DNA of 47,059 bases, taken from the NCBI GenBank assembly GCA_027081405.1, contig JALWKO010000043.1, positions 1 through 47,059 on the forward strand, written 5' to 3'. The notes under the pieces are model-generated. The model did no database searches, was not told the origin of the DNA, and worked only from the letters and a program-made list of their open reading frames with translations. The translations under genes and the position numbers were made by a program. This DNA comes from Campylobacteraceae bacterium (GTDB lineage: Bacteria; Campylobacterota; Campylobacteria; Campylobacterales; Sulfurovaceae). Within the stretch, counting starts at the first letter, position 1; each line of letters starts with the position of its first letter. This document shows positions 1 through 47,059 of this stretch, piece after piece.

Positions 1-741
1 CTTCATCGCGTAGGCCAGCAAACTCGGCAGGGAGGGCTCCCGGGCGGGCAGATGCCATTTGCTCGGTTCGACGGGCCCACGGTAGAGGCGATAATCTCCG
101 CCGTAGGGGATCGTCCCCAGGCTCTCCTCCAGGAGGGTCCGCTTCGTCCGGTAGAGATAGTGGGCGTCGCTGAGATCCTTGCGGGCGGTTTTGAGCTGCA
201 GCCGGGCGTCGCTGACGTCCACCGCCGTCTTGACCCCCGCTTTGAGGTATTTTTCGGCGCGGTGGAGGTGCTGCTCCTGCAGATGGAGGTTCTTGGTATA
301 GACCCAGATCATCGTGAGGGCCTTGAGGGCGTCGTAGTAGCGCTCCTTGACCTCCAGGATCTTGTCCGAGACGATCTGACGCATCTCTTCCCGGCTGGCG
401 GCCACCCCTTCGGCGGCCGATTCGATCGTCCCGGCGCTTTTGCCGAAATCATACAGTAGCTGGGTCGCGCTCAGCGTCCCCTCCAGGGTATCGGTGGTGG
501 TGTCGGGGGCGTGGCGGTACTGGTCCCGTTCCCGCTCCAGACGGACCGAGAGATCCACGTGGGGAAGCCGTACGCTCCGTACCGACCGGTGAAGTGCCCG
601 GGCCCCTTCGACCCCGTAGCGCCCCAGATCGACGTCGGGGCTGTGGCGCAGCGCGATCCCGATCAGATCGTCCACCGTCAGCGTCCGTGCCGGAAGCAGC
701 GTCGCCGCCGCCACCATCAGAACCGTCACCGTCCTACGCAT
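1..741 (-). CDS. TolC-family outer membrane efflux channel (partial, 3' end outside window)
   Basis: The first 247 residues are visible; the reading frame runs off the window start. A short basic N-terminus and hydrophobic alanine-rich stretch (about residues 4-20) look like a Sec signal peptide, followed by LTVDDLIGIAL, the usual opening of TolC/OprM-type channels, and then long heptad-rich helices (for example around the LYDFGKS segment). Known role of the family: trimeric outer-membrane duct docking to an RND pump through a periplasmic adaptor. It is the third gene of a leftward operon; its ATG overlaps the pump stop by 8 bases and a strong AAGGAGG lies just upstream, so it can be translated independently of the damaged pump gene. 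Substrate cannot be inferred. Confidence 0.88.
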   Translation of the reverse strand, partial: MRRTVTVLMVAAATLLPARTLTVDDLIGIALRHSPDVDLGRYGVEGARALHRSVRSVRLPHVDLSVRLERERDQYRHAPDTTTDTLEGTLSATQLLYDFGKSAGTIESAAEGVAASREEMRQIVSDKILEVKERYYDALKALTMIWVYTKNLHLQEQHLHRAEKYLKAGVKTAVDVSDARLQLKTARKDLSDAHYLYRTKRTLLEESLGTIPYGGDYRLYRGPVEPSKWHLPAREPSLPSLLAYAMK

Positions 742-3700
742 CCGCTCGCCCTCCTTTGAATCGTTCCCGGAGCCGCTCGAAAAGGACGAACAGCACCGGA
801 GTGAGCATGAATGTCAGCAGCGTCGAGAGGGCCATCCCCCCGAAGACCGCCGTACCCAGCGAACGCCGGGAGGCGGCCCCCGCGCCGGAGGCGGTCACCA
901 GGGGCCAGATCCCCAGCAAAAAGGCAAACGCCGTCATGAGGATCGCCCGCATCCGCAGCTTGCCCGCCGAAACGGCGCTCTCGATCAGCTCGGCCCCTTT
1001 CTCCCTCAGCTCCTTGGCGAACTCCACGACCAGAATGGCGTTTTTGGAGGCCATGGCGATGAGCAGCACCAGTCCGATCTGGGTATAGATGTCGTTGAGC
1101 AGCCCGGCGAGCATATTGGCCCCCAACGCTCCGGCCATCACCGCCGGGATCGGGAGCATGATGCTCAGCGGGATGATCCAGCTCTCGTACTGGGCCGAAA
1201 GGAACAAAAAGACCATCAACAGCGACAGAGCGAAGATATAGACCGCCGCGTTGCCCGCCTCTTTTTCCTGGAGGGTCACCCCCGAATAGGCGATCCCGAT
1301 CCCCGGCGGGAGCTTTGCGGCGTGTTCCTCGATCGCGGCGATGGCGTCGGCGGAGCTGTAGCCTTTGGCCGCGTCGTGCACCCCGTTGACCGCGATACTC
1401 TGATAGCCGTCGAAATGGGTGATCGTGCTGGGGCCCGCGGTCTTCTCGATCCGCACCAGGCTCCCCAGCGGGACGAGATCCCCTTTGGCGTTTCGGACGT
1501 AAAAGCGGTTGATCATCCCGGCATGGGCGCGGTATTTTTCGTCCACCTGGACGAAGATGCGGTAGTTTTTGGAAAATTTGGTGAAATCATCCACGTAGAG
1601 CGACCCCAGATAGCTCCCCAGCACCGCCAGTAGATCGCTCAGCTTGACCCCCGAAGCGGCCACCTTGTCCCGGTCGATGTCGATGCGCAGCTGGGGGTAG
1701 TTGGAGTTGAACATCGTGTAGACCGAGGCGATCCGCTCGTCTTTGCTCAGCTCGGCGATGAAGGCCCGGGCTTTGGCCTCGAAATCCTTCAACGGCATCC
1801 CTTCGAGATTTTCCAGTTTGAACTCAAATCCCCCCGTGGCCGAAAGCCCCGGGATCGACGGGGGACTGAAGAGGCGTACCGTCGCGTCGGGGATCTGCGC
1901 TTTGAACTGTTTCTCGAGGCGGGCGATGATCGCCGGGACCGAAAGCTCGGGCGTTTCCCGCTCCTTCCAGTCCTTGAGAACGACGAAGATCGCCGATGTG
2001 GACGAATCGAGCGTCCCCATGATGCCGTTGAAGCCGTTGATGCTGATGGCCGCTTCGACGGCGGGGTCTTTGCGGATGATCGAAACGACCTTCTTGGTCA
2101 CCGCTTCGGTATCGTGGAGCCGGGTCCCGAGCTCCAGGTTGACCGACGCGACCAGGGTCCCCTGATCCTCTTCGGGGAGGAACCCGGTAGGGAGAGTTTT
2201 GAACACCCACCAGGTGGCCCCCAGCAGCAGGTATCCTCCGACGGGAATGTACCAGTGACGGATCAGGACCCGCAGCACTCTGTCATAGCGCTCTTTGAGC
2301 CCCTCGAGGGCGGCGTTGAACCATCGGAAAAAGGGGTTTTTTTCCCGTGGCTTTTGCGCAGGATCGTCGCCGCCATCGCCGGGGAGAGGGTCAGGGCCAC
2401 CAACGCCGAGATCAGCACCGAAAAGGCGATCGTCATCGCGAACTGTTTGTAGAGTGCCCCCGAAATCCCGGGGATGAAGGTCACCGGGACGAAAACCGCC
2501 AGCAGTACCAGCGTGGTGGAGACGATCGGGGCGGAGATCTCCTTCATCGCCATCCGAGTCGCCTCTTTGACCGTCAGATCGGGGTTTTTCTCCAGGTTGG
2601 CCTCCACGTTCTCCACCACGAGGATCGCGTCGTCGACCACGATCCCGATCGCCAGGATCAGACCGAAAAGGGTCAGCGTGTTGATCGAGAACCCCGCGAC
2701 CAGCAGCACGGCGAAGGTCCCGATGAGCGAAACGGGGATCGCCACCGCCGGGACGATGGTGGCCCGGAACGACTGGAGGAACAAAAAGACCACGATCAGC
2801 ACCAGCGCCAGGGCCTCCAGGAGTGTCTGGACCACCTCTTCGATGGAGACCTCCACGAATCAGGTGGTGTCGTAGCTGGGCTCGACGACGATCTCTTTTG
2901 GGAAGCGTTTTTTGAGCTCGTCGAGCTTGGCCTTGACCCGTGACCCGTTTGGCCACGTCCAGGGCGTTGGCGTCGGGGAGCTGGTAGATCCCCAGGAGCG
3001 CGGCCGGTTTGTTGTCGTAATAGGCAGACCACAGATAGCTCTCCGATCCCAGCTCGATCCGGGCTACGTCCCACAGCCGCACCTGCGATCCGTCGGGGCG
3101 GGTCTTGAGGATCACCCGGCCGAAATCGGGCAGATCGCTCAGGCGGGTTTTGGCCACGAGGGTGTACTGGAATCGCCCCTGTTGCGTCAGGGCCGTATCC
3201 CCCACCTTCCCCAGCGCCGTCTGCACACTCTGGCTCCGCAGGGCCACGGCCACGTCGTTGACCGTCAGCCCCAGGGCGCTGAGTTTGTCCGGATCGATCC
3301 AGATCCGCAGGGCGTATTTGCGTTCTCCCAGGTTTTTGACCTGCCCCACTCCCGGGATCCGCTTGAGCTCCTCCATCAGGTTCAGCGCCGCGAAGTTGGA
3401 GAGATAGAGCAGCCCGTGCTTGGGATTGGTGGAGCGGACGCTCACGATCTGGACGATGTTGCTGGAGGATTTGATCGTGCTGACCCCGGTCCGTTTGACC
3501 GCTTCGGGGAGGCGGGGGGTCGCCAGGGAGACCCGGTTCTGTACGTCCACGGCGGCGGTGTCCAAGTCGTATCCGGGTTTGAAATAGACGGTGATTACCG
3601 ACGCCCCGTCGGACGAGGAGATCGACTCGGTGTAGATCGCCCCTTCGATCCCGCTGAGCTGCTCCTCGATGGGGCGGGTGACCGACTCTTCCACGACGTC

Positions 3701-3865
3701 GGCCGAAGCCCCGGTATAGCTGGCTACGACCTGGATCGTAGGGGGGACGATCTCGGGAAACTGGGCGACCAGGAGGACTTTGAGGGCGATGAGCCCCACC
3801 AGGACGATGAGGATCAAGAGGACCTTGGCGACGATCGGCCGATCGATGAAAAAGAGCGAGAACAT
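734..3865 (-). pseudogene. RND (HAE1/AcrB-type) inner-membrane efflux pump, disrupted
   Basis: Residues 1-305 and about 508-1043 of the open frame match an AcrB-type pump: FFIDRPI start, porter segments, and a normal C-terminal membrane half (ending near FVLFERLRERF). Between them roughly 200 codons are read in the wrong frame, giving arginine/glycine-rich nonsense. The correct frame for that stretch is intact on the DNA (2263-2856) and encodes transmembrane helices with the VVDDAILVVEN proton-relay motif. Three lesions explain this: a 7-bp tandem duplication at 2934-2947, an in-frame TGA at 2860-2862 in the ancestral frame (after YDTT, where AcrB has PFV), and loss of one A in a run of seven at 2337-2343. 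The two shifts compensate, so the frame stays open by chance, but the product lacks the proton relay. Probably inactive; assembly error is the alternative. Confidence 0.85.
2934..2947 (-). repeat. 7-bp tandem duplication that shifts the RND pump frame
   Basis: The plus strand reads TGACCCG twice in a row. Removing one copy restores the expected pump sequence (KRV followed by KAKLDELKKRF). The duplication is seen directly; that it is a mutation is inferred from the restored reading. Confidence 0.85.
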
Positions 3866-3869
3866 CGGC

Positions 3870-5006
3870 TCACTCTCCGATACTGGCGTTTTCGTCCACG
3901 AAACGGGGGGCCACTTTCAGCCCGTCGATCAGGTTCCCCGCCGGCTGCACCAATGCCGCTTTGCCCGCGAACTCGGGGGGGAGGAGGACCATCTTTGCGT
4001 TGGAAAAAAGCTCGGTGAAATGAGCTTTGCGCAAGGTGCCGTTGGCGTCGACCGTGTAGATGAACTGCCCCTCCTGATCCTGGAAGACCCAATCGGGTGC
4101 GATCGCCACGGCGGGGAAGTGCTCGTTGACGATGAGCCGGACGGTGACGAAGCTGCCGGGGAGGATCTCCCTTTTGGGGTTGGGGGCTTTGACCCGCATC
4201 GCCACTGTGGAAGTGCTTTCGTCCGCCACACTGTCGATGAAGGTCACTTCCCCGTCGAGTCGGACCGCCGGATCGTCCCGGAGTGCGATCTGCACCCGGG
4301 GATAGGGGCGGGAAGCGAAGTGGCGGATCCGGGCGTAGTCCCCGGTGGTGGGATAGAAATCGGTTTCGATCATATGGGAGTCGACGATCGTCGCCAGGAC
4401 GGTACCCGGCTTGACCACGTTGCCCACCTTGACCGCCTCCCGGCCGATCCGCCCGTCGATAGGGGCTTTAACGTCGCAGTAGGAGAGGCGGCGTTTCGCG
4501 TCGTCGATGAGGGCTTCGTCGGCCTTGATCGCCGCCTGAAGTTTTTTGCGGGCGGCCTGGAGCTGCTCCATCTTGACCCTGGGGGCCAGATTCTCGGCCA
4601 CCAGGGGACCGAAGCGGGCCACGTCGGCCTCGGCCAGCTCCAGCGCGGCACGGTCTTTTTCGCGCTGGGCCTTGGCCCGATAGAGCTGGGCCAGATAGTC
4701 GTTTTTGTCGATGCTGAAGAGGAGATCCCCTTTGTGGACCTCCGATCCGGGGCGGTAGTGCTGCTGCAGAATCTCCCCGCCGACTCTGGCGATCACCCGG
4801 GCCTGACGGGAGGCTTTGGCTTTGGCGGTGTAGTCGACCCAGATGGTGCGGGGACGTTTGCTCAACCGAACCATTTTGACCGGGACCGCCTTGGGCCCGG
4901 AAGCCTTCGCAGCCTCCGCGGGCGCTTTGTCGGACCCGCATCCGGCGAGGATAGACGCCGCTAGAATCGCGATACTCAGATAGGAAAACGAACGTTTTAC
5001 TCCCAC
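3870..5006 (-). CDS. RND efflux periplasmic adaptor (membrane fusion) lipoprotein
   Basis: 378 residues. The N-terminus carries a lipoprotein signal with lipobox LAGC (Cys at about residue 23), predicting a lipid anchor in the inner membrane. Downstream are the paired biotinyl-lipoyl half motifs (GGEILQQHYRPGSEVHKGD and IDGRIGREAVKVGNVVKPG) flanking a coiled-coil hairpin, then a beta-barrel region, the order of AcrA/MexA-type adaptors. It bridges the pump and the TolC-like channel. The start is a GTG preceded by AAGGGG very close by, so the exact start is slightly uncertain, but the signal sequence supports it. Its stop lies 4 bases before the pump ATG, so all three genes form one leftward operon. 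Its own sequence looks intact although the pump is broken. Confidence 0.9.
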   Translation of the reverse strand: MGVKRSFSYLSIAILAASILAGCGSDKAPAEAAKASGPKAVPVKMVRLSKRPRTIWVDYTAKAKASRQARVIARVGGEILQQHYRPGSEVHKGDLLFSIDKNDYLAQLYRAKAQREKDRAALELAEADVARFGPLVAENLAPRVKMEQLQAARKKLQAAIKADEALIDDAKRRLSYCDVKAPIDGRIGREAVKVGNVVKPGTVLATIVDSHMIETDFYPTTGDYARIRHFASRPYPRVQIALRDDPAVRLDGEVTFIDSVADESTSTVAMRVKAPNPKREILPGSFVTVRLIVNEHFPAVAIAPDWVFQDQEGQFIYTVDANGTLRKAHFTELFSNAKMVLLPPEFAGKAALVQPAGNLIDGLKVAPRFVDENASIGE

Positions 5007-5029
5007 CCCTTCGGACGATAATCCCGAAT

Positions 5030-5035
5030 ATTATA
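5030..5035 (-). promoter_or_regulatory. -10 box of the efflux operon, with nearby palindrome
   Basis: TATAAT on the minus strand about 24 bases before the adaptor start; no good -35 box. About 24 bases further upstream (5059-5069) is the palindrome CTAATAATTAG, a candidate operator or terminator stem; no regulator gene is adjacent. Confidence 0.45.
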
Positions 5036-5084
5036 CCCGGTACAACTGAAGGGCACCTCTAATAATTAGGTCGTGCACTGAAGA

Positions 5085-5699
5085 TTATCGGAGCATGAGA
5101 AGAACCGAAAGGACTAGCAAAACGGCCATCGAACGGTTGACGAGGCGGACGGTCCCCTCCCCCGGGAGACGGCGGCGCATCCATCGCCCCGCCAGCGCCC
5201 ACAAAGAAACCGCCCCGAAAATCATCACCACGGTCACCCCCGCCGCGGCCAGGAGGCTCCCGGCGTAGTGTTCGGGGACCGTATAGAGGGTGGCGATGCT
5301 CATCGCTCCCGGCCAGGCCTTGGGGTTGATCCACTGCAGCAGAACCGACTGCCAGAACGGAACCGGCGCCCTCCCCCGCTCGGCGTCGGCGAGGGCTTCG
5401 CGCTCGATCCGGGGATCGGTCGTTGCGATCCGATAGGCCAGGTAGAGGATAAACGCGACGGCGAGGAGCTGGAGGATCCGGTAGGCTCCGGGGTGGCTCT
5501 GAACGATCGGAGCGAGGAAAAACCCCACCGCGAGCAGCATGATCGGAAAGCCCAGCGCGGCTCCAAAGATATGGGGGAGTGCGTCCCGATAGCCATGAGA
5601 GAAGCCAATCGCCATCGCCAGGAGGTTGTTGGGGCCAGGGGTGTATCCGGTCGCTAGCTCGAAAAGCACCAGCGCGGCCAGCCAGTCCCAACCGAACAT
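5085..5699 (-). CDS. LysE/RhtB-family amino-acid exporter
   Basis: 204 residues from the ATG preceded by GGAAAGGGGAG; an in-frame ATG 60 bases upstream has no ribosome site and lies beyond the likely promoter, so it was not used. The N-terminal GYTPGPNNLLAM segment is the family signature, and about six hydrophobic helices span the protein (first helix residues 6-25, last near the C-terminus). The motif QWINPKAW in the middle is also typical. The family exports amino acids or derivatives by proton-coupled antiport; which substrate cannot be told. It is a single-gene unit upstream of the efflux operon and not obviously co-transcribed with it. Length is normal. Confidence 0.88.
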   Translation of the reverse strand: MFGWDWLAALVLFELATGYTPGPNNLLAMAIGFSHGYRDALPHIFGAALGFPIMLLAVGFFLAPIVQSHPGAYRILQLLAVAFILYLAYRIATTDPRIEREALADAERGRAPVPFWQSVLLQWINPKAWPGAMSIATLYTVPEHYAGSLLAAAGVTVVMIFGAVSLWALAGRWMRRRLPGEGTVRLVNRSMAVLLVLSVLLMLR

Positions 5700-5726
5700 C
5701 GTCTCCCCTTTCCCAAAAGATGCGCT

Positions 5727-5732
5727 ATTATA
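5727..5732 (-). promoter_or_regulatory. -10 box of the LysE-type gene
   Basis: TATAAT on the minus strand, 27 bases before the chosen start codon, which fits a short leader holding the GGGGAG ribosome site. The -35 region is weak and lies in the edge of a repeat copy. Confidence 0.5.
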
Positions 5733-5749
5733 CTTGAATCTGATGGGAA

Positions 5750-5836
5750 CACGAATCATCCCGAACGCGTTTCGGGATCCACGGTTTTGAACGATACAGC
5801 CCTAGATTTCGGGTCGAGCGCGGAATAACGGAATAT
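5750..5836 (-). repeat. Double-hairpin repeat family 2, copy A
   Basis: Read on the minus strand this is a roughly 87-bp unit beginning ATTCCGTTATTCCGCGCTCG and ending with the hairpin GGATCCCGAAACGCGTTCGGGATGA. The same two-arm layout is found at 7284-7370 and 44956-45042. Short open frames across it are artefacts of the repeat. Confidence 0.75.
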
Positions 5837-5855
5837 GGCAGAATAAGGAGAACGC

Positions 5856-6386
5856 ATGGCGATCCATGAAGCGGTGCTCGGAGGCGGATGTTTCTGGTGT
5901 CTCGATGCGGCATTCCGGCAGATCGACGGAGTGGTGGACGTCATTAGCGGCTACGCCAACGGCCACGTAGAAAATCCCGACTACCGAATGGTCTGCACCG
6001 ACACCACCGGACACGCCGAGGTGATCAAGATCCTCTACGACGATACGAAGGTCGGCTATCGGGAGCTACTGGAGATCTTCTACGCCATCCACGACCCCAC
6101 GACCCTCAACCGCCAGGGGGCCGATTTCGGCAGCCAGTACCGCTCCACGATCCTCTACCAGAGCGACGAAGAGCGCCGGATCGCCGAAGAACTCACCCAA
6201 GAAGTGCAGCGGCAATTGGATCGAAAGATCGTCACCCGGATCGAACCGCTGCGCTGCTTCTACCCGGCCGAGGAATACCACCAGGACTACTTCGCCAAAA
6301 ACCCGACCCAGGGATACTGCCGGATGGTGGTGGCACCGAAGGTACACAAGGTGAGGGAGAAGTTCGGGGAGAAGGTCAAACAATAA
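5856..6386 (+). CDS. msrA: Peptide methionine-(S)-S-oxide reductase MsrA
   Basis: 176 residues, start supported by AAGGAG 6 bases upstream. The catalytic motif GCFWC is at residues 11-15, with Cys12 as the sulfenic-acid-forming residue, and the conserved EVIKI and EEYHQDYF segments follow. MsrA reduces the S-epimer of methionine sulfoxide in proteins, with thioredoxin as electron donor. The R-epimer enzyme MsrB is encoded separately at 26574, so the two are not fused here. Length and motifs are normal. The next small gene starts directly at the base after the stop codon. Confidence 0.97.
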   Translation: MAIHEAVLGGGCFWCLDAAFRQIDGVVDVISGYANGHVENPDYRMVCTDTTGHAEVIKILYDDTKVGYRELLEIFYAIHDPTTLNRQGADFGSQYRSTILYQSDEERRIAEELTQEVQRQLDRKIVTRIEPLRCFYPAEEYHQDYFAKNPTQGYCRMVVAPKVHKVREKFGEKVKQ

Positions 6387-6827
6387 ATGCTCTCATCCCG
6401 GACTATTCGCTCAGTATTATGCTTTTTTTTGACTCTGTTCGTACTTGTCCTCACTCTTTTTATGTTTTTCTGGATGAGTAGCGATGATATGTGCCGCAAT
6501 CGAGTCATCGACGAAACTTTGCCCGCTCTTGACAAAAAAGCGGTGATTTTCGTCCGTGATTGCGGGACAACGACGGGTTATAGTACCCATCTTTCGATCC
6601 TTGATTGCAATGAAAAGCTACACGATAATTCGGGAAACGTTTTTATTGCCGAAGCCGACCACGGCCGAGCTTACCAGAGCGCACAAGGAAATCTCATGAT
6701 CTAATTGACAGCGATCGGGCCCCATCATTTGCGCATCCGATATGATGCACGAGCGAGAATCTTCAAGCAAAAACGGTCATTGGAGAATATAACCATCGAT
6801 TATCAGCCGATATCGTTGTCCAAATGA
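6387..6827 (+). pseudogene. Small membrane-anchored/secreted protein gene interrupted by an in-frame TAA
   Basis: The open part (6387-6704) encodes 105 residues: a hydrophobic N-terminal anchor (about residues 9-30), then KAVIFVRDCGTTTGYSTHLS and GNVFIAEADHG. After the TAA at 6702-6704 the same frame continues for 40 more sense codons, LTAIGPHHLRIRYDARARIF and onward to a TGA at 6825, which reads like the natural C-terminus of this protein type. The two parts together give 146 codons. The family is one of small bacterial proteins of unknown function with a Cys-Gly-x-Thr-Thr motif; I do not assign a name. The region is visibly less GC-rich than its neighbours, suggesting acquisition. It follows msrA with no gap; a ribosome site is weak. 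A single base substitution (for instance GAA to TAA) would explain the break. Confidence 0.7.
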
Positions 6828-6862
6828 TTATGCGGTAAAACCCCGCTCCGTAGAGGACGCAC

Positions 6863-6895
6863 CCTTTGCACCCCGAATCGCAGGGGTGGCAAAGG
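6863..6895. other. Strong hairpin in the msrA-tRNA interval
   Basis: CCTTTGC/GCAAAGG and ACCCC/GGGGT stems with one bulged G and an 8-base loop; a smaller ACCGG/CCGGT hairpin follows at about 6904. There is no T run, so it is not a classical intrinsic terminator. The rest of 6828-7046 shows nothing else I can identify. Confidence 0.5.
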
Positions 6896-7046
6896 CTCCG
6901 ATACCGGACGCCGGTGCCTTCACAGGCGGACATCCCATCTTGTATGGACCCCTCCGTCCAAAAAACAGATCGGAACCCTACCCGATCGAATCGGATCTTT
7001 CAATACCAAATCCGCTACACATCACACGGACATTCTTTGAGCGATC

Positions 7047-7075
7047 TTGAAACATCACGACATTTGTGATAGCAT
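7047..7075 (+). promoter_or_regulatory. Possible promoter of tRNA-Thr
   Basis: TTGAAA (7047-7052) with a degenerate TGTGATAGCAT -10 region ending near 7075, about 20 bases before the tRNA. The -10 match is weak. Confidence 0.35.
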
Positions 7076-7095
7076 TCCGGCATTGATTTGCCGAC

Positions 7096-7172
7096 GCTGG
7101 TGTAGCTCAGTTGGCCAGAGCACACGATTCGTAATCGTGAGGTCACGGGTTCAAATCCCGTCACCAGCTCCA
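7096..7172 (+). tRNA. tRNA-Thr(CGT)
   Basis: Full cloverleaf: acceptor stem GCTGGTG/CACCAGC, D stem GCTC/GAGC, anticodon stem CACGA/TCGTG with loop TTCGTAA, T stem ACGGG/CCCGT with TTCAAAT loop. The anticodon CGT is at 7130-7132, decoding ACG (Thr). The CCA end is encoded (7170-7172). It stands alone, not in a tRNA cluster. Confidence 0.97.
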
Positions 7173-7283
7173 CCCTCCCTTATCCACAAAAACATATCTC
7201 CTTTCCCTGAATCGTTCGACGCAAAGAAGAATTCCTACACAATCAAACGGGACATTCAAACAGCTTATTGAGAGCTCTGAAAA

Positions 7284-7370
7284 ACCTCCGTCATCTCGGA
7301 TTTGATCCGAAATCCAAACCGACAAACTCCCATGGAACCGTAGATCCTAAATCAAGTTTAGGATGACGAA
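7284..7370 (+). repeat. Double-hairpin repeat family 2, copy B
   Basis: CCGTCATCTCGGATTTGATC and GATCCTAAATCAAGTTTAGG arms form two hairpins (GGATTTGATCC and CCTAAATCAAGTTTAGG cores) separated by about 35 bases. It is the same architecture as copies at 5750 and 44956, with changed stem bases. It occupies the middle of the 7173-7510 interval, in which no gene is seen. Confidence 0.75.
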
Positions 7371-7510
7371 GTCGCGTTCATCCGGTTCTTTAGAGAGTTC
7401 AATGCGACAGACGATCGCATTTGTTAAATTGCGGAAATACGACAGAGGGAAAAAAGACTCGAAAAATCGCCCTCCGACGAAAGGACCGACGGAGTGCGAA
7501 CGTAGATCGA

Positions 7511-7804
7511 TCAGGCGTTTTGCGCGCGTTTCTTTCTCGGTTTGGGAAGCAGCTCACGGAATCGGGGATAAGTGATTTTTCGAATCCGACCGTTTTTCAT
7601 TTTCGGCAGACGCCCTTCGGATTCGAGGATCTCATTGAGCTTGTCCAAAGCCTGCTTTTGGCTCATATGCTTCACGAGATAGCGCGCCGTTTTTTTCACT
7701 TCGGGATCTTGGAGGAGCTGATCCATTTCCAAAACGCGTTTTTTCTTCGTGGTCTGCTTTTTCTGCTCTTTGACGATCGCTTTTGCTTTTTCAAGTAGTG
7801 ACAT
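7511..7804 (-). CDS. Small, highly basic hypothetical protein
   Basis: 97 residues, rich in Lys/Arg, no membrane segment and no cysteine. The first 20 residues form a lysine/glutamine-rich helix (AKAIVKEQKKQTTKKKRVLE), the middle is an amphipathic helical stretch (DPEVKKTARYLVKHMSQKQA) and the end is a basic tail (PKPRKKRAQNA). I do not recognise the family. Net charge and helical content would suit nucleic-acid binding, but that is only inference. The gene has an AAGGAT ribosome site and a plausible promoter, and its base composition matches the AT-richer stretch around it. It lies between the tRNA and tamB as a single-gene unit. Confidence 0.7.
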   Translation of the reverse strand: MSLLEKAKAIVKEQKKQTTKKKRVLEMDQLLQDPEVKKTARYLVKHMSQKQALDKLNEILESEGRLPKMKNGRIRKITYPRFRELLPKPRKKRAQNA

Positions 7805-7826
7805 CTGAAATCCTTATGAATTGATA

Positions 7827-7854
7827 TGAATATTGCGTCATCGCAACGGGTCAA
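7827..7854 (-). promoter_or_regulatory. Promoter of the 97-residue basic protein gene
   Basis: On the minus strand TTGACC, 16 bases, then TATTCA; the start codon follows about 22 bases later with an AAGGAT ribosome site. Among the better sigma-70-like matches in the window. Confidence 0.5.
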
Positions 7855-7902
7855 TATGGTAGCACAAAAAGATAAATTTTGAAAAGAAGCGGATAAATGC
7901 TA

Positions 7903-10900
7903 TCAAAATTCTTTTTTGTATATGATATCGACACTCTGGGACCGTGATCCGATATCAATTTCGGTCTGGGTGTGCTGCGAGTGGCGAATCCGGATAATCA
8001 CTTGGGGATTTCCTTCCCGCTGACGATAGTAAAGCGAAATTTTCTCACTCAACCGTTTCCCCAATTCAAAACCGTCGGAACGGACAATGAGCGTATCGAT
8101 CTGCAAGCCCATCGACCCGAGCAACGATTTGGCCATCGAACCGCCCAAAAGCGTCAACAGGTTCTCTCCGTTCCCACTCACCTCGGTCTGATCAAACAAA
8201 ATAAACGAAAGAATCTGCTCGCGTGTCATCGCCGGATCGCTTGAGAACGAAAGCACCGGTTGCGCGGGCGCTCCGCTGACGGTGAGATAGACCGTTTTTC
8301 CGAAACGACGATAGATCAGATGGAGATCAAGAAGCGGTCGGATGGGATTGCCCGTGAAATTGACCGCACTTTCTTGTAGAACGAACCGTTTCCTCTGAAA
8401 ACGATAGATCCCGCCTTTTGGAATCCGAATCGATCCGAAGATCTGCAAATCAGAATCGAATTCTTTGAGGATTTCCATCTGTGGCAGAAGCTTCACCTCA
8501 ACGCCCTTTTGTTTGAATAAAAGCGATTTTTTCGTTTCAATATAGACGGAAATTTTGAGATTTTTTCGCAAAACGCTCCGGGACTTTTTCCTTCGATGCT
8601 GCACGATGACAATATCGTCATCGGAAACATAATACTTTCGTCGGAAGTCATAAAGGAGTTTCCCTCCCAAAAGTGTCACTTTCCCGCCGACTGCGATACG
8701 CCCTTTGTCCACTCCGATCCGTATATCGAGGGCCCCTTCAACCGTACCGTTTCGATGCGATAGCTTCAGATGCGACGAACGCAAAACAAACGTCCCCCGC
8801 TTCGCCTCGATGGTATAGCTTCCCTTTAACGGTAGAGAGTCGGTTATCCACAGCGCATCGGCAACGATGCGACCGTTTGTGAATCGGATCCGTCCCATTT
8901 TTTGGGCCTGCAACTTCAACCCCGCATACCGCAACCCATACCGGTCGATCCGAAGAATCCGCTTGGAGCCGTCCCATTCCGTTTGCAGCCTAAGATCCTC
9001 GATCGGCGTTTTGACCGGGGCATTGCGATCGGGAAGAATGCGTTTGGAGCGTAGCGTACATTGCAGATGCTTTTGCCCATCCATACGCACGGTAGCGGAT
9101 AGATCCCCATCCATCGGAGGGATTTGCATCCGGTACAATCGGGACAAGCCCTGCAAGGTACGGTGAATCGAAGGGGTATGTAAGCGCATCGTCAATACAG
9201 ATCGCAGTTTCCCTTCGATACCGACACGCTCTTCCCCCAAGGTGAGCGCAGCCTTGAGTCGAGAAGATTCTGGCCAATAGGATCCCCTCGCCCTCAATAC
9301 TTTGGATCGGACTGTGAGATTCCATTGCTTGGCATTTCCCTGTACACGGATCTTTCCCCGATCCAGCGCGGCAAGCCGCAAGTTGGGGAATTGCCGTTTC
9401 AGGAGCGAATCATGGGGAAACGAAAGGGACAATCCACTCGTCAGATTTCCGTCATAACGAAACGTACCTCTCATATCGGCGATGTTGGACGCAAGCGTCA
9501 CATTCCCCTCGATCGGCGAAGAAAGATTTCGATCCAACGAAACACGGACAGCAAATCGCACCTTCGCATCGGACAATTTCCCGGGTAGAGCAAAATACCT
9601 CGCCGGAGAAATCGGCCCGTTGTCCCGAAGGGTGAGCTGTGCGTGCTCCCCATCATCGCTACTGAACGTACCCCGTAGTTTCTTGGCGAACAATTCGGCC
9701 CGGATCGATTTTCCCTCCCCGGTGAAACGGAGCTTCGGCCGACCGAGCATCGTGGCGAGGAAGGGGGGAATCCGTCGCGACGGATCCGCCTGAATCTCCC
9801 CGGCATAGTGCCACGCCCCATCCACGCTACGATTGGCATCGGTATGGAGCCAAAGTTTCCCCCACGGCGTATCGATTCGAGCCGACGCACCGATCTGAAG
9901 CCGCCTTCTCCCAAAACGCCACCGAATCTCCGTTTGGGATCGATCGAGATCGAGGTTGGAACCGTTTGCATCCAAAGGCCGTGCCAGGATCGCTTTGCCG
10001 CGGGCGAAGAGTTTCACATCCACAGCCTTGGGATCGATCGATCCCCCGATCCGGATTGGGTCCAATCCGCCGGGACGCAAAAACGGCACATAACGGCGAT
10101 ACGCTTCATCGGAGAACAACAAGCGACTCGACTCCGGATCCAACACAAGGCGGTTATCCCGTATCGTCGCGTTGCATTCCCCTCTCCCCATTTCCGTTTC
10201 GGCCTCAATGTGAATCCTCCCCCGACGCGCGATCCGATCGGAGATCTCCAACGCGGCCCCTTCCAGATCCAGACGCGCTTTTTCAAAGGCGATTGCCCCA
10301 AGCGTACCCGAACGGAGCTGTACCGTTGCCCGCTTGATGTCCACGCGATCGGGCAAAAACGGTATCGATCCGTTGCGATCACCGCTTTGCGTCCGAAGCG
10401 GGGAGTTTGTTTGAGCTTCCGATCGCCGATGCTTCACCCAATCGATCCAATCCGAAAGCGCCAGATCCCGTACCTGTACCGAACGGATATGCAAAATCCC
10501 CTGCTCCACCTCCCCGAGCATATCGCCCGTACCCGATCCGCTCCGCACGTGTGCTTCTATCCGACCGGAACGGATCGCTCCGTGGGCCAAATCCACATCG
10601 AGCCCTTTTCCGGCGATCCGTGCCGTTTGCACCTCGATCCCGCTTCCGATACGAACGGGAAGCAGACTCAGATCGACCGTATCGGCCCGAAGCCGCGTCG
10701 GGAGAAACCGATCCGACGGTTTCGTCGCTCCTCTGGAACGCCGCGGTTTTTCATCGGGGGCCTGCGTGCGTATCCGATCGAGGGCCCCTTGCAATTGCGT
10801 CAGATTGAGATCTTCGATCCGCAAACGATGCACGTCCAAAATGTGATGGAGATAGGTCCCTGCCAGCTCCATCGTCCCCATCGAGGTATGCGCTCGCTGA

Positions 10901-11409
10901 CGCAGTGCCCCCACTTCGATCCCGTCCGCGTCATAACGGATCCGATCGACGTGCAACGCCTCGTCGTAGACCCGTATGCCGTAGCGTGCAAACGGTTTGA
11001 GCGTAAGTGTCACCGAATCGAGTTCCACCGAGAGGGGGAAGGAAGCATTCGTTTGATCGTCCGATCCCTTCGTCCCTGCACGACGGACGAAATCGTCGAT
11101 CATCGTCTCCAGTACCGGGACATTCACCTGCCGAAGTTCCACATCGGACGCGCGGAGTTGGCCATGAAGCAGCGCGAAGGGATTGAGACGGATCCGCACC
11201 CGTCGTGCCAGCGGTCGGGCACGGTAGCGCAGATCGTCCACGACGATCCCCCGCAGCGGACTCCCCCCAATTTCCCGATACGAAAATCCCCATCGCGGTG
11301 CGTAACGTTTGGCAAGCATATCGATGATCCAAGGCGTATTGAGGGCGATGTAGAACGATCCGAGCACCACCGGGATCGAGGCGATGAGTGTGAGCAAGAG
11401 CCGTCTCAA
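7903..11409 (-). CDS. tamB: TamB-like translocation and assembly module protein (AsmA/DUF490 family)
   Basis: About 1168 residues. One N-terminal membrane anchor (residues about 3-25, LLLTLIASIPVVLGSFYIAL) is followed by a very long beta-strand-rich periplasmic body and the conserved C-terminal TamB domain (GSIRIPKGGIYRF, VSGAPAQPVLSFSSDP, TREQILSFILF, GSMAKSLLG), ending in phenylalanine. The family forms a hydrophobic groove between the membranes and works with TamA in outer-membrane protein or lipid transfer. The start chosen is a TTG whose TTGA overlaps the tamA stop by 4 bases, implying translational coupling; a much longer upstream frame exists but would bury the anchor. Codon use is a little less GC-rich than in most of the window. 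Confidence 0.85.
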   Translation of the reverse strand: MRRLLLTLIASIPVVLGSFYIALNTPWIIDMLAKRYAPRWGFSYREIGGSPLRGIVVDDLRYRARPLARRVRIRLNPFALLHGQLRASDVELRQVNVPVLETMIDDFVRRAGTKGSDDQTNASFPLSVELDSVTLTLKPFARYGIRVYDEALHVDRIRYDADGIEVGALRQRAHTSMGTMELAGTYLHHILDVHRLRIEDLNLTQLQGALDRIRTQAPDEKPRRSRGATKPSDRFLPTRLRADTVDLSLLPVRIGSGIEVQTARIAGKGLDVDLAHGAIRSGRIEAHVRSGSGTGDMLGEVEQGILHIRSVQVRDLALSDWIDWVKHRRSEAQTNSPLRTQSGDRNGSIPFLPDRVDIKRATVQLRSGTLGAIAFEKARLDLEGAALEISDRIARRGRIHIEAETEMGRGECNATIRDNRLVLDPESSRLLFSDEAYRRYVPFLRPGGLDPIRIGGSIDPKAVDVKLFARGKAILARPLDANGSNLDLDRSQTEIRWRFGRRRLQIGASARIDTPWGKLWLHTDANRSVDGAWHYAGEIQADPSRRIPPFLATMLGRPKLRFTGEGKSIRAELFAKKLRGTFSSDDGEHAQLTLRDNGPISPARYFALPGKLSDAKVRFAVRVSLDRNLSSPIEGNVTLASNIADMRGTFRYDGNLTSGLSLSFPHDSLLKRQFPNLRLAALDRGKIRVQGNAKQWNLTVRSKVLRARGSYWPESSRLKAALTLGEERVGIEGKLRSVLTMRLHTPSIHRTLQGLSRLYRMQIPPMDGDLSATVRMDGQKHLQCTLRSKRILPDRNAPVKTPIEDLRLQTEWDGSKRILRIDRYGLRYAGLKLQAQKMGRIRFTNGRIVADALWITDSLPLKGSYTIEAKRGTFVLRSSHLKLSHRNGTVEGALDIRIGVDKGRIAVGGKVTLLGGKLLYDFRRKYYVSDDDIVIVQHRRKKSRSVLRKNLKISVYIETKKSLLFKQKGVEVKLLPQMEILKEFDSDLQIFGSIRIPKGGIYRFQRKRFVLQESAVNFTGNPIRPLLDLHLIYRRFGKTVYLTVSGAPAQPVLSFSSDPAMTREQILSFILFDQTEVSGNGENLLTLLGGSMAKSLLGSMGLQIDTLIVRSDGFELGKRLSEKISLYYRQREGNPQVIIRIRHSQHTQTEIDIGSRSQSVDIIYKKEF

Positions 11410-13196
11410 AACGATTGCCCCAACAAAATCGAAAATCTTCGGATCGAACGGTCGTGCAGATTTACGCCGTAATCGATCGTCAGCGGACCGATGGGGGTGA
11501 GATAGCGCACGCCGATCCCCACGCTTTGGATCCAGTGTGCCGAATCGGTCGAATAGGCTTTGGGAGAGATCAGCGTCGCATCGTAAAACGCGGCGCCGTA
11601 CCACTGCGCATTCAAAGCGTATTCCGCCTCGAACGAAGCGTTGAGCCGGGTGCGCCCCCCAAAGCCCAGATCTTTGGTCGGAGAAAGGGTGATCCCGATC
11701 TCCCGATCTCCGTACGCACGGTTGCTATAGACTCCACCGGCATAGAGGTATTTCGAAGCCGGAAGGGAAGCTTTGCTTCGGTCGTCCAGCACCGCGGCCT
11801 TGCCTACCGCGGCGAAGGTCCACTCCCCTACCGTGTGGATCCAGTGCCCTTCCAAGCCGATGATAGAATACGGATCGTTGCGAAACCCTCCGATACTGTA
11901 TCCGAACTCTCCGTAACCGGCCAGGTAATAGCCCTCTTTGGGATTGTGTTTGTCGTCCCGCCGATCGTAGACGATCCGCGCATATCCGTACGCCGTCGTA
12001 AACACCCCGGGATAGAAATCGAGATCTTCGATCGAGGGGGTGTCCGTCTGATCGATCACGAGCCGTTCCAGGCCCAAACCCGCATCCCAACTCCACGTCC
12101 CGTCGGCATAATGCACGTTCGCTTTCCAATAAAGTTTGCGCTCGTCATAATCGTCGTAGGAGTGTTTCTCGACACCGACGTCCATGGAAAAATCCATAAA
12201 ACAATCGGCGATCGAAAAAAGCGCCGGCTGGAAGAAACGGGCATTCAAACGGGCATCTTTGGAGGAGTATTGGGCTAGCAATTCGACCGATCGCCCCCCG
12301 CCGAAGAAATTGTACTGATCGTAGGTCCCTTTGATCCGGAATCCCGCCTCACTGTCGTATCCCGCCGCGAAAGTGTATCGGTGAAGTTTCTCCCGCAAAC
12401 GGACGCTCACTTTCGGCCGGATCACGTTGAAATACTTTGTTTCGGTATCGATCAACGTCTGTCCGAACACCCCCAGATCGTTGAGCGCGGCGTAGCTTTC
12501 GTTGATCCGCCGGGTAGTGAAGATATCCCCGGGGCGATAGCGCATTCGTGAGAGGATCACCTCCGGCGGGATCGAATCGGGCTTTTGCACCACCGTCGTG
12601 TTGCCGAAACGGCACAGACCCCCTTTGCGGAGACGATAGACCAGATCGACGCTCCGTTTGTCCAGATCGACGTAGGCTTTGGTATCCAGATCGTAGCTGC
12701 AATACCCCTCTGCCAGAAGCGCGGAACGGATCCGTTTTTTGATCGTTACGAACCGTTCGCTGTCAAACGCTTCGCCGGTTTTGAACGTGATGTATCGCCG
12801 GATGGGGAAATCGCTTTGGATCGTGATCTTGGCGACGCGGACGGGGCGATTCTCCCGAATCCGAATCACGATCCCGTTTGCTGCCTTGCGGATCTGAAAC
12901 GTCGCATCGTAGTATCCCCGCGCATCGAGATAGTTTCGAAGTGCATCGCCGATCGAGGGGACCAACGCAGAGGCAATCCTACGCTCGGAGTCTTTCCAAA
13001 ACTCCCATTTCGGCGGCACCTCCACTCCAATGGCCCGATCGATTTCGTCTACATCGAGCGCATGGATCCCTTTGATTCGAAGCGGAATGAGAGACTGTTC
13101 GTTTTGGACCGTCGCGTTGTGTTCTTGGGCCGCATAGAGGTGTGGGGCACAAAGCGTCCATAGCGTAACCGCCGCCAGAAAGGTCCGAAATTTCAC
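11406..13196 (-). CDS. tamA: TamA/BamA-family outer-membrane assembly protein
   Basis: 596 residues from a GTG start whose GTGA overlaps the stop of the ABC gene; AGGGG is just upstream. A signal peptide covers about residues 1-22. Roughly residues 35-280 contain POTRA-like repeats (LIPLRIKGIHALDVDEIDRA, then RVAKITIQSD, then GLCRFGNTTV), followed by an Omp85 barrel with YAGGVYSNRAYGDREIG, which resembles the loop-6 VRGF/Y element, and a terminal phenylalanine (FSILLGQSF). Directly followed by tamB, so the assignment to TamA rather than BamA rests on this partnership and on the compact POTRA region. Acts in the outer membrane. Longer upstream open frame is a shadow of the ABC gene. Confidence 0.87.
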   Translation of the reverse strand: MKFRTFLAAVTLWTLCAPHLYAAQEHNATVQNEQSLIPLRIKGIHALDVDEIDRAIGVEVPPKWEFWKDSERRIASALVPSIGDALRNYLDARGYYDATFQIRKAANGIVIRIRENRPVRVAKITIQSDFPIRRYITFKTGEAFDSERFVTIKKRIRSALLAEGYCSYDLDTKAYVDLDKRSVDLVYRLRKGGLCRFGNTTVVQKPDSIPPEVILSRMRYRPGDIFTTRRINESYAALNDLGVFGQTLIDTETKYFNVIRPKVSVRLREKLHRYTFAAGYDSEAGFRIKGTYDQYNFFGGGRSVELLAQYSSKDARLNARFFQPALFSIADCFMDFSMDVGVEKHSYDDYDERKLYWKANVHYADGTWSWDAGLGLERLVIDQTDTPSIEDLDFYPGVFTTAYGYARIVYDRRDDKHNPKEGYYLAGYGEFGYSIGGFRNDPYSIIGLEGHWIHTVGEWTFAAVGKAAVLDDRSKASLPASKYLYAGGVYSNRAYGDREIGITLSPTKDLGFGGRTRLNASFEAEYALNAQWYGAAFYDATLISPKAYSTDSAHWIQSVGIGVRYLTPIGPLTIDYGVNLHDRSIRRFSILLGQSF

Positions 13197-13804
13197 GCCA
13201 CCCCTTTGTGCGTCGTCGCTCCTTCCTCCAGCTCCACGATCCGGTCGCAGGCCCAGCGGGCCAGATCCATGTCGTGGGTGATGAGGAGGATCCCCACCCG
13301 ATCGAGGAGGCGCACCAGAAGCTTCATCGTCTCCAGCTGCGTGATGTTGTCCAAGGCACTGGTGGGTTCGTCGCATAGCAGCAGATCGGGCTCCATGCTC
13401 AGCGCCCGCAAGATACTGCAGCGCTGCAGCTGCCCGCCCGAGAGCTCGTGGGGATAGCGCTCCAGCAGCGAGCGGTCGAGACGGAGCGCCTCCAGGTGCT
13501 CGGCGAAATCCCGGGTAGCGGCCACCTCTTCGATCTGCTTCGCGATCGTGTAGGAGGGGTGGAAAGAGCTATAGGGGTCCTGGAAGACCCAGCCCAGCCG
13601 GCCGTGTTCGATCCGCCCTTTTCGGGGGCGGAGATTGCCGGCGATGAGCTCGAAGAGGGTCGATTTGCCGATCCCGCTGGGGCCGACGATCCCCACGCAT
13701 TCCCCGCGCCGCAGACGCAGCGAAAACGCTTCGTAGAGTCTCCGTCCCCCGCGGTAGGCGAACTCCAGCCCCTCGATGTGCAGCACCGTATCCGGGTTTT
13801 CCAT
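13193..13804 (-). CDS. ABC transporter ATP-binding protein, orphan
   Basis: 203 residues: Walker A GPSGIGKST, Q-loop in GWVFQDPYSSFHP, signature LSGGQLQR, Walker B LLLCDEPTSALD and the switch histidine in LLITHDMDLA. The FQDPYSSFHP stretch resembles the oligopeptide/nickel subfamily (DppF/NikE type), but no permease or binding protein is nearby and the C-terminal oligopeptide-binding extension of that group is missing, so the substrate is unknown. Its ATG follows the proA stop with no spacing, and its stop overlaps the tamA start by 4 bases, so it is embedded in a coupled proA-ABC-tamA-tamB unit. A role in envelope traffic alongside TamAB is conceivable but unsupported by sequence. Confidence 0.88.
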   Translation of the reverse strand: MENPDTVLHIEGLEFAYRGGRRLYEAFSLRLRRGECVGIVGPSGIGKSTLFELIAGNLRPRKGRIEHGRLGWVFQDPYSSFHPSYTIAKQIEEVAATRDFAEHLEALRLDRSLLERYPHELSGGQLQRCSILRALSMEPDLLLCDEPTSALDNITQLETMKLLVRLLDRVGILLITHDMDLARWACDRIVELEEGATTHKGVA

Positions 13805-15037
13805 CTATCGGATCTGCCCTTTTCCGTAGATTTTGTATTTGTAGGTGGTCAGCTCGTCGATCCCCATGGGACCCCGGGCGTGGAGCTTGTTGGTGGAGAT
13901 CCCCACCTCGGCACCGAAGCCGAAGGCTCCGCCGTCGGTGAAACGGGTCGAGGCGTTGACGTAGACGCACGCCGCGTCCACTTCGTCGAGGAATTTCTCC
14001 GCGGCGCTGTAGTCTTCGGTGACGATCGCTTCGGAATGCTGGGATCCGTGCCGCCGGATGTGCTCGATCGCCGCATCGATCCCGTCGACCACTTTGATCG
14101 CCAGGATGTTGGCCAGGTATTCCGCATCCCAGTCCTCGTCGCTGGCCAGCGCCGCCTCGATGATCCCCAGCGCCTCTTCATCAGCCCGCAGTTCGGTCCC
14201 CTGGGCCCGGAAGGCCTCGTAGACTTTGGGGAGGAACTCCCGGGCGATGGAGCGGTCCACCAGGAGGGTCTCCATGGCGTTACATACCCCCGGACGGTCA
14301 CATTTGGCGTTGACGCAGATGCGCACGGCCATCTCCTGGTCCGCCTTCTCGTGGACGTAGGTGTGGCAGAGCCCCTTGTCGTGCTTGACGACCGGAACGG
14401 TGGCGTTTTCCGACACGTAGCGGATCAGCGCCTCTCCCCCTCTGGGGACGATGAGATCGACGTAGCGGTCCTGTTTGATGAGATAGGCGACCCCCTCCCG
14501 GGAACTGTCCGGAAGCAGAGAGATGATCTCCTCGGGGAGCCCCTCCTCCCGGAGTACGCCCTGCAGCACCTCGGCGATGGCCCGGTTGGAGTGTTCGGCC
14601 TCCTTGCCCCCTTTGAGGATGGCGACGTTGCCGCTTTTGAAACAGAGCGCCCCCACGTCGGCGGTGACGTTGGGGCGGGATTCGTAGATCACTCCGATCA
14701 CCCCGATGGGGACGCTCACTTTTTCGATCCGCAGATCGGCTTCGTTGCGCCACCCCTCCAATACACGGCCCACCGGTTCCCGCAGCGCGGCGATCTCCCG
14801 GAGGGAACGGGCCATGGCGGCGATGCGCTTTTCATCCAGCAACAATCGGTCTTTGAGCGCCTCGCTCAGGGCGTTCTCCTCCGCGGCGGCCATATCCCGG
14901 GCGTTGGCTTCCAGGATCGCATCCCGGTGCTCCTCCAGCGCGTCGGCCATCCGGAGTAGGATCCGGGTTTTGGTCCGTCCGTCCAGCGTCGCCGCGACGG
15001 CGCAGGCATCCTTGGCACGTTGCAAAAACGATTCCAT
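13805..15037 (-). CDS. proA: Glutamate-5-semialdehyde dehydrogenase (gamma-glutamyl phosphate reductase)
   Basis: 410 residues, aldehyde-dehydrogenase fold. Conserved segments include VPIGVIGVIYESRPNVT, FKSGNVAILKGGKEA, the catalytic cysteine in RPGVCNAMETLL, and TDGGAFGFGAEVGIST near the end. It reduces gamma-glutamyl phosphate to glutamate-5-semialdehyde with NADPH, the second step of proline synthesis. ATG with GGGAG a few bases upstream. It heads the coupled cluster leading to tamB; proB is not in the window. Confidence 0.97.
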   Translation of the reverse strand: MESFLQRAKDACAVAATLDGRTKTRILLRMADALEEHRDAILEANARDMAAAEENALSEALKDRLLLDEKRIAAMARSLREIAALREPVGRVLEGWRNEADLRIEKVSVPIGVIGVIYESRPNVTADVGALCFKSGNVAILKGGKEAEHSNRAIAEVLQGVLREEGLPEEIISLLPDSSREGVAYLIKQDRYVDLIVPRGGEALIRYVSENATVPVVKHDKGLCHTYVHEKADQEMAVRICVNAKCDRPGVCNAMETLLVDRSIAREFLPKVYEAFRAQGTELRADEEALGIIEAALASDEDWDAEYLANILAIKVVDGIDAAIEHIRRHGSQHSEAIVTEDYSAAEKFLDEVDAACVYVNASTRFTDGGAFGFGAEVGISTNKLHARGPMGIDELTTYKYKIYGKGQIR

Positions 15038-15167
15038 TGTCCACTCCCTGATCTTTTTGCTTCTATTTTATCCCAAATTCGATCAAGTTCCGGGACGAAA
15101 CGGCACACTTGCCCCCCGGAGCACATCTGCGTAGTTTGTCGATATGAACAGGGCATCGCCCCTTATC

Positions 15168-15488
15168 CAGTCGCAAGCACGGCCCTTCGGGCCTCACGTC
15201 GCAAGAGATGTCGCCTATAGCGACGGGTCATTAGTCATTGGACACTGGTCATTGGGGGGCAGGACCTCAACCCTGCATTGCGGGAATCAACTCCCGCCTC
15301 CAAAAATTCGCGTTGTATTACAGCGCCCCGCAATCCAACGTCCAAAATTCAAAATCCAACATCAATCGCGCCGCACGGTGCCCCGCAATTTCTCATTTCT
15401 CATTTCTCATTTCTCATTTCTCATTCAAACCGCGCCCACCGGGCGCCCCAAAATTCTCCATTCTCAATTCTCAACTCTCCATTCATTC
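15168..15488 (+). repeat. Heptad-hairpin element 1
   Basis: Fills nearly all of the 15038-15463 gap and runs into the oxidoreductase gene. Modules in order: CAGTCGCAAG; stem TGTCGCC/CGACGG; TCATTAGTCATTGG heptads; GCAGG/CCTGC and GCGGGA/TCCCGC hairpins; GCGTTGT/ACAGCGC; heptads of the ATCCAAA type (15331-15365); GCGCC/GGTGCC; five TCTCATT units (15390-15426); GCGCCC/GGGCGCC; CATTCTCAATTCTCA heptads. Both neighbours are on the minus strand while the element is in plus orientation. The remaining 15038-15167 shows only the proA leader. Confidence 0.85.
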
Positions 15489-16591
15489 GGAAGCCGCCTG
15501 GCCCATTTCCAGAACAGCCGGTCGGGATGGATCCGCCCATCAAAGGATTCGCCCCGGAGGATATGCCGGGCCAGATGCCGGGCCATCAGGGGAGCGAAAA
15601 CGAATCCCCGTCCCCCCAGTCCGTTGAGGATCCAGAGATTTTCGTAATGGATCAGCTCCACTTTGGCCCCCCGCATCACCTCCGGAAACTCCTCCAGGGT
15701 CCGCTCCGCGTCGATCACCGGGCCGACGAGGGGGAAATGGTCCCGACTGGTCGCGCGCATACCGCAGAAGGTTTCGATGAGCCGGAAATCGGCGGTGTCG
15801 GCGATCGCGGAGGCTTTGCGCTCCAGTTCGGCCAGGGGACGTCCGTCGCAGATCCGGCACGGCTCGGGGTGCTTGACATGGGTCGCCCCCAGTTTGACCC
15901 GGCCGTTTCGGGTGGAGGAGAGGGAGAAATCCTTGTGGCAACTGACGGGGAAGCGGCGGGCGGTGGCGTAGTCCCCGCGGCTCCCCCAGAGCCCCCGGAT
16001 CCCCATGTAGCGCAGATCGAGCAGCGGACTCTCGTATCCGGTCGCCAGGACCACCGAATCGGCTTCGATCATTCCGTCGTTTCCGATCAGCTGCCAGAGC
16101 CCTCCGGTACGCTCCAGCTTTCGTATATCCATCTGGACGAAGGGGATCCCCGCCGCGGCCAGACGGCAGACCTCCTGGGCGTCGGCGTCTCCCGCTTCGG
16201 GGAAGAAAAATCCCCCCGGCACGTTCCGGTATCCGGCCGCCGCGGCCCGGGCGGCGTCCCACCGCTCGAAGGGGCGGTAGTTGTGGGGTTCGTAGAGGGC
16301 GAATCGTGTTTCGTCTTCGGGATTTTTGGGGATCCGCAGCACGCCGGTGGGGTGGAACTGTTCGGGGAACCGTTCCCGGTAGAAGCGGTGGGCGAAGGCG
16401 AAGGCTTCGTTGGTCAGCTCCTGCAGGGGACCGCCTTTGCCGATTTTGGGGGAGATGAAAGCCCCCGCCGCGCCGCTGCCGCCGCTTGCCGGGACTCGAC
16501 TGCGGTCCACCAGAAGGACCTCTCCCCCTTCTTCGTGCAAGAAACGCGCAGCCATTACGCCGGCGATACCCGCTCCGATTACGACCGTCAT
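15464..16591 (-). CDS. FAD-dependent oxidoreductase (DAO family, MnmC C-terminal-domain-like)
   Basis: 375 residues. The dinucleotide-binding motif VIGAGIAGVMAARFL is at the very N-terminus with an acidic residue ending the second strand (EVLLVDR), and a GGSGAAGAFISPKIG stretch and the C-terminal GLGGRGFVFAPLMA motif are typical of D-amino-acid-oxidase-fold enzymes. The SGAAGAF-SP pattern resembles the MnmC oxidase domain that removes a carboxymethyl group from tRNA wobble uridine; the methyltransferase half is absent, so I leave the symbol open. ATG with AAAGGG upstream; located 85 bases below hslU on the same strand. The last seven residues (NEWRVEN) and the stop TGA are encoded by heptad element 1. 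Confidence 0.8.
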   Translation of the reverse strand: MTVVIGAGIAGVMAARFLHEEGGEVLLVDRSRVPASGGSGAAGAFISPKIGKGGPLQELTNEAFAFAHRFYRERFPEQFHPTGVLRIPKNPEDETRFALYEPHNYRPFERWDAARAAAAGYRNVPGGFFFPEAGDADAQEVCRLAAAGIPFVQMDIRKLERTGGLWQLIGNDGMIEADSVVLATGYESPLLDLRYMGIRGLWGSRGDYATARRFPVSCHKDFSLSSTRNGRVKLGATHVKHPEPCRICDGRPLAELERKASAIADTADFRLIETFCGMRATSRDHFPLVGPVIDAERTLEEFPEVMRGAKVELIHYENLWILNGLGGRGFVFAPLMARHLARHILRGESFDGRIHPDRLFWKWARRLPNEWRVEN

Positions 16592-16676
16592 ACAAACCCT
16601 TTGCGCTTATCGTCGGGAAACACCGGCATGGAATGCCCTGCAGGAATAAGGGTCGACAATTCGGTCGTTTCTCCGG

Positions 16677-18023
16677 TTATAAAATGTAGCGGGTCAGATC
16701 CTCTTTTTCGACCAGCTCTTCGAGACGCTCGTCCACGAGGCGATCGTCGACCACGTAGGTCTCTCCCGCCATTTCGCTGGCTTTGAAGCTCACCTCTTCC
16801 AGGATCCGCTCCATTACCGTATGGAGCCTCCGCGCCCCGATGTCTTCGGTCTTTTCGTTGGCCAGGGCGCTGTAGCGGGCGATGGCGCGCAGGGCCCCTT
16901 CGGTGAACTCCAGGGTGACCCCTTCCACCGCCAGGAGGGCCTTGTACTGTTTGACCAGGGAGTTTTTGGGCTCGGTGAGGATCCGGTAGAGGGCCTCCTC
17001 GTCCAGGCTGTCGAGTTCCACCCGCAGCGGGAAACGCCCCTGCAGCTCCGGGATCAGATCGCTGGGCTTGCTCAGGTGGAAGGCCCCCGCGGCGATGAAA
17101 AGGATATGGTCGGTGCGGACCGGACCGATTTTGGTAGTGACGGTGGAGCCTTCGACGATGGGGAGCAGATCCCGCTGCACCCCCTCCTTGCTGGGGTCCT
17201 GGCGCCCGGTGACGTTGGAGGGGACGGCGATCTTGTCGATCTCGTCGATGAAGACGATCCCCCCCTCTTCCACTTTCCGAAGCGCCCGTTCGTGGAGCTT
17301 CTCCTCGTCCAGCAGCTCCTCGCTCGCCTCGGCGGCCAGGATGCGACGGGCTTCGGAGATGGGGAGTTCTTTTTTCTTCCCTTTTTTCCCCAGTCCGCCG
17401 ATCACCTTGATGATCGACTCCTGGACGGTGGCCATCTCCGGCGGGACCCCTCCCCCGCCCCCCAGATCGAGCTTCGGCGGCGGCATCTCCACCTCGATCT
17501 TCAGATGTTCCAGTTCACCGGCACGAAGCTTTTGGCGCATCCGCTCCAGGGAGCGTTCGTATTCGGCCTTTTTGCTTTCGCTGCTGCTTTCCGGCAGCGG
17601 GGGGAGAAGTTTTTCGAGGATCTTGCGCTCCACGTAGGCTTCGATCGCCTCTTTGTTGCGCTCGTTTTCTTCTTCACGCACCAGCTGCAGCGCCGCGACC
17701 GTCAGATCCCGAATGATCGACTCCACGTCCCGTCCGACGAAGCCCACTTCGGTGAACTTGCTCGCTTCCACCTTGATGAAGGGGAGCTTCATCATCCGCG
17801 CCAGTCGGCGGGAGATCTCGGTTTTCCCCACCCCGGTACTCCCGATCATGAGGATGTTTTTGGGGATCACTTCCCGTTGCATTTCCGGATCGAGGCGCAT
17901 CCGGCGCCACCGGTTGCGCAGGGCCACGGCGATCGTTTTTTTGGCGTTGTGCTGCCCGATGACGTAGCGGTCGAGGTAGGAGACGATCTCGGCGGGGGTC
18001 ATGGTCGTTTCGGTGCCGCTCAT
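16677..18023 (-). CDS. hslU: HslU (ClpY) ATPase subunit of the HslUV protease
   Basis: 448 residues. Walker A GSTGVGKT at residues 61-68, the pore/sensor stretch [17 protein letters not shown] just after it, a charged intermediate domain (about residues 110-240), Walker [12 protein letters not shown] and the C-terminal [13 protein letters not shown] segment, ending in the hydrophobic tail RYIL that docks into HslV. It unfolds substrates and feeds them to HslV in the cytoplasm. ATG overlaps the hslV stop (ATGA), so translation is coupled; a longer upstream frame is only the shadow of hslV. Confidence 0.97.
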
Positions 18024-18553
18024 GACAGCTCCAGCGTTTTGATGTTGGTGTTGGTGTAAATGCACAGCTCTCCGGCGATGATGAGGCTTTCGCGAACCAG
18101 CTCCAGCGGATCGAGGGAGGCGTGGCGATCCAGCGCCCGGGCGGCCGAGAGGGCGAAGTTGCCGCCGCTTCCGATGGCGGCGATCCGTCCGTCTTCGGGT
18201 TCGACCACGTCGCCGTTGCCCGAGAGGATGAAGATGTGCTCTTTGTTGAGCACGAGCATCATCGCCTCGAGCTGCCGCAGCATTTTGTCCTGGCGCCATT
18301 TCTTGGAAAATTCGATCACCGATTTGAGCAGGTCCCCCTTTTTTTCGTTGAGAATCCCCTCGAACATGTCAAAAAGGGTGAACGCGTCGGCGGTACTCCC
18401 GGCGAATCCCGCCAGGATCTCCCCGTGGTGGAGGGTACGGATCTTGGTGGCGTTGCTCTTGAGCACCGCGTTGCCGAAGGTCACCTGCCCGTCCCCGCCG
18501 ATGACGGCCCGGTTCTCCCCCCGATAGGCCAGGATGGTGGTCGCTTCGAACAT
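18020..18553 (-). CDS. hslV: HslV (ClpQ) threonine protease subunit
   Basis: 177 residues, beginning [17 protein letters not shown]. In Campylobacterota the catalytic threonine follows a four-residue leader (M-F-E-A) rather than the initiator methionine alone, and that is what is seen here. The [20 protein letters not shown] and [17 protein letters not shown] motifs are conserved. Forms the double-ring proteolytic core capped by HslU. The ATG was chosen because GGAGGAG, formed by the end of rplI, sits seven bases upstream; an in-frame GTG two codons earlier is too close to it. The stop overlaps hslU. Confidence 0.97.
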
Positions 18554-18555
18554 CC

Positions 18556-19005
18556 TCACTCCTCCACGGCCACCACGTCCACTTTGACCGCGGCGTGGAT
18601 CCCGTGGCCGAGCTTCACTTCGACGGTGTGGAGCCCTTCGGACTTGAGGGGCTTTTTGAGTTCGATCTTGTGGCGATCCAGATCGATATCAAGCTGCTCC
18701 TTGATCGCCTTGGCGATATCCGCGTTGGTGACCGATCCCCGGATCCCGATGGGGGCCTTAGGCTTCTCGATCCGGATTTCGGCCGCTTCGAGGGCCGCTT
18801 TTTCCTTCCCTAGCCGCTCCAACTCGGCGGCCTCCTCGGCGGCTTTGCGCTCCTGCTCGGCCTTCCACTCCTCGATCACCTGCGGGGTGGCCACTTTCGC
18901 CAGCCCTCGGGCGACGAGGAAATTGCGTCCGTAACCGTCTTTGACCTCTTTGATCTCCCCGGCTTTTCCGAGGTTTTTTACATCTTTGACGAGCAAGACT
19001 TTCAT
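18556..19005 (-). CDS. rplI: 50S ribosomal protein L9
   Basis: 149 residues with the L9 signature at the N-terminus ([20 protein letters not shown]), a long charged connecting helix (residues 42-80, [19 protein letters not shown]) and a C-terminal domain with [12 protein letters not shown]. It binds 23S rRNA at the base of the L1 stalk. AGGAGG is 9 bases before the ATG. It heads the rplI-hslV-hslU operon; its last codons supply the ribosome site of hslV. Confidence 0.97.
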
Positions 19006-19035
19006 GGCCTGATGCCTCCTGGATGGTGTGCCGCT

Positions 19036-19041
19036 ATTGTA
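19036..19041 (-). promoter_or_regulatory. -10 box of the rplI-hslVU operon
   Basis: TACAAT on the minus strand, preceded by GGA, 31 bases before the rplI start. No convincing -35 element; it is back to back with the oligopeptidase promoter. Confidence 0.5.
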
Positions 19042-19068
19042 TCCAAAATCGCTCCGTGCGCTCGAAAT

Positions 19069-19097
19069 TTGGTAAGCTATATAGCTTATGCTACAAT
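19069..19097 (+). promoter_or_regulatory. Promoter of the oligopeptidase gene
   Basis: TTGGTA, 17 bases, TACAAT, with a start codon 48 bases downstream. The spacer contains the palindrome AGCTATATAGCT, which could be an operator. Confidence 0.5.
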
Positions 19098-19144
19098 GCG
19101 CCGATTCGCCAAACGGCGAAAAATTTTCCTTTGGAAAGGGAGTC

Positions 19145-21103
19145 ATGTTCCGACCGTTCACCCTCCCCGATCTGGAGCGCTTCCCCGACGAACTCGAAGC
19201 GCTGCTCAAACGGCAAAAAGAACAGATCGACGCCATCGTCCGCTCCGATGCGAACGACTACGAGAACGTCGTCAAGCCCCTCGAGGATCTCGACGAGGAG
19301 CGGGAGCTCTTTTTTACCCCCCTCTCCCATCTCAACAGCGTCATGAACTCCGAGGAGACCCGCAAAGCCTACGAAGCGTCCCTTCCGCTGCTGAGCCGCT
19401 TCCACAGCGAGCTGGCCCAGAACGAAGCGCTCTACGCCAAACTCCGGGCGATCGAGAGCGACCGGCTCGAGCGGCGCAAGGTGCTGGAGAACGAGATCCG
19501 CGACTTCCGCCTCTCCGGAGCGGAGCTCGACGCCGCCGGCAAAAAGGAACTCGAAGCGATCGATCTGGAGCTGAGCGAACTCTCCAACCGCTTCAGCCAG
19601 AATCTCCTCGACGCCACCGCCGCTTTCGAGATGGTCGTCGACGATCCCGCCGACGTAGAGGGGATCCCCGAGAGCGACCTGGAGGCGGCCCGATTCGAGG
19701 AGGAGGGGCGGACCAAGTGGCGTTTTACCCTTCAGATCCCCAGCTACCTGGCCTATATGACCTACGGCCCCAATCGGACCCTACGAGAGCGGCTCTATCG
19801 GGCCTACGTCACCCGCGCCCCCGAAAACGGTCCCGTCATCGACCGGATCCTCGAGTTGCGCCACAAAAAAGCCCGTCTGCTGGGATTTGACAATTACGCC
19901 CAATACGCCCTCGAGCGGCGGGACGCCCGGGATACCGAAGAGGTGCTCGATTTCCTCGAGCGGCTCCGGGAACTCTCCTACGACGCCGCCAAAGGGGAGC
20001 TCGAGACCCTGCGCCGCTTCGCCGAGGAACACGATGGGATCGAGGATCTGCAGAGTTACGACCTGGCCTACTACTCGGAGAAGCTCAAAAAACGGCTCTA
20101 CGACTTCGACGAGAACGACACCAAACCCTACTTCGAGCGGGAGCGGGTCCTCTCGGGGCTTCTGGCGATCGTTTCGGAGCTGTTCGGGGTGGAGTTCCGC
20201 CCCACCGAGGCTCCGGTCTGGCACGAGAGCGTCCGGGTTTACGACATCCACCGCGGCGGGGAGCTCGCCGGCCGGATCTATTTCGACCTGGAAGCCCGCA
20301 AGGAAAAGCGTGGCGGCGCCTGGATGCACGACTGGGAGACCCGTTTCGTCGACACCGAGGGGCGTACCCACCTCCCCAGCGCGTTCGTCGTGGGCAATTT
20401 CCCCAAGGCCACGGAGCGGACCCCGAGTCTGCTGCGCCACGACGACGTGGTGACCCTCTTTCACGAGATGGGGCACGCGATCCATCACCTTTTCAGCCGG
20501 ATGGACGAACGCTCGGTCAGCGGAATCAACGGCGTGGCATGGGACGTAGTGGAGTTCCCCAGCCAGTTTCTGGAGAATTTCGCCTACGAAGCACCCATCC
20601 TGCGCCGTTTTGCGTTCCATTACGAAAGCGGCGAGCCGATCCCCGACGATCTCCTGGCCAAAATCAAAGCGGCCAAAAACTTCCAGGCGGCGATGGGGAT
20701 GCTCCGGCAGCTGGAATTCGGGATCTTCGATTTCCGCCTCCATCTGCGCCTCTACCGGGGCGACGAGGTGCAACGGCTGCTGGATGAGGTGCGCCGACGC
20801 ACTGCGGTGCTCCTCCCGCCTGCGTACAACCGCTTCCAGCACGGCTTCTCCCATATCTTCGCCGGGGGCTACGCGGCGGGATACTACAGTTACAAATGGG
20901 CCGAGGTGCTCAGTGCGGACGCGTTTTTCGCCTGCATCGACGAGGAAGGGAATTTCCTTCCCGATCGCGCCCGGGAGTACGAACGGCACATCCTCAGCCG
21001 GGGCGGGAGCGAGGAGATGAGTGCGCTCTATCAGCGTTGGCTGGGGCGCAAACCCCGCCTGGAGTCGCTGTTGCGTCTCTACGAAATCGGGGAATCCTCG
21101 TGA
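19145..21103 (+). CDS. M3-family zinc metallopeptidase, oligopeptidase A-like
   Basis: 652 residues, cytoplasmic (no signal). The zinc site HEMGH is at residues 440-444 within [14 protein letters not shown], with the downstream glutamate expected in [10 protein letters not shown] and the substrate tyrosines near the C-terminal [17 protein letters not shown]. This is the pattern of oligopeptidase A/PrlC and thimet-type enzymes, which degrade short peptides released by ATP-dependent proteases; being divergent from hslVU makes that pairing sensible. The ATG at 19145 is preceded by GGAAAGGGAG; an earlier in-frame ATG gives a non-conserved 19-residue extension starting before the promoter ends. 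Confidence 0.95.
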
Positions 21104-21134
21104 TCGCCCCTGTGAAACTTCGAAAGGAACTCCC

Positions 21135-21665
21135 GTGTTGAGCAAAAAAGACCAGCTCTATTTCATCCTGGCGGTCGTCGGAGCGTTTCTGTTCCTGCTG
21201 GCGGGGGCCTGGACCAGCCCCACTTTCGCCGAAGAGCAGAGCTACATCGAAGCGATCGTCACCTTCGCTTCGCTGCTCTTCGTCTTTTCGATCGTGGTGA
21301 TCGTCGCCTCGATCGGGTTCCGCTCCTTTGCCCTTTATCTGGCTCTATTCGTGGCGATGGCGATCTCGCTGTACGGCGTCAAGGCGGGGGTGTTCGTCGT
21401 CGTGGCCACCTATCTGGTCTGGGGCTTCGTCTTCGCCATCCAGCTCCTGCTGGTCCACAGCCAGATGGAGGGGGCGCGGCGATGGTTCCGGGAGCGCTAC
21501 ACCTTTCGTACCTTCGATTACGAATACAAGGCGTTCTACCCGATGCTCTGGATTTTTTACTTTTTCTTTGAATATCTTCCCCACCTGGTGACCCGGGAAC
21601 CGGTCGTCCGCTTCCGCCCCGACCGGATCCGCGAAGAGATGCGCGCAATCCTCCGACCCCGCTGA
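21135..21665 (+). CDS. Four-helix integral membrane protein of unknown function
   Basis: About 176 residues from a GTG with AAGGAA nine bases upstream. Four hydrophobic helices: residues about 8-28, 38-60, 63-80 and 84-104. They are followed by a soluble, arginine- and aromatic-rich tail (WFRERYTFRTFDYEYKAFYP, a further hydrophobic FYFFFEYLPHLV patch, and FRPDRIREEMRAILRP). I do not recognise the family. It follows the oligopeptidase by 31 bases in the same direction, so the two may be co-transcribed. The stop codon TGA abuts the first base of heptad element 2, so the end may have been trimmed by it. Confidence 0.75.
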   Translation: MLSKKDQLYFILAVVGAFLFLLAGAWTSPTFAEEQSYIEAIVTFASLLFVFSIVVIVASIGFRSFALYLALFVAMAISLYGVKAGVFVVVATYLVWGFVFAIQLLLVHSQMEGARRWFRERYTFRTFDYEYKAFYPMLWIFYFFFEYLPHLVTREPVVRFRPDRIREEMRAILRPR

Positions 21666-21881
21666 AGTCGCAAGAACTGTCGCCTTCGGCGACGTTATTA
21701 GTCTTGGTCATTAGTCATTAGTCACTGGTCATTGGGGATACGTCGTTTGTCGTTTGAAAACGCGTTGCGAAGCAACGCCCCGAAATTTCTCATTTCTATC
21801 TTCTCATTTCTCATTCAAAACGCGCCCACCGGGCGCCCCAAAATTCTCCATTCTCAATCCTCAATCCTCAATTCTTATTTC
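21666..21881 (+). repeat. Heptad-hairpin element 2
   Basis: Starts at the stop codon of the upstream gene. AGTCGCAAG; perfect stem TGTCGCC-TTC-GGCGACG; TCATTAGTCATTAGTCACTG heptads; the two middle hairpins of other copies are replaced by CGTCGTTTGTCGTTTG (also 7-periodic); GCGTTGC-GAA-GCAACGC; TTTCTCATTTCTATCTTCTC heptads; GCGCCC-ACC-GGGCGCC; CTCAATCCTCAATCCTCAAT heptads. Lies between convergent genes. The last 69 bases before argG show nothing else. Confidence 0.85.
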
Positions 21882-21950
21882 CATATTATCTTCCCGGGAT
21901 TGCGCTTTCGCGCAACCGGATTTGAAAAATGGAGTTTTTGGGGGAGCAGT

Positions 21951-23285
21951 TTATTTGGAGCGGGTGTTTCCGAATCCGAAGAAATTTTTGATTTTCTGGC
22001 ACAACGAGGTGGAGGTGGTTTCGATCTGGCAAATGTCCTTTTCCCCTTCGCCGAGCTCCTCGGCGACCCGTTCGGGCTGTTGTTTCCCTTCGATGACGAA
22101 GCGCAGGGCGTTGAGGCGGATGAACCCCTCGGCGTCTTTCTGGTTGTAGACGTCGTCCTCCTCGAAGGTGCTGTGTGCGGGCGAATAGAGCGATTTGGGG
22201 GACTGGCGCCCGACGACGATGACGTTGCCTTTGTAGAGTTTGAGGCGCACTTCCCCTTCGACGAAGCGCTGGGTCCGGTCGATGGCGGCCTGGAGCATCT
22301 GCCGCTCGGGGGACCACCAGTAGCCGTTGTAGATCAGGCTGGCGTAGCGGGGCATCAGTTCGTCTTTGAGGTGTGCCTCCTCCCGGTCCAGGGTGATCGA
22401 CTCGATGGCGCGATGGGCTTTGAGCATGATGGTCCCGCCGGGGGTTTCGTAGCAGCCGCGGGCCTTCATCCCCACGTAGCGGTTTTCGACGATGTCGATC
22501 CGGCCGATGCCGTGCTTTTTGCCGTATTCGTTGAGGGTGCGCAGGATCGTCGCGGGGCTCATCCGCTCCCCGTTGATCCCCACCGGATCGCCCCCTTCGT
22601 ACTGGATCGTGATGTATTCGGGGTGATCGGGGGCCTCCTCGGGAGAGTTGGTCCACAGCCACATATCCTCCTCGGGCTCGGCGGCGGGATCTTCGAGGAT
22701 CTGCCCCTCGTAAGAGATGTGCAGGAGATTGGCGTCCATGCTGTAGGGGGATTTCTTCCCTTTTCGGTCGATGGGGATCCCGTGTTTCTCGGCGTAGGCC
22801 AAAAGCTTTTCGCGGCTGTTGAGATCCCACTCCCGCCAAGGAGCGATGACGACGATGTCGGGATCGAGGCTCAGGTACCCCAGTTCGAAACGGACCTGGT
22901 CGTTCCCTTTGCCGGTCGCACCGTGGGCCACCGCGTCGGCACCCACTTTGCGGGCGATTTCGATCTGTTTCTTGGCGATCAGGGGGCGGGCGATGGAGGT
23001 CCCCAGCAGATACTCCCCTTCGTAGATCGCGTTGGCCCGGAACATCGGGAAGACGAAATCCCGGACGAACTCCTCCTGCAGATCTTCAATGAAGATGTTT
23101 TCGGGTTTGATCCCGAGCTGCAGGGCTTTCTGGCGGGCCGGTTCGACCTCTTCGCCCTGCCCCAGATCGGCGGTGAATGTGACCACCTCGCAGCCGTATT
23201 CGTCCTGGAGCCATTTGAGGATGATACTCGTATCGAGCCCTCCCGAATAGGCCAGGACCGCTTTTTTGATCTCACGTTTTGTCAT
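21951..23285 (-). CDS. argG: Argininosuccinate synthase
   Basis: 444 residues. The ATP-binding loop AYSGGLDTS is at residues 12-20, with [13 protein letters not shown] and CYETPGG further on. It joins citrulline and aspartate in arginine synthesis. Most family members end soon after the [10 protein letters not shown] segment (about 400-405 residues); here about 40 more residues follow, ending [19 protein letters not shown]. The extension is lysine/phenylalanine-rich and its stop lies 69 bases from heptad element 2. ATG has AAGGCG upstream. argC lies elsewhere in the window (40523), so arginine genes are dispersed. Confidence 0.96.
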
Positions 23286-23317
23286 CGTTGCGCCTTTGCG
23301 TCGTTGTTGTCGACGCG

Positions 23318-23323
23318 ATTGTA
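23318..23323 (-). promoter_or_regulatory. -10 box of argG
   Basis: Extended -10 TGTGATACAAT on the minus strand, 32 bases before the start codon. No ARG-box-like palindrome is obvious. Confidence 0.5.
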
Positions 23324-23392
23324 TCACAAGTCGATTTATCCTGAAATGGACGGCCCGTACCGGTGATTCCGATCCCTCGACGGCCCCTTGGC

Positions 23393-23398
23393 TATAAT
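23393..23398 (+). promoter_or_regulatory. -10 box of pdxJ
   Basis: TTGGCTATAATCAC, 50 bases before the pdxJ start codon; the TTGGCTATAATC context recurs in front of valS (44881-44893), which supports it as a real promoter core. Confidence 0.55.
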
Positions 23399-23448
23399 CA
23401 CAAAAAAACCGGCCGGAACACACCGTTTGGCCGGGAGAGGAAGGCCGC

Positions 23449-24228
23449 ATGAAACTGGGAGTCAACATCGACCACATCGCCGTGCTGCGTGAAGCCCGCC
23501 GGATCAACGATCCCGATCCCCTCCAGGCACTGGGGATCTGCGCCCGGGCCGGGGCCGACCAGATCACGATCCATCTGCGCGAAGACCGCCGCCACATCCA
23601 CGACGACGACGCCGAAGCGATCATCCGCCACTCCCCCCTGCCGGTCAACCTCGAATGCGCCCAAGCCCCCGACATCGTCGATTTCGTCTGCCGCCATCGC
23701 CCCCATCGGGCCACGCTGGTCCCCGAAAAACGGCAGGAGGTTACCACCGAAGGGGGACTCGACCTGAAGCGCGATCCCGCGGCGCTGGAGGCGGTGATCG
23801 GCCGGATGCGGGAGGCCCAGGTGGAGGTGTCGCTGTTTATCGACCCCGACCCCTACGCCGTCGAAGCGGCCCGGAAACTGGGGGCACAGTGGGTGGAGCT
23901 GCATACCGGACGCTACGCCAACCTCTGGGCGATGCTGCACAGCAACCTCCCCCGGACCCGCCATCGGATCGAATCGCTCGATCTGCCCCGGGACAAACTG
24001 CGCCGGATGCTCGACGAGGAATACGCTCGCCTGGCAAGCCTGGCCCGGGAAGCCGGAGAATCGGGCCTGCGTGTCGCCGCCGGACACGGGCTCAACTACC
24101 AAAACGTCGCCCCCATCGTCCAAATCCCCGAAATCGAAGAGCTCAACATCGGTCAGAGCATCGTCGCCCGCTCGGTCTTCGTCGGCCTGGAAACGGCGGT
24201 GAGGGAGATGAAGGAACTGCTGGGATGA
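23449..24228 (+). CDS. pdxJ: Pyridoxine 5'-phosphate synthase
   Basis: 259 residues, TIM barrel. [17 protein letters not shown] at the start carries the phosphate-binding Asn and active-site His; HLREDRRHI, the glutamate in NLECA, and [10 protein letters not shown] near the end are the other active-site segments. Condenses 1-deoxy-D-xylulose 5-phosphate with the PdxA product to form pyridoxine 5'-phosphate. GGAAGG precedes the ATG. The next gene on the strand is pdxA, separated by heptad element 3. Confidence 0.97.
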
Positions 24229-24239
24229 GTCGTTTGAAA

Positions 24240-24508
24240 CAAGTCGGCAGCAAGAGCGCCTTTGGCGCGGTCGCAAATCGCAAGTCGCAAGATCTGTTGC
24301 CTTCGGCAACGTTATTCGTCATTGGTCATTGGTCATTGGGGAAACGCCTTCAGCCCTGCATTGCGGGACTGAAGTCCCGCCTCCATCGGCACGCGTTGCA
24401 GCGAAACGCACTGAAATTTCTCATTTCGATCTTCTCATTTCTCATCCAAAACGCGCCGCACCGCGGCGCCCCAAAACTCCTCACTCCTCACTCCTCACTC
24501 CTCACTCA
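24240..24508 (+). repeat. Heptad-hairpin element 3
   Basis: Sits between pdxJ and pdxA, co-directional with both. AAATCGCAAGTCGCAAG heptads; stem TGTTGCC-TTC-GGCAACG (compensatory C-to-T and G-to-A compared with element 2); TCATTGGTCATTGGTCATTG heptads; AGCCCTGCA then GCGGGAC-TGAA-GTCCCGC; GCGTTGC/GAAACGC; TCTCATT heptads; GCGCCGCACCGCGGCGCC; four CTCACTC units (24478-24507). It ends 10 bases before the GGAG ribosome site of pdxA. Confidence 0.85.
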
Positions 24509-24526
24509 TAAAAAACGGAGTTTTTC

Positions 24527-25465
24527 ATGAAACGGGTCGCTATCTCTGTCGGCGATCTGGGCGGCATCGGGATCGAGCTGGCACTTCGCGCCCACGCCGA
24601 AGTGCGTACCCTCGTCGATCCGATCTATCTGATCGACCGCCAGATGCTGGCGCAAGCTGCCGACCTGCTCCGCCTCCCCATTCCCGAAGATTTCACCGTG
24701 GTCTCCCCGGGGGTGGACCCCTTCCCGATCCAACCCGGCCAAGTGGACGCGGCGGCCGGGGCCTACAGCTTCGCTTCGTTCCGGGCCGCCGTGGAACTCT
24801 GCGCCCAGAACGATGCCGACGGGGTCTGCACCCTCCCGATCCACAAAAAGGCCTGGGAGCTGGCCGGCATACCCTACAAAGGGCACACCGACGCCCTGCG
24901 GGATTTTTTTGGCCGGGAAGCGATTATGATGCTGGGATGCCCCCGGATGTACGTGGGACTCTACACCGAGCATATCCCCTTGCGCGAAGTCCCCGACGCG
25001 CTGGATCCGGAGCGGCTCACCCGCTTCCTGCTGGATTTCCATCGGGAGACCGGAGCCGAATCGATCGCCGTGCTGGGGCTCAATCCCCATGCCGGAGACG
25101 GGGGTGTCCTGGGAGACGAAGAGACCCTCATCGCGCAGGCCATCGCCCAAGCCAACCGATCCATCCAAAATCCAAAATCCAAAATCCAAAATCGCCCCTT
25201 CACGGGGCCGTTGGTTCCCGACACCGCCTTCACCCCCGCCATGCGCAGTCGCTTCCGCTACTACGTGGCGATGTATCACGACCAGGGACTCATCCCCCTC
25301 AAGGCGCTCCATTTCCGCGAAAGCATCAACGTCTCGCTCAACCTGCCGATTCTCCGTACAAGTGTCGATCACGGTACCGCTTTCGACATCGCCTACGGCG
25401 GAGGCGTCCCCGATCCCACCAGCTATCTCAACGCCGTCGGTTATATCCGGGAAGCGAAACGATGA
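24527..25465 (+). CDS. pdxA: 4-hydroxythreonine-4-phosphate dehydrogenase, with repeat-encoded insertion
   Basis: 312 residues. Zinc-ligand histidines are in KGHTDALRDFF, AMYHDQGLIPLK and VDHGTAFDIAYGG; SVGDLGGIG opens the protein. Oxidises 4-phosphohydroxy-L-threonine with NAD, giving the amine partner for PdxJ. About residues 213-222 (IQNPKSKIQN) are encoded by four ATCCAAA heptamers plus a partial one, the same word as in the intergenic elements. It falls between the ANRS and FTGPLVPDTAF segments, and the reading frame continues normally on both sides. All three metal ligands survive, so activity is plausible. GGAG is 6 bases before the ATG, immediately after heptad element 3. Confidence 0.95.
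   Translation: MKRVAISVGDLGGIGIELALRAHAEVRTLVDPIYLIDRQMLAQAADLLRLPIPEDFTVVSPGVDPFPIQPGQVDAAAGAYSFASFRAAVELCAQNDADGVCTLPIHKKAWELAGIPYKGHTDALRDFFGREAIMMLGCPRMYVGLYTEHIPLREVPDALDPERLTRFLLDFHRETGAESIAVLGLNPHAGDGGVLGDEETLIAQAIAQANRSIQNPKSKIQNRPFTGPLVPDTAFTPAMRSRFRYYVAMYHDQGLIPLKALHFRESINVSLNLPILRTSVDHGTAFDIAYGGGVPDPTSYLNAVGYIREAKR
25163..25193 (+). repeat. Heptad array inside pdxA
   Basis: ATCCAAA repeated four times without error (25163-25190) then ATC. It is in the same orientation as the ATCCAAA modules of the intergenic elements, and translated in frame. Confidence 0.9.
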
Positions 25466-25560
25466 CCCCCAAAGGGGTGTATCGCTTTCGCGACGGATCA
25501 TTCGAGAAAATCAGAGAAACGCGGCCGGAGAGCGTTCCGGTTCCGCACAAAAGGAAAGTT

Positions 25561-25791
25561 TCAAAAGAGGGTCGCGGCGCGTTCTTCTTCGACCACTTCG
25601 CACCGTTCGTTCATCCGCTGGGAGAGGCGATCGGCACATTCGCGGCACAGATAGCGAAACTCCTGCATGTCGTAGTAGATCGGCTCCCCTTCGGCGAATT
25701 CCCGATAGCACTCGGCACAGTAGTGCCCTACCCGCTCGAACAGCTCGGCATTTCCGATCTGCTCGACGAAACAGACTCCGTTCATCGTCAT
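25561..25791 (-). CDS. Small protein with two CxxC motifs
   Basis: 76 residues. Two CxxC pairs, CAEC in VGHYCAECYREF and CREC in RYLCRECADRL, are about 25 residues apart, the spacing of a small zinc-ribbon or treble-clef fold. No signal peptide or membrane helix. Family not recognised; zinc binding is inferred from the pattern only. The ATG overlaps the stop of the upstream TPR gene by 4 bases (ATGA), so the two are translationally coupled. A second ATG two codons later is possible. The stop lies about 96 bases from the convergent pdxA. Confidence 0.75.
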   Translation of the reverse strand: MTMNGVCFVEQIGNAELFERVGHYCAECYREFAEGEPIYYDMQEFRYLCRECADRLSQRMNERCEVVEEERAATLF

Positions 25792-26318
25792 TTCAATTCC
25801 TCCAGGGCCTTTTGAATCGTTCGGTTCTCCGGTTCGATGGCCAGGGCCCGGCGGTAGAGTTCCCGTGCGGCCTCCCGCTCCCCCAACCGTGCACGGGCCC
25901 GGGCCAGAGCGGCCAGTGCATGGGGGTTGTCCGGCTCTTTTTCGAGCCACTGCTCGTACACCCGTGCGGCGTTGGCCCAGTCTTCCATCCCGCCGTAGAT
26001 CTCCCCGAGCAGACGGAGGATCTCCGGGTTGTCCCGATCCATGATCAGGGCGTTTTGAAGTGCCCGCTTCGCTTCGATCAGATTCCCCTCTTTGCGGGCC
26101 CGTTCGGCTTTTTGGAGCCACTCCTCCAGGCGGCTCCCGGGGACCCGCTCCCGGGAGAAAGTTTTGTCGGGCCGACTGACCCCACCGATCTTTTCGTCGG
26201 GGAGCTTCGCCTCGTAGTCGATCCCTCTGCGGGGGTAGTTCCCCGAAAAGAGCTGGCGGAAAAAGAGATAGAAAATCCCCACCGCCGCGATCAGCAACAC
26301 AATCTGCACCATACTCAT
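25788..26318 (-). CDS. Membrane-anchored tetratricopeptide-repeat protein
   Basis: 176 residues. One N-terminal membrane helix (about residues 4-20) followed by a linker, then at least three TPR units: AERARKEGNLIEAKRALQNA, LLGEIYGGMEDWANAARVYE and ALARARARLGEREAARELYR, each ending with the typical D/E-P-x-N-P turn. Such proteins act as scaffolds; partner unknown. The active face is probably cytoplasmic or periplasmic depending on anchor orientation, which cannot be settled here. GGGGGTAG precedes the start. It is the first gene of a two-gene unit with the CxxC protein. Confidence 0.82.
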   Translation of the reverse strand: MSMVQIVLLIAAVGIFYLFFRQLFSGNYPRRGIDYEAKLPDEKIGGVSRPDKTFSRERVPGSRLEEWLQKAERARKEGNLIEAKRALQNALIMDRDNPEILRLLGEIYGGMEDWANAARVYEQWLEKEPDNPHALAALARARARLGEREAARELYRRALAIEPENRTIQKALEELK

Positions 26319-26363
26319 CGTCTACCCCCGATCGAAGTGGCCGCTATGGTAGGATAAGGGAGC

Positions 26364-26538
26364 TTAAACCCAAATTTTGCAGTAGAGTTTGCGTCAGATA
26401 TGCCGATGCTCGGTGGCAGGGGTGTTCGGCCAAAACGTAGGCGCACCCGGAGGGTGCGTCGAGGCTTTGGACGGATCTTCCATGCTACCGATGATCGGTC
26501 ATAGATGGCGTGAAGTCTAATGCAAATTTTGGGTTAAA
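26364..26538. repeat. 175-bp imperfect palindrome (MITE-like or structured RNA)
   Basis: The ends TTAAACCCAAATTTTGCA and TGCAAATTTTGGGTTAAA are inverted copies with two mismatches. The similarity continues inward: ATATGCCGAT and CTCGGTGGCA on the left match the complement of TGCTACCGATGATCGGTCAT on the right, and the centre is the hairpin CGCACCC-GGA-GGGTGCG (26442-26458). The whole unit therefore folds about position 26450. It fills the gap between the divergent TPR gene and msrB. Confidence 0.75.
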
Positions 26539-26573
26539 TAACAATCCATCCCACAATATAGGAGCCTATCGCC

Positions 26574-26981
26574 ATGCCCAAGCCCGATCGCGAAACCCTC
26601 AAAGCCCGCCTCACCCCCTTCGAGTACCACGTCTGCTGCGAAGGGGGGACTGAACCGCCGTTTGCCAACGCCTACTGGAACCACAAAGCCCCCGGGATCT
26701 ACCGGTGCAAATGTTGCGGCGAAGCGCTCTTTTCCTCCGAAGACAAATTCGATTCGGGGACCGGTTGGCCCAGTTTCACCCGCCCCGTCCGACGCGACGC
26801 GGTAACCTTCGTCCGGGACGATTCCCACGGGATGATCCGGACCGAAGTGCGCTGCGCGGCGTGCGGGGTCCATCTGGGACACGTCTTCGGCGACGGGCCT
26901 GCCCCCACCGGGGAGCGCTACTGTATCAACAGCGCCAGCCTCGACTTCGAAGCGGCCGACGGACCGGACGGCGCGCTATAA
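26574..26981 (+). CDS. msrB: Peptide methionine-(R)-S-oxide reductase MsrB
   Basis: 135 residues. Two zinc-binding pairs, CKCC in [11 protein letters not shown] and CAAC in [13 protein letters not shown], the substrate stretch DSGTGWPSF, and the catalytic cysteine in [10 protein letters not shown] near residue 120. Reduces the R-epimer of methionine sulfoxide, complementing MsrA at 5856. ATAGGAG is 8 bases before the ATG. The stop codon TAA lies inside a TATAAT that probably serves the next gene. Confidence 0.97.
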
Positions 26982-26982
26982 T
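26977..26982 (+). promoter_or_regulatory. -10 box overlapping the msrB stop, probably for the YqeY gene
   Basis: TATAAT within GGCGCGCTATAATTGCGCC, an inverted repeat that could also fold as a hairpin. A start about 32 bases downstream fits a short leader. No clear -35. Confidence 0.45.
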
Positions 26983-27013
26983 TGCGCCATCACCACATGA
27001 CAAAGGAATGCCA

Positions 27014-27457
27014 ATGACCCTCAAAGAACGGATCAAAAACGACATCAAAGAAGCCATGCGGGCCAAAGACACCGCCCGCCGCGACACCCTGCGCAACCTC
27101 AGCGCCGCCATCAAGCAGGTCGAAGTGGACGAGCGGCGGGAACTCGATGACGCCGACGTGGAGAAGGTATTGATGAAATACCTCAAACAGCGCGAAGACG
27201 CCCTGGCTCAGTTCAAAGAGGCCGGTCGGGACGACCTGGTGGCCAAAGAAGAAGCCGAGATCGCCGTGGTACGCAAATACCTCCCCGAGCCGATGGGGGA
27301 CGAAGAGCTCGAAAAGACCCTCAAGGAGTTGATCGAGGCGCTGGGAGCCACCACCATGAAAGAGATGGGCAAAGTCATGGCCGCGGCCAAAGAAAAAATC
27401 GGCAGCCGGGCCGACGGCGGGCGGATCAGCCAAATGGTGAAAAAACTCCTCGGTTGA
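27014..27457 (+). CDS. GatB/YqeY domain protein
   Basis: 147 residues: MTLKERIKNDIKEAMRAKDT at the start, RRDTLRNLSAAIKQVEVDER, then AEIAVVRKYLPEPM and a C-terminal GRISQMVKKLLG. This is the stand-alone YqeY family, related to the tail domain of the GatB amidotransferase subunit that binds tRNA; its precise function is not established. The ATG at 27014 was preferred to one at 27008 because AAAGGA (27002-27007) would touch the earlier codon. Probably transcribed on its own. Confidence 0.93.
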   Translation: MTLKERIKNDIKEAMRAKDTARRDTLRNLSAAIKQVEVDERRELDDADVEKVLMKYLKQREDALAQFKEAGRDDLVAKEEAEIAVVRKYLPEPMGDEELEKTLKELIEALGATTMKEMGKVMAAAKEKIGSRADGGRISQMVKKLLG

Positions 27458-27552
27458 CGAAAAATCGCCTATCAGATGGGGAACTTAAGTATCGGACAAG
27501 TTTCCCCTTGCTAAGATAGAGCCACATTCCACATTTTCAAAAGGAGAGAAGC

Positions 27553-28677
27553 ATGAAAAAACTGCTCAGCATCGCAGCGGCAGCCGCATTGATCGGAACC
27601 TTCGCGTCGGCGAAAGAGGTCAAAGTGGGAGTCGTTCTGCCTTTGACCGGACCTATCGCGGCATTCGGACAGACCAGCAAAGGGGGTCTGGATATCGCTT
27701 ACGAGCAAAACCACAAACTCAAAAACGGCGACGAGGTCAAACTGGTGGTTTTGGATGACCGTGGAGACAAGGTCGAAGCGGCCACCGCGGCCAAACGCCT
27801 CATCGACAAGGACGGCGTCACCGTGATCTTGGGAGAGGTCGCCTCCGGTAACTCCATGGCCATGGCCCCCATCGCCGAGAAAAACAAAACCCCGATGATC
27901 ACCCACGCCTCCACCAACCCCCGGGTCACCAAAGGGAAAAAATACGTCACCCGCGCCTGCTTCATCGACCCCTTCCAGGGTGCGGTCATGGCCAAATACG
28001 CCCTCGATCACGGGATGAAAACCGCCGTCGTAGTCACCGATGCCAAGCAGGACTACTCCGTCGGTCTCTCCAAAGCGTTCAAAAAAGCCTACACCGCCGG
28101 CGGCGGCAAAGTGCTCAAAACCGTCCTGATCAACTCGGGTGACAAGGACTTCAACGCCCAGGTCGCTACCATCAAGGAACTCCATCCCGATATCGTCGCC
28201 TTCACCGGCTACTATCCCGAAGCGGCGCTGCTGGTCAAGCAGGCTCGCGCCATGGGTGTCAACACCCCCTTCATCGGAGCCGACGGCGTCGGATTCCCCG
28301 AACTGATCAAAATCGCCGGAAAAGCGGCCGAAGGCTTCATGTACACCGACCACTTCAACGAAGCGGCCGCTTCCTCTCCCGAAGCCAAAGCCTATGTCGA
28401 AGCCTTTCACAAGAAATACAACAAACCCGCCGACTCGATGGGTGCCCTGGCCGCTGACGCCTACGGCATGATCCTCAGCGCCATGAACCAGTGCATCGAC
28501 GAGGGCAAAGCCCCCACCGACAAAGAGTGCGTCAACGACAAACTCCGCCACACCAAAGGGTACAAGGGAATCACCGGCGTCATCACCATCAACGAAAACG
28601 GTGACGCGGTCAAATCGGCCGTCATCAACGAAGTCAAAGACGGCAAATTCGTCTACAAAACCACCGTCAATCCCTAA
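27553..28677 (+). CDS. Branched-chain amino-acid-type ABC transporter substrate-binding protein (LivJ/LivK family)
   Basis: 374 residues. A signal peptide of about 20 residues ends at FASA, followed by KVGVVLPLTGPIAAFG, the standard opening of the Leu/Ile/Val-binding fold; two periplasmic lobes follow (GEVASGNSMAMAPIAEKN and ITHASTNPRVT around the ligand cleft). Captures ligand in the periplasm and delivers it to LivHM. Ligand specificity cannot be read with confidence. GGAGAG precedes the ATG. It is followed by two hairpins and then livH, the usual arrangement that lets the binding protein be made in excess. A weak -10, TAAGAT, is at 27512-27517. Confidence 0.95.
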   Translation: MKKLLSIAAAAALIGTFASAKEVKVGVVLPLTGPIAAFGQTSKGGLDIAYEQNHKLKNGDEVKLVVLDDRGDKVEAATAAKRLIDKDGVTVILGEVASGNSMAMAPIAEKNKTPMITHASTNPRVTKGKKYVTRACFIDPFQGAVMAKYALDHGMKTAVVVTDAKQDYSVGLSKAFKKAYTAGGGKVLKTVLINSGDKDFNAQVATIKELHPDIVAFTGYYPEAALLVKQARAMGVNTPFIGADGVGFPELIKIAGKAAEGFMYTDHFNEAAASSPEAKAYVEAFHKKYNKPADSMGALAADAYGMILSAMNQCIDEGKAPTDKECVNDKLRHTKGYKGITGVITINENGDAVKSAVINEVKDGKFVYKTTVNP

Positions 28678-28691
28678 TCTTCCCTCTCCGC

Positions 28692-28737
28692 CCGGCTTTG
28701 CCGGCGCGGTACGCTTCCAACCCTGTACGCAGGGGTG
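28692..28737 (+). terminator. Intercistronic hairpins after the binding-protein gene
   Basis: CCGGC-TTT-GCCGG (28692-28704) followed by ACCCTG-TACG-CAGGGGT. No T run; more likely an mRNA-stabilising or partial attenuator structure than a full stop. A TATGAT (28763-28768) may start a secondary livH transcript. Confidence 0.45.
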
Positions 28738-28805
28738 AAAGGGTATCGTCCGTTTTCTTTGTTATGATTCCGGCGAAACCGTAAAACGGGAGGAATGCAG
28801 CCGTC

Positions 28806-29699
28806 ATGGATCTTTCGATCTTTTTGCAGCAGCTGGTCAACGGAACCAGCCTGGGGAGTATGTACGCCCTCATCGCCATCGGGTATACGATGGTCTACGG
28901 GGTCTTGCGCCTGATCAACTTCGCCCATGGCGACATCATGATGGTAGGGGCGTTTGTCACCTACTTCGTCTATCAGACCAGCGGTTCGTTCACCCTGGCA
29001 GTTCTGGCCGGGATCCTCGCCTCAGTCCTCGTGGGGGTCCTCACCGACAAGATCGCCTACAAACCCTTGCGGGATGCTCCGAAGATTTCGCTACTCATTA
29101 CCGCCATTGGCATCAGCTTCTTCCTCGAAAACCTCTTCAATGTCCTGTTCGGCGGCGTTCCTCGGGCCTTCAAAGCCCCCGAAATGCTAACGAAGGTGCT
29201 TCATTGGGGATCGATCTACCTCCCGGTAACCGTCATCATCATCCCCATCGTGACGGTGACGATCCTCATAGCGGTCTTGTGGGTACTGTACCGAACCAAA
29301 TACGGGATGGCGATCCGCGCGCTGGCTTTTGACATCCCCACCGTCAAGCTGATGGGGGTCAACGCCGATACGATCATCGCCCTGGTCTTCGCTCTAGGAA
29401 GCGCCCTGGCCGCCGTCGGAGGGGTCTTCTACGCGGTGAGCTACCCCTCTATCGACCCGCTGATGGGGGTGATCGTGGGGCTCAAAGCCTTCGCCGCGGC
29501 GGTACTCGGGGGGATCGGTTCGGTCACCGGAGCCGTGTTGGGGGGATTCATCCTCGGCTTCACCGAGATCATGGTGGTGGCCGTCTTCCCCGAGCTGGGA
29601 GGATACAAGGACGCCTTCGCCTTCTTCTTCCTGATTTTGGTGCTCCTCTTCCGCCCCACGGGAATCATGGGCGAAGACCTCGAACGAAGCCGATTCTAA
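28806..29699 (+). CDS. livH: Branched-chain amino-acid ABC transporter permease LivH
   Basis: 297 residues, about eight membrane helices. MYALIAIGYTMVYGVLRLINF and the AHGDIMMVGAF stretch after it are the family signature, and LKAFAAAVLGGIGSVTGAVL near residue 225-245 is the cytoplasmic coupling (EAA-like) region. Forms the channel heterodimer with LivM. GGAGGA is 11 bases before the ATG. Second gene of the liv operon; 10 bases separate it from livM. Confidence 0.95.
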   Translation: MDLSIFLQQLVNGTSLGSMYALIAIGYTMVYGVLRLINFAHGDIMMVGAFVTYFVYQTSGSFTLAVLAGILASVLVGVLTDKIAYKPLRDAPKISLLITAIGISFFLENLFNVLFGGVPRAFKAPEMLTKVLHWGSIYLPVTVIIIPIVTVTILIAVLWVLYRTKYGMAIRALAFDIPTVKLMGVNADTIIALVFALGSALAAVGGVFYAVSYPSIDPLMGVIVGLKAFAAAVLGGIGSVTGAVLGGFILGFTEIMVVAVFPELGGYKDAFAFFFLILVLLFRPTGIMGEDLERSRF

Positions 29700-29709
29700 G
29701 GAGAGCGGG

Positions 29710-30738
29710 ATGCGAAACGCCATTATCAAACTGCTGCTGATCATCGCCGCCGTACTGCTCATCGGATGGGCCAATCGCCACTACGACTCCTACACCCTCA
29801 GTATCCTCAACAACATCGGGATCTTCGCTATTTTGGCCCTAAGCTACAACCTCATCAACGGCGTCACGGGGCAGTTCTCCCTGGAACCCAACGGCTTCGT
29901 CGCCATCGGTGCCTATTTCACCGCTCTTTTTCTCCTCCCCGCCGACGCCAAAACCGACATGTTCGCCCTCGTCGATCCGGCCCCTCTGGTCCTCTCGATG
30001 CATGCAGGCTTCATCCCCGCCGTCATCAGCGGTGGGATCGCCGCGATGTTCATCGCGTTGTTGCTCTCCTTTCCGGTTTTCCGGGTCCGGGGGGACTATC
30101 TGGCGATCGTCACACTGGGATTCGGATTCATCATCCGGATCTTCGCGCTGAACAATCCCGCCTACACCAACGGCGCCATGGGGCTCAACGACATCCCCTC
30201 CACTGCCGACTTCCTCTGGATCGGGATTACGGCGCTGATTACCTTCGTCGTGATGCTCCACATCGTCTATTCCCGCTACGGACGGGCGATGAAAGCGGTC
30301 CGGGACGACGAGGACGCGGCCACGGCCATGGGGATCAACACCTTCAAGATCAAGACGATCGCCTTCATGACCAGCGCCTTTTTCGAAGGGGTGGGCGGGG
30401 GATTGCTAGCCTCCTTCCTCACGACGATCACCCCCGATCAGTTCAGCTTCCTGCTGACCTTCCAGCTGTTGATCATCATCGTCCTGGGGGGACTGGGGAG
30501 CATGTCGGGAACCCTCCTGGCGACGATCCTCGTGATGGGGAGCATGGAGTGGCTCCGTTTCCTCGACGACGATATGGTGATCTTCGGCTGGCACACCGGC
30601 GCCCACCCGGGGATGCGGATGGTGGTCTTCTCGATTCTGCTGATCATCATGATGCTGTTCGCACGCAAAGGGCTCTTCGGCGACAAGGAGCTGCCCGAAC
30701 TGCTCCGCGAGAAATTCCGCAAAAAGGGTGAGCAATGA
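29710..30738 (+). CDS. livM: Branched-chain amino-acid ABC transporter permease LivM
   Basis: 342 residues with about ten hydrophobic segments; LALSYNLINGVTGQFSLEPN is the LivM signature near the N-terminus and LLIIIVLGGLGSMSGTLLAT is the coupling region near residues 255-275. The C-terminus is charged and cytoplasmic. AAGGAGAG upstream of the ATG, and its stop overlaps livG by 4 bases (ATGA). Length is typical. Confidence 0.95.
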   Translation: MRNAIIKLLLIIAAVLLIGWANRHYDSYTLSILNNIGIFAILALSYNLINGVTGQFSLEPNGFVAIGAYFTALFLLPADAKTDMFALVDPAPLVLSMHAGFIPAVISGGIAAMFIALLLSFPVFRVRGDYLAIVTLGFGFIIRIFALNNPAYTNGAMGLNDIPSTADFLWIGITALITFVVMLHIVYSRYGRAMKAVRDDEDAATAMGINTFKIKTIAFMTSAFFEGVGGGLLASFLTTITPDQFSFLLTFQLLIIIVLGGLGSMSGTLLATILVMGSMEWLRFLDDDMVIFGWHTGAHPGMRMVVFSILLIIMMLFARKGLFGDKELPELLREKFRKKGEQ

Positions 30739-31511
30739 GCGAGCCGCTGCTTGAGGTGCGCAACGTCACGATGAAATTCGGCGGGGTCACCGCCATCGAC
30801 GATCTGAGCTTCAAGGTCGAAAAAGGTCAGATTTACGGCCTCATCGGCCCCAACGGAGCCGGAAAGACCACGATCTTCAACATCATCACCGGAAACTACC
30901 TCCCCACCGAGGGGCAGATCCTCTTCGACGGTCAGGACATCACCGGCACCAAACCCCACAAGGTGGTCGACAAAGGGATCGCCCGGACTTTCCAGAACAT
31001 CCGCCTCTTCAAAAGCATGACGGTCCTAGAAAACGTCCTCATCGGATTCCACGACCGGATCCGCTACAGCTATCTGGAGGCGATTTTGCGCTTCCCCCGT
31101 TTCCATACTTACGAGCGGCGGATCCGCGCCGAAGCGATGGGGCTTCTCGAGGAGTTTGGGATCGCCAGCTTCGCCGACACCAACGCCACGGCGCTAAGCT
31201 ACGGCAACCAGCGCAAGGTCGAAATCGCCCGGGCCCTGGCGACCCAGCCCAGGCTCCTGCTCCTGGACGAGCCCGCCGCGGGGATGAACCCGATCGAGAC
31301 CGAGGATCTCTCCCGGATCATCCACAAGATCAAAGCCGACTACGATCTGACCGTCCTGCTCATCGAGCACGATATGAAATTCGTCAACGCCATGTGCGAC
31401 CGGGTCACCGTCCTCGACTACGGTGAGAAGATCTTCGAAGGGCCGCCGGCGGAGGCGATCGTCGACGAACGGGTCATCAGCGCCTATCTCGGGGAGTTCA
31501 GCAATGCTTGA
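30735..31511 (+). CDS. livG: Branched-chain amino-acid ABC transporter ATPase LivG
   Basis: 258 residues: Walker A GPNGAGKTT, Q-loop in GIARTFQNIRLF, signature LSYGNQRKVEIARAL, Walker B LLLLDEPAAGMNP and the histidine in LLIEHDMKFV. The AAGMNP after Walker B and the long helical insertion (residues 95-135) are LivG hallmarks. Starts within the livM stop and ends 8 bases inside livF, so the three are translationally coupled. Confidence 0.96.
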   Translation: MSEPLLEVRNVTMKFGGVTAIDDLSFKVEKGQIYGLIGPNGAGKTTIFNIITGNYLPTEGQILFDGQDITGTKPHKVVDKGIARTFQNIRLFKSMTVLENVLIGFHDRIRYSYLEAILRFPRFHTYERRIRAEAMGLLEEFGIASFADTNATALSYGNQRKVEIARALATQPRLLLLDEPAAGMNPIETEDLSRIIHKIKADYDLTVLLIEHDMKFVNAMCDRVTVLDYGEKIFEGPPAEAIVDERVISAYLGEFSNA

Positions 31512-32196
31512 TATCAAAAATTTGCAGGTTTACTACGGGGTGATCGCCGCGGTGCGGGGGATCGACATGCACGTCGATCCCAACACCATCGTCACCCTCA
31601 TCGGCTCCAACGGCGCGGGGAAGACCTCGACCCTCAACGCCATCGTCAACGCGGTCAAAAAGAGCGGTCAGGTGATCTTCGACGGCAAGGACATCAGCAA
31701 GGAACCCACCCACCGGATCGTCCGGGAGGGGATCGCCCTCGTCCCCGAAGGGCGCCGGGTCTTCATCAACCTCACCGTCGAAGAGAACCTCCGGATGGGA
31801 GCCTTCAACAACGACGCCAACTACGAACGGCTCCGGGACGAGATGTACACCCTCTTCCCCCGCCTGGCGGGCAAGCGGGAGCAAAAGGCCGGAACCCTCA
31901 GCGGCGGGGAGCAGCAGATGCTCGCCATCGCCCGGGCCCTGATGAGCGAACCGCGCCTTTTGATGCTGGACGAACCCAGCCTCGGCCTCGCCCCCAAAAT
32001 CGTCGGAGAGGTTTTCGAGATCATCACCGAACTCAAAAAGCGGATCACGATCCTCCTGATCGAGCAAAACGCCTTCGCCGCCCTTAAGATCGCCGATTTC
32101 GGCTACGTCCTCGAAAATGGGACGATCTCCCTGGCCGACAAGGCCTCCAATCTCCTGGGCAACGACGAAGTACGCAAAAAATATCTCGGCGGATAG
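31504..32196 (+). CDS. livF: Branched-chain amino-acid ABC transporter ATPase LivF
   Basis: 230 residues: Walker A GSNGAGKTS, signature LSGGEQQMLAIARAL, Walker B LLMLDEPSLGLAP, and ALVPEGRRVFINLTVEENL typical of LivF. Pairs with LivG to energise LivHM. The ATG is within the end of livG; upstream in-frame codons are the livG shadow. Last gene of the importer proper; an exporter-like EamA gene begins 2 bases after its stop. Confidence 0.96.
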   Translation: MLDIKNLQVYYGVIAAVRGIDMHVDPNTIVTLIGSNGAGKTSTLNAIVNAVKKSGQVIFDGKDISKEPTHRIVREGIALVPEGRRVFINLTVEENLRMGAFNNDANYERLRDEMYTLFPRLAGKREQKAGTLSGGEQQMLAIARALMSEPRLLMLDEPSLGLAPKIVGEVFEIITELKKRITILLIEQNAFAALKIADFGYVLENGTISLADKASNLLGNDEVRKKYLGG

Positions 32197-32198
32197 CC

Positions 32199-33080
32199 GT
32201 GCCTTCCCGACGCCTTGCGGGGCATCTGGCCACTTTCGTCACCGTCTCGATCTGGAGCGGCGCGTTCGTGGGGAACAAGGCGCTACTGAGCCACCTCACC
32301 CCCATCGAGATCATGTTCTACCGTTTCGTCCTAGCCTGGGGGCTACTGCTTGTCCTTTTCCCCCGGTGGAGGACCGTGCGCAGCGTCCGGGACGAAGGGT
32401 ACTTTTTCCTTCTGGGATTTTTGGGGATTTTCCTCTATTTCTTGCTGGAAAATTTCGCCCTGCGCTTCACCCAGGCGTCCAACGTCGGCCTCTACATGGG
32501 TGCCATCCCGATCCTCACGGCCCTGCTGGCCCATTTCCTCCTCCGGGGGGAGCGTTTCCGCCCGACCCTGCTGCTGGGTTTCCTCGTGGCCCTCGCCGGA
32601 ATGGGGCTGATCCTCTTTTCGGAACGGCACTTCGCCCTCCGCCTGCGGGGAGATCTGCTGGCCCTGGGCGGGGCCGCCGTTTTCGCCCTCTATTCGGTAG
32701 CGCTCAAAAAGACCCCCACCGACTACCATTTCCTCCTCGTCACCCGCAAAAGTTTTTTCTACGGGATCGTACTGATGCTTCTCTACCTCGCCTTCTCCCA
32801 TGAGCCGCTCCATCTACCGGCGCTGAAACTTCCGGTCGTCTGGCTCAATCTGCTCTTTTTGGGAGTTTTCTCCTCCGGACTGGCGTTCATCCTCTGGCAG
32901 CAGGGGATCGAACGGATCGGGCCGGTGGCGGCAGGCAACTACATCTATCTGGTCCCCCTCCTGACGGCTCTCATCGGCGTGGCGGCGCTGGACGAACGCC
33001 TCACCCCCGCCATGATCGCCGGGGGAATCCTCATCTTTCTGGGACTTTTCGTCGCCCAGCACCGCTCTCAGGAGGCTTGA
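32199..33080 (+). CDS. EamA/DMT-family transporter
   Basis: 293 residues with ten hydrophobic helices in two EamA repeats: the first spans about residues 8-140 (SIWSGAFVGNKALLSHLTPI in helix 1), the second 145-290 with GVFSSGLAFILWQQGIERIG and the terminal PAMIAGGILIFLGLFVA. Family members export small metabolites or amino acids. Start is a GTG 2 bases after livF; the ribosome site is poor, suggesting coupling to livF. The last 50 bases overlap the end of the convergent polymerase gene. Confidence 0.88.
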   Translation: MPSRRLAGHLATFVTVSIWSGAFVGNKALLSHLTPIEIMFYRFVLAWGLLLVLFPRWRTVRSVRDEGYFFLLGFLGIFLYFLLENFALRFTQASNVGLYMGAIPILTALLAHFLLRGERFRPTLLLGFLVALAGMGLILFSERHFALRLRGDLLALGGAAVFALYSVALKKTPTDYHFLLVTRKSFFYGIVLMLLYLAFSHEPLHLPALKLPVVWLNLLFLGVFSSGLAFILWQQGIERIGPVAAGNYIYLVPLLTALIGVAALDERLTPAMIAGGILIFLGLFVAQHRSQEA

Positions 33081-34347
33081 GCAGTTCGTCGGCGGTGCGG
33101 ATCGCGTCGAGCCCGAAGCGCTCCCGGATCCGCTGGATCCCCCGACTCAGTCGCCGCTCCCGCAGGTCCCGCTCCCACTCCAGGAGCGAAAGGGTACGGG
33201 GGTGGTTGCGGGTGAAATCGGAGAGCGATAGGGCGATCTTGACCGCTTCGCCCCCCGGCAGGTGGATCTCCTCGAAAAGCTCCCGGATCTCCCGTTTGAG
33301 CACCCCTTCCCCGAAGATCCGATCGACCCGTCGGGACCCCTTGGCCCGTTCGCCGTAACGATAACGAATCCGCAGATGGTAGCGGGTGGGATTGAAACCC
33401 AGCTTCATGGCGATATACCCCGCATGGCGGGCCAGGATCACCACACGACGGCGGAGCTCCTCCACGTCGCCGATCGGATCGAAGGTGCGGCTGATCCCGA
33501 TCGACTGCCGGGAGGCCCCGGGCGCGATCCCCTCTCCGTCGATCCCCAGGACCCTCCGATAGAGGGTGATCCCCGGCTTCCCCCACCGCTCCAGGAGGCG
33601 GCGGTGGCGGGTCAGCTCCCCCAGCGTACAGATCCCCCGTTCCTTCAGACGGCGGGCGTACCCTCTCCCGATACCGGGGAACTCCTCGATGGGGATCTCC
33701 CGGATAAAGGGCTCCACCTCCTCCACCCGGTAGACTCCGTAGGGTTTGGCAAAACCGGTGGCGAGTTTGGCGATCCATTTGGAAGGGGCGATCCCGATCG
33801 AGACCGGCAGGGCGAAGCGCTCGAAGATCTCCCCCTGCAGACGGCGGGCGAACGCCTCGCACTCCCCCGACTCGACCCATCCCGACCCGTCACCGAAAAA
33901 CTCGTCGATGCTGAACTGCTCGATCGCCGGGATCCGCTCCCGCAAAAACGCGAACAGCTCCGCCGAAAGGCGGTGGTAAAAGAGCAGATCCCCCGGCACC
34001 ACGATCAGCTCGGGGCAGAGACGGAGCGCCTGGGCGATGGGCATCCCGGTTTTGACCCCCAGCGCCCGGGCTTCGTAACTGACGGTGGTGACGATCCCCC
34101 GGATCCGCTCCCGTCCGCCGTCCCGATCGACGAAATACTCCTCGAAGCGCCCTTTGGGACCCGAGTGAAATACCGGCGCGACGAAGGCCCCGCGGTTTTC
34201 GTCCATCAGCCGCACCCCCCGCGGGGCGGGATCGAAGATCTCCAGATTGCTCCGTCCCCCCACCGCCGCGGGGATCCCCCGCAGCGACGGATCGCGGCTC
34301 CGCTCGGCGGAGACGAAAAAGCTGTCGATGTCGATATGGAAAAACAC
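33031..34347 (-). CDS. Y-family DNA polymerase (DinB/Pol IV-like)
   Basis: 438 residues from a GTG behind GGAGGGG. First metal-site aspartate in FFHIDIDSFFVSAE, second acidic pair in EQFSIDEFF, the fingers segment TTVSYEARALGVKTGMPIA, helix-hairpin-helix PGIGRGYARRL, and a little-finger domain after about residue 250. Compared with common DinB proteins there is an extra segment of about 45-50 residues (about 34-82, FDPAPRGVRLMDENRGAFVA onward) between AVGG and the fingers motif. Error-prone translesion synthesis is the expected role. The C-terminal 16 residues are encoded in the overlap with EamA, and no clear beta-clamp motif is seen at the extreme end. Confidence 0.9.
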   Translation of the reverse strand: MFFHIDIDSFFVSAERSRDPSLRGIPAAVGGRSNLEIFDPAPRGVRLMDENRGAFVAPVFHSGPKGRFEEYFVDRDGGRERIRGIVTTVSYEARALGVKTGMPIAQALRLCPELIVVPGDLLFYHRLSAELFAFLRERIPAIEQFSIDEFFGDGSGWVESGECEAFARRLQGEIFERFALPVSIGIAPSKWIAKLATGFAKPYGVYRVEEVEPFIREIPIEEFPGIGRGYARRLKERGICTLGELTRHRRLLERWGKPGITLYRRVLGIDGEGIAPGASRQSIGISRTFDPIGDVEELRRRVVILARHAGYIAMKLGFNPTRYHLRIRYRYGERAKGSRRVDRIFGEGVLKREIRELFEEIHLPGGEAVKIALSLSDFTRNHPRTLSLLEWERDLRERRLSRGIQRIRERFGLDAIRTADELLKPPESGAGRRKVPER

Positions 34348-34348
34348 C

Positions 34349-34651
34349 CTACCCCTCCAGAAGCTCCAACGCCCGATCGAGGGCATCCTCGATCCCTTGC
34401 CGATAGGGGCCCGGGGGCAGCGGTTCGACGTGGTGGCATTCCCGTTCGATCGCCCGGCGCAAGCGCTCGGGGATCCGCCGCTCCTCCTCCAGATAGATCC
34501 GCCCCAGTTCACACAGCCAACGTAGCGCGTCGATCTGCCCCTTGCGGTAGCGGGGGTGCAACGGGCGGCTTCGGTTGTAGCGGTAATGGGTCAGGAGGTT
34601 GTGCGCTTCCCGGCTGAAGCGCTCCAGGATCGTGCGGCTGGCTCTATCCAT
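34349..34651 (-). CDS. Small arginine-rich hypothetical protein
   Basis: 100 residues, strongly helical and Arg/Glu-rich with an aromatic-basic centre (TRFS-like start, THYRYNRSRPLHPRYRKGQI, then ALRWLCELGRIYLEEERRI). No membrane helix. The family is not recognised. AAGGAG precedes the ATG. Its stop is separated by one base from the GTG of the Y-family polymerase, so it is the first gene of a two-gene unit and may be functionally tied to it, but nothing in the sequence says how. Confidence 0.75.
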   Translation of the reverse strand: MDRASRTILERFSREAHNLLTHYRYNRSRPLHPRYRKGQIDALRWLCELGRIYLEEERRIPERLRRAIERECHHVEPLPPGPYRQGIEDALDRALELLEG

Positions 34652-34741
34652 CGGCGACTCCTTGGGAAAAGCTTGGGGATTTCAGGAGTCAAGTATGCCA
34701 TATTGAAAGATTTTTTGAAAATTATATTTCGGTATGAAATA

Positions 34742-36664
34742 TCACTCCGTCTCCAGGAGCTTCGCCACCTCCCCGAAGCTCTCCCCGTGGGCGAAACAGC
34801 TGCGGTTGTCGCACAGCGAGATCCCCTCCTCGGGGACGGTCCGCAGACGCACCCAGGGGTAGCCCAGGTGGGTCCGTTCGGCCCGATGGGGCTCCAGGAT
34901 TACCGGGCGCCCCTTGAGGATCCGATCCCCCCGCAGGAAGCGAAGCGCCCCCTCCACGAGGGTGAGTCGGGCGATGGGCTGGCGCATCAGATCGTAGGAG
35001 TGGACCTCCAGGGTCCGGTAGAGGAACTTCTCGTAGATCGGATCGACCAGGGTGCGCAGCTCCGCCGCCCACCAGGCCGCCATTCCCACGGCAGAGGGAT
35101 ATCCGGTGTCGGCATCCTCGGCAAACTGGCGGAACTCCCCATCGTCCAGCCTCCAGCGCCCGTCGGCGTAGAAGCGGCGGATCGCTTCGTTGAAAAGCTC
35201 GACCGAGCGGATCAGGTAGCGCTCGTCCAGGGTGCTCTGATACCCCTCGTGCAGGGCATATCCCCACCAGACGTAATCCTCCAGAAAGCCGTGCGCGGAA
35301 GGTTCGCGCCCCCGGATCGTGGAGTGAAAAAGCCGCATTCCCGCGGCCATCGTCCCCTCCAGCGCTTCGAGGGATCGGACCGCCTGCTCGGCGTAGCGCC
35401 GCTCGTGCACTCCGGCGGCGAACAGCGCCCCGATCGCCATCGCGTTCCAGGAGCTCTGGATCTTCCGGTCGATGAACGGATATTCCCGTCCGGATCTAAT
35501 ATTTTTTAATATTTCAATCGCCCGGGTAAGCTCGGGATCGTCCCGTCCGTCCCGGTCCCGGTAGCGGGGGATCGAACGCCCCTCGAAATTCCCTTCCGGC
35601 GTGATCGAAAGGCGCCGGGCCGCCTCCTCGGGATCGGCGATCCCCCCTTCCCGAAACGAAGCGATCACTTCGTCGTAGTCGTAGACGAAATACCCCCCTT
35701 CGCCCCCCTCGGTATCGGCATCGCTGGCGGAGAAAAAGAGATCCTCCTCCATCATCCGATCGATCAGAAAATCGAGGATCTCGAACGCCAGCTCCCGATG
35801 GCGTTCCTCTCCCCCCGTCTCCCAGTACCGCAGCAGCATCCGGGCCATGAGGGCGTTGTCGTAGAGCATCTTCTCGAAATGGGGGACCAGCCACTCTTCG
35901 TCGGTGCTGTAGCGACACAGTCCCCCGTCGACGATATCGTAGATCCCCCCGCGGGTCATCTGCTCGAGGGTGTGTCCGACGATCCGGCGCAACTCCCCAT
36001 CTCCGCCCAGCATCGCCAGGTCGGTCGCCAGCCAGAGGGTCGAGATCTGGGGAAATTTGGGGGCCCCGCCGAATCCGCCGTAACGGCGATCGTAGAGTTG
36101 GCGGATCTGTTTGGCGGCGATCCGCTCCAGATCTTCGGTGATCCGGGTCGCTTTGATCGTCGCTTTGGGGCGGAGATACTCGAGGACCTCTTTGCCTTTG
36201 GTAAGCAGCGTCGCCCGGTCGGCGGCGTACGTGTCGGCGATGCGTTCGAGCAGCTCCCCAAACCCCATCATTCCATACCGGGGTTCGGGGGGGATGTAGG
36301 TGGCGCTGTAGATGGGGATCTTCTCCGGCGTCATGAAAACGCTCAGCGGCCATCCCCCCGCCCGGCCGTTCATCGTCACGAAAACCTCCTGGAAGTGGCG
36401 GTCGATGTCGGGCCGCTCCTCCCGGTCCACTTTGATCGAGACGAAGCGTTCGTTGAGGATCCGGGCGATTTCGGGATTTTCGAAGGACTCCCGCTCCATC
36501 ACGTGGCACCAGTGGCAGCTGCTGTAGCCGACGGAGAGGAAGATCGGCTTGTCTTCCGCCGCGGCTTTGGCGAAGGCCTCCTCCCCCCAGGGGTACCAAT
36601 CCACGGGGTTGTGAGCGTGCTGGAGGAGATAGGGGGAGGCTTCGTGGATCAGTCGGTTGGGCAT
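34742..36664 (-). CDS. YyaL/SPATA20-type thioredoxin-domain protein (DUF255)
   Basis: 640 residues. The N-terminal 160 residues form the thioredoxin-like domain with [15 protein letters not shown] and the redox motif CHWC in [18 protein letters not shown]; the rest is an alpha/alpha toroid like N-acylglucosamine epimerases or glycosidases ([31 protein letters not shown]). Widely conserved, function not firmly established. No signal peptide, so cytoplasmic despite the CxxC. AAGGAG upstream of the ATG. Nothing coding follows it before the polymerase unit. Confidence 0.93.
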
Positions 36665-36744
36665 GGGGGCTCCTTGGCGTTTCCCTCAATGGGCGGTTAG
36701 GGAAAATGAGATATAGTTATCTTTCTGGATAATCGGTACACATT

Positions 36745-37015
36745 ATCACCGCACCAGGTAACTCCCTCAATGTTTGAGAGAGCGAGACGTGGTGAGATGT
36801 GTGCAAAAAAGTGCGAAGGACTCCCCGTAGGGAATTCGAGCACTTCGTTTGTGCACAGATCGCCGCGTATCGCTCTCCCCGTAGGGTGCGGCACTTTTGC
36901 CCATATGCGGCGTTGGATTTTCTTGCATTAGCCTCCGGCTAGTCCTGCAAAAATCCGCCTTGCCTATGAACAAAAGCCGCATCAAAAGTCTGAGGTAGCT
37001 ACCTGGTACGGTGAT
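36745..37015. repeat. Inverted-repeat-bounded structured segment upstream of dsbD
   Basis: Two 25-base arms (36745-36769 and 36991-37015) are inverted copies matching at 22 positions, core ACCAGGTA. Between them CTCCCCGTAGGG occurs twice, 54 bases apart (36821 and 36875), and several hairpins can form: GTGCAAA/TTTGTGCAC around CGAAG/CTTCG, and TAGCC-TCC-GGCTA (36930-36942). Open frames across it are short and overlap on one strand; I do not think they are genes. Candidate mobile-element remnant or structured RNA. No other content in 36665-37077. Confidence 0.55.
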
Positions 37016-37077
37016 CGTTACAGATACCAAGGTATACAATTCGTAGTTTAAATCCAACTGAAAGAGGTTTATCGACG

Positions 37078-39027
37078 ATGCGAACGACGGTGCGAAAACG
37101 AGCGATCGGCAGGGCGCTCTGGATCTTCCTGTTTCCCATCCTGCTCCTGGCCGAAGGGGGCTTCGGGGGATTTGGCGGAGGCTTCGGCGGCAACCGCCAG
37201 TTCCTCCCTCCCGAAAAGGCCTTTCACGTCGAAGCGAAGCGGCAGAACGACCGGATCGACGTGACGATCCGCCTGGCCGACAAGATCCACATCTACGCCA
37301 AAGATCTCCGTTTCCGGGTCACGAAACCCCAATCCTTCGAGATCCCGGTCCAAAAACCCAAACCGACCCGCTACGAAGGGGACGAGGTCTATTACGGGAC
37401 GCTGCACATTCCGATCCCGCTACGGACCCTCCGCACCCACGGAATCACGGGGCCTTTTACCCTGCGGGTCGATCTGGCGGGATGCTCCGACGCGGGGATC
37501 TGCTATCAGCCCCAGCACTACACCTTCCCCCTCGATGCCGGCGGCGCGTCCGGCAAAGAGGCCAAAGCAAGCCCGGCGGAGCCTTCCGGAGCCCACGCTG
37601 CCACGAGCGAAGCCAATGCCAGTGCCCGATCTTCCTCTACCGCGGCAGGAAACGGCACAGGCGAAAAACCGGGCTTTTTCGAAAAGATCTCCCGCCTCTC
37701 TACCTCGGGCAGCAGCGGCTCCATCGCCAAAGCCCTCGCCCAGGAGGGGGTCCTTTTCGTCCTGCTCCTCTTTTTCGTCGCGGGGCTGCTACTGGCGCTC
37801 ACTCCGTGTATCCTCCCCATGATCCCGATCCTCTCGTCGATCATCGTCAAACAGGCGGGCAAAGAGGGGAAAGTGAGCCGCTCCACCTCCTTCCTGATCT
37901 CTCTGGTCTACGTGGTCTCGATGGCCGCCACCTACGCCCTCATCGGGATCGTCGCGGGGCTGCTGGGCTTCGACCTGCAAGCCCATCTCAACAACCCCTG
38001 GGTAATCATCCCCATGGCCGCCCTTTTCGTGGCGCTGGCCTTTTCGCTTTTCGGGTATTTCGAGCTCGGGCTGCCCGCCTCCTGGCAGAGCCGTCTGAGC
38101 AGAGCCAGCGACAGCGCCCAGGGCAAGGGGCTGCTGGGGACGGCGGTGATGGGATCCCTCTCGGCGCTGATCGTCGGGACCTGCACCGCCCCGGTGATCA
38201 GCGGAGCGATCATCTTCATCTCCCAGACCGGTGACGCCTTCCTGGGGGGTGTGAGCCTCTTCGTGATGGGGATCGGAGCCGGGATGCCCCTGCTCCTCGT
38301 GGGGGCCGGCGCCGACCGCCTCGTCCCCAAGCCCGGAGGGTGGATGACCCGCGTCAGCCAGATCTTCGGCGTCGTGATGCTGGCGATGGCGCTGTACGTG
38401 ATGCGGGGGATCCTCAGCCCCGGATGGTTCCTGTTCCTGGCGTCGCTGCTGCTGATGGGAAGCGCCCTTTATATCGGGGTGTTCGGCGAAGCACAGCGTA
38501 CGGGAGCCCGGCGGCTCATCACCCTACTGGGGTGGGTGCTGCTGCTCTACGGCTCGATCCTCTTCGTCGGAGCGATCGGAGGAGCCACGTCGCTCCTCGA
38601 TCCCCTGGCTCCGTTCACCCGGGGCAAGGCGATCCAAAGCGTCGCACAAAGGTCCATCCTCGTCCCCCTGGAGAAACGGCGGGGCTACACCCTGCAGCGG
38701 CTCCTGGACGAGGTGGCCCAGGCCGCCCGGGAGGGGAAACCGGTCATGGTCGACATCGGCAAGGAAAACTGCGCCGCGTGCAGCGAACTCGAGCACATCA
38801 CCTTCCCCGATCCCCGGGTCCAGAAAGCCCTCAAACGCTTCCGATTCATCCAGATCGACATCACCCGCAACACCCCCGAAGAGCAGGGGATCCTCAAACA
38901 TTTCGGCCTCTTCGGAGCCCCCAACATCCTCTTTTTCGACAGCAAGGGGCGGCCCCTCAAAGACCGCTTCCTCGTCGGATTCGTCAAACCCGAAGACCTC
39001 GTCAAGGTATTGGAGACGATCCGCTAA
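37078..39027 (+). CDS. dsbD: Thiol:disulfide interchange protein DsbD
   Basis: 649 residues in the canonical three-part layout: signal peptide, periplasmic N-terminal domain with the cysteine pair C136/C142 (DLAGCSDAGICYQP), an eight-helix membrane domain with C244 (LTPCILPMIP) and C369 (GTCTAP), and a C-terminal thioredoxin domain with C565/C568 (KENCAACSELEHITF). It carries electrons from cytoplasmic thioredoxin to periplasmic acceptors. All six cysteines are present. Right after the signal peptide is a Gly/Phe-rich stretch GGFGGFGGGFGG, unusual at this position. A Ser/Ala-rich linker precedes the membrane domain. AGAGG lies 13 bases before the ATG. Confidence 0.95.
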   Translation: MRTTVRKRAIGRALWIFLFPILLLAEGGFGGFGGGFGGNRQFLPPEKAFHVEAKRQNDRIDVTIRLADKIHIYAKDLRFRVTKPQSFEIPVQKPKPTRYEGDEVYYGTLHIPIPLRTLRTHGITGPFTLRVDLAGCSDAGICYQPQHYTFPLDAGGASGKEAKASPAEPSGAHAATSEANASARSSSTAAGNGTGEKPGFFEKISRLSTSGSSGSIAKALAQEGVLFVLLLFFVAGLLLALTPCILPMIPILSSIIVKQAGKEGKVSRSTSFLISLVYVVSMAATYALIGIVAGLLGFDLQAHLNNPWVIIPMAALFVALAFSLFGYFELGLPASWQSRLSRASDSAQGKGLLGTAVMGSLSALIVGTCTAPVISGAIIFISQTGDAFLGGVSLFVMGIGAGMPLLLVGAGADRLVPKPGGWMTRVSQIFGVVMLAMALYVMRGILSPGWFLFLASLLLMGSALYIGVFGEAQRTGARRLITLLGWVLLLYGSILFVGAIGGATSLLDPLAPFTRGKAIQSVAQRSILVPLEKRRGYTLQRLLDEVAQAAREGKPVMVDIGKENCAACSELEHITFPDPRVQKALKRFRFIQIDITRNTPEEQGILKHFGLFGAPNILFFDSKGRPLKDRFLVGFVKPEDLVKVLETIR

Positions 39028-39040
39028 ACGGCTCCCGACG

Positions 39041-39327
39041 AGTCTCAAGCACGGCCCTGCGGGCCTCAAGTCGCAAGTCGCAAGAAGTGCCGTCTTTGGC
39101 GACGTCATTGGTCACTGGTCATTCGTCATTGGGAGCAGGACTGAAGTCCCATCTCTATAAACACGCGTTGCGCAGCAACGCACCGCAATCCATCTTCCAT
39201 CTTCCATCATCAATCTTCCATCTGCGCCCCAAGGCGCCCCGTCACTCCTCACTCCTAACTTCTCACTTCTCTCTTCTCATTCGCGCCGCGCCCTACGGCG
39301 CCCCAAAACTCCTCATTCCTCATTCGA
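39041..39327 (+). repeat. Heptad-hairpin element 4
   Basis: CTCAAGTCGCAAGTCGCAAG heptads; a degenerate first stem (GTGCCG/GGCGAC); TCATTGGTCACTGGTCATTC heptads; a collapsed middle hairpin (GGACTGAAGTCC); GCGTTGC-GCA-GCAACGC; CTTCCATCTTCCATC heptads (39192-39221); GCGCC-CCAA-GGCGCC; CTCACTC-type heptads; a second GCGCC/GGCGCC; CTCATTCCTCATTC. Begins 14 bases after the dsbD stop. Confidence 0.85.
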
Positions 39328-39381
39328 CCACACCTGGCATCTCCACCCAGACGTCAGTCCCTCGCGTTTTCTTTTTCTTTG

Positions 39382-39430
39382 CTTCGTTTCGTTCTTCTTT
39401 GTCGCGCGAACAAAGAAGAACAAATGAAGA
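39382..39430. terminator. Long hairpin between elements 4 and 5
   Basis: GTTCTTCTTTG/CAAAGAAGAAC (39391-39421, 9-base loop) extended outward by CTTCGTTT/AAATGAAG with one bulge, a stem of about 19 pairs. It follows a T-rich stretch (39367-39380). It could end transcription from dsbD or from the minus-strand operon, or be an unrelated inverted repeat. Confidence 0.5.
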
Positions 39431-39439
39431 GATAAAAAA

Positions 39440-39735
39440 TAGTCACAAGTGATGTCGCCTTCGGCGACGTCATTGGTCTATTGGTACATTGGTGTACTGG
39501 ATGCAGGGCTTTCGCCCTGCAGTGCGGGAATGAATTCCCGCCTCCAAAAATATGTGTTGCAACGCAACACCCCGCAATCCAACATCCAGAATCCAAAATC
39601 CAACATTGAGCGCGTAGCGAACGCTACGCCCCAAAATTTCTCATTTCTATTTTCTCATTTCTCATTCGGACCGCGCCGCCCCAAGGCGCCCCAAAACTCC
39701 TCACTCCTCACTCCTCACTTCTCTCTTCTCATTCA
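39440..39735 (+). repeat. Heptad-hairpin element 5
   Basis: AGTCACAAG; TGTCGCC-TTC-GGCGACG; TCATTGGTCTATTGGTACAT; GCAGGGC-TTTC-GCCCTGC and GCGGGAA-TGAA-TTCCCGC (compensatory relative to elements 3 and 6); GTGTTGC-AAC-GCAACAC (compensatory relative to element 4); AACATCCAGAATCCAAAATC heptads; GCGTAGC-GAAC-GCTACGC; TCTCATT heptads; GCGCC/GGCGCC; CTCACTC heptads running into the convergent LpxH-like gene. Confidence 0.88.
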
Positions 39736-40504
39736 AAAACCCGCCGTCGAGCAGTTCCGCCACGGGAACGAAGATGATCTCCCCGTTTCGTACCACCCCC
39801 ACCTCCTTCTGGCAGGCCAGGGAGGGAAGCGCGACGTAGCGTCCGAAGCGGCCCCGCTGATGGAAGTGCCCCTCGATCACCCGTTCGGCTTCGGGGGGAT
39901 AGTGGCGCAAAATACGCTCCACTTTCTCGGAAAACCCAGGGATCTCCCGGCAGATTTTTTTGCTGCGCAAGCGTCGCATCGGCCGATCGATCAGTCCCTT
40001 CTCCCATGGCAGGAGCAGGCACATCGCCCGACAGCGGCGCAGCAGCAGGGTATAGATCTCGTATCCGATCCCGGTGTCGTAGCGATCCCCGTGGGCCAGC
40101 GCCACCCGTCTGCCCCCCATCTCCATCATGATCGGCTGCAAAGAGCGGGGATAGACGTGCGCGTCGGGGAAAAGCGAAGCGAGGCAGAAGTCGTGATTGC
40201 CTTCGAAATAGTGCACTTCGATCCGCCGGCTCAGCCGCTGCACCGCGGCGATCGCCTCGGAAGCGAAGCTGCGGATATACGACCCGCACCCGAAGAGGAG
40301 ATCAAACACATCCCCCATCAAAAAAAGCTGCGGCGTTTCCACCTCCCCCGCCTCCAGCGCCCGCAAGAGTGCCAGAAACTCCTCTCCGTGGTGGGGATAG
40401 TGGGCGTCGGCGACGAAAAGGGCATCTTCAAGAATGGGATGTTGGATGCTGGATGCTGAATGTCGGATTGAGGAGCCGATCTCCTCCAACTCCTCACTCC
40501 TCAC
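39701..40504 (-). CDS. UDP-2,3-diacylglucosamine diphosphatase-like metallophosphoesterase with repeat-encoded ends
   Basis: 267 codons as the frame stands. Metallophosphoesterase motifs are complete: DAH in ALFVADAHYPHHGEE, GDVFD in LFLMGDVFDLL, GNHD in YFEGNHDFCLA, and GHFHQRG; AHGDRYDTG also fits LpxH-type lipid A enzymes, so this role in lipid A assembly is likely. The natural protein probably begins near residue 27 (LEDALFVAD); the preceding residues (RSEELEEIGSS, then SIRHSASSIQHP) translate heptad sequence, and the apparent start GTG and its GAGGAG ribosome site come from CTCACTC repeats. The last ten residues (NEKREVRSEE) and stop come from element 5. Third gene after greA and argC. 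True start is uncertain. Confidence 0.8.
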   Translation of the reverse strand: MRSEELEEIGSSIRHSASSIQHPILEDALFVADAHYPHHGEEFLALLRALEAGEVETPQLFLMGDVFDLLFGCGSYIRSFASEAIAAVQRLSRRIEVHYFEGNHDFCLASLFPDAHVYPRSLQPIMMEMGGRRVALAHGDRYDTGIGYEIYTLLLRRCRAMCLLLPWEKGLIDRPMRRLRSKKICREIPGFSEKVERILRHYPPEAERVIEGHFHQRGRFGRYVALPSLACQKEVGVVRNGEIIFVPVAELLDGGFLNEKREVRSEE

Positions 40505-40519
40505 TCCTCACTCCTCACT
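40436..40519. repeat. Partial heptad element between argC and the LpxH-like gene
   Basis: Plus strand: GGATGTTGGATGCTGGATGC heptads, which are the ATCCAAC-type module in reverse orientation, then GGATTGAGGAG-CC-GATCTCCTCC hairpin-like sequence, then forward CTCACTC units ending 4 bases before the argC stop. A rearranged or partly inverted copy. Confidence 0.8.
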
Positions 40520-40522
40520 CGA

Positions 40523-41530
40523 TCAAGGCACGTAAGCGATCACCGGCAACCCCGTCCCCTCGTCCTGGCCGGTCATGAGGTTCGCCGCGGCGAGGGCCTG
40601 GCTGGCCGCACCCCGGAGGAGATTGTCGATGGCGCTGGAGACGAAAAGCGCCTTGCTGTTTCGGGCGGCGAAAATGTCGCAAAAGTGGGTCCCGGAGACG
40701 CTTTTGATATCCACGGGTTTCGTCCGCAGCCGGATGAACCGTTCGGTCCCGTAGGCTTCTTCGAGTACCTTGTGGGGATCGACCGTCTTTTTGAGGGTGG
40801 CGTAGACGCTCACCAGCTCCCCGCGGGTGGCGGGGATGAGATGGGGGACGAAATTGACCTGGGTGCGAACCCCTTTGATCTTGGCGATCTTTTCGGCGAT
40901 TTCGGGGGCGTGGCGGTGTTTGAGGGGGTTGTAGGCGAAGATGTTTTCGTTGATCGTCACGAAATGGCTCGTTTCGGCGAGTTTCTTCCCCGCCCCGCTG
41001 AGCCCCGACTTGGCGTCGATGAAAATCGGCGCATCGGGATCGATGTAGGGGATGAAGGGCAGAATCCCCAGCAGCGTCGCCGTGGGGTAGCAGCCGGGAC
41101 CCGCCACGAGCCGGGTGCTGCGGATCTCGTCCCGGTAGTACTCGATCAGCCCATAGACCGCTTCGCCCAGGTGCTCGGGATCCTCGTGGGGACAATAGGC
41201 CGCCTCGTAGGTCTCCCGCTCCAGCCGGTAATCGGCCGAGAGATCCACCACTTTGACCCCCCGCTCGAGGAGCTCTTTGGCAAACCCCATCGATTCTTTG
41301 TGGGGAAGGGCCAGGAAGGCCAGTTCGCACCGTTTGGCCACCTCTTCGGGCCGTGCCTCCTCCACCGGGAAGGTGATCAGATCCAGCAGCGCGGGGTGGA
41401 GCTCCTCCACGAGGCGGTCACCGCTGCGGGTCGCCAGGTAGTTGAGCCGAAACCCCGGGTGGTTGAGGAGCATCTTGACCAGTTCCAGGCCGGTGTATCC
41501 CCCCGCCCCCACTACGGCTACGTTGATCAT
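40523..41530 (-). CDS. argC: N-acetyl-gamma-glutamyl-phosphate reductase
   Basis: 335 residues. NADP-binding VAVVGAGGYTGLELVKML at the start, catalytic cysteine in VAGPGCYPTATLL, and HRHAPEIAEKI plus FVPHLIPATRGE further on. Third step of arginine synthesis. AAGGGGG precedes the ATG, and the greA stop is 9 bases upstream, so they share a transcript. The stop TGA is immediately followed by the partial heptad element. Confidence 0.97.
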   Translation of the reverse strand: MINVAVVGAGGYTGLELVKMLLNHPGFRLNYLATRSGDRLVEELHPALLDLITFPVEEARPEEVAKRCELAFLALPHKESMGFAKELLERGVKVVDLSADYRLERETYEAAYCPHEDPEHLGEAVYGLIEYYRDEIRSTRLVAGPGCYPTATLLGILPFIPYIDPDAPIFIDAKSGLSGAGKKLAETSHFVTINENIFAYNPLKHRHAPEIAEKIAKIKGVRTQVNFVPHLIPATRGELVSVYATLKKTVDPHKVLEEAYGTERFIRLRTKPVDIKSVSGTHFCDIFAARNSKALFVSSAIDNLLRGAASQALAAANLMTGQDEGTGLPVIAYVP

Positions 41531-41539
41531 ACCGCCCCC

Positions 41540-42025
41540 TTAGAGTTCGATCGATTCGTATCCGATCGATTCGATGTCGAAGCGCTTTTTGCCGCCGGGG
41601 AGCTGCAGCTCCACCTCGTCGCCCTCCTCTTTGCCCAGCAGGGCCCGCGCCATCGGTGAGGCGATCGAGATCAGCCCCCGGGAGGGATCGGACTCCTGGG
41701 TCCCGACGATGGTATAGCGTACTTCCTCGTCGGTCTCCTGGTCGACGAGGACCACGGTGGAGCCGAAGCTCACCCGCTCGTGGGGGAGTTTGGAGGGGTC
41801 GATCACCTGAGCCCGGGCCAGCAGGTCCTGCAGTTCGGTGATCCTAGCCTCCATGAGCCCCTGTTTCTCCTTGGCCGCGTGGTATTCGGCGTTTTCTTTG
41901 AGATCTCCCAGCGCCCGGGCTTCGTCGATCACCTGGGCGATCTCGGCGCGCTCCACGTTCTTGAGCCGCTCGAGTTCCTCGCTTAGTTTGCGATAGGTGC
42001 TTTCCAGCATCGGTTCTTTTTGCAC
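41540..42025 (-). CDS. greA: Transcription elongation factor GreA
   Basis: 161 residues from a GTG with AAGGAT five bases upstream. The N-terminal coiled coil (residues about 8-75, GDLKENAEYHAAKEKQ with the acidic tip) and the FKBP-like C-terminal domain (SFGSTVVLVD, VGTQESDPSRGLISIASPMA, LLGKEEGDEVELQLPGG) are complete. Stimulates RNA cleavage in backtracked RNA polymerase. The V-Q-K-E-P-M start matches Campylobacterota GreA, which supports GTG over an upstream in-frame ATG inside mscS. Confidence 0.96.
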   Translation of the reverse strand: MQKEPMLESTYRKLSEELERLKNVERAEIAQVIDEARALGDLKENAEYHAAKEKQGLMEARITELQDLLARAQVIDPSKLPHERVSFGSTVVLVDQETDEEVRYTIVGTQESDPSRGLISIASPMARALLGKEEGDEVELQLPGGKKRFDIESIGYESIEL

Positions 42026-42062
42026 GTTCGATCCTTCTTCGTCACGATGGTTTCGGCTGATA

Positions 42063-43307
42063 TTATAGCGCCCTTTTCTCCGTATCTTCGGAAGCGTCAC
42101 GTTCAAACAATCGGGCGATCGTATCCGGATCGAAACGGATCTCCTCGGAGGGAATCGCCAGCTCCAGCTCCGAGTCTTCGACGATTTTGAGGACTTTTTT
42201 GATCACATCCTGCTTGACGCGCAGCCACTCCTCCCAGTTAACCGAGATAGAAAAGGCGTAAACGAGGATGTTCATCGAGTATTCGTCCAGCTCGTCCAGA
42301 TAGACCAGCAAGGTCCTACGCACCCCGTATTTGTCTTCGAGGTTGAACAGGCCGCTCTCGTGAGTCAGTTTCATCCGCCGGATATAGCGAAGCTTGTTTT
42401 CATTGACGATGTCGGGATGACGGTGGAGCATCTCATGGATCTCGTAAATCACCCGTTCGAGTTCGGAGACGTTGGTGGTGTATTTGATCCGGAGATGAAA
42501 TTTGATCCGCCGCCCCACCATCCGGCGGGTCCAGTTTTTGACATAGGTATTGGCCAGGATCGAGTTGGGGACGGTGACTAGGGCGTTGTCAAAGGTGCGG
42601 ATCTTCGTGGAGGTCAATCCCATCTCGGTGACGAACCCCTCGACCCGGTCAGTTTCGATCCAATCCCCCTGTCGGAAGGCGTCTTCGCTGACCAGACGCA
42701 CCGAATCGAGAAAATTGGTGATGGTATCTTTGGCCCCCAGTCCGATGATAGCACCCCCAATCCCCAGGGATGTGATGACAGCGGTGAGGTTGACCCCCAT
42801 TTTGGAGAGGATCAAGATCGCATACACGAAGCCCAGCAGTACTTTGGTAATGTTCAAAAAGAGGGTAAAAAGCTCCCGCCTAGCCGTTTGCTGACGACGG
42901 ATCTTGGCCTGCAACGCCGCATAGAGGAGATATTTGACCACTTCGTAAATGAACCAAAAGGCCAAAAACCAATACAACACATAAAAAATCGTATCGATTG
43001 CTTCATCGGCGGCAAAGACATCCACTGCCAGCCCGATGAAATAGAGCATCACCATCAGGCGCAAGGGGCGGATCAGTTTGTCCACCCGCTCGTACAACAG
43101 CCGATAGTTTTCGTTGCGACGGTGGAGGAACAACCATCGTTTGATCCATTGGGGAAGCCATCGACGCAAAATCCGTACAATCCCCCACCCCACGATCAAA
43201 ATCGCCGCGGCCACAACGATCTGTCCCGGAGTGGCATGAATGATCGCGGTGTATTTGACCAGCGATTCAGGGAGACGGTTGTTGATGAGGCTGATGAGCG
43301 ATTCCAT
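42063..43307 (-). CDS. MscS-family mechanosensitive channel
   Basis: 414 residues. Four hydrophobic helices before residue 190 (for example QIVVAAAILIVGWGIVRILR, MVMLYFIGLAVDVFAA) and the pore helix SLGIGGAIIGLGAKDTITNF near residues 185-205, followed by the MscS beta domain (GDWIETDRVEGFVTEMGLTS, VTVPNSILANTYVKN) and an alpha/beta cytoplasmic cage. Opens under membrane tension to release solutes. No Shine-Dalgarno precedes the ATG, and a TACAAT is only 7 bases upstream, so the mRNA may be leaderless. The gene precedes greA by 37 bases. Confidence 0.93.
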   Translation of the reverse strand: MESLISLINNRLPESLVKYTAIIHATPGQIVVAAAILIVGWGIVRILRRWLPQWIKRWLFLHRRNENYRLLYERVDKLIRPLRLMVMLYFIGLAVDVFAADEAIDTIFYVLYWFLAFWFIYEVVKYLLYAALQAKIRRQQTARRELFTLFLNITKVLLGFVYAILILSKMGVNLTAVITSLGIGGAIIGLGAKDTITNFLDSVRLVSEDAFRQGDWIETDRVEGFVTEMGLTSTKIRTFDNALVTVPNSILANTYVKNWTRRMVGRRIKFHLRIKYTTNVSELERVIYEIHEMLHRHPDIVNENKLRYIRRMKLTHESGLFNLEDKYGVRRTLLVYLDELDEYSMNILVYAFSISVNWEEWLRVKQDVIKKVLKIVEDSELELAIPSEEIRFDPDTIARLFERDASEDTEKRAL

Positions 43308-43313
43308 GGGAAT

Positions 43314-43319
43314 ATTGTA
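43314..43319 (-). promoter_or_regulatory. -10 box directly before mscS
   Basis: TACAAT on the minus strand, in GGCTACAATATTCCC followed by the ATG. Transcription would be expected to begin at or within a base or two of the start codon. Confidence 0.45.
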
Positions 43320-43350
43320 GCCTAACGCAAACGCCTTATCGAGGCTATGC

Positions 43351-43356
43351 TAAAAT
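43351..43356 (+). promoter_or_regulatory. -10 box of ppa
   Basis: TATGCTAAAATCCC with TAAAAT 27 bases before the ppa start; an AAAGGAT ribosome site lies between. -35 weak. Confidence 0.45.
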
Positions 43357-43382
43357 CCCGAAAAACTTCCAAAGGATCGAGA

Positions 43383-43904
43383 ATGGATATCAGCAAAATC
43401 GGACCCGGCGAAAACCCTGACGCGGTCAAGGCGATCATCGAAGTCCCCTACGGCTCCAACGTCAAATACGAACTCGATAAGGAAAGCGGTGCCATCGAAG
43501 TAGATCGCGTCCTCTACTCGGCGATGTTCTATCCCGCCAACTACGGATTCGTCCCCGAAACCCTCAGCGACGACGGCGATCCGGCCGACGTGCTGGTGAT
43601 CAGCGACTATACCCTCTACCCCGGCAGCGTGATCAAATGCCGCCTCATCGGCGTACTGATGATGGAGGACGAAAGCGGAATCGACGAGAAACTCATCGCC
43701 GTCCCCGCCGACAAGATCGACCCCACCTACAAATCGATCCGGGAGATCGACGATCTGCCCGAACACACCCTGGCACGGATCAAAAACTTCTTCGAAACCT
43801 ACAAAATGCTCGAACCCAACAAATGGGTCAAAGTCACCGGCTACAAAGGGAAAAAAGAGGCCGAAGCGATCCTCGCCAAAGCGATCGAAAACTACAAGAA
43901 ATAA
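43383..43904 (+). CDS. ppa: Inorganic pyrophosphatase, family I
   Basis: 173 residues. IIEVPYGSNVKYELDKESGA, YPANYGFVPET and the metal-binding signature DDGDPADVLV are all present, plus KIDPTYKSI and the C-terminal NKWVKVTGYKG. Hydrolyses pyrophosphate in the cytoplasm. The ATG at 43383 follows AAAGGAT; an upstream in-frame ATG lies in the promoter. Single-gene unit, divergent from mscS, convergent with gmhA through element 6. Confidence 0.97.
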   Translation: MDISKIGPGENPDAVKAIIEVPYGSNVKYELDKESGAIEVDRVLYSAMFYPANYGFVPETLSDDGDPADVLVISDYTLYPGSVIKCRLIGVLMMEDESGIDEKLIAVPADKIDPTYKSIREIDDLPEHTLARIKNFFETYKMLEPNKWVKVTGYKGKKEAEAILAKAIENYKK

Positions 43905-43956
43905 CCCGTCGGAGACTCCGACGGCCCCATCGCCCTCTCTCATTGCCAAACACGTC

Positions 43957-44210
43957 CCAAGCACTGCCCTGCCGGGCCTGAAGTCGCAAATCGCAAGAGG
44001 TGTCGCCTACGACGACGGGTCATTAGTCATTGGACACTGGTCATTGGGGGCAGGGCTTCAGCCCTGCAATGCGGGACTAAAGTCCCGCCTCCAAAGATAC
44101 GCGTTGTGAAACAACACCCCTTAATCCATCATCCAAAATTCAAAATCCAACATCAATCGCGCCGCCGCACGGCGCCCCAAAATCCTCAACCCTCAATTCT
44201 CCATTCCTCA
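43957..44210 (+). repeat. Heptad-hairpin element 6
   Basis: AAGTCGCAAATCGCAAG heptads; TGTCGCC/CGACGG; TCATTAGTCATTGG; GCAGGGC-TTCA-GCCCTGC and GCGGGAC-TAAA-GTCCCGC, both perfect; GTTGT-GAAA-CAAC (compensatory relative to element 4); ATCCATCATCCAAAATTCAA heptads; GCGCC/GGCGCC; CAACCCTCAATTCTCC. Fills the convergent ppa-gmhA gap and gives gmhA its stop codon. Confidence 0.87.
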
Positions 44211-44774
44211 AAACGCCTCGTCGACAATCCCGCACAGGATATGGCCAATCATGATGTGCATCTCCTGGATCCGGGCCGTATCGTCGGAAGGGACGATGAG
44301 ATTGAGATCGCACACTTCGCTCATCCGTCCGCCGTCCCGTCCGCTCAGTCCGATCGTGGCGCACTCGAGCTCCCGGGCCCGCTCCAACGCCAGTAAAACG
44401 TTGGCGCTGTTGCCGCTGGTGGATATCCCGATGCACAGATCCCCCGGCCTGACCAACGCTTCGAGCTGCCGCACGAAGACCCGCTCGTAGCCGTAGTCGT
44501 TGGCGATCGCCGTCACGGCGGAGCTGTCGGTCGTCAGGGCGATCGCCGGCAGCCCCCTGCGCTCCTTTTTGAAGCGGCCCGTCAGTTCGGCGGCGATGTG
44601 CTGGGCGTCCGCCGCGCTTCCGCCGTTGCCGAAGAGGAGGATTTTGCCCCCTTCCCGGAGGGTCCGCACCATCCGCTCCCCCACTTCGGCAATTTTCGGG
44701 GGGAGGGTCTCGAGTACGGCGTTGCAGACCCGGCGGTGGGCTTCGAGTTGATCCAATACGTTCGTTGCGGCCAT
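44208..44774 (-). CDS. gmhA: Phosphoheptose isomerase
   Basis: 188 residues, single SIS domain: [42 protein letters not shown], and [12 protein letters not shown], with [18 protein letters not shown] at the C-terminus. Converts sedoheptulose 7-phosphate to D-glycero-D-manno-heptose 7-phosphate for the lipopolysaccharide core. AAGGAG precedes the ATG. The stop TGA (44208-44210) is element 6 sequence; family members often carry a few more residues here, so slight trimming is possible. Confidence 0.96.
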
Positions 44775-44805
44775 GGACGTTTCTCCTTGGAGATGGATTG
44801 ATGGG

Positions 44806-44811
44806 ATTATA
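44806..44811 (-). promoter_or_regulatory. -10 box of gmhA
   Basis: GGTTATAATCCC on the minus strand, 32 bases before the start codon, with the AAGGAG site in between. -35 weak. Confidence 0.5.
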
Positions 44812-44886
44812 ACCGGTTCCGAAGATCCGATATCCTCCGCCCCCCGAAACCGACCTTAAGGGTCGCGCTTTTTACCCCCCTTTGGC

Positions 44887-44892
44887 TATAAT
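44887..44892 (+). promoter_or_regulatory. -10 box of valS
   Basis: TTTGGCTATAATCGCGG; the same TTGGCTATAATC core precedes pdxJ. If used, the valS leader is about 245 bases long and contains the composite repeat. Confidence 0.5.
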
Positions 44893-44906
44893 CGCGGAAA
44901 TTTTTA

Positions 44907-44948
44907 TGCTACGTACTACGTGCTAAGTGTTATAAATTAAGTGCTACG
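44907..44948 (+). repeat. Degenerate heptad array, left part of the valS leader
   Basis: GCTACGT ACTACGT GCTAAGT followed by GTTATAA ATTAAGT GCTAC: a 7-base register throughout. It is roughly the reverse complement of the array at 45084-45128. Confidence 0.7.
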
Positions 44949-44955
44949 ACGAGAC

Positions 44956-45042
44956 GATTCCGTCATTCCGGACTCGATCCGGAATCTAGGGCTCAAAAGC
45001 TTGAGGAAGCTTGGATCCTGAATCGCGTTCAGGATGACGAGG
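44956..45042 (+). repeat. Double-hairpin repeat family 2, copy C
   Basis: GATTCCGTCATTCCGGACTC start, hairpins CCGGACTCGATCCGG and CCTGAATCGCGTTCAGG, ending GATGACGAGG. A third hairpin, CTCAAAAGCTTGAG, lies between the arms. Same architecture as copies at 5750 and 7284. Confidence 0.78.
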
Positions 45043-45083
45043 AATGAGCTCATCAGTTCATTCTGGACTCGTTCACACTTTTT

Positions 45084-45128
45084 CGTAACACTTGACACGT
45101 AGCACATAGCACTTAGCACATAACACGT
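45084..45128 (+). repeat. Degenerate heptad array, right part of the valS leader
   Basis: CGTAACACTTGACACG followed by TAGCACA TAGCACT TAGCACA TAACACG: 7-base register, inverted relative to the left array. It ends 14 bases before the valS start codon, just ahead of the GAAGGAC ribosome site. Confidence 0.7.
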
Positions 45129-45142
45129 CCGAAGGACAAAGA

Positions 45143-47059
45143 ATGAGCGACACCCAAAAGACCCACTACGACCCCAAAGCCGTCGAGGCCGACTACTACC
45201 GCCTCTGGGAGGATCGGGGCTATTTCGAGATCGACGGAAACCAAGCGATCCAGCAGGAGGGCAAGCGCTTTTGCATCATGATGCCCCCACCCAACGTCAC
45301 AGGCCATCTGCACATCGGCCACGCGCTGACTTTTACCCTCCAGGACATCATCGTCCGCTACAAGCGGATGGACGGCTACAAAACCCTCTGGCAGCCCGGC
45401 ACCGACCACGCCGGCATCGCCACCCAGAACGTGGTCGAAAAGCAGCTGCTTGAGCAGGGCAAGACCAAGGAGGAGATCGGCCGCGAAGCCTTCCTCGAGC
45501 TGGCCTGGAAACAAAAAGAGAACTCCGGCAACGCCATCACCACCCAGCTGCGCCGCCTGGGGGTCTCCCCCGCCTGGAGCCGGGAGCGCTTCACCATGGA
45601 TGAGGGGCTGGCCAACGCCGTCAAACACGCCTTCAAGCGGATGTACGACGAAGGGTGGATCGTCCAGGGCAACTACATGATCAACTGGTGTACCCACGAC
45701 GGGGCGCTGAGCGACATCGAGGTGGAGTACGAAGAGCACGAGGGCAAGCTCTATTACATCCGTTACCCCCTGAGTGACGGCAGCGGACACGTCGTCGTGG
45801 CCACCACCCGCCCCGAGACCTTCTTCGGCGATACCGCCGTCATGGTCAACCCTGCCGACGAGCGCTACAAAGATCTCATCGGCAAGACGATCCTCCTGCC
45901 CCTCATCGGCCGGGAGATCCCCATCATCGCCGACGAGCACGTCGATATGGAGTTCGGAACCGGTGTGGTCAAAGTCACCCCCGCCCACGACCCCAACGAC
46001 TACGAAGTGGGCCTGCGCCACGGTCTGGACTTCATCACCGTCTTCGACGAAAAGGGGATCCTCAACCAGTACGCCGGGGAGTTCGCCGGGATGGAGCGTC
46101 TGGAAGCCCGGGAGCCGATCGTCAAAAAACTCGAAGAAGAGGGCTTCCTCGAAAAGGTCGAGGAGCACCGCCACCAGGTGGGCCACTGCTACCGCTGCAA
46201 GAATGTCGTCGAACCCTACGTGAGCAAGCAGTGGTTCGTCAAAAAAGAGTTCGCCACCGAGACGATCCGCCGGGTCAACGAGGGAGAAGTGCGTTTCTTC
46301 CCCGAGCACTGGATCAACAGCTTCAATGCCTGGATGCGGGACCTGCGCGACTGGTGCATCAGCCGCCAGCTTTGGTGGGGGCACCAGATCCCGGTGATGT
46401 ACTGTGACGAGTGCGGCCATCAGTGGGCTTTCGAGGGCGACACCCCCACCGAGTGCCCCAAATGCGGCAGTACCAACATCCATCAGGACCCCGACGTTCT
46501 GGATACCTGGTTCAGCTCGGGACTCTGGCCCTTCTCGACCCTGGGCTGGGGCAACGGTGACGCGCTGAAGGGGATCAAGTGGTTCGAGAGCGACATGGAG
46601 GAGTTCTACCCAAACTCCCTGCTGATCACCGGTTTTGACATCCTCTTTTTCTGGGTGGCGCGGATGCTGATGATGGGAGAGCGGCTCACCGGAGAGCTCC
46701 CCTTCCCCCACGTCTATCTCCACGCCCTGGTCAAGGACGAACACGGCAACAAAATGTCCAAATCCCGGGGCAACGTCATCGACCCCCTGGTGATGATCGA
46801 CAAATACTCCGCCGACGCCCTGCGCTTCACCCTGGCGGTGCTGGCGGTCCAGGGCCGGGACATCAAGCTCAGCGAAGAGAAGCTGGAGCAAAGCCGCAAC
46901 TTCACCAACAAGCTCTACAACGCCGCCAACTACCTGCTGATGAACGCGGAGCGCTTCGAGGACCTGGAGGCTAAGAAGATCACCACCCCGCTGGGTCGCT
47001 ACATGCTCAGCCGCTTCTACCTGGCCGTCGAGGAGACCCGCCGCTACATCGACCAGTAC
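45143..47059 (+). CDS. valS: Valyl-tRNA synthetase (partial, 3' end outside window)
   Basis: The first 639 residues are visible; the frame is open to the window end. Class I motifs are intact: HIGH at residues 57-60 (NVTGHLHIGHA) and KMSKS at 537-541. The editing (CP1) domain lies between, with TTRPETFFGDTAV and the HDPNDYEVG segment, and zinc-type cysteine pairs CYRC and CDEC/CPKC are present. MPPPNVTGHLHIGHA and GTDHAGIATQNVVE identify valine rather than isoleucine specificity. GAAGGAC precedes the ATG. Preceded by the composite repeat leader. Confidence 0.97.
   Translation, partial: MSDTQKTHYDPKAVEADYYRLWEDRGYFEIDGNQAIQQEGKRFCIMMPPPNVTGHLHIGHALTFTLQDIIVRYKRMDGYKTLWQPGTDHAGIATQNVVEKQLLEQGKTKEEIGREAFLELAWKQKENSGNAITTQLRRLGVSPAWSRERFTMDEGLANAVKHAFKRMYDEGWIVQGNYMINWCTHDGALSDIEVEYEEHEGKLYYIRYPLSDGSGHVVVATTRPETFFGDTAVMVNPADERYKDLIGKTILLPLIGREIPIIADEHVDMEFGTGVVKVTPAHDPNDYEVGLRHGLDFITVFDEKGILNQYAGEFAGMERLEAREPIVKKLEEEGFLEKVEEHRHQVGHCYRCKNVVEPYVSKQWFVKKEFATETIRRVNEGEVRFFPEHWINSFNAWMRDLRDWCISRQLWWGHQIPVMYCDECGHQWAFEGDTPTECPKCGSTNIHQDPDVLDTWFSSGLWPFSTLGWGNGDALKGIKWFESDMEEFYPNSLLITGFDILFFWVARMLMMGERLTGELPFPHVYLHALVKDEHGNKMSKSRGNVIDPLVMIDKYSADALRFTLAVLAVQGRDIKLSEEKLEQSRNFTNKLYNAANYLLMNAERFEDLEAKKITTPLGRYMLSRFYLAVEETRRYIDQY

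Follow-up and report, generated by a model that had tools for sequence, protein, structure and literature searches.

How is a conserved gene translated when repeats occupy the place where its start codon should be? This question is raised by an LpxH-like gene in a 47,059-nt stretch of DNA (the window) from a member of the genus Nitratifractor. The window corresponds to contig C43 of a draft genome of 1.93 Mb in 91 contigs (hereafter G000); among named relatives, metagenome genomes of Nitratifractor and Sulfurovum are the closest. The gene opens and closes within tandem arrays of 7-nt units. We consider it likely that heptamer elements displaced the native lpxH start, that translation now most probably begins in the array to the left, and that an array also supplies the 3' tail and the stop codon. 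The features of the locus, in window coordinates, are as follows.

40523..41530 (-): argC, upstream neighbour on the same strand (TIGR01850, 335 bits for a cut-off of 233.6).
40525-40523 (-): TGA stop of argC, ~2 nt ahead of the left array.
40504..39701 (-): LpxH-like open reading frame, GTG start, 267 aa.
40489..40520 (-): left arm, (GAGTGAG)4.6 on the gene strand, with Shine-Dalgarno-like sites and GTG/TTG starts.
40511..40515 (-): AGGAG, 6 nt upstream of the GTG.
40502..40504 (-): GTG, first possible start in frame, 27 codons ahead of ALFVAD.
40487..40489 (-): TTG, second possible start in frame, preceded at 7 nt by AGGAG; in-frame TTG here also in relative G009.
40463..40486 (-): spacer containing a short inverted repeat (GAGGAG...CTCCTC) and very similar to the spacer of G009.
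40430..40462 (-): right arm, a degenerate array of (CAGCATC)n that is free of stops in the gene frame and ends ~7 nt short of the conserved core.
39737..40429 (-): conserved core of the LpxH-like metallophosphoesterase (EDALFVADAHY ... AELLDGGF).
39696..39731 (-): 3' array of GAGTGAG type, 5.1 units, source of the ten C-terminal residues (NEKREVRSEE) and of the stop codon.
39701..39703 (-): repeat-encoded TGA stop of the LpxH-like gene.
39067..39731 (+): composite stretch separating the LpxH-like gene from dsbD, in which heptamer arrays CAAGTCG, GTCATTG, TCCATCT, TCACTTC, AATCCAA, ATTTCTC and ACTCCTC alternate with short GC-rich palindromes.
37078..39027 (+): dsbD, convergent neighbour.

The initial annotation had proposed that the frame opens with a GTG and a ribosome site supplied by repeats, and that its ten final residues and stop are repeat-encoded. 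Both statements agree with the anatomy of the locus: GTG and AGGAG lie inside (GAGTGAG)4.6, which on the + strand is an array of unit ACTCCTC (40489-40520, 4.6 units, 100% match), and NEKREVRSEE and its TGA lie in the array at 39696-39731. The further statement that some 26 N-terminal residues are repeat-encoded needs an amendment. Residues 1-25 do come from array or array-spacer DNA, but about 8 of them are spacer and contain no repeat units: MRSEEL derives from GAGTGAG, EEIGSSIR from the spacer, and HSASSIQHPIL from the degenerate CAGCATC array (placed by TRF at 40437-40462). These arrays sit upstream of EGALFVADAHYP. No in-frame ATG, GTG or TTG lies between the arrays and the core, and coding-like codon usage starts at 40429, the first base past the repeats, according to a codon-usage caller that is blind to repeats. 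Rfam gave no matches in 39000-40700.

The product belongs to the Pfam family Metallophos and is an LpxH-like metallophosphoesterase, probably a UDP-2,3-diacylglucosamine hydrolase, as judged from sequence and modelled structure. It carries all the motifs of metallophosphoesterases (DxH, GD, GNHD, H, GHxH), and the residues of the metal site (D33 H35, G64 D65, G102 N103 H104 D105, H138, G212 H213 H215) are invariant among 37 aligned sequences. The 25 best PDB folds found by Foldseek are all LpxH (E from 4e-11 to 1e-9, the next fold being at 1.6e-6), and a sequence search of the PDB returned LpxH matches only. The AlphaFold model has a mean pLDDT of 86.1, with values below 50 at residues 1-16 and 260-267, which are part of the repeat-encoded ends. 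The assignment must be read with care: the protein shares the motifs and the nearest solved fold with LpxH, yet it has about 20% identity to solved LpxH chains and scores under the curated NCBIfam cut-offs for LpxH (49.8 bits for 134 in PRK05340.1; 27.2 bits for 190.35 in TIGR01854, a cut-off passed by none of six genomes of the set), and its activity is a predicted one. LpxI was absent from the six genomes tested. LpxJ was considered as an identity and dropped, since a review shows it to be an acyltransferase.

The gene had also been called a likely essential lipid A gene. Its role in lipid A is probable, given that the best solved folds are all LpxH and that lpxB, lpxC and the LpxH-like gene are jointly missing from two genomes of one related genus (G017 and G027). 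Essentiality is less easily maintained, because G008, a member of the same genus as G000 and complete by estimate, has lpxB and lpxC and no detectable copy of the LpxH-like gene, after argC or elsewhere. The related genus of G017 and G027 (g6) may lack lipid A.

The argC-lpxH junction was compared across relatives. In nine relatives lacking the element (G018, G003, G004, G024, G014, G033, G034, G025 and G015) the gene starts 7 codons ahead of the core, typically with M-x-E-I-K-E-G-ALF, and many of these native starts have no good Shine-Dalgarno match. Element-bearing orthologs have no start closer than 11 codons to the core. The position of the start in repeat-free relatives bears out the earlier suggestion that the native initiation region was replaced. 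The same holds for the native tail, for orthologs show nothing that corresponds to the part after about 'AELLDGGF'. Relatives with the same N-terminal residues and no repeats would have spoken for the opposite, and the outcome of the comparison favours replacement by repeats.

The window species is not alone in this. Seven members of the genus have heptamer arrays between the argC stop and the core (G000, G005, G006, G009, G007, G002 and G011), and their units differ by species: GAGTGAG, ATGTTGG/CCAACAT, GAGAATG/ATTCTCA, GATGGAA/TTCCATC and CAACGAC. In six of the seven (all save G011) the left arm holds an in-frame start with AGGAG, AGGA, GGAGG or GGAG at a spacing of 6-8. G000 and G009 have in common the spacer, an encoded MRSEELE-I-SS and the in-frame TTG. 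Six of the seven element-bearing orthologs fall in one clade of the gene tree (support 89/91), with G011 standing apart; G010 falls inside that clade and yet lacks the element, which it either lost or never had.

Such arrays are a general feature of these genomes, which we sampled in stretches: about 704 kb of G000 and 2.0 Mb of G011, a relative assembled as a single contig. There were 50 period-7 arrays in 410 kb of G000, with 0-2 arrays for each of periods 4-6 and 8-13 (leaving aside period 14, its multiple) and no period-7 array in a random control that preserves dinucleotides, so that their number greatly exceeds random expectation. About 17-18 unit families occur per genome sample, among them ACTCCTC, AATGACC, AATGAGG and AAAATCC. 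Most arrays are intergenic (58 of 70 in G000, 45 of 57 in G011), and with their strict 7-nt period and about four units they have the traits of heptameric intergenic simple sequence repeats; neither GGGAATC nor TAACTGA was found here as unit sequence. They are also strongly polar. Within a gap, G-rich arrays lie left and C-rich arrays right regardless of gene orientation, by 30 cases to 2 in G000 and by 57 to 1 in G011 (pooled, 87 to 3), which is the strand polarity with convergent arms ('<>' vs '><') of heptameric intergenic repeats. Left arms of such elements usually contain start codons and right arms are usually open in all frames. We had considered that both arms of an element come from the same heptamer family as a rule. 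This is true at the argC-lpxH junction of G006, G002 and G007 and fails genome-wide, where the arms share a family in 0 of 30 (G000) and 2 of 57 (G011) elements.

Other loci of the window show related arrangements. At 15332-15484, 21697-21875, 24270-24507, 39067-39325 and 39471-39731, families follow each other in the near-constant + strand order GTCGCAA, ATTGGTC, AATCCAA, ATTTCTC, ACTCCTC, and the recurrent families are separated by short GC-rich palindromes, e.g. GCGCCCCAAGGCGCCCC. Another gene (15464-16585, -) takes its last codons and its stop from a heptamer array of GAGAATG type. At 24476-24527 an ACTCCTC array stops about 20 nt ahead of the next gene's ATG; this gene has kept its own start, which is the usual arrangement.

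How often are gene ends lost to arrays? Gene counts, which come from a simple codon-usage caller and are hence approximate, give a stop codon inside an array for 12 of the 521 genes called in G000 and for 21 of the 1483 called in G011. Only two of the 521 genes of G000 have no start outside an array: the LpxH-like gene and a Ppx/GppA-like gene on contig C17. The LpxH-like gene is the sole gene of the sample with both ends in arrays; for the whole genome, a two-ended case is not clearly above the expectation from the separate rates of starts and stops.

The Ppx/GppA-like gene provides a second case of the same phenomenon.

G000:C17:6523-7434 (-): Ppx/GppA-like gene; counterparts at 485860-486792 in G011 and at loci L268-L274.

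Its N-terminus is array-encoded in several members of the genus, again with differing heptamers: the arrays, which lie upstream of IGFDLGSNT, are of ATCCAAA in G000 and G006 and of CTCACTC in G011 and G002. G005 and G006 have a single in-frame start, a GTG that closely follows the stop of the upstream gene and precedes the array. Since the array sits downstream of this sole start, it is translated if the protein is made. The ortholog loci were fetched with an approximate query peptide; we discarded the resulting identities and E-values and read the DNA of the loci directly.

These observations suggest how the LpxH-like gene might be expressed. Elements of the intergenic type common in the genus entered the gap between argC and lpxH, and the native start codon was displaced by them, as the comparison of relatives shows. 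Initiation would take place at the GTG at 40504 or the TTG at 40489 by means of the AGGAG motifs of the array, possibly helped by ribosomes terminating at argC about 20 nt upstream. The ribosome would then read on across the spacer and into the right array, where the gene frame has no stop. The expected result is an intact enzyme that tolerates a tail of 20-25 N-terminal residues, predicted to be disordered. The 3' end would have been overrun likewise, the array providing a short 'VRSEE' tail and a stop. As the GAGTGAG array presents TGA, and ribosome site plus GTG, in shifting frames, an invaded gene would tend to find a start or a stop there. This scheme needs no regulatory role to be assumed in the window species. 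The repeat by itself goes some way to ensuring that orthologs have in-frame starts, whose presence is therefore no proof of use. The N-terminal extensions could moreover be absent from the mature enzyme.

One might speculate that the repeats form a deliberate translational switch, e.g. a thermosensor, in which the right arm pairs with the left arm and masks the ribosome site and the start. The leaders of G006, G002, G007 and G005 do fold far better than shuffled sequences (z of -7.4, -7.4, -4.0 and -3.2), and their long stems include the ribosome site; the leader of G009 gives a z of -2.7. But the leader of the window itself hardly beats its shuffles (z -1.4), because its two arms come from different heptamer families. 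The rarity of same-family arms genome-wide (0/30, 2/57) and the complete lack of an element in G010 also argue against a selected hairpin. A regulatory hairpin is thus possible in some relatives and not supported in the window species, and as an account of the locus the switch seems unlikely.

Alternatively, the repeats might be an untranslated leader, with translation beginning at a near-cognate codon at the conserved Ile before the core and coupled to argC termination. The codon would be ATT in G000, where it precedes LED, and ATC or ATA in G005, G006, G007, G002 and G011. Most repeat-bearing orthologs have indeed retained an AT(A/C/T) codon beside the core, coupling to argC was probably a feature of the native gene, and the many native starts with no good Shine-Dalgarno match would fit such an arrangement. 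Yet the AT(A/C) codons are explained as remnants of the ancestral M-x-E-I-K-E-G start, and G009 has no AT(A/C/T) codon within the last five codons before the core. Near-cognate AT(A/C) starts are in addition rare and weak in bacteria, which counts against this possibility. We regard it as quite improbable, and initiation in the left array as the better account.

It had also been claimed that a change in repeat number would alter the frame of the start. Our simulations contradict this for the array that carries the start. With varying copy numbers of CTCACTC (the left array read on the other strand), the TTG with its AGGAG stays in frame from 2 units up (2 to 8), and the GTG with its AGGAG from 4 units up (4 to 8). 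The start remains in frame because the end of the array sits at a fixed distance from the gene, i.e. it is anchored downstream. Only changes in the CAGCATC array move the frame, and even then two of the three phases keep a start with a ribosome site and one loses it. At the 3' end, three or more units lead to an identical tail and stop. Genes that end on an array-supplied stop in G000 and G011 often have the same tail (VRSEE or NEE), because a 7-nt array yields the same seven codons whichever frame is entered. More generally, since 7 equals 1 modulo 3, an array offers start and stop signals in shifting frames, and this would be why insertions are tolerated and why the frame of the start does not depend on the copy number of the GAGTGAG array. 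The overwriting of a gene boundary by a 7-nt array is in this sense partly self-correcting.

This arithmetic bears on the idea of a contingency locus, where slippage of the arrays would toggle the gene on and off. The unit length is no multiple of three, the start lies within repeats, and when the right arm changes, one phase out of three can leave the gene with no in-frame start; these points speak for phase variation. However, the longer and perfect array cannot shift the frame, the arrays are short (3-5 units) and adjoin many kinds of genes, and this particular gene is probably needed by most cells; phase variation is thus very improbable. Least credible of all is an assembly artefact, in which metagenome repeats were misjoined or collapsed and the true genome has a native start: the draft is fragmented (91 contigs) and the contig of the related assembly G001 begins at the core of the LpxH-like gene, but six further genomes, including the single-contig G011, have heptamer elements at the same junction.

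A broader interpretation goes beyond displacement and rescue at one locus. Elements of this kind might be frame-independent boundary cassettes, carrying TGA, GGAG and GTG or ATG in shifting frames, that repeatedly overwrite the ends of genes. At argC-lpxH such a cassette would have been kept for long, its units being replaced, as the working start of a lipid A gene, in some species within a hairpin that tunes expression. We put this forward tentatively, as a possibility that is more doubtful than not.

Published accounts treat intergenic heptamer arrays as products of slippage, formers of quadruplexes or binding sites. Should translation indeed begin in the repeats, arrays would in addition keep offering conserved genes ribosome sites, starts, stops and terminal tails, and gene boundaries predicted at such loci may be systematically wrong. 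A dozen species compared at one junction also put directly to the test how a gene can lose its start and survive.

The repeats themselves belong to a known kind of heptamer arrays, with differing unit sequences. Heptameric intergenic repeats of GGGAATC or GGGGA(C/T)T were described in Xanthomonas and Nostoc (Rehm et al. 2015, PMC4692102); the GGGAATC-type repeats of Xanthomonas have the same polarity, convergent pairs and about four units, and polarity was also found in Nostoc (PMC4692102). Ours resemble them in the 7-nt unit, in having mostly about four units, in being mostly intergenic, in forming convergent pairs as inverted repeats, in having the G-rich strand near the 5' neighbour and in that some overlap stop codons. 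They differ in that Xanthomonas and Nostoc have one G-quadruplex-forming unit type per species, whereas here there are 17-18 families per genome sample, with different unit sequences and with arrays that have displaced a start codon. The TAACTGA direct repeats of Beggiatoaceae, Cyanobacteria and Bacteroidetes (MacGregor 2015, PMC4679880) contain stops in all frames in forward orientation and are open in reverse (PMC4679880). They are likewise heptamers beside start codons, closed in all frames one way and open the other way, and some of them overlap the end of the upstream gene. Yet TAACTGA has little Shine-Dalgarno character and lies just upstream of starts, whereas here the ribosome site and the start lie inside the arrays, which are partly in the reading frame. 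The tandem heptanucleotides (STRR) of Calothrix, as cited in PMC4692102, are alike in that several heptamer families occur per genome, a likeness drawn from that description. What is new relative to these systems is the recurrent capture of a conserved gene's start by heptamer arrays.
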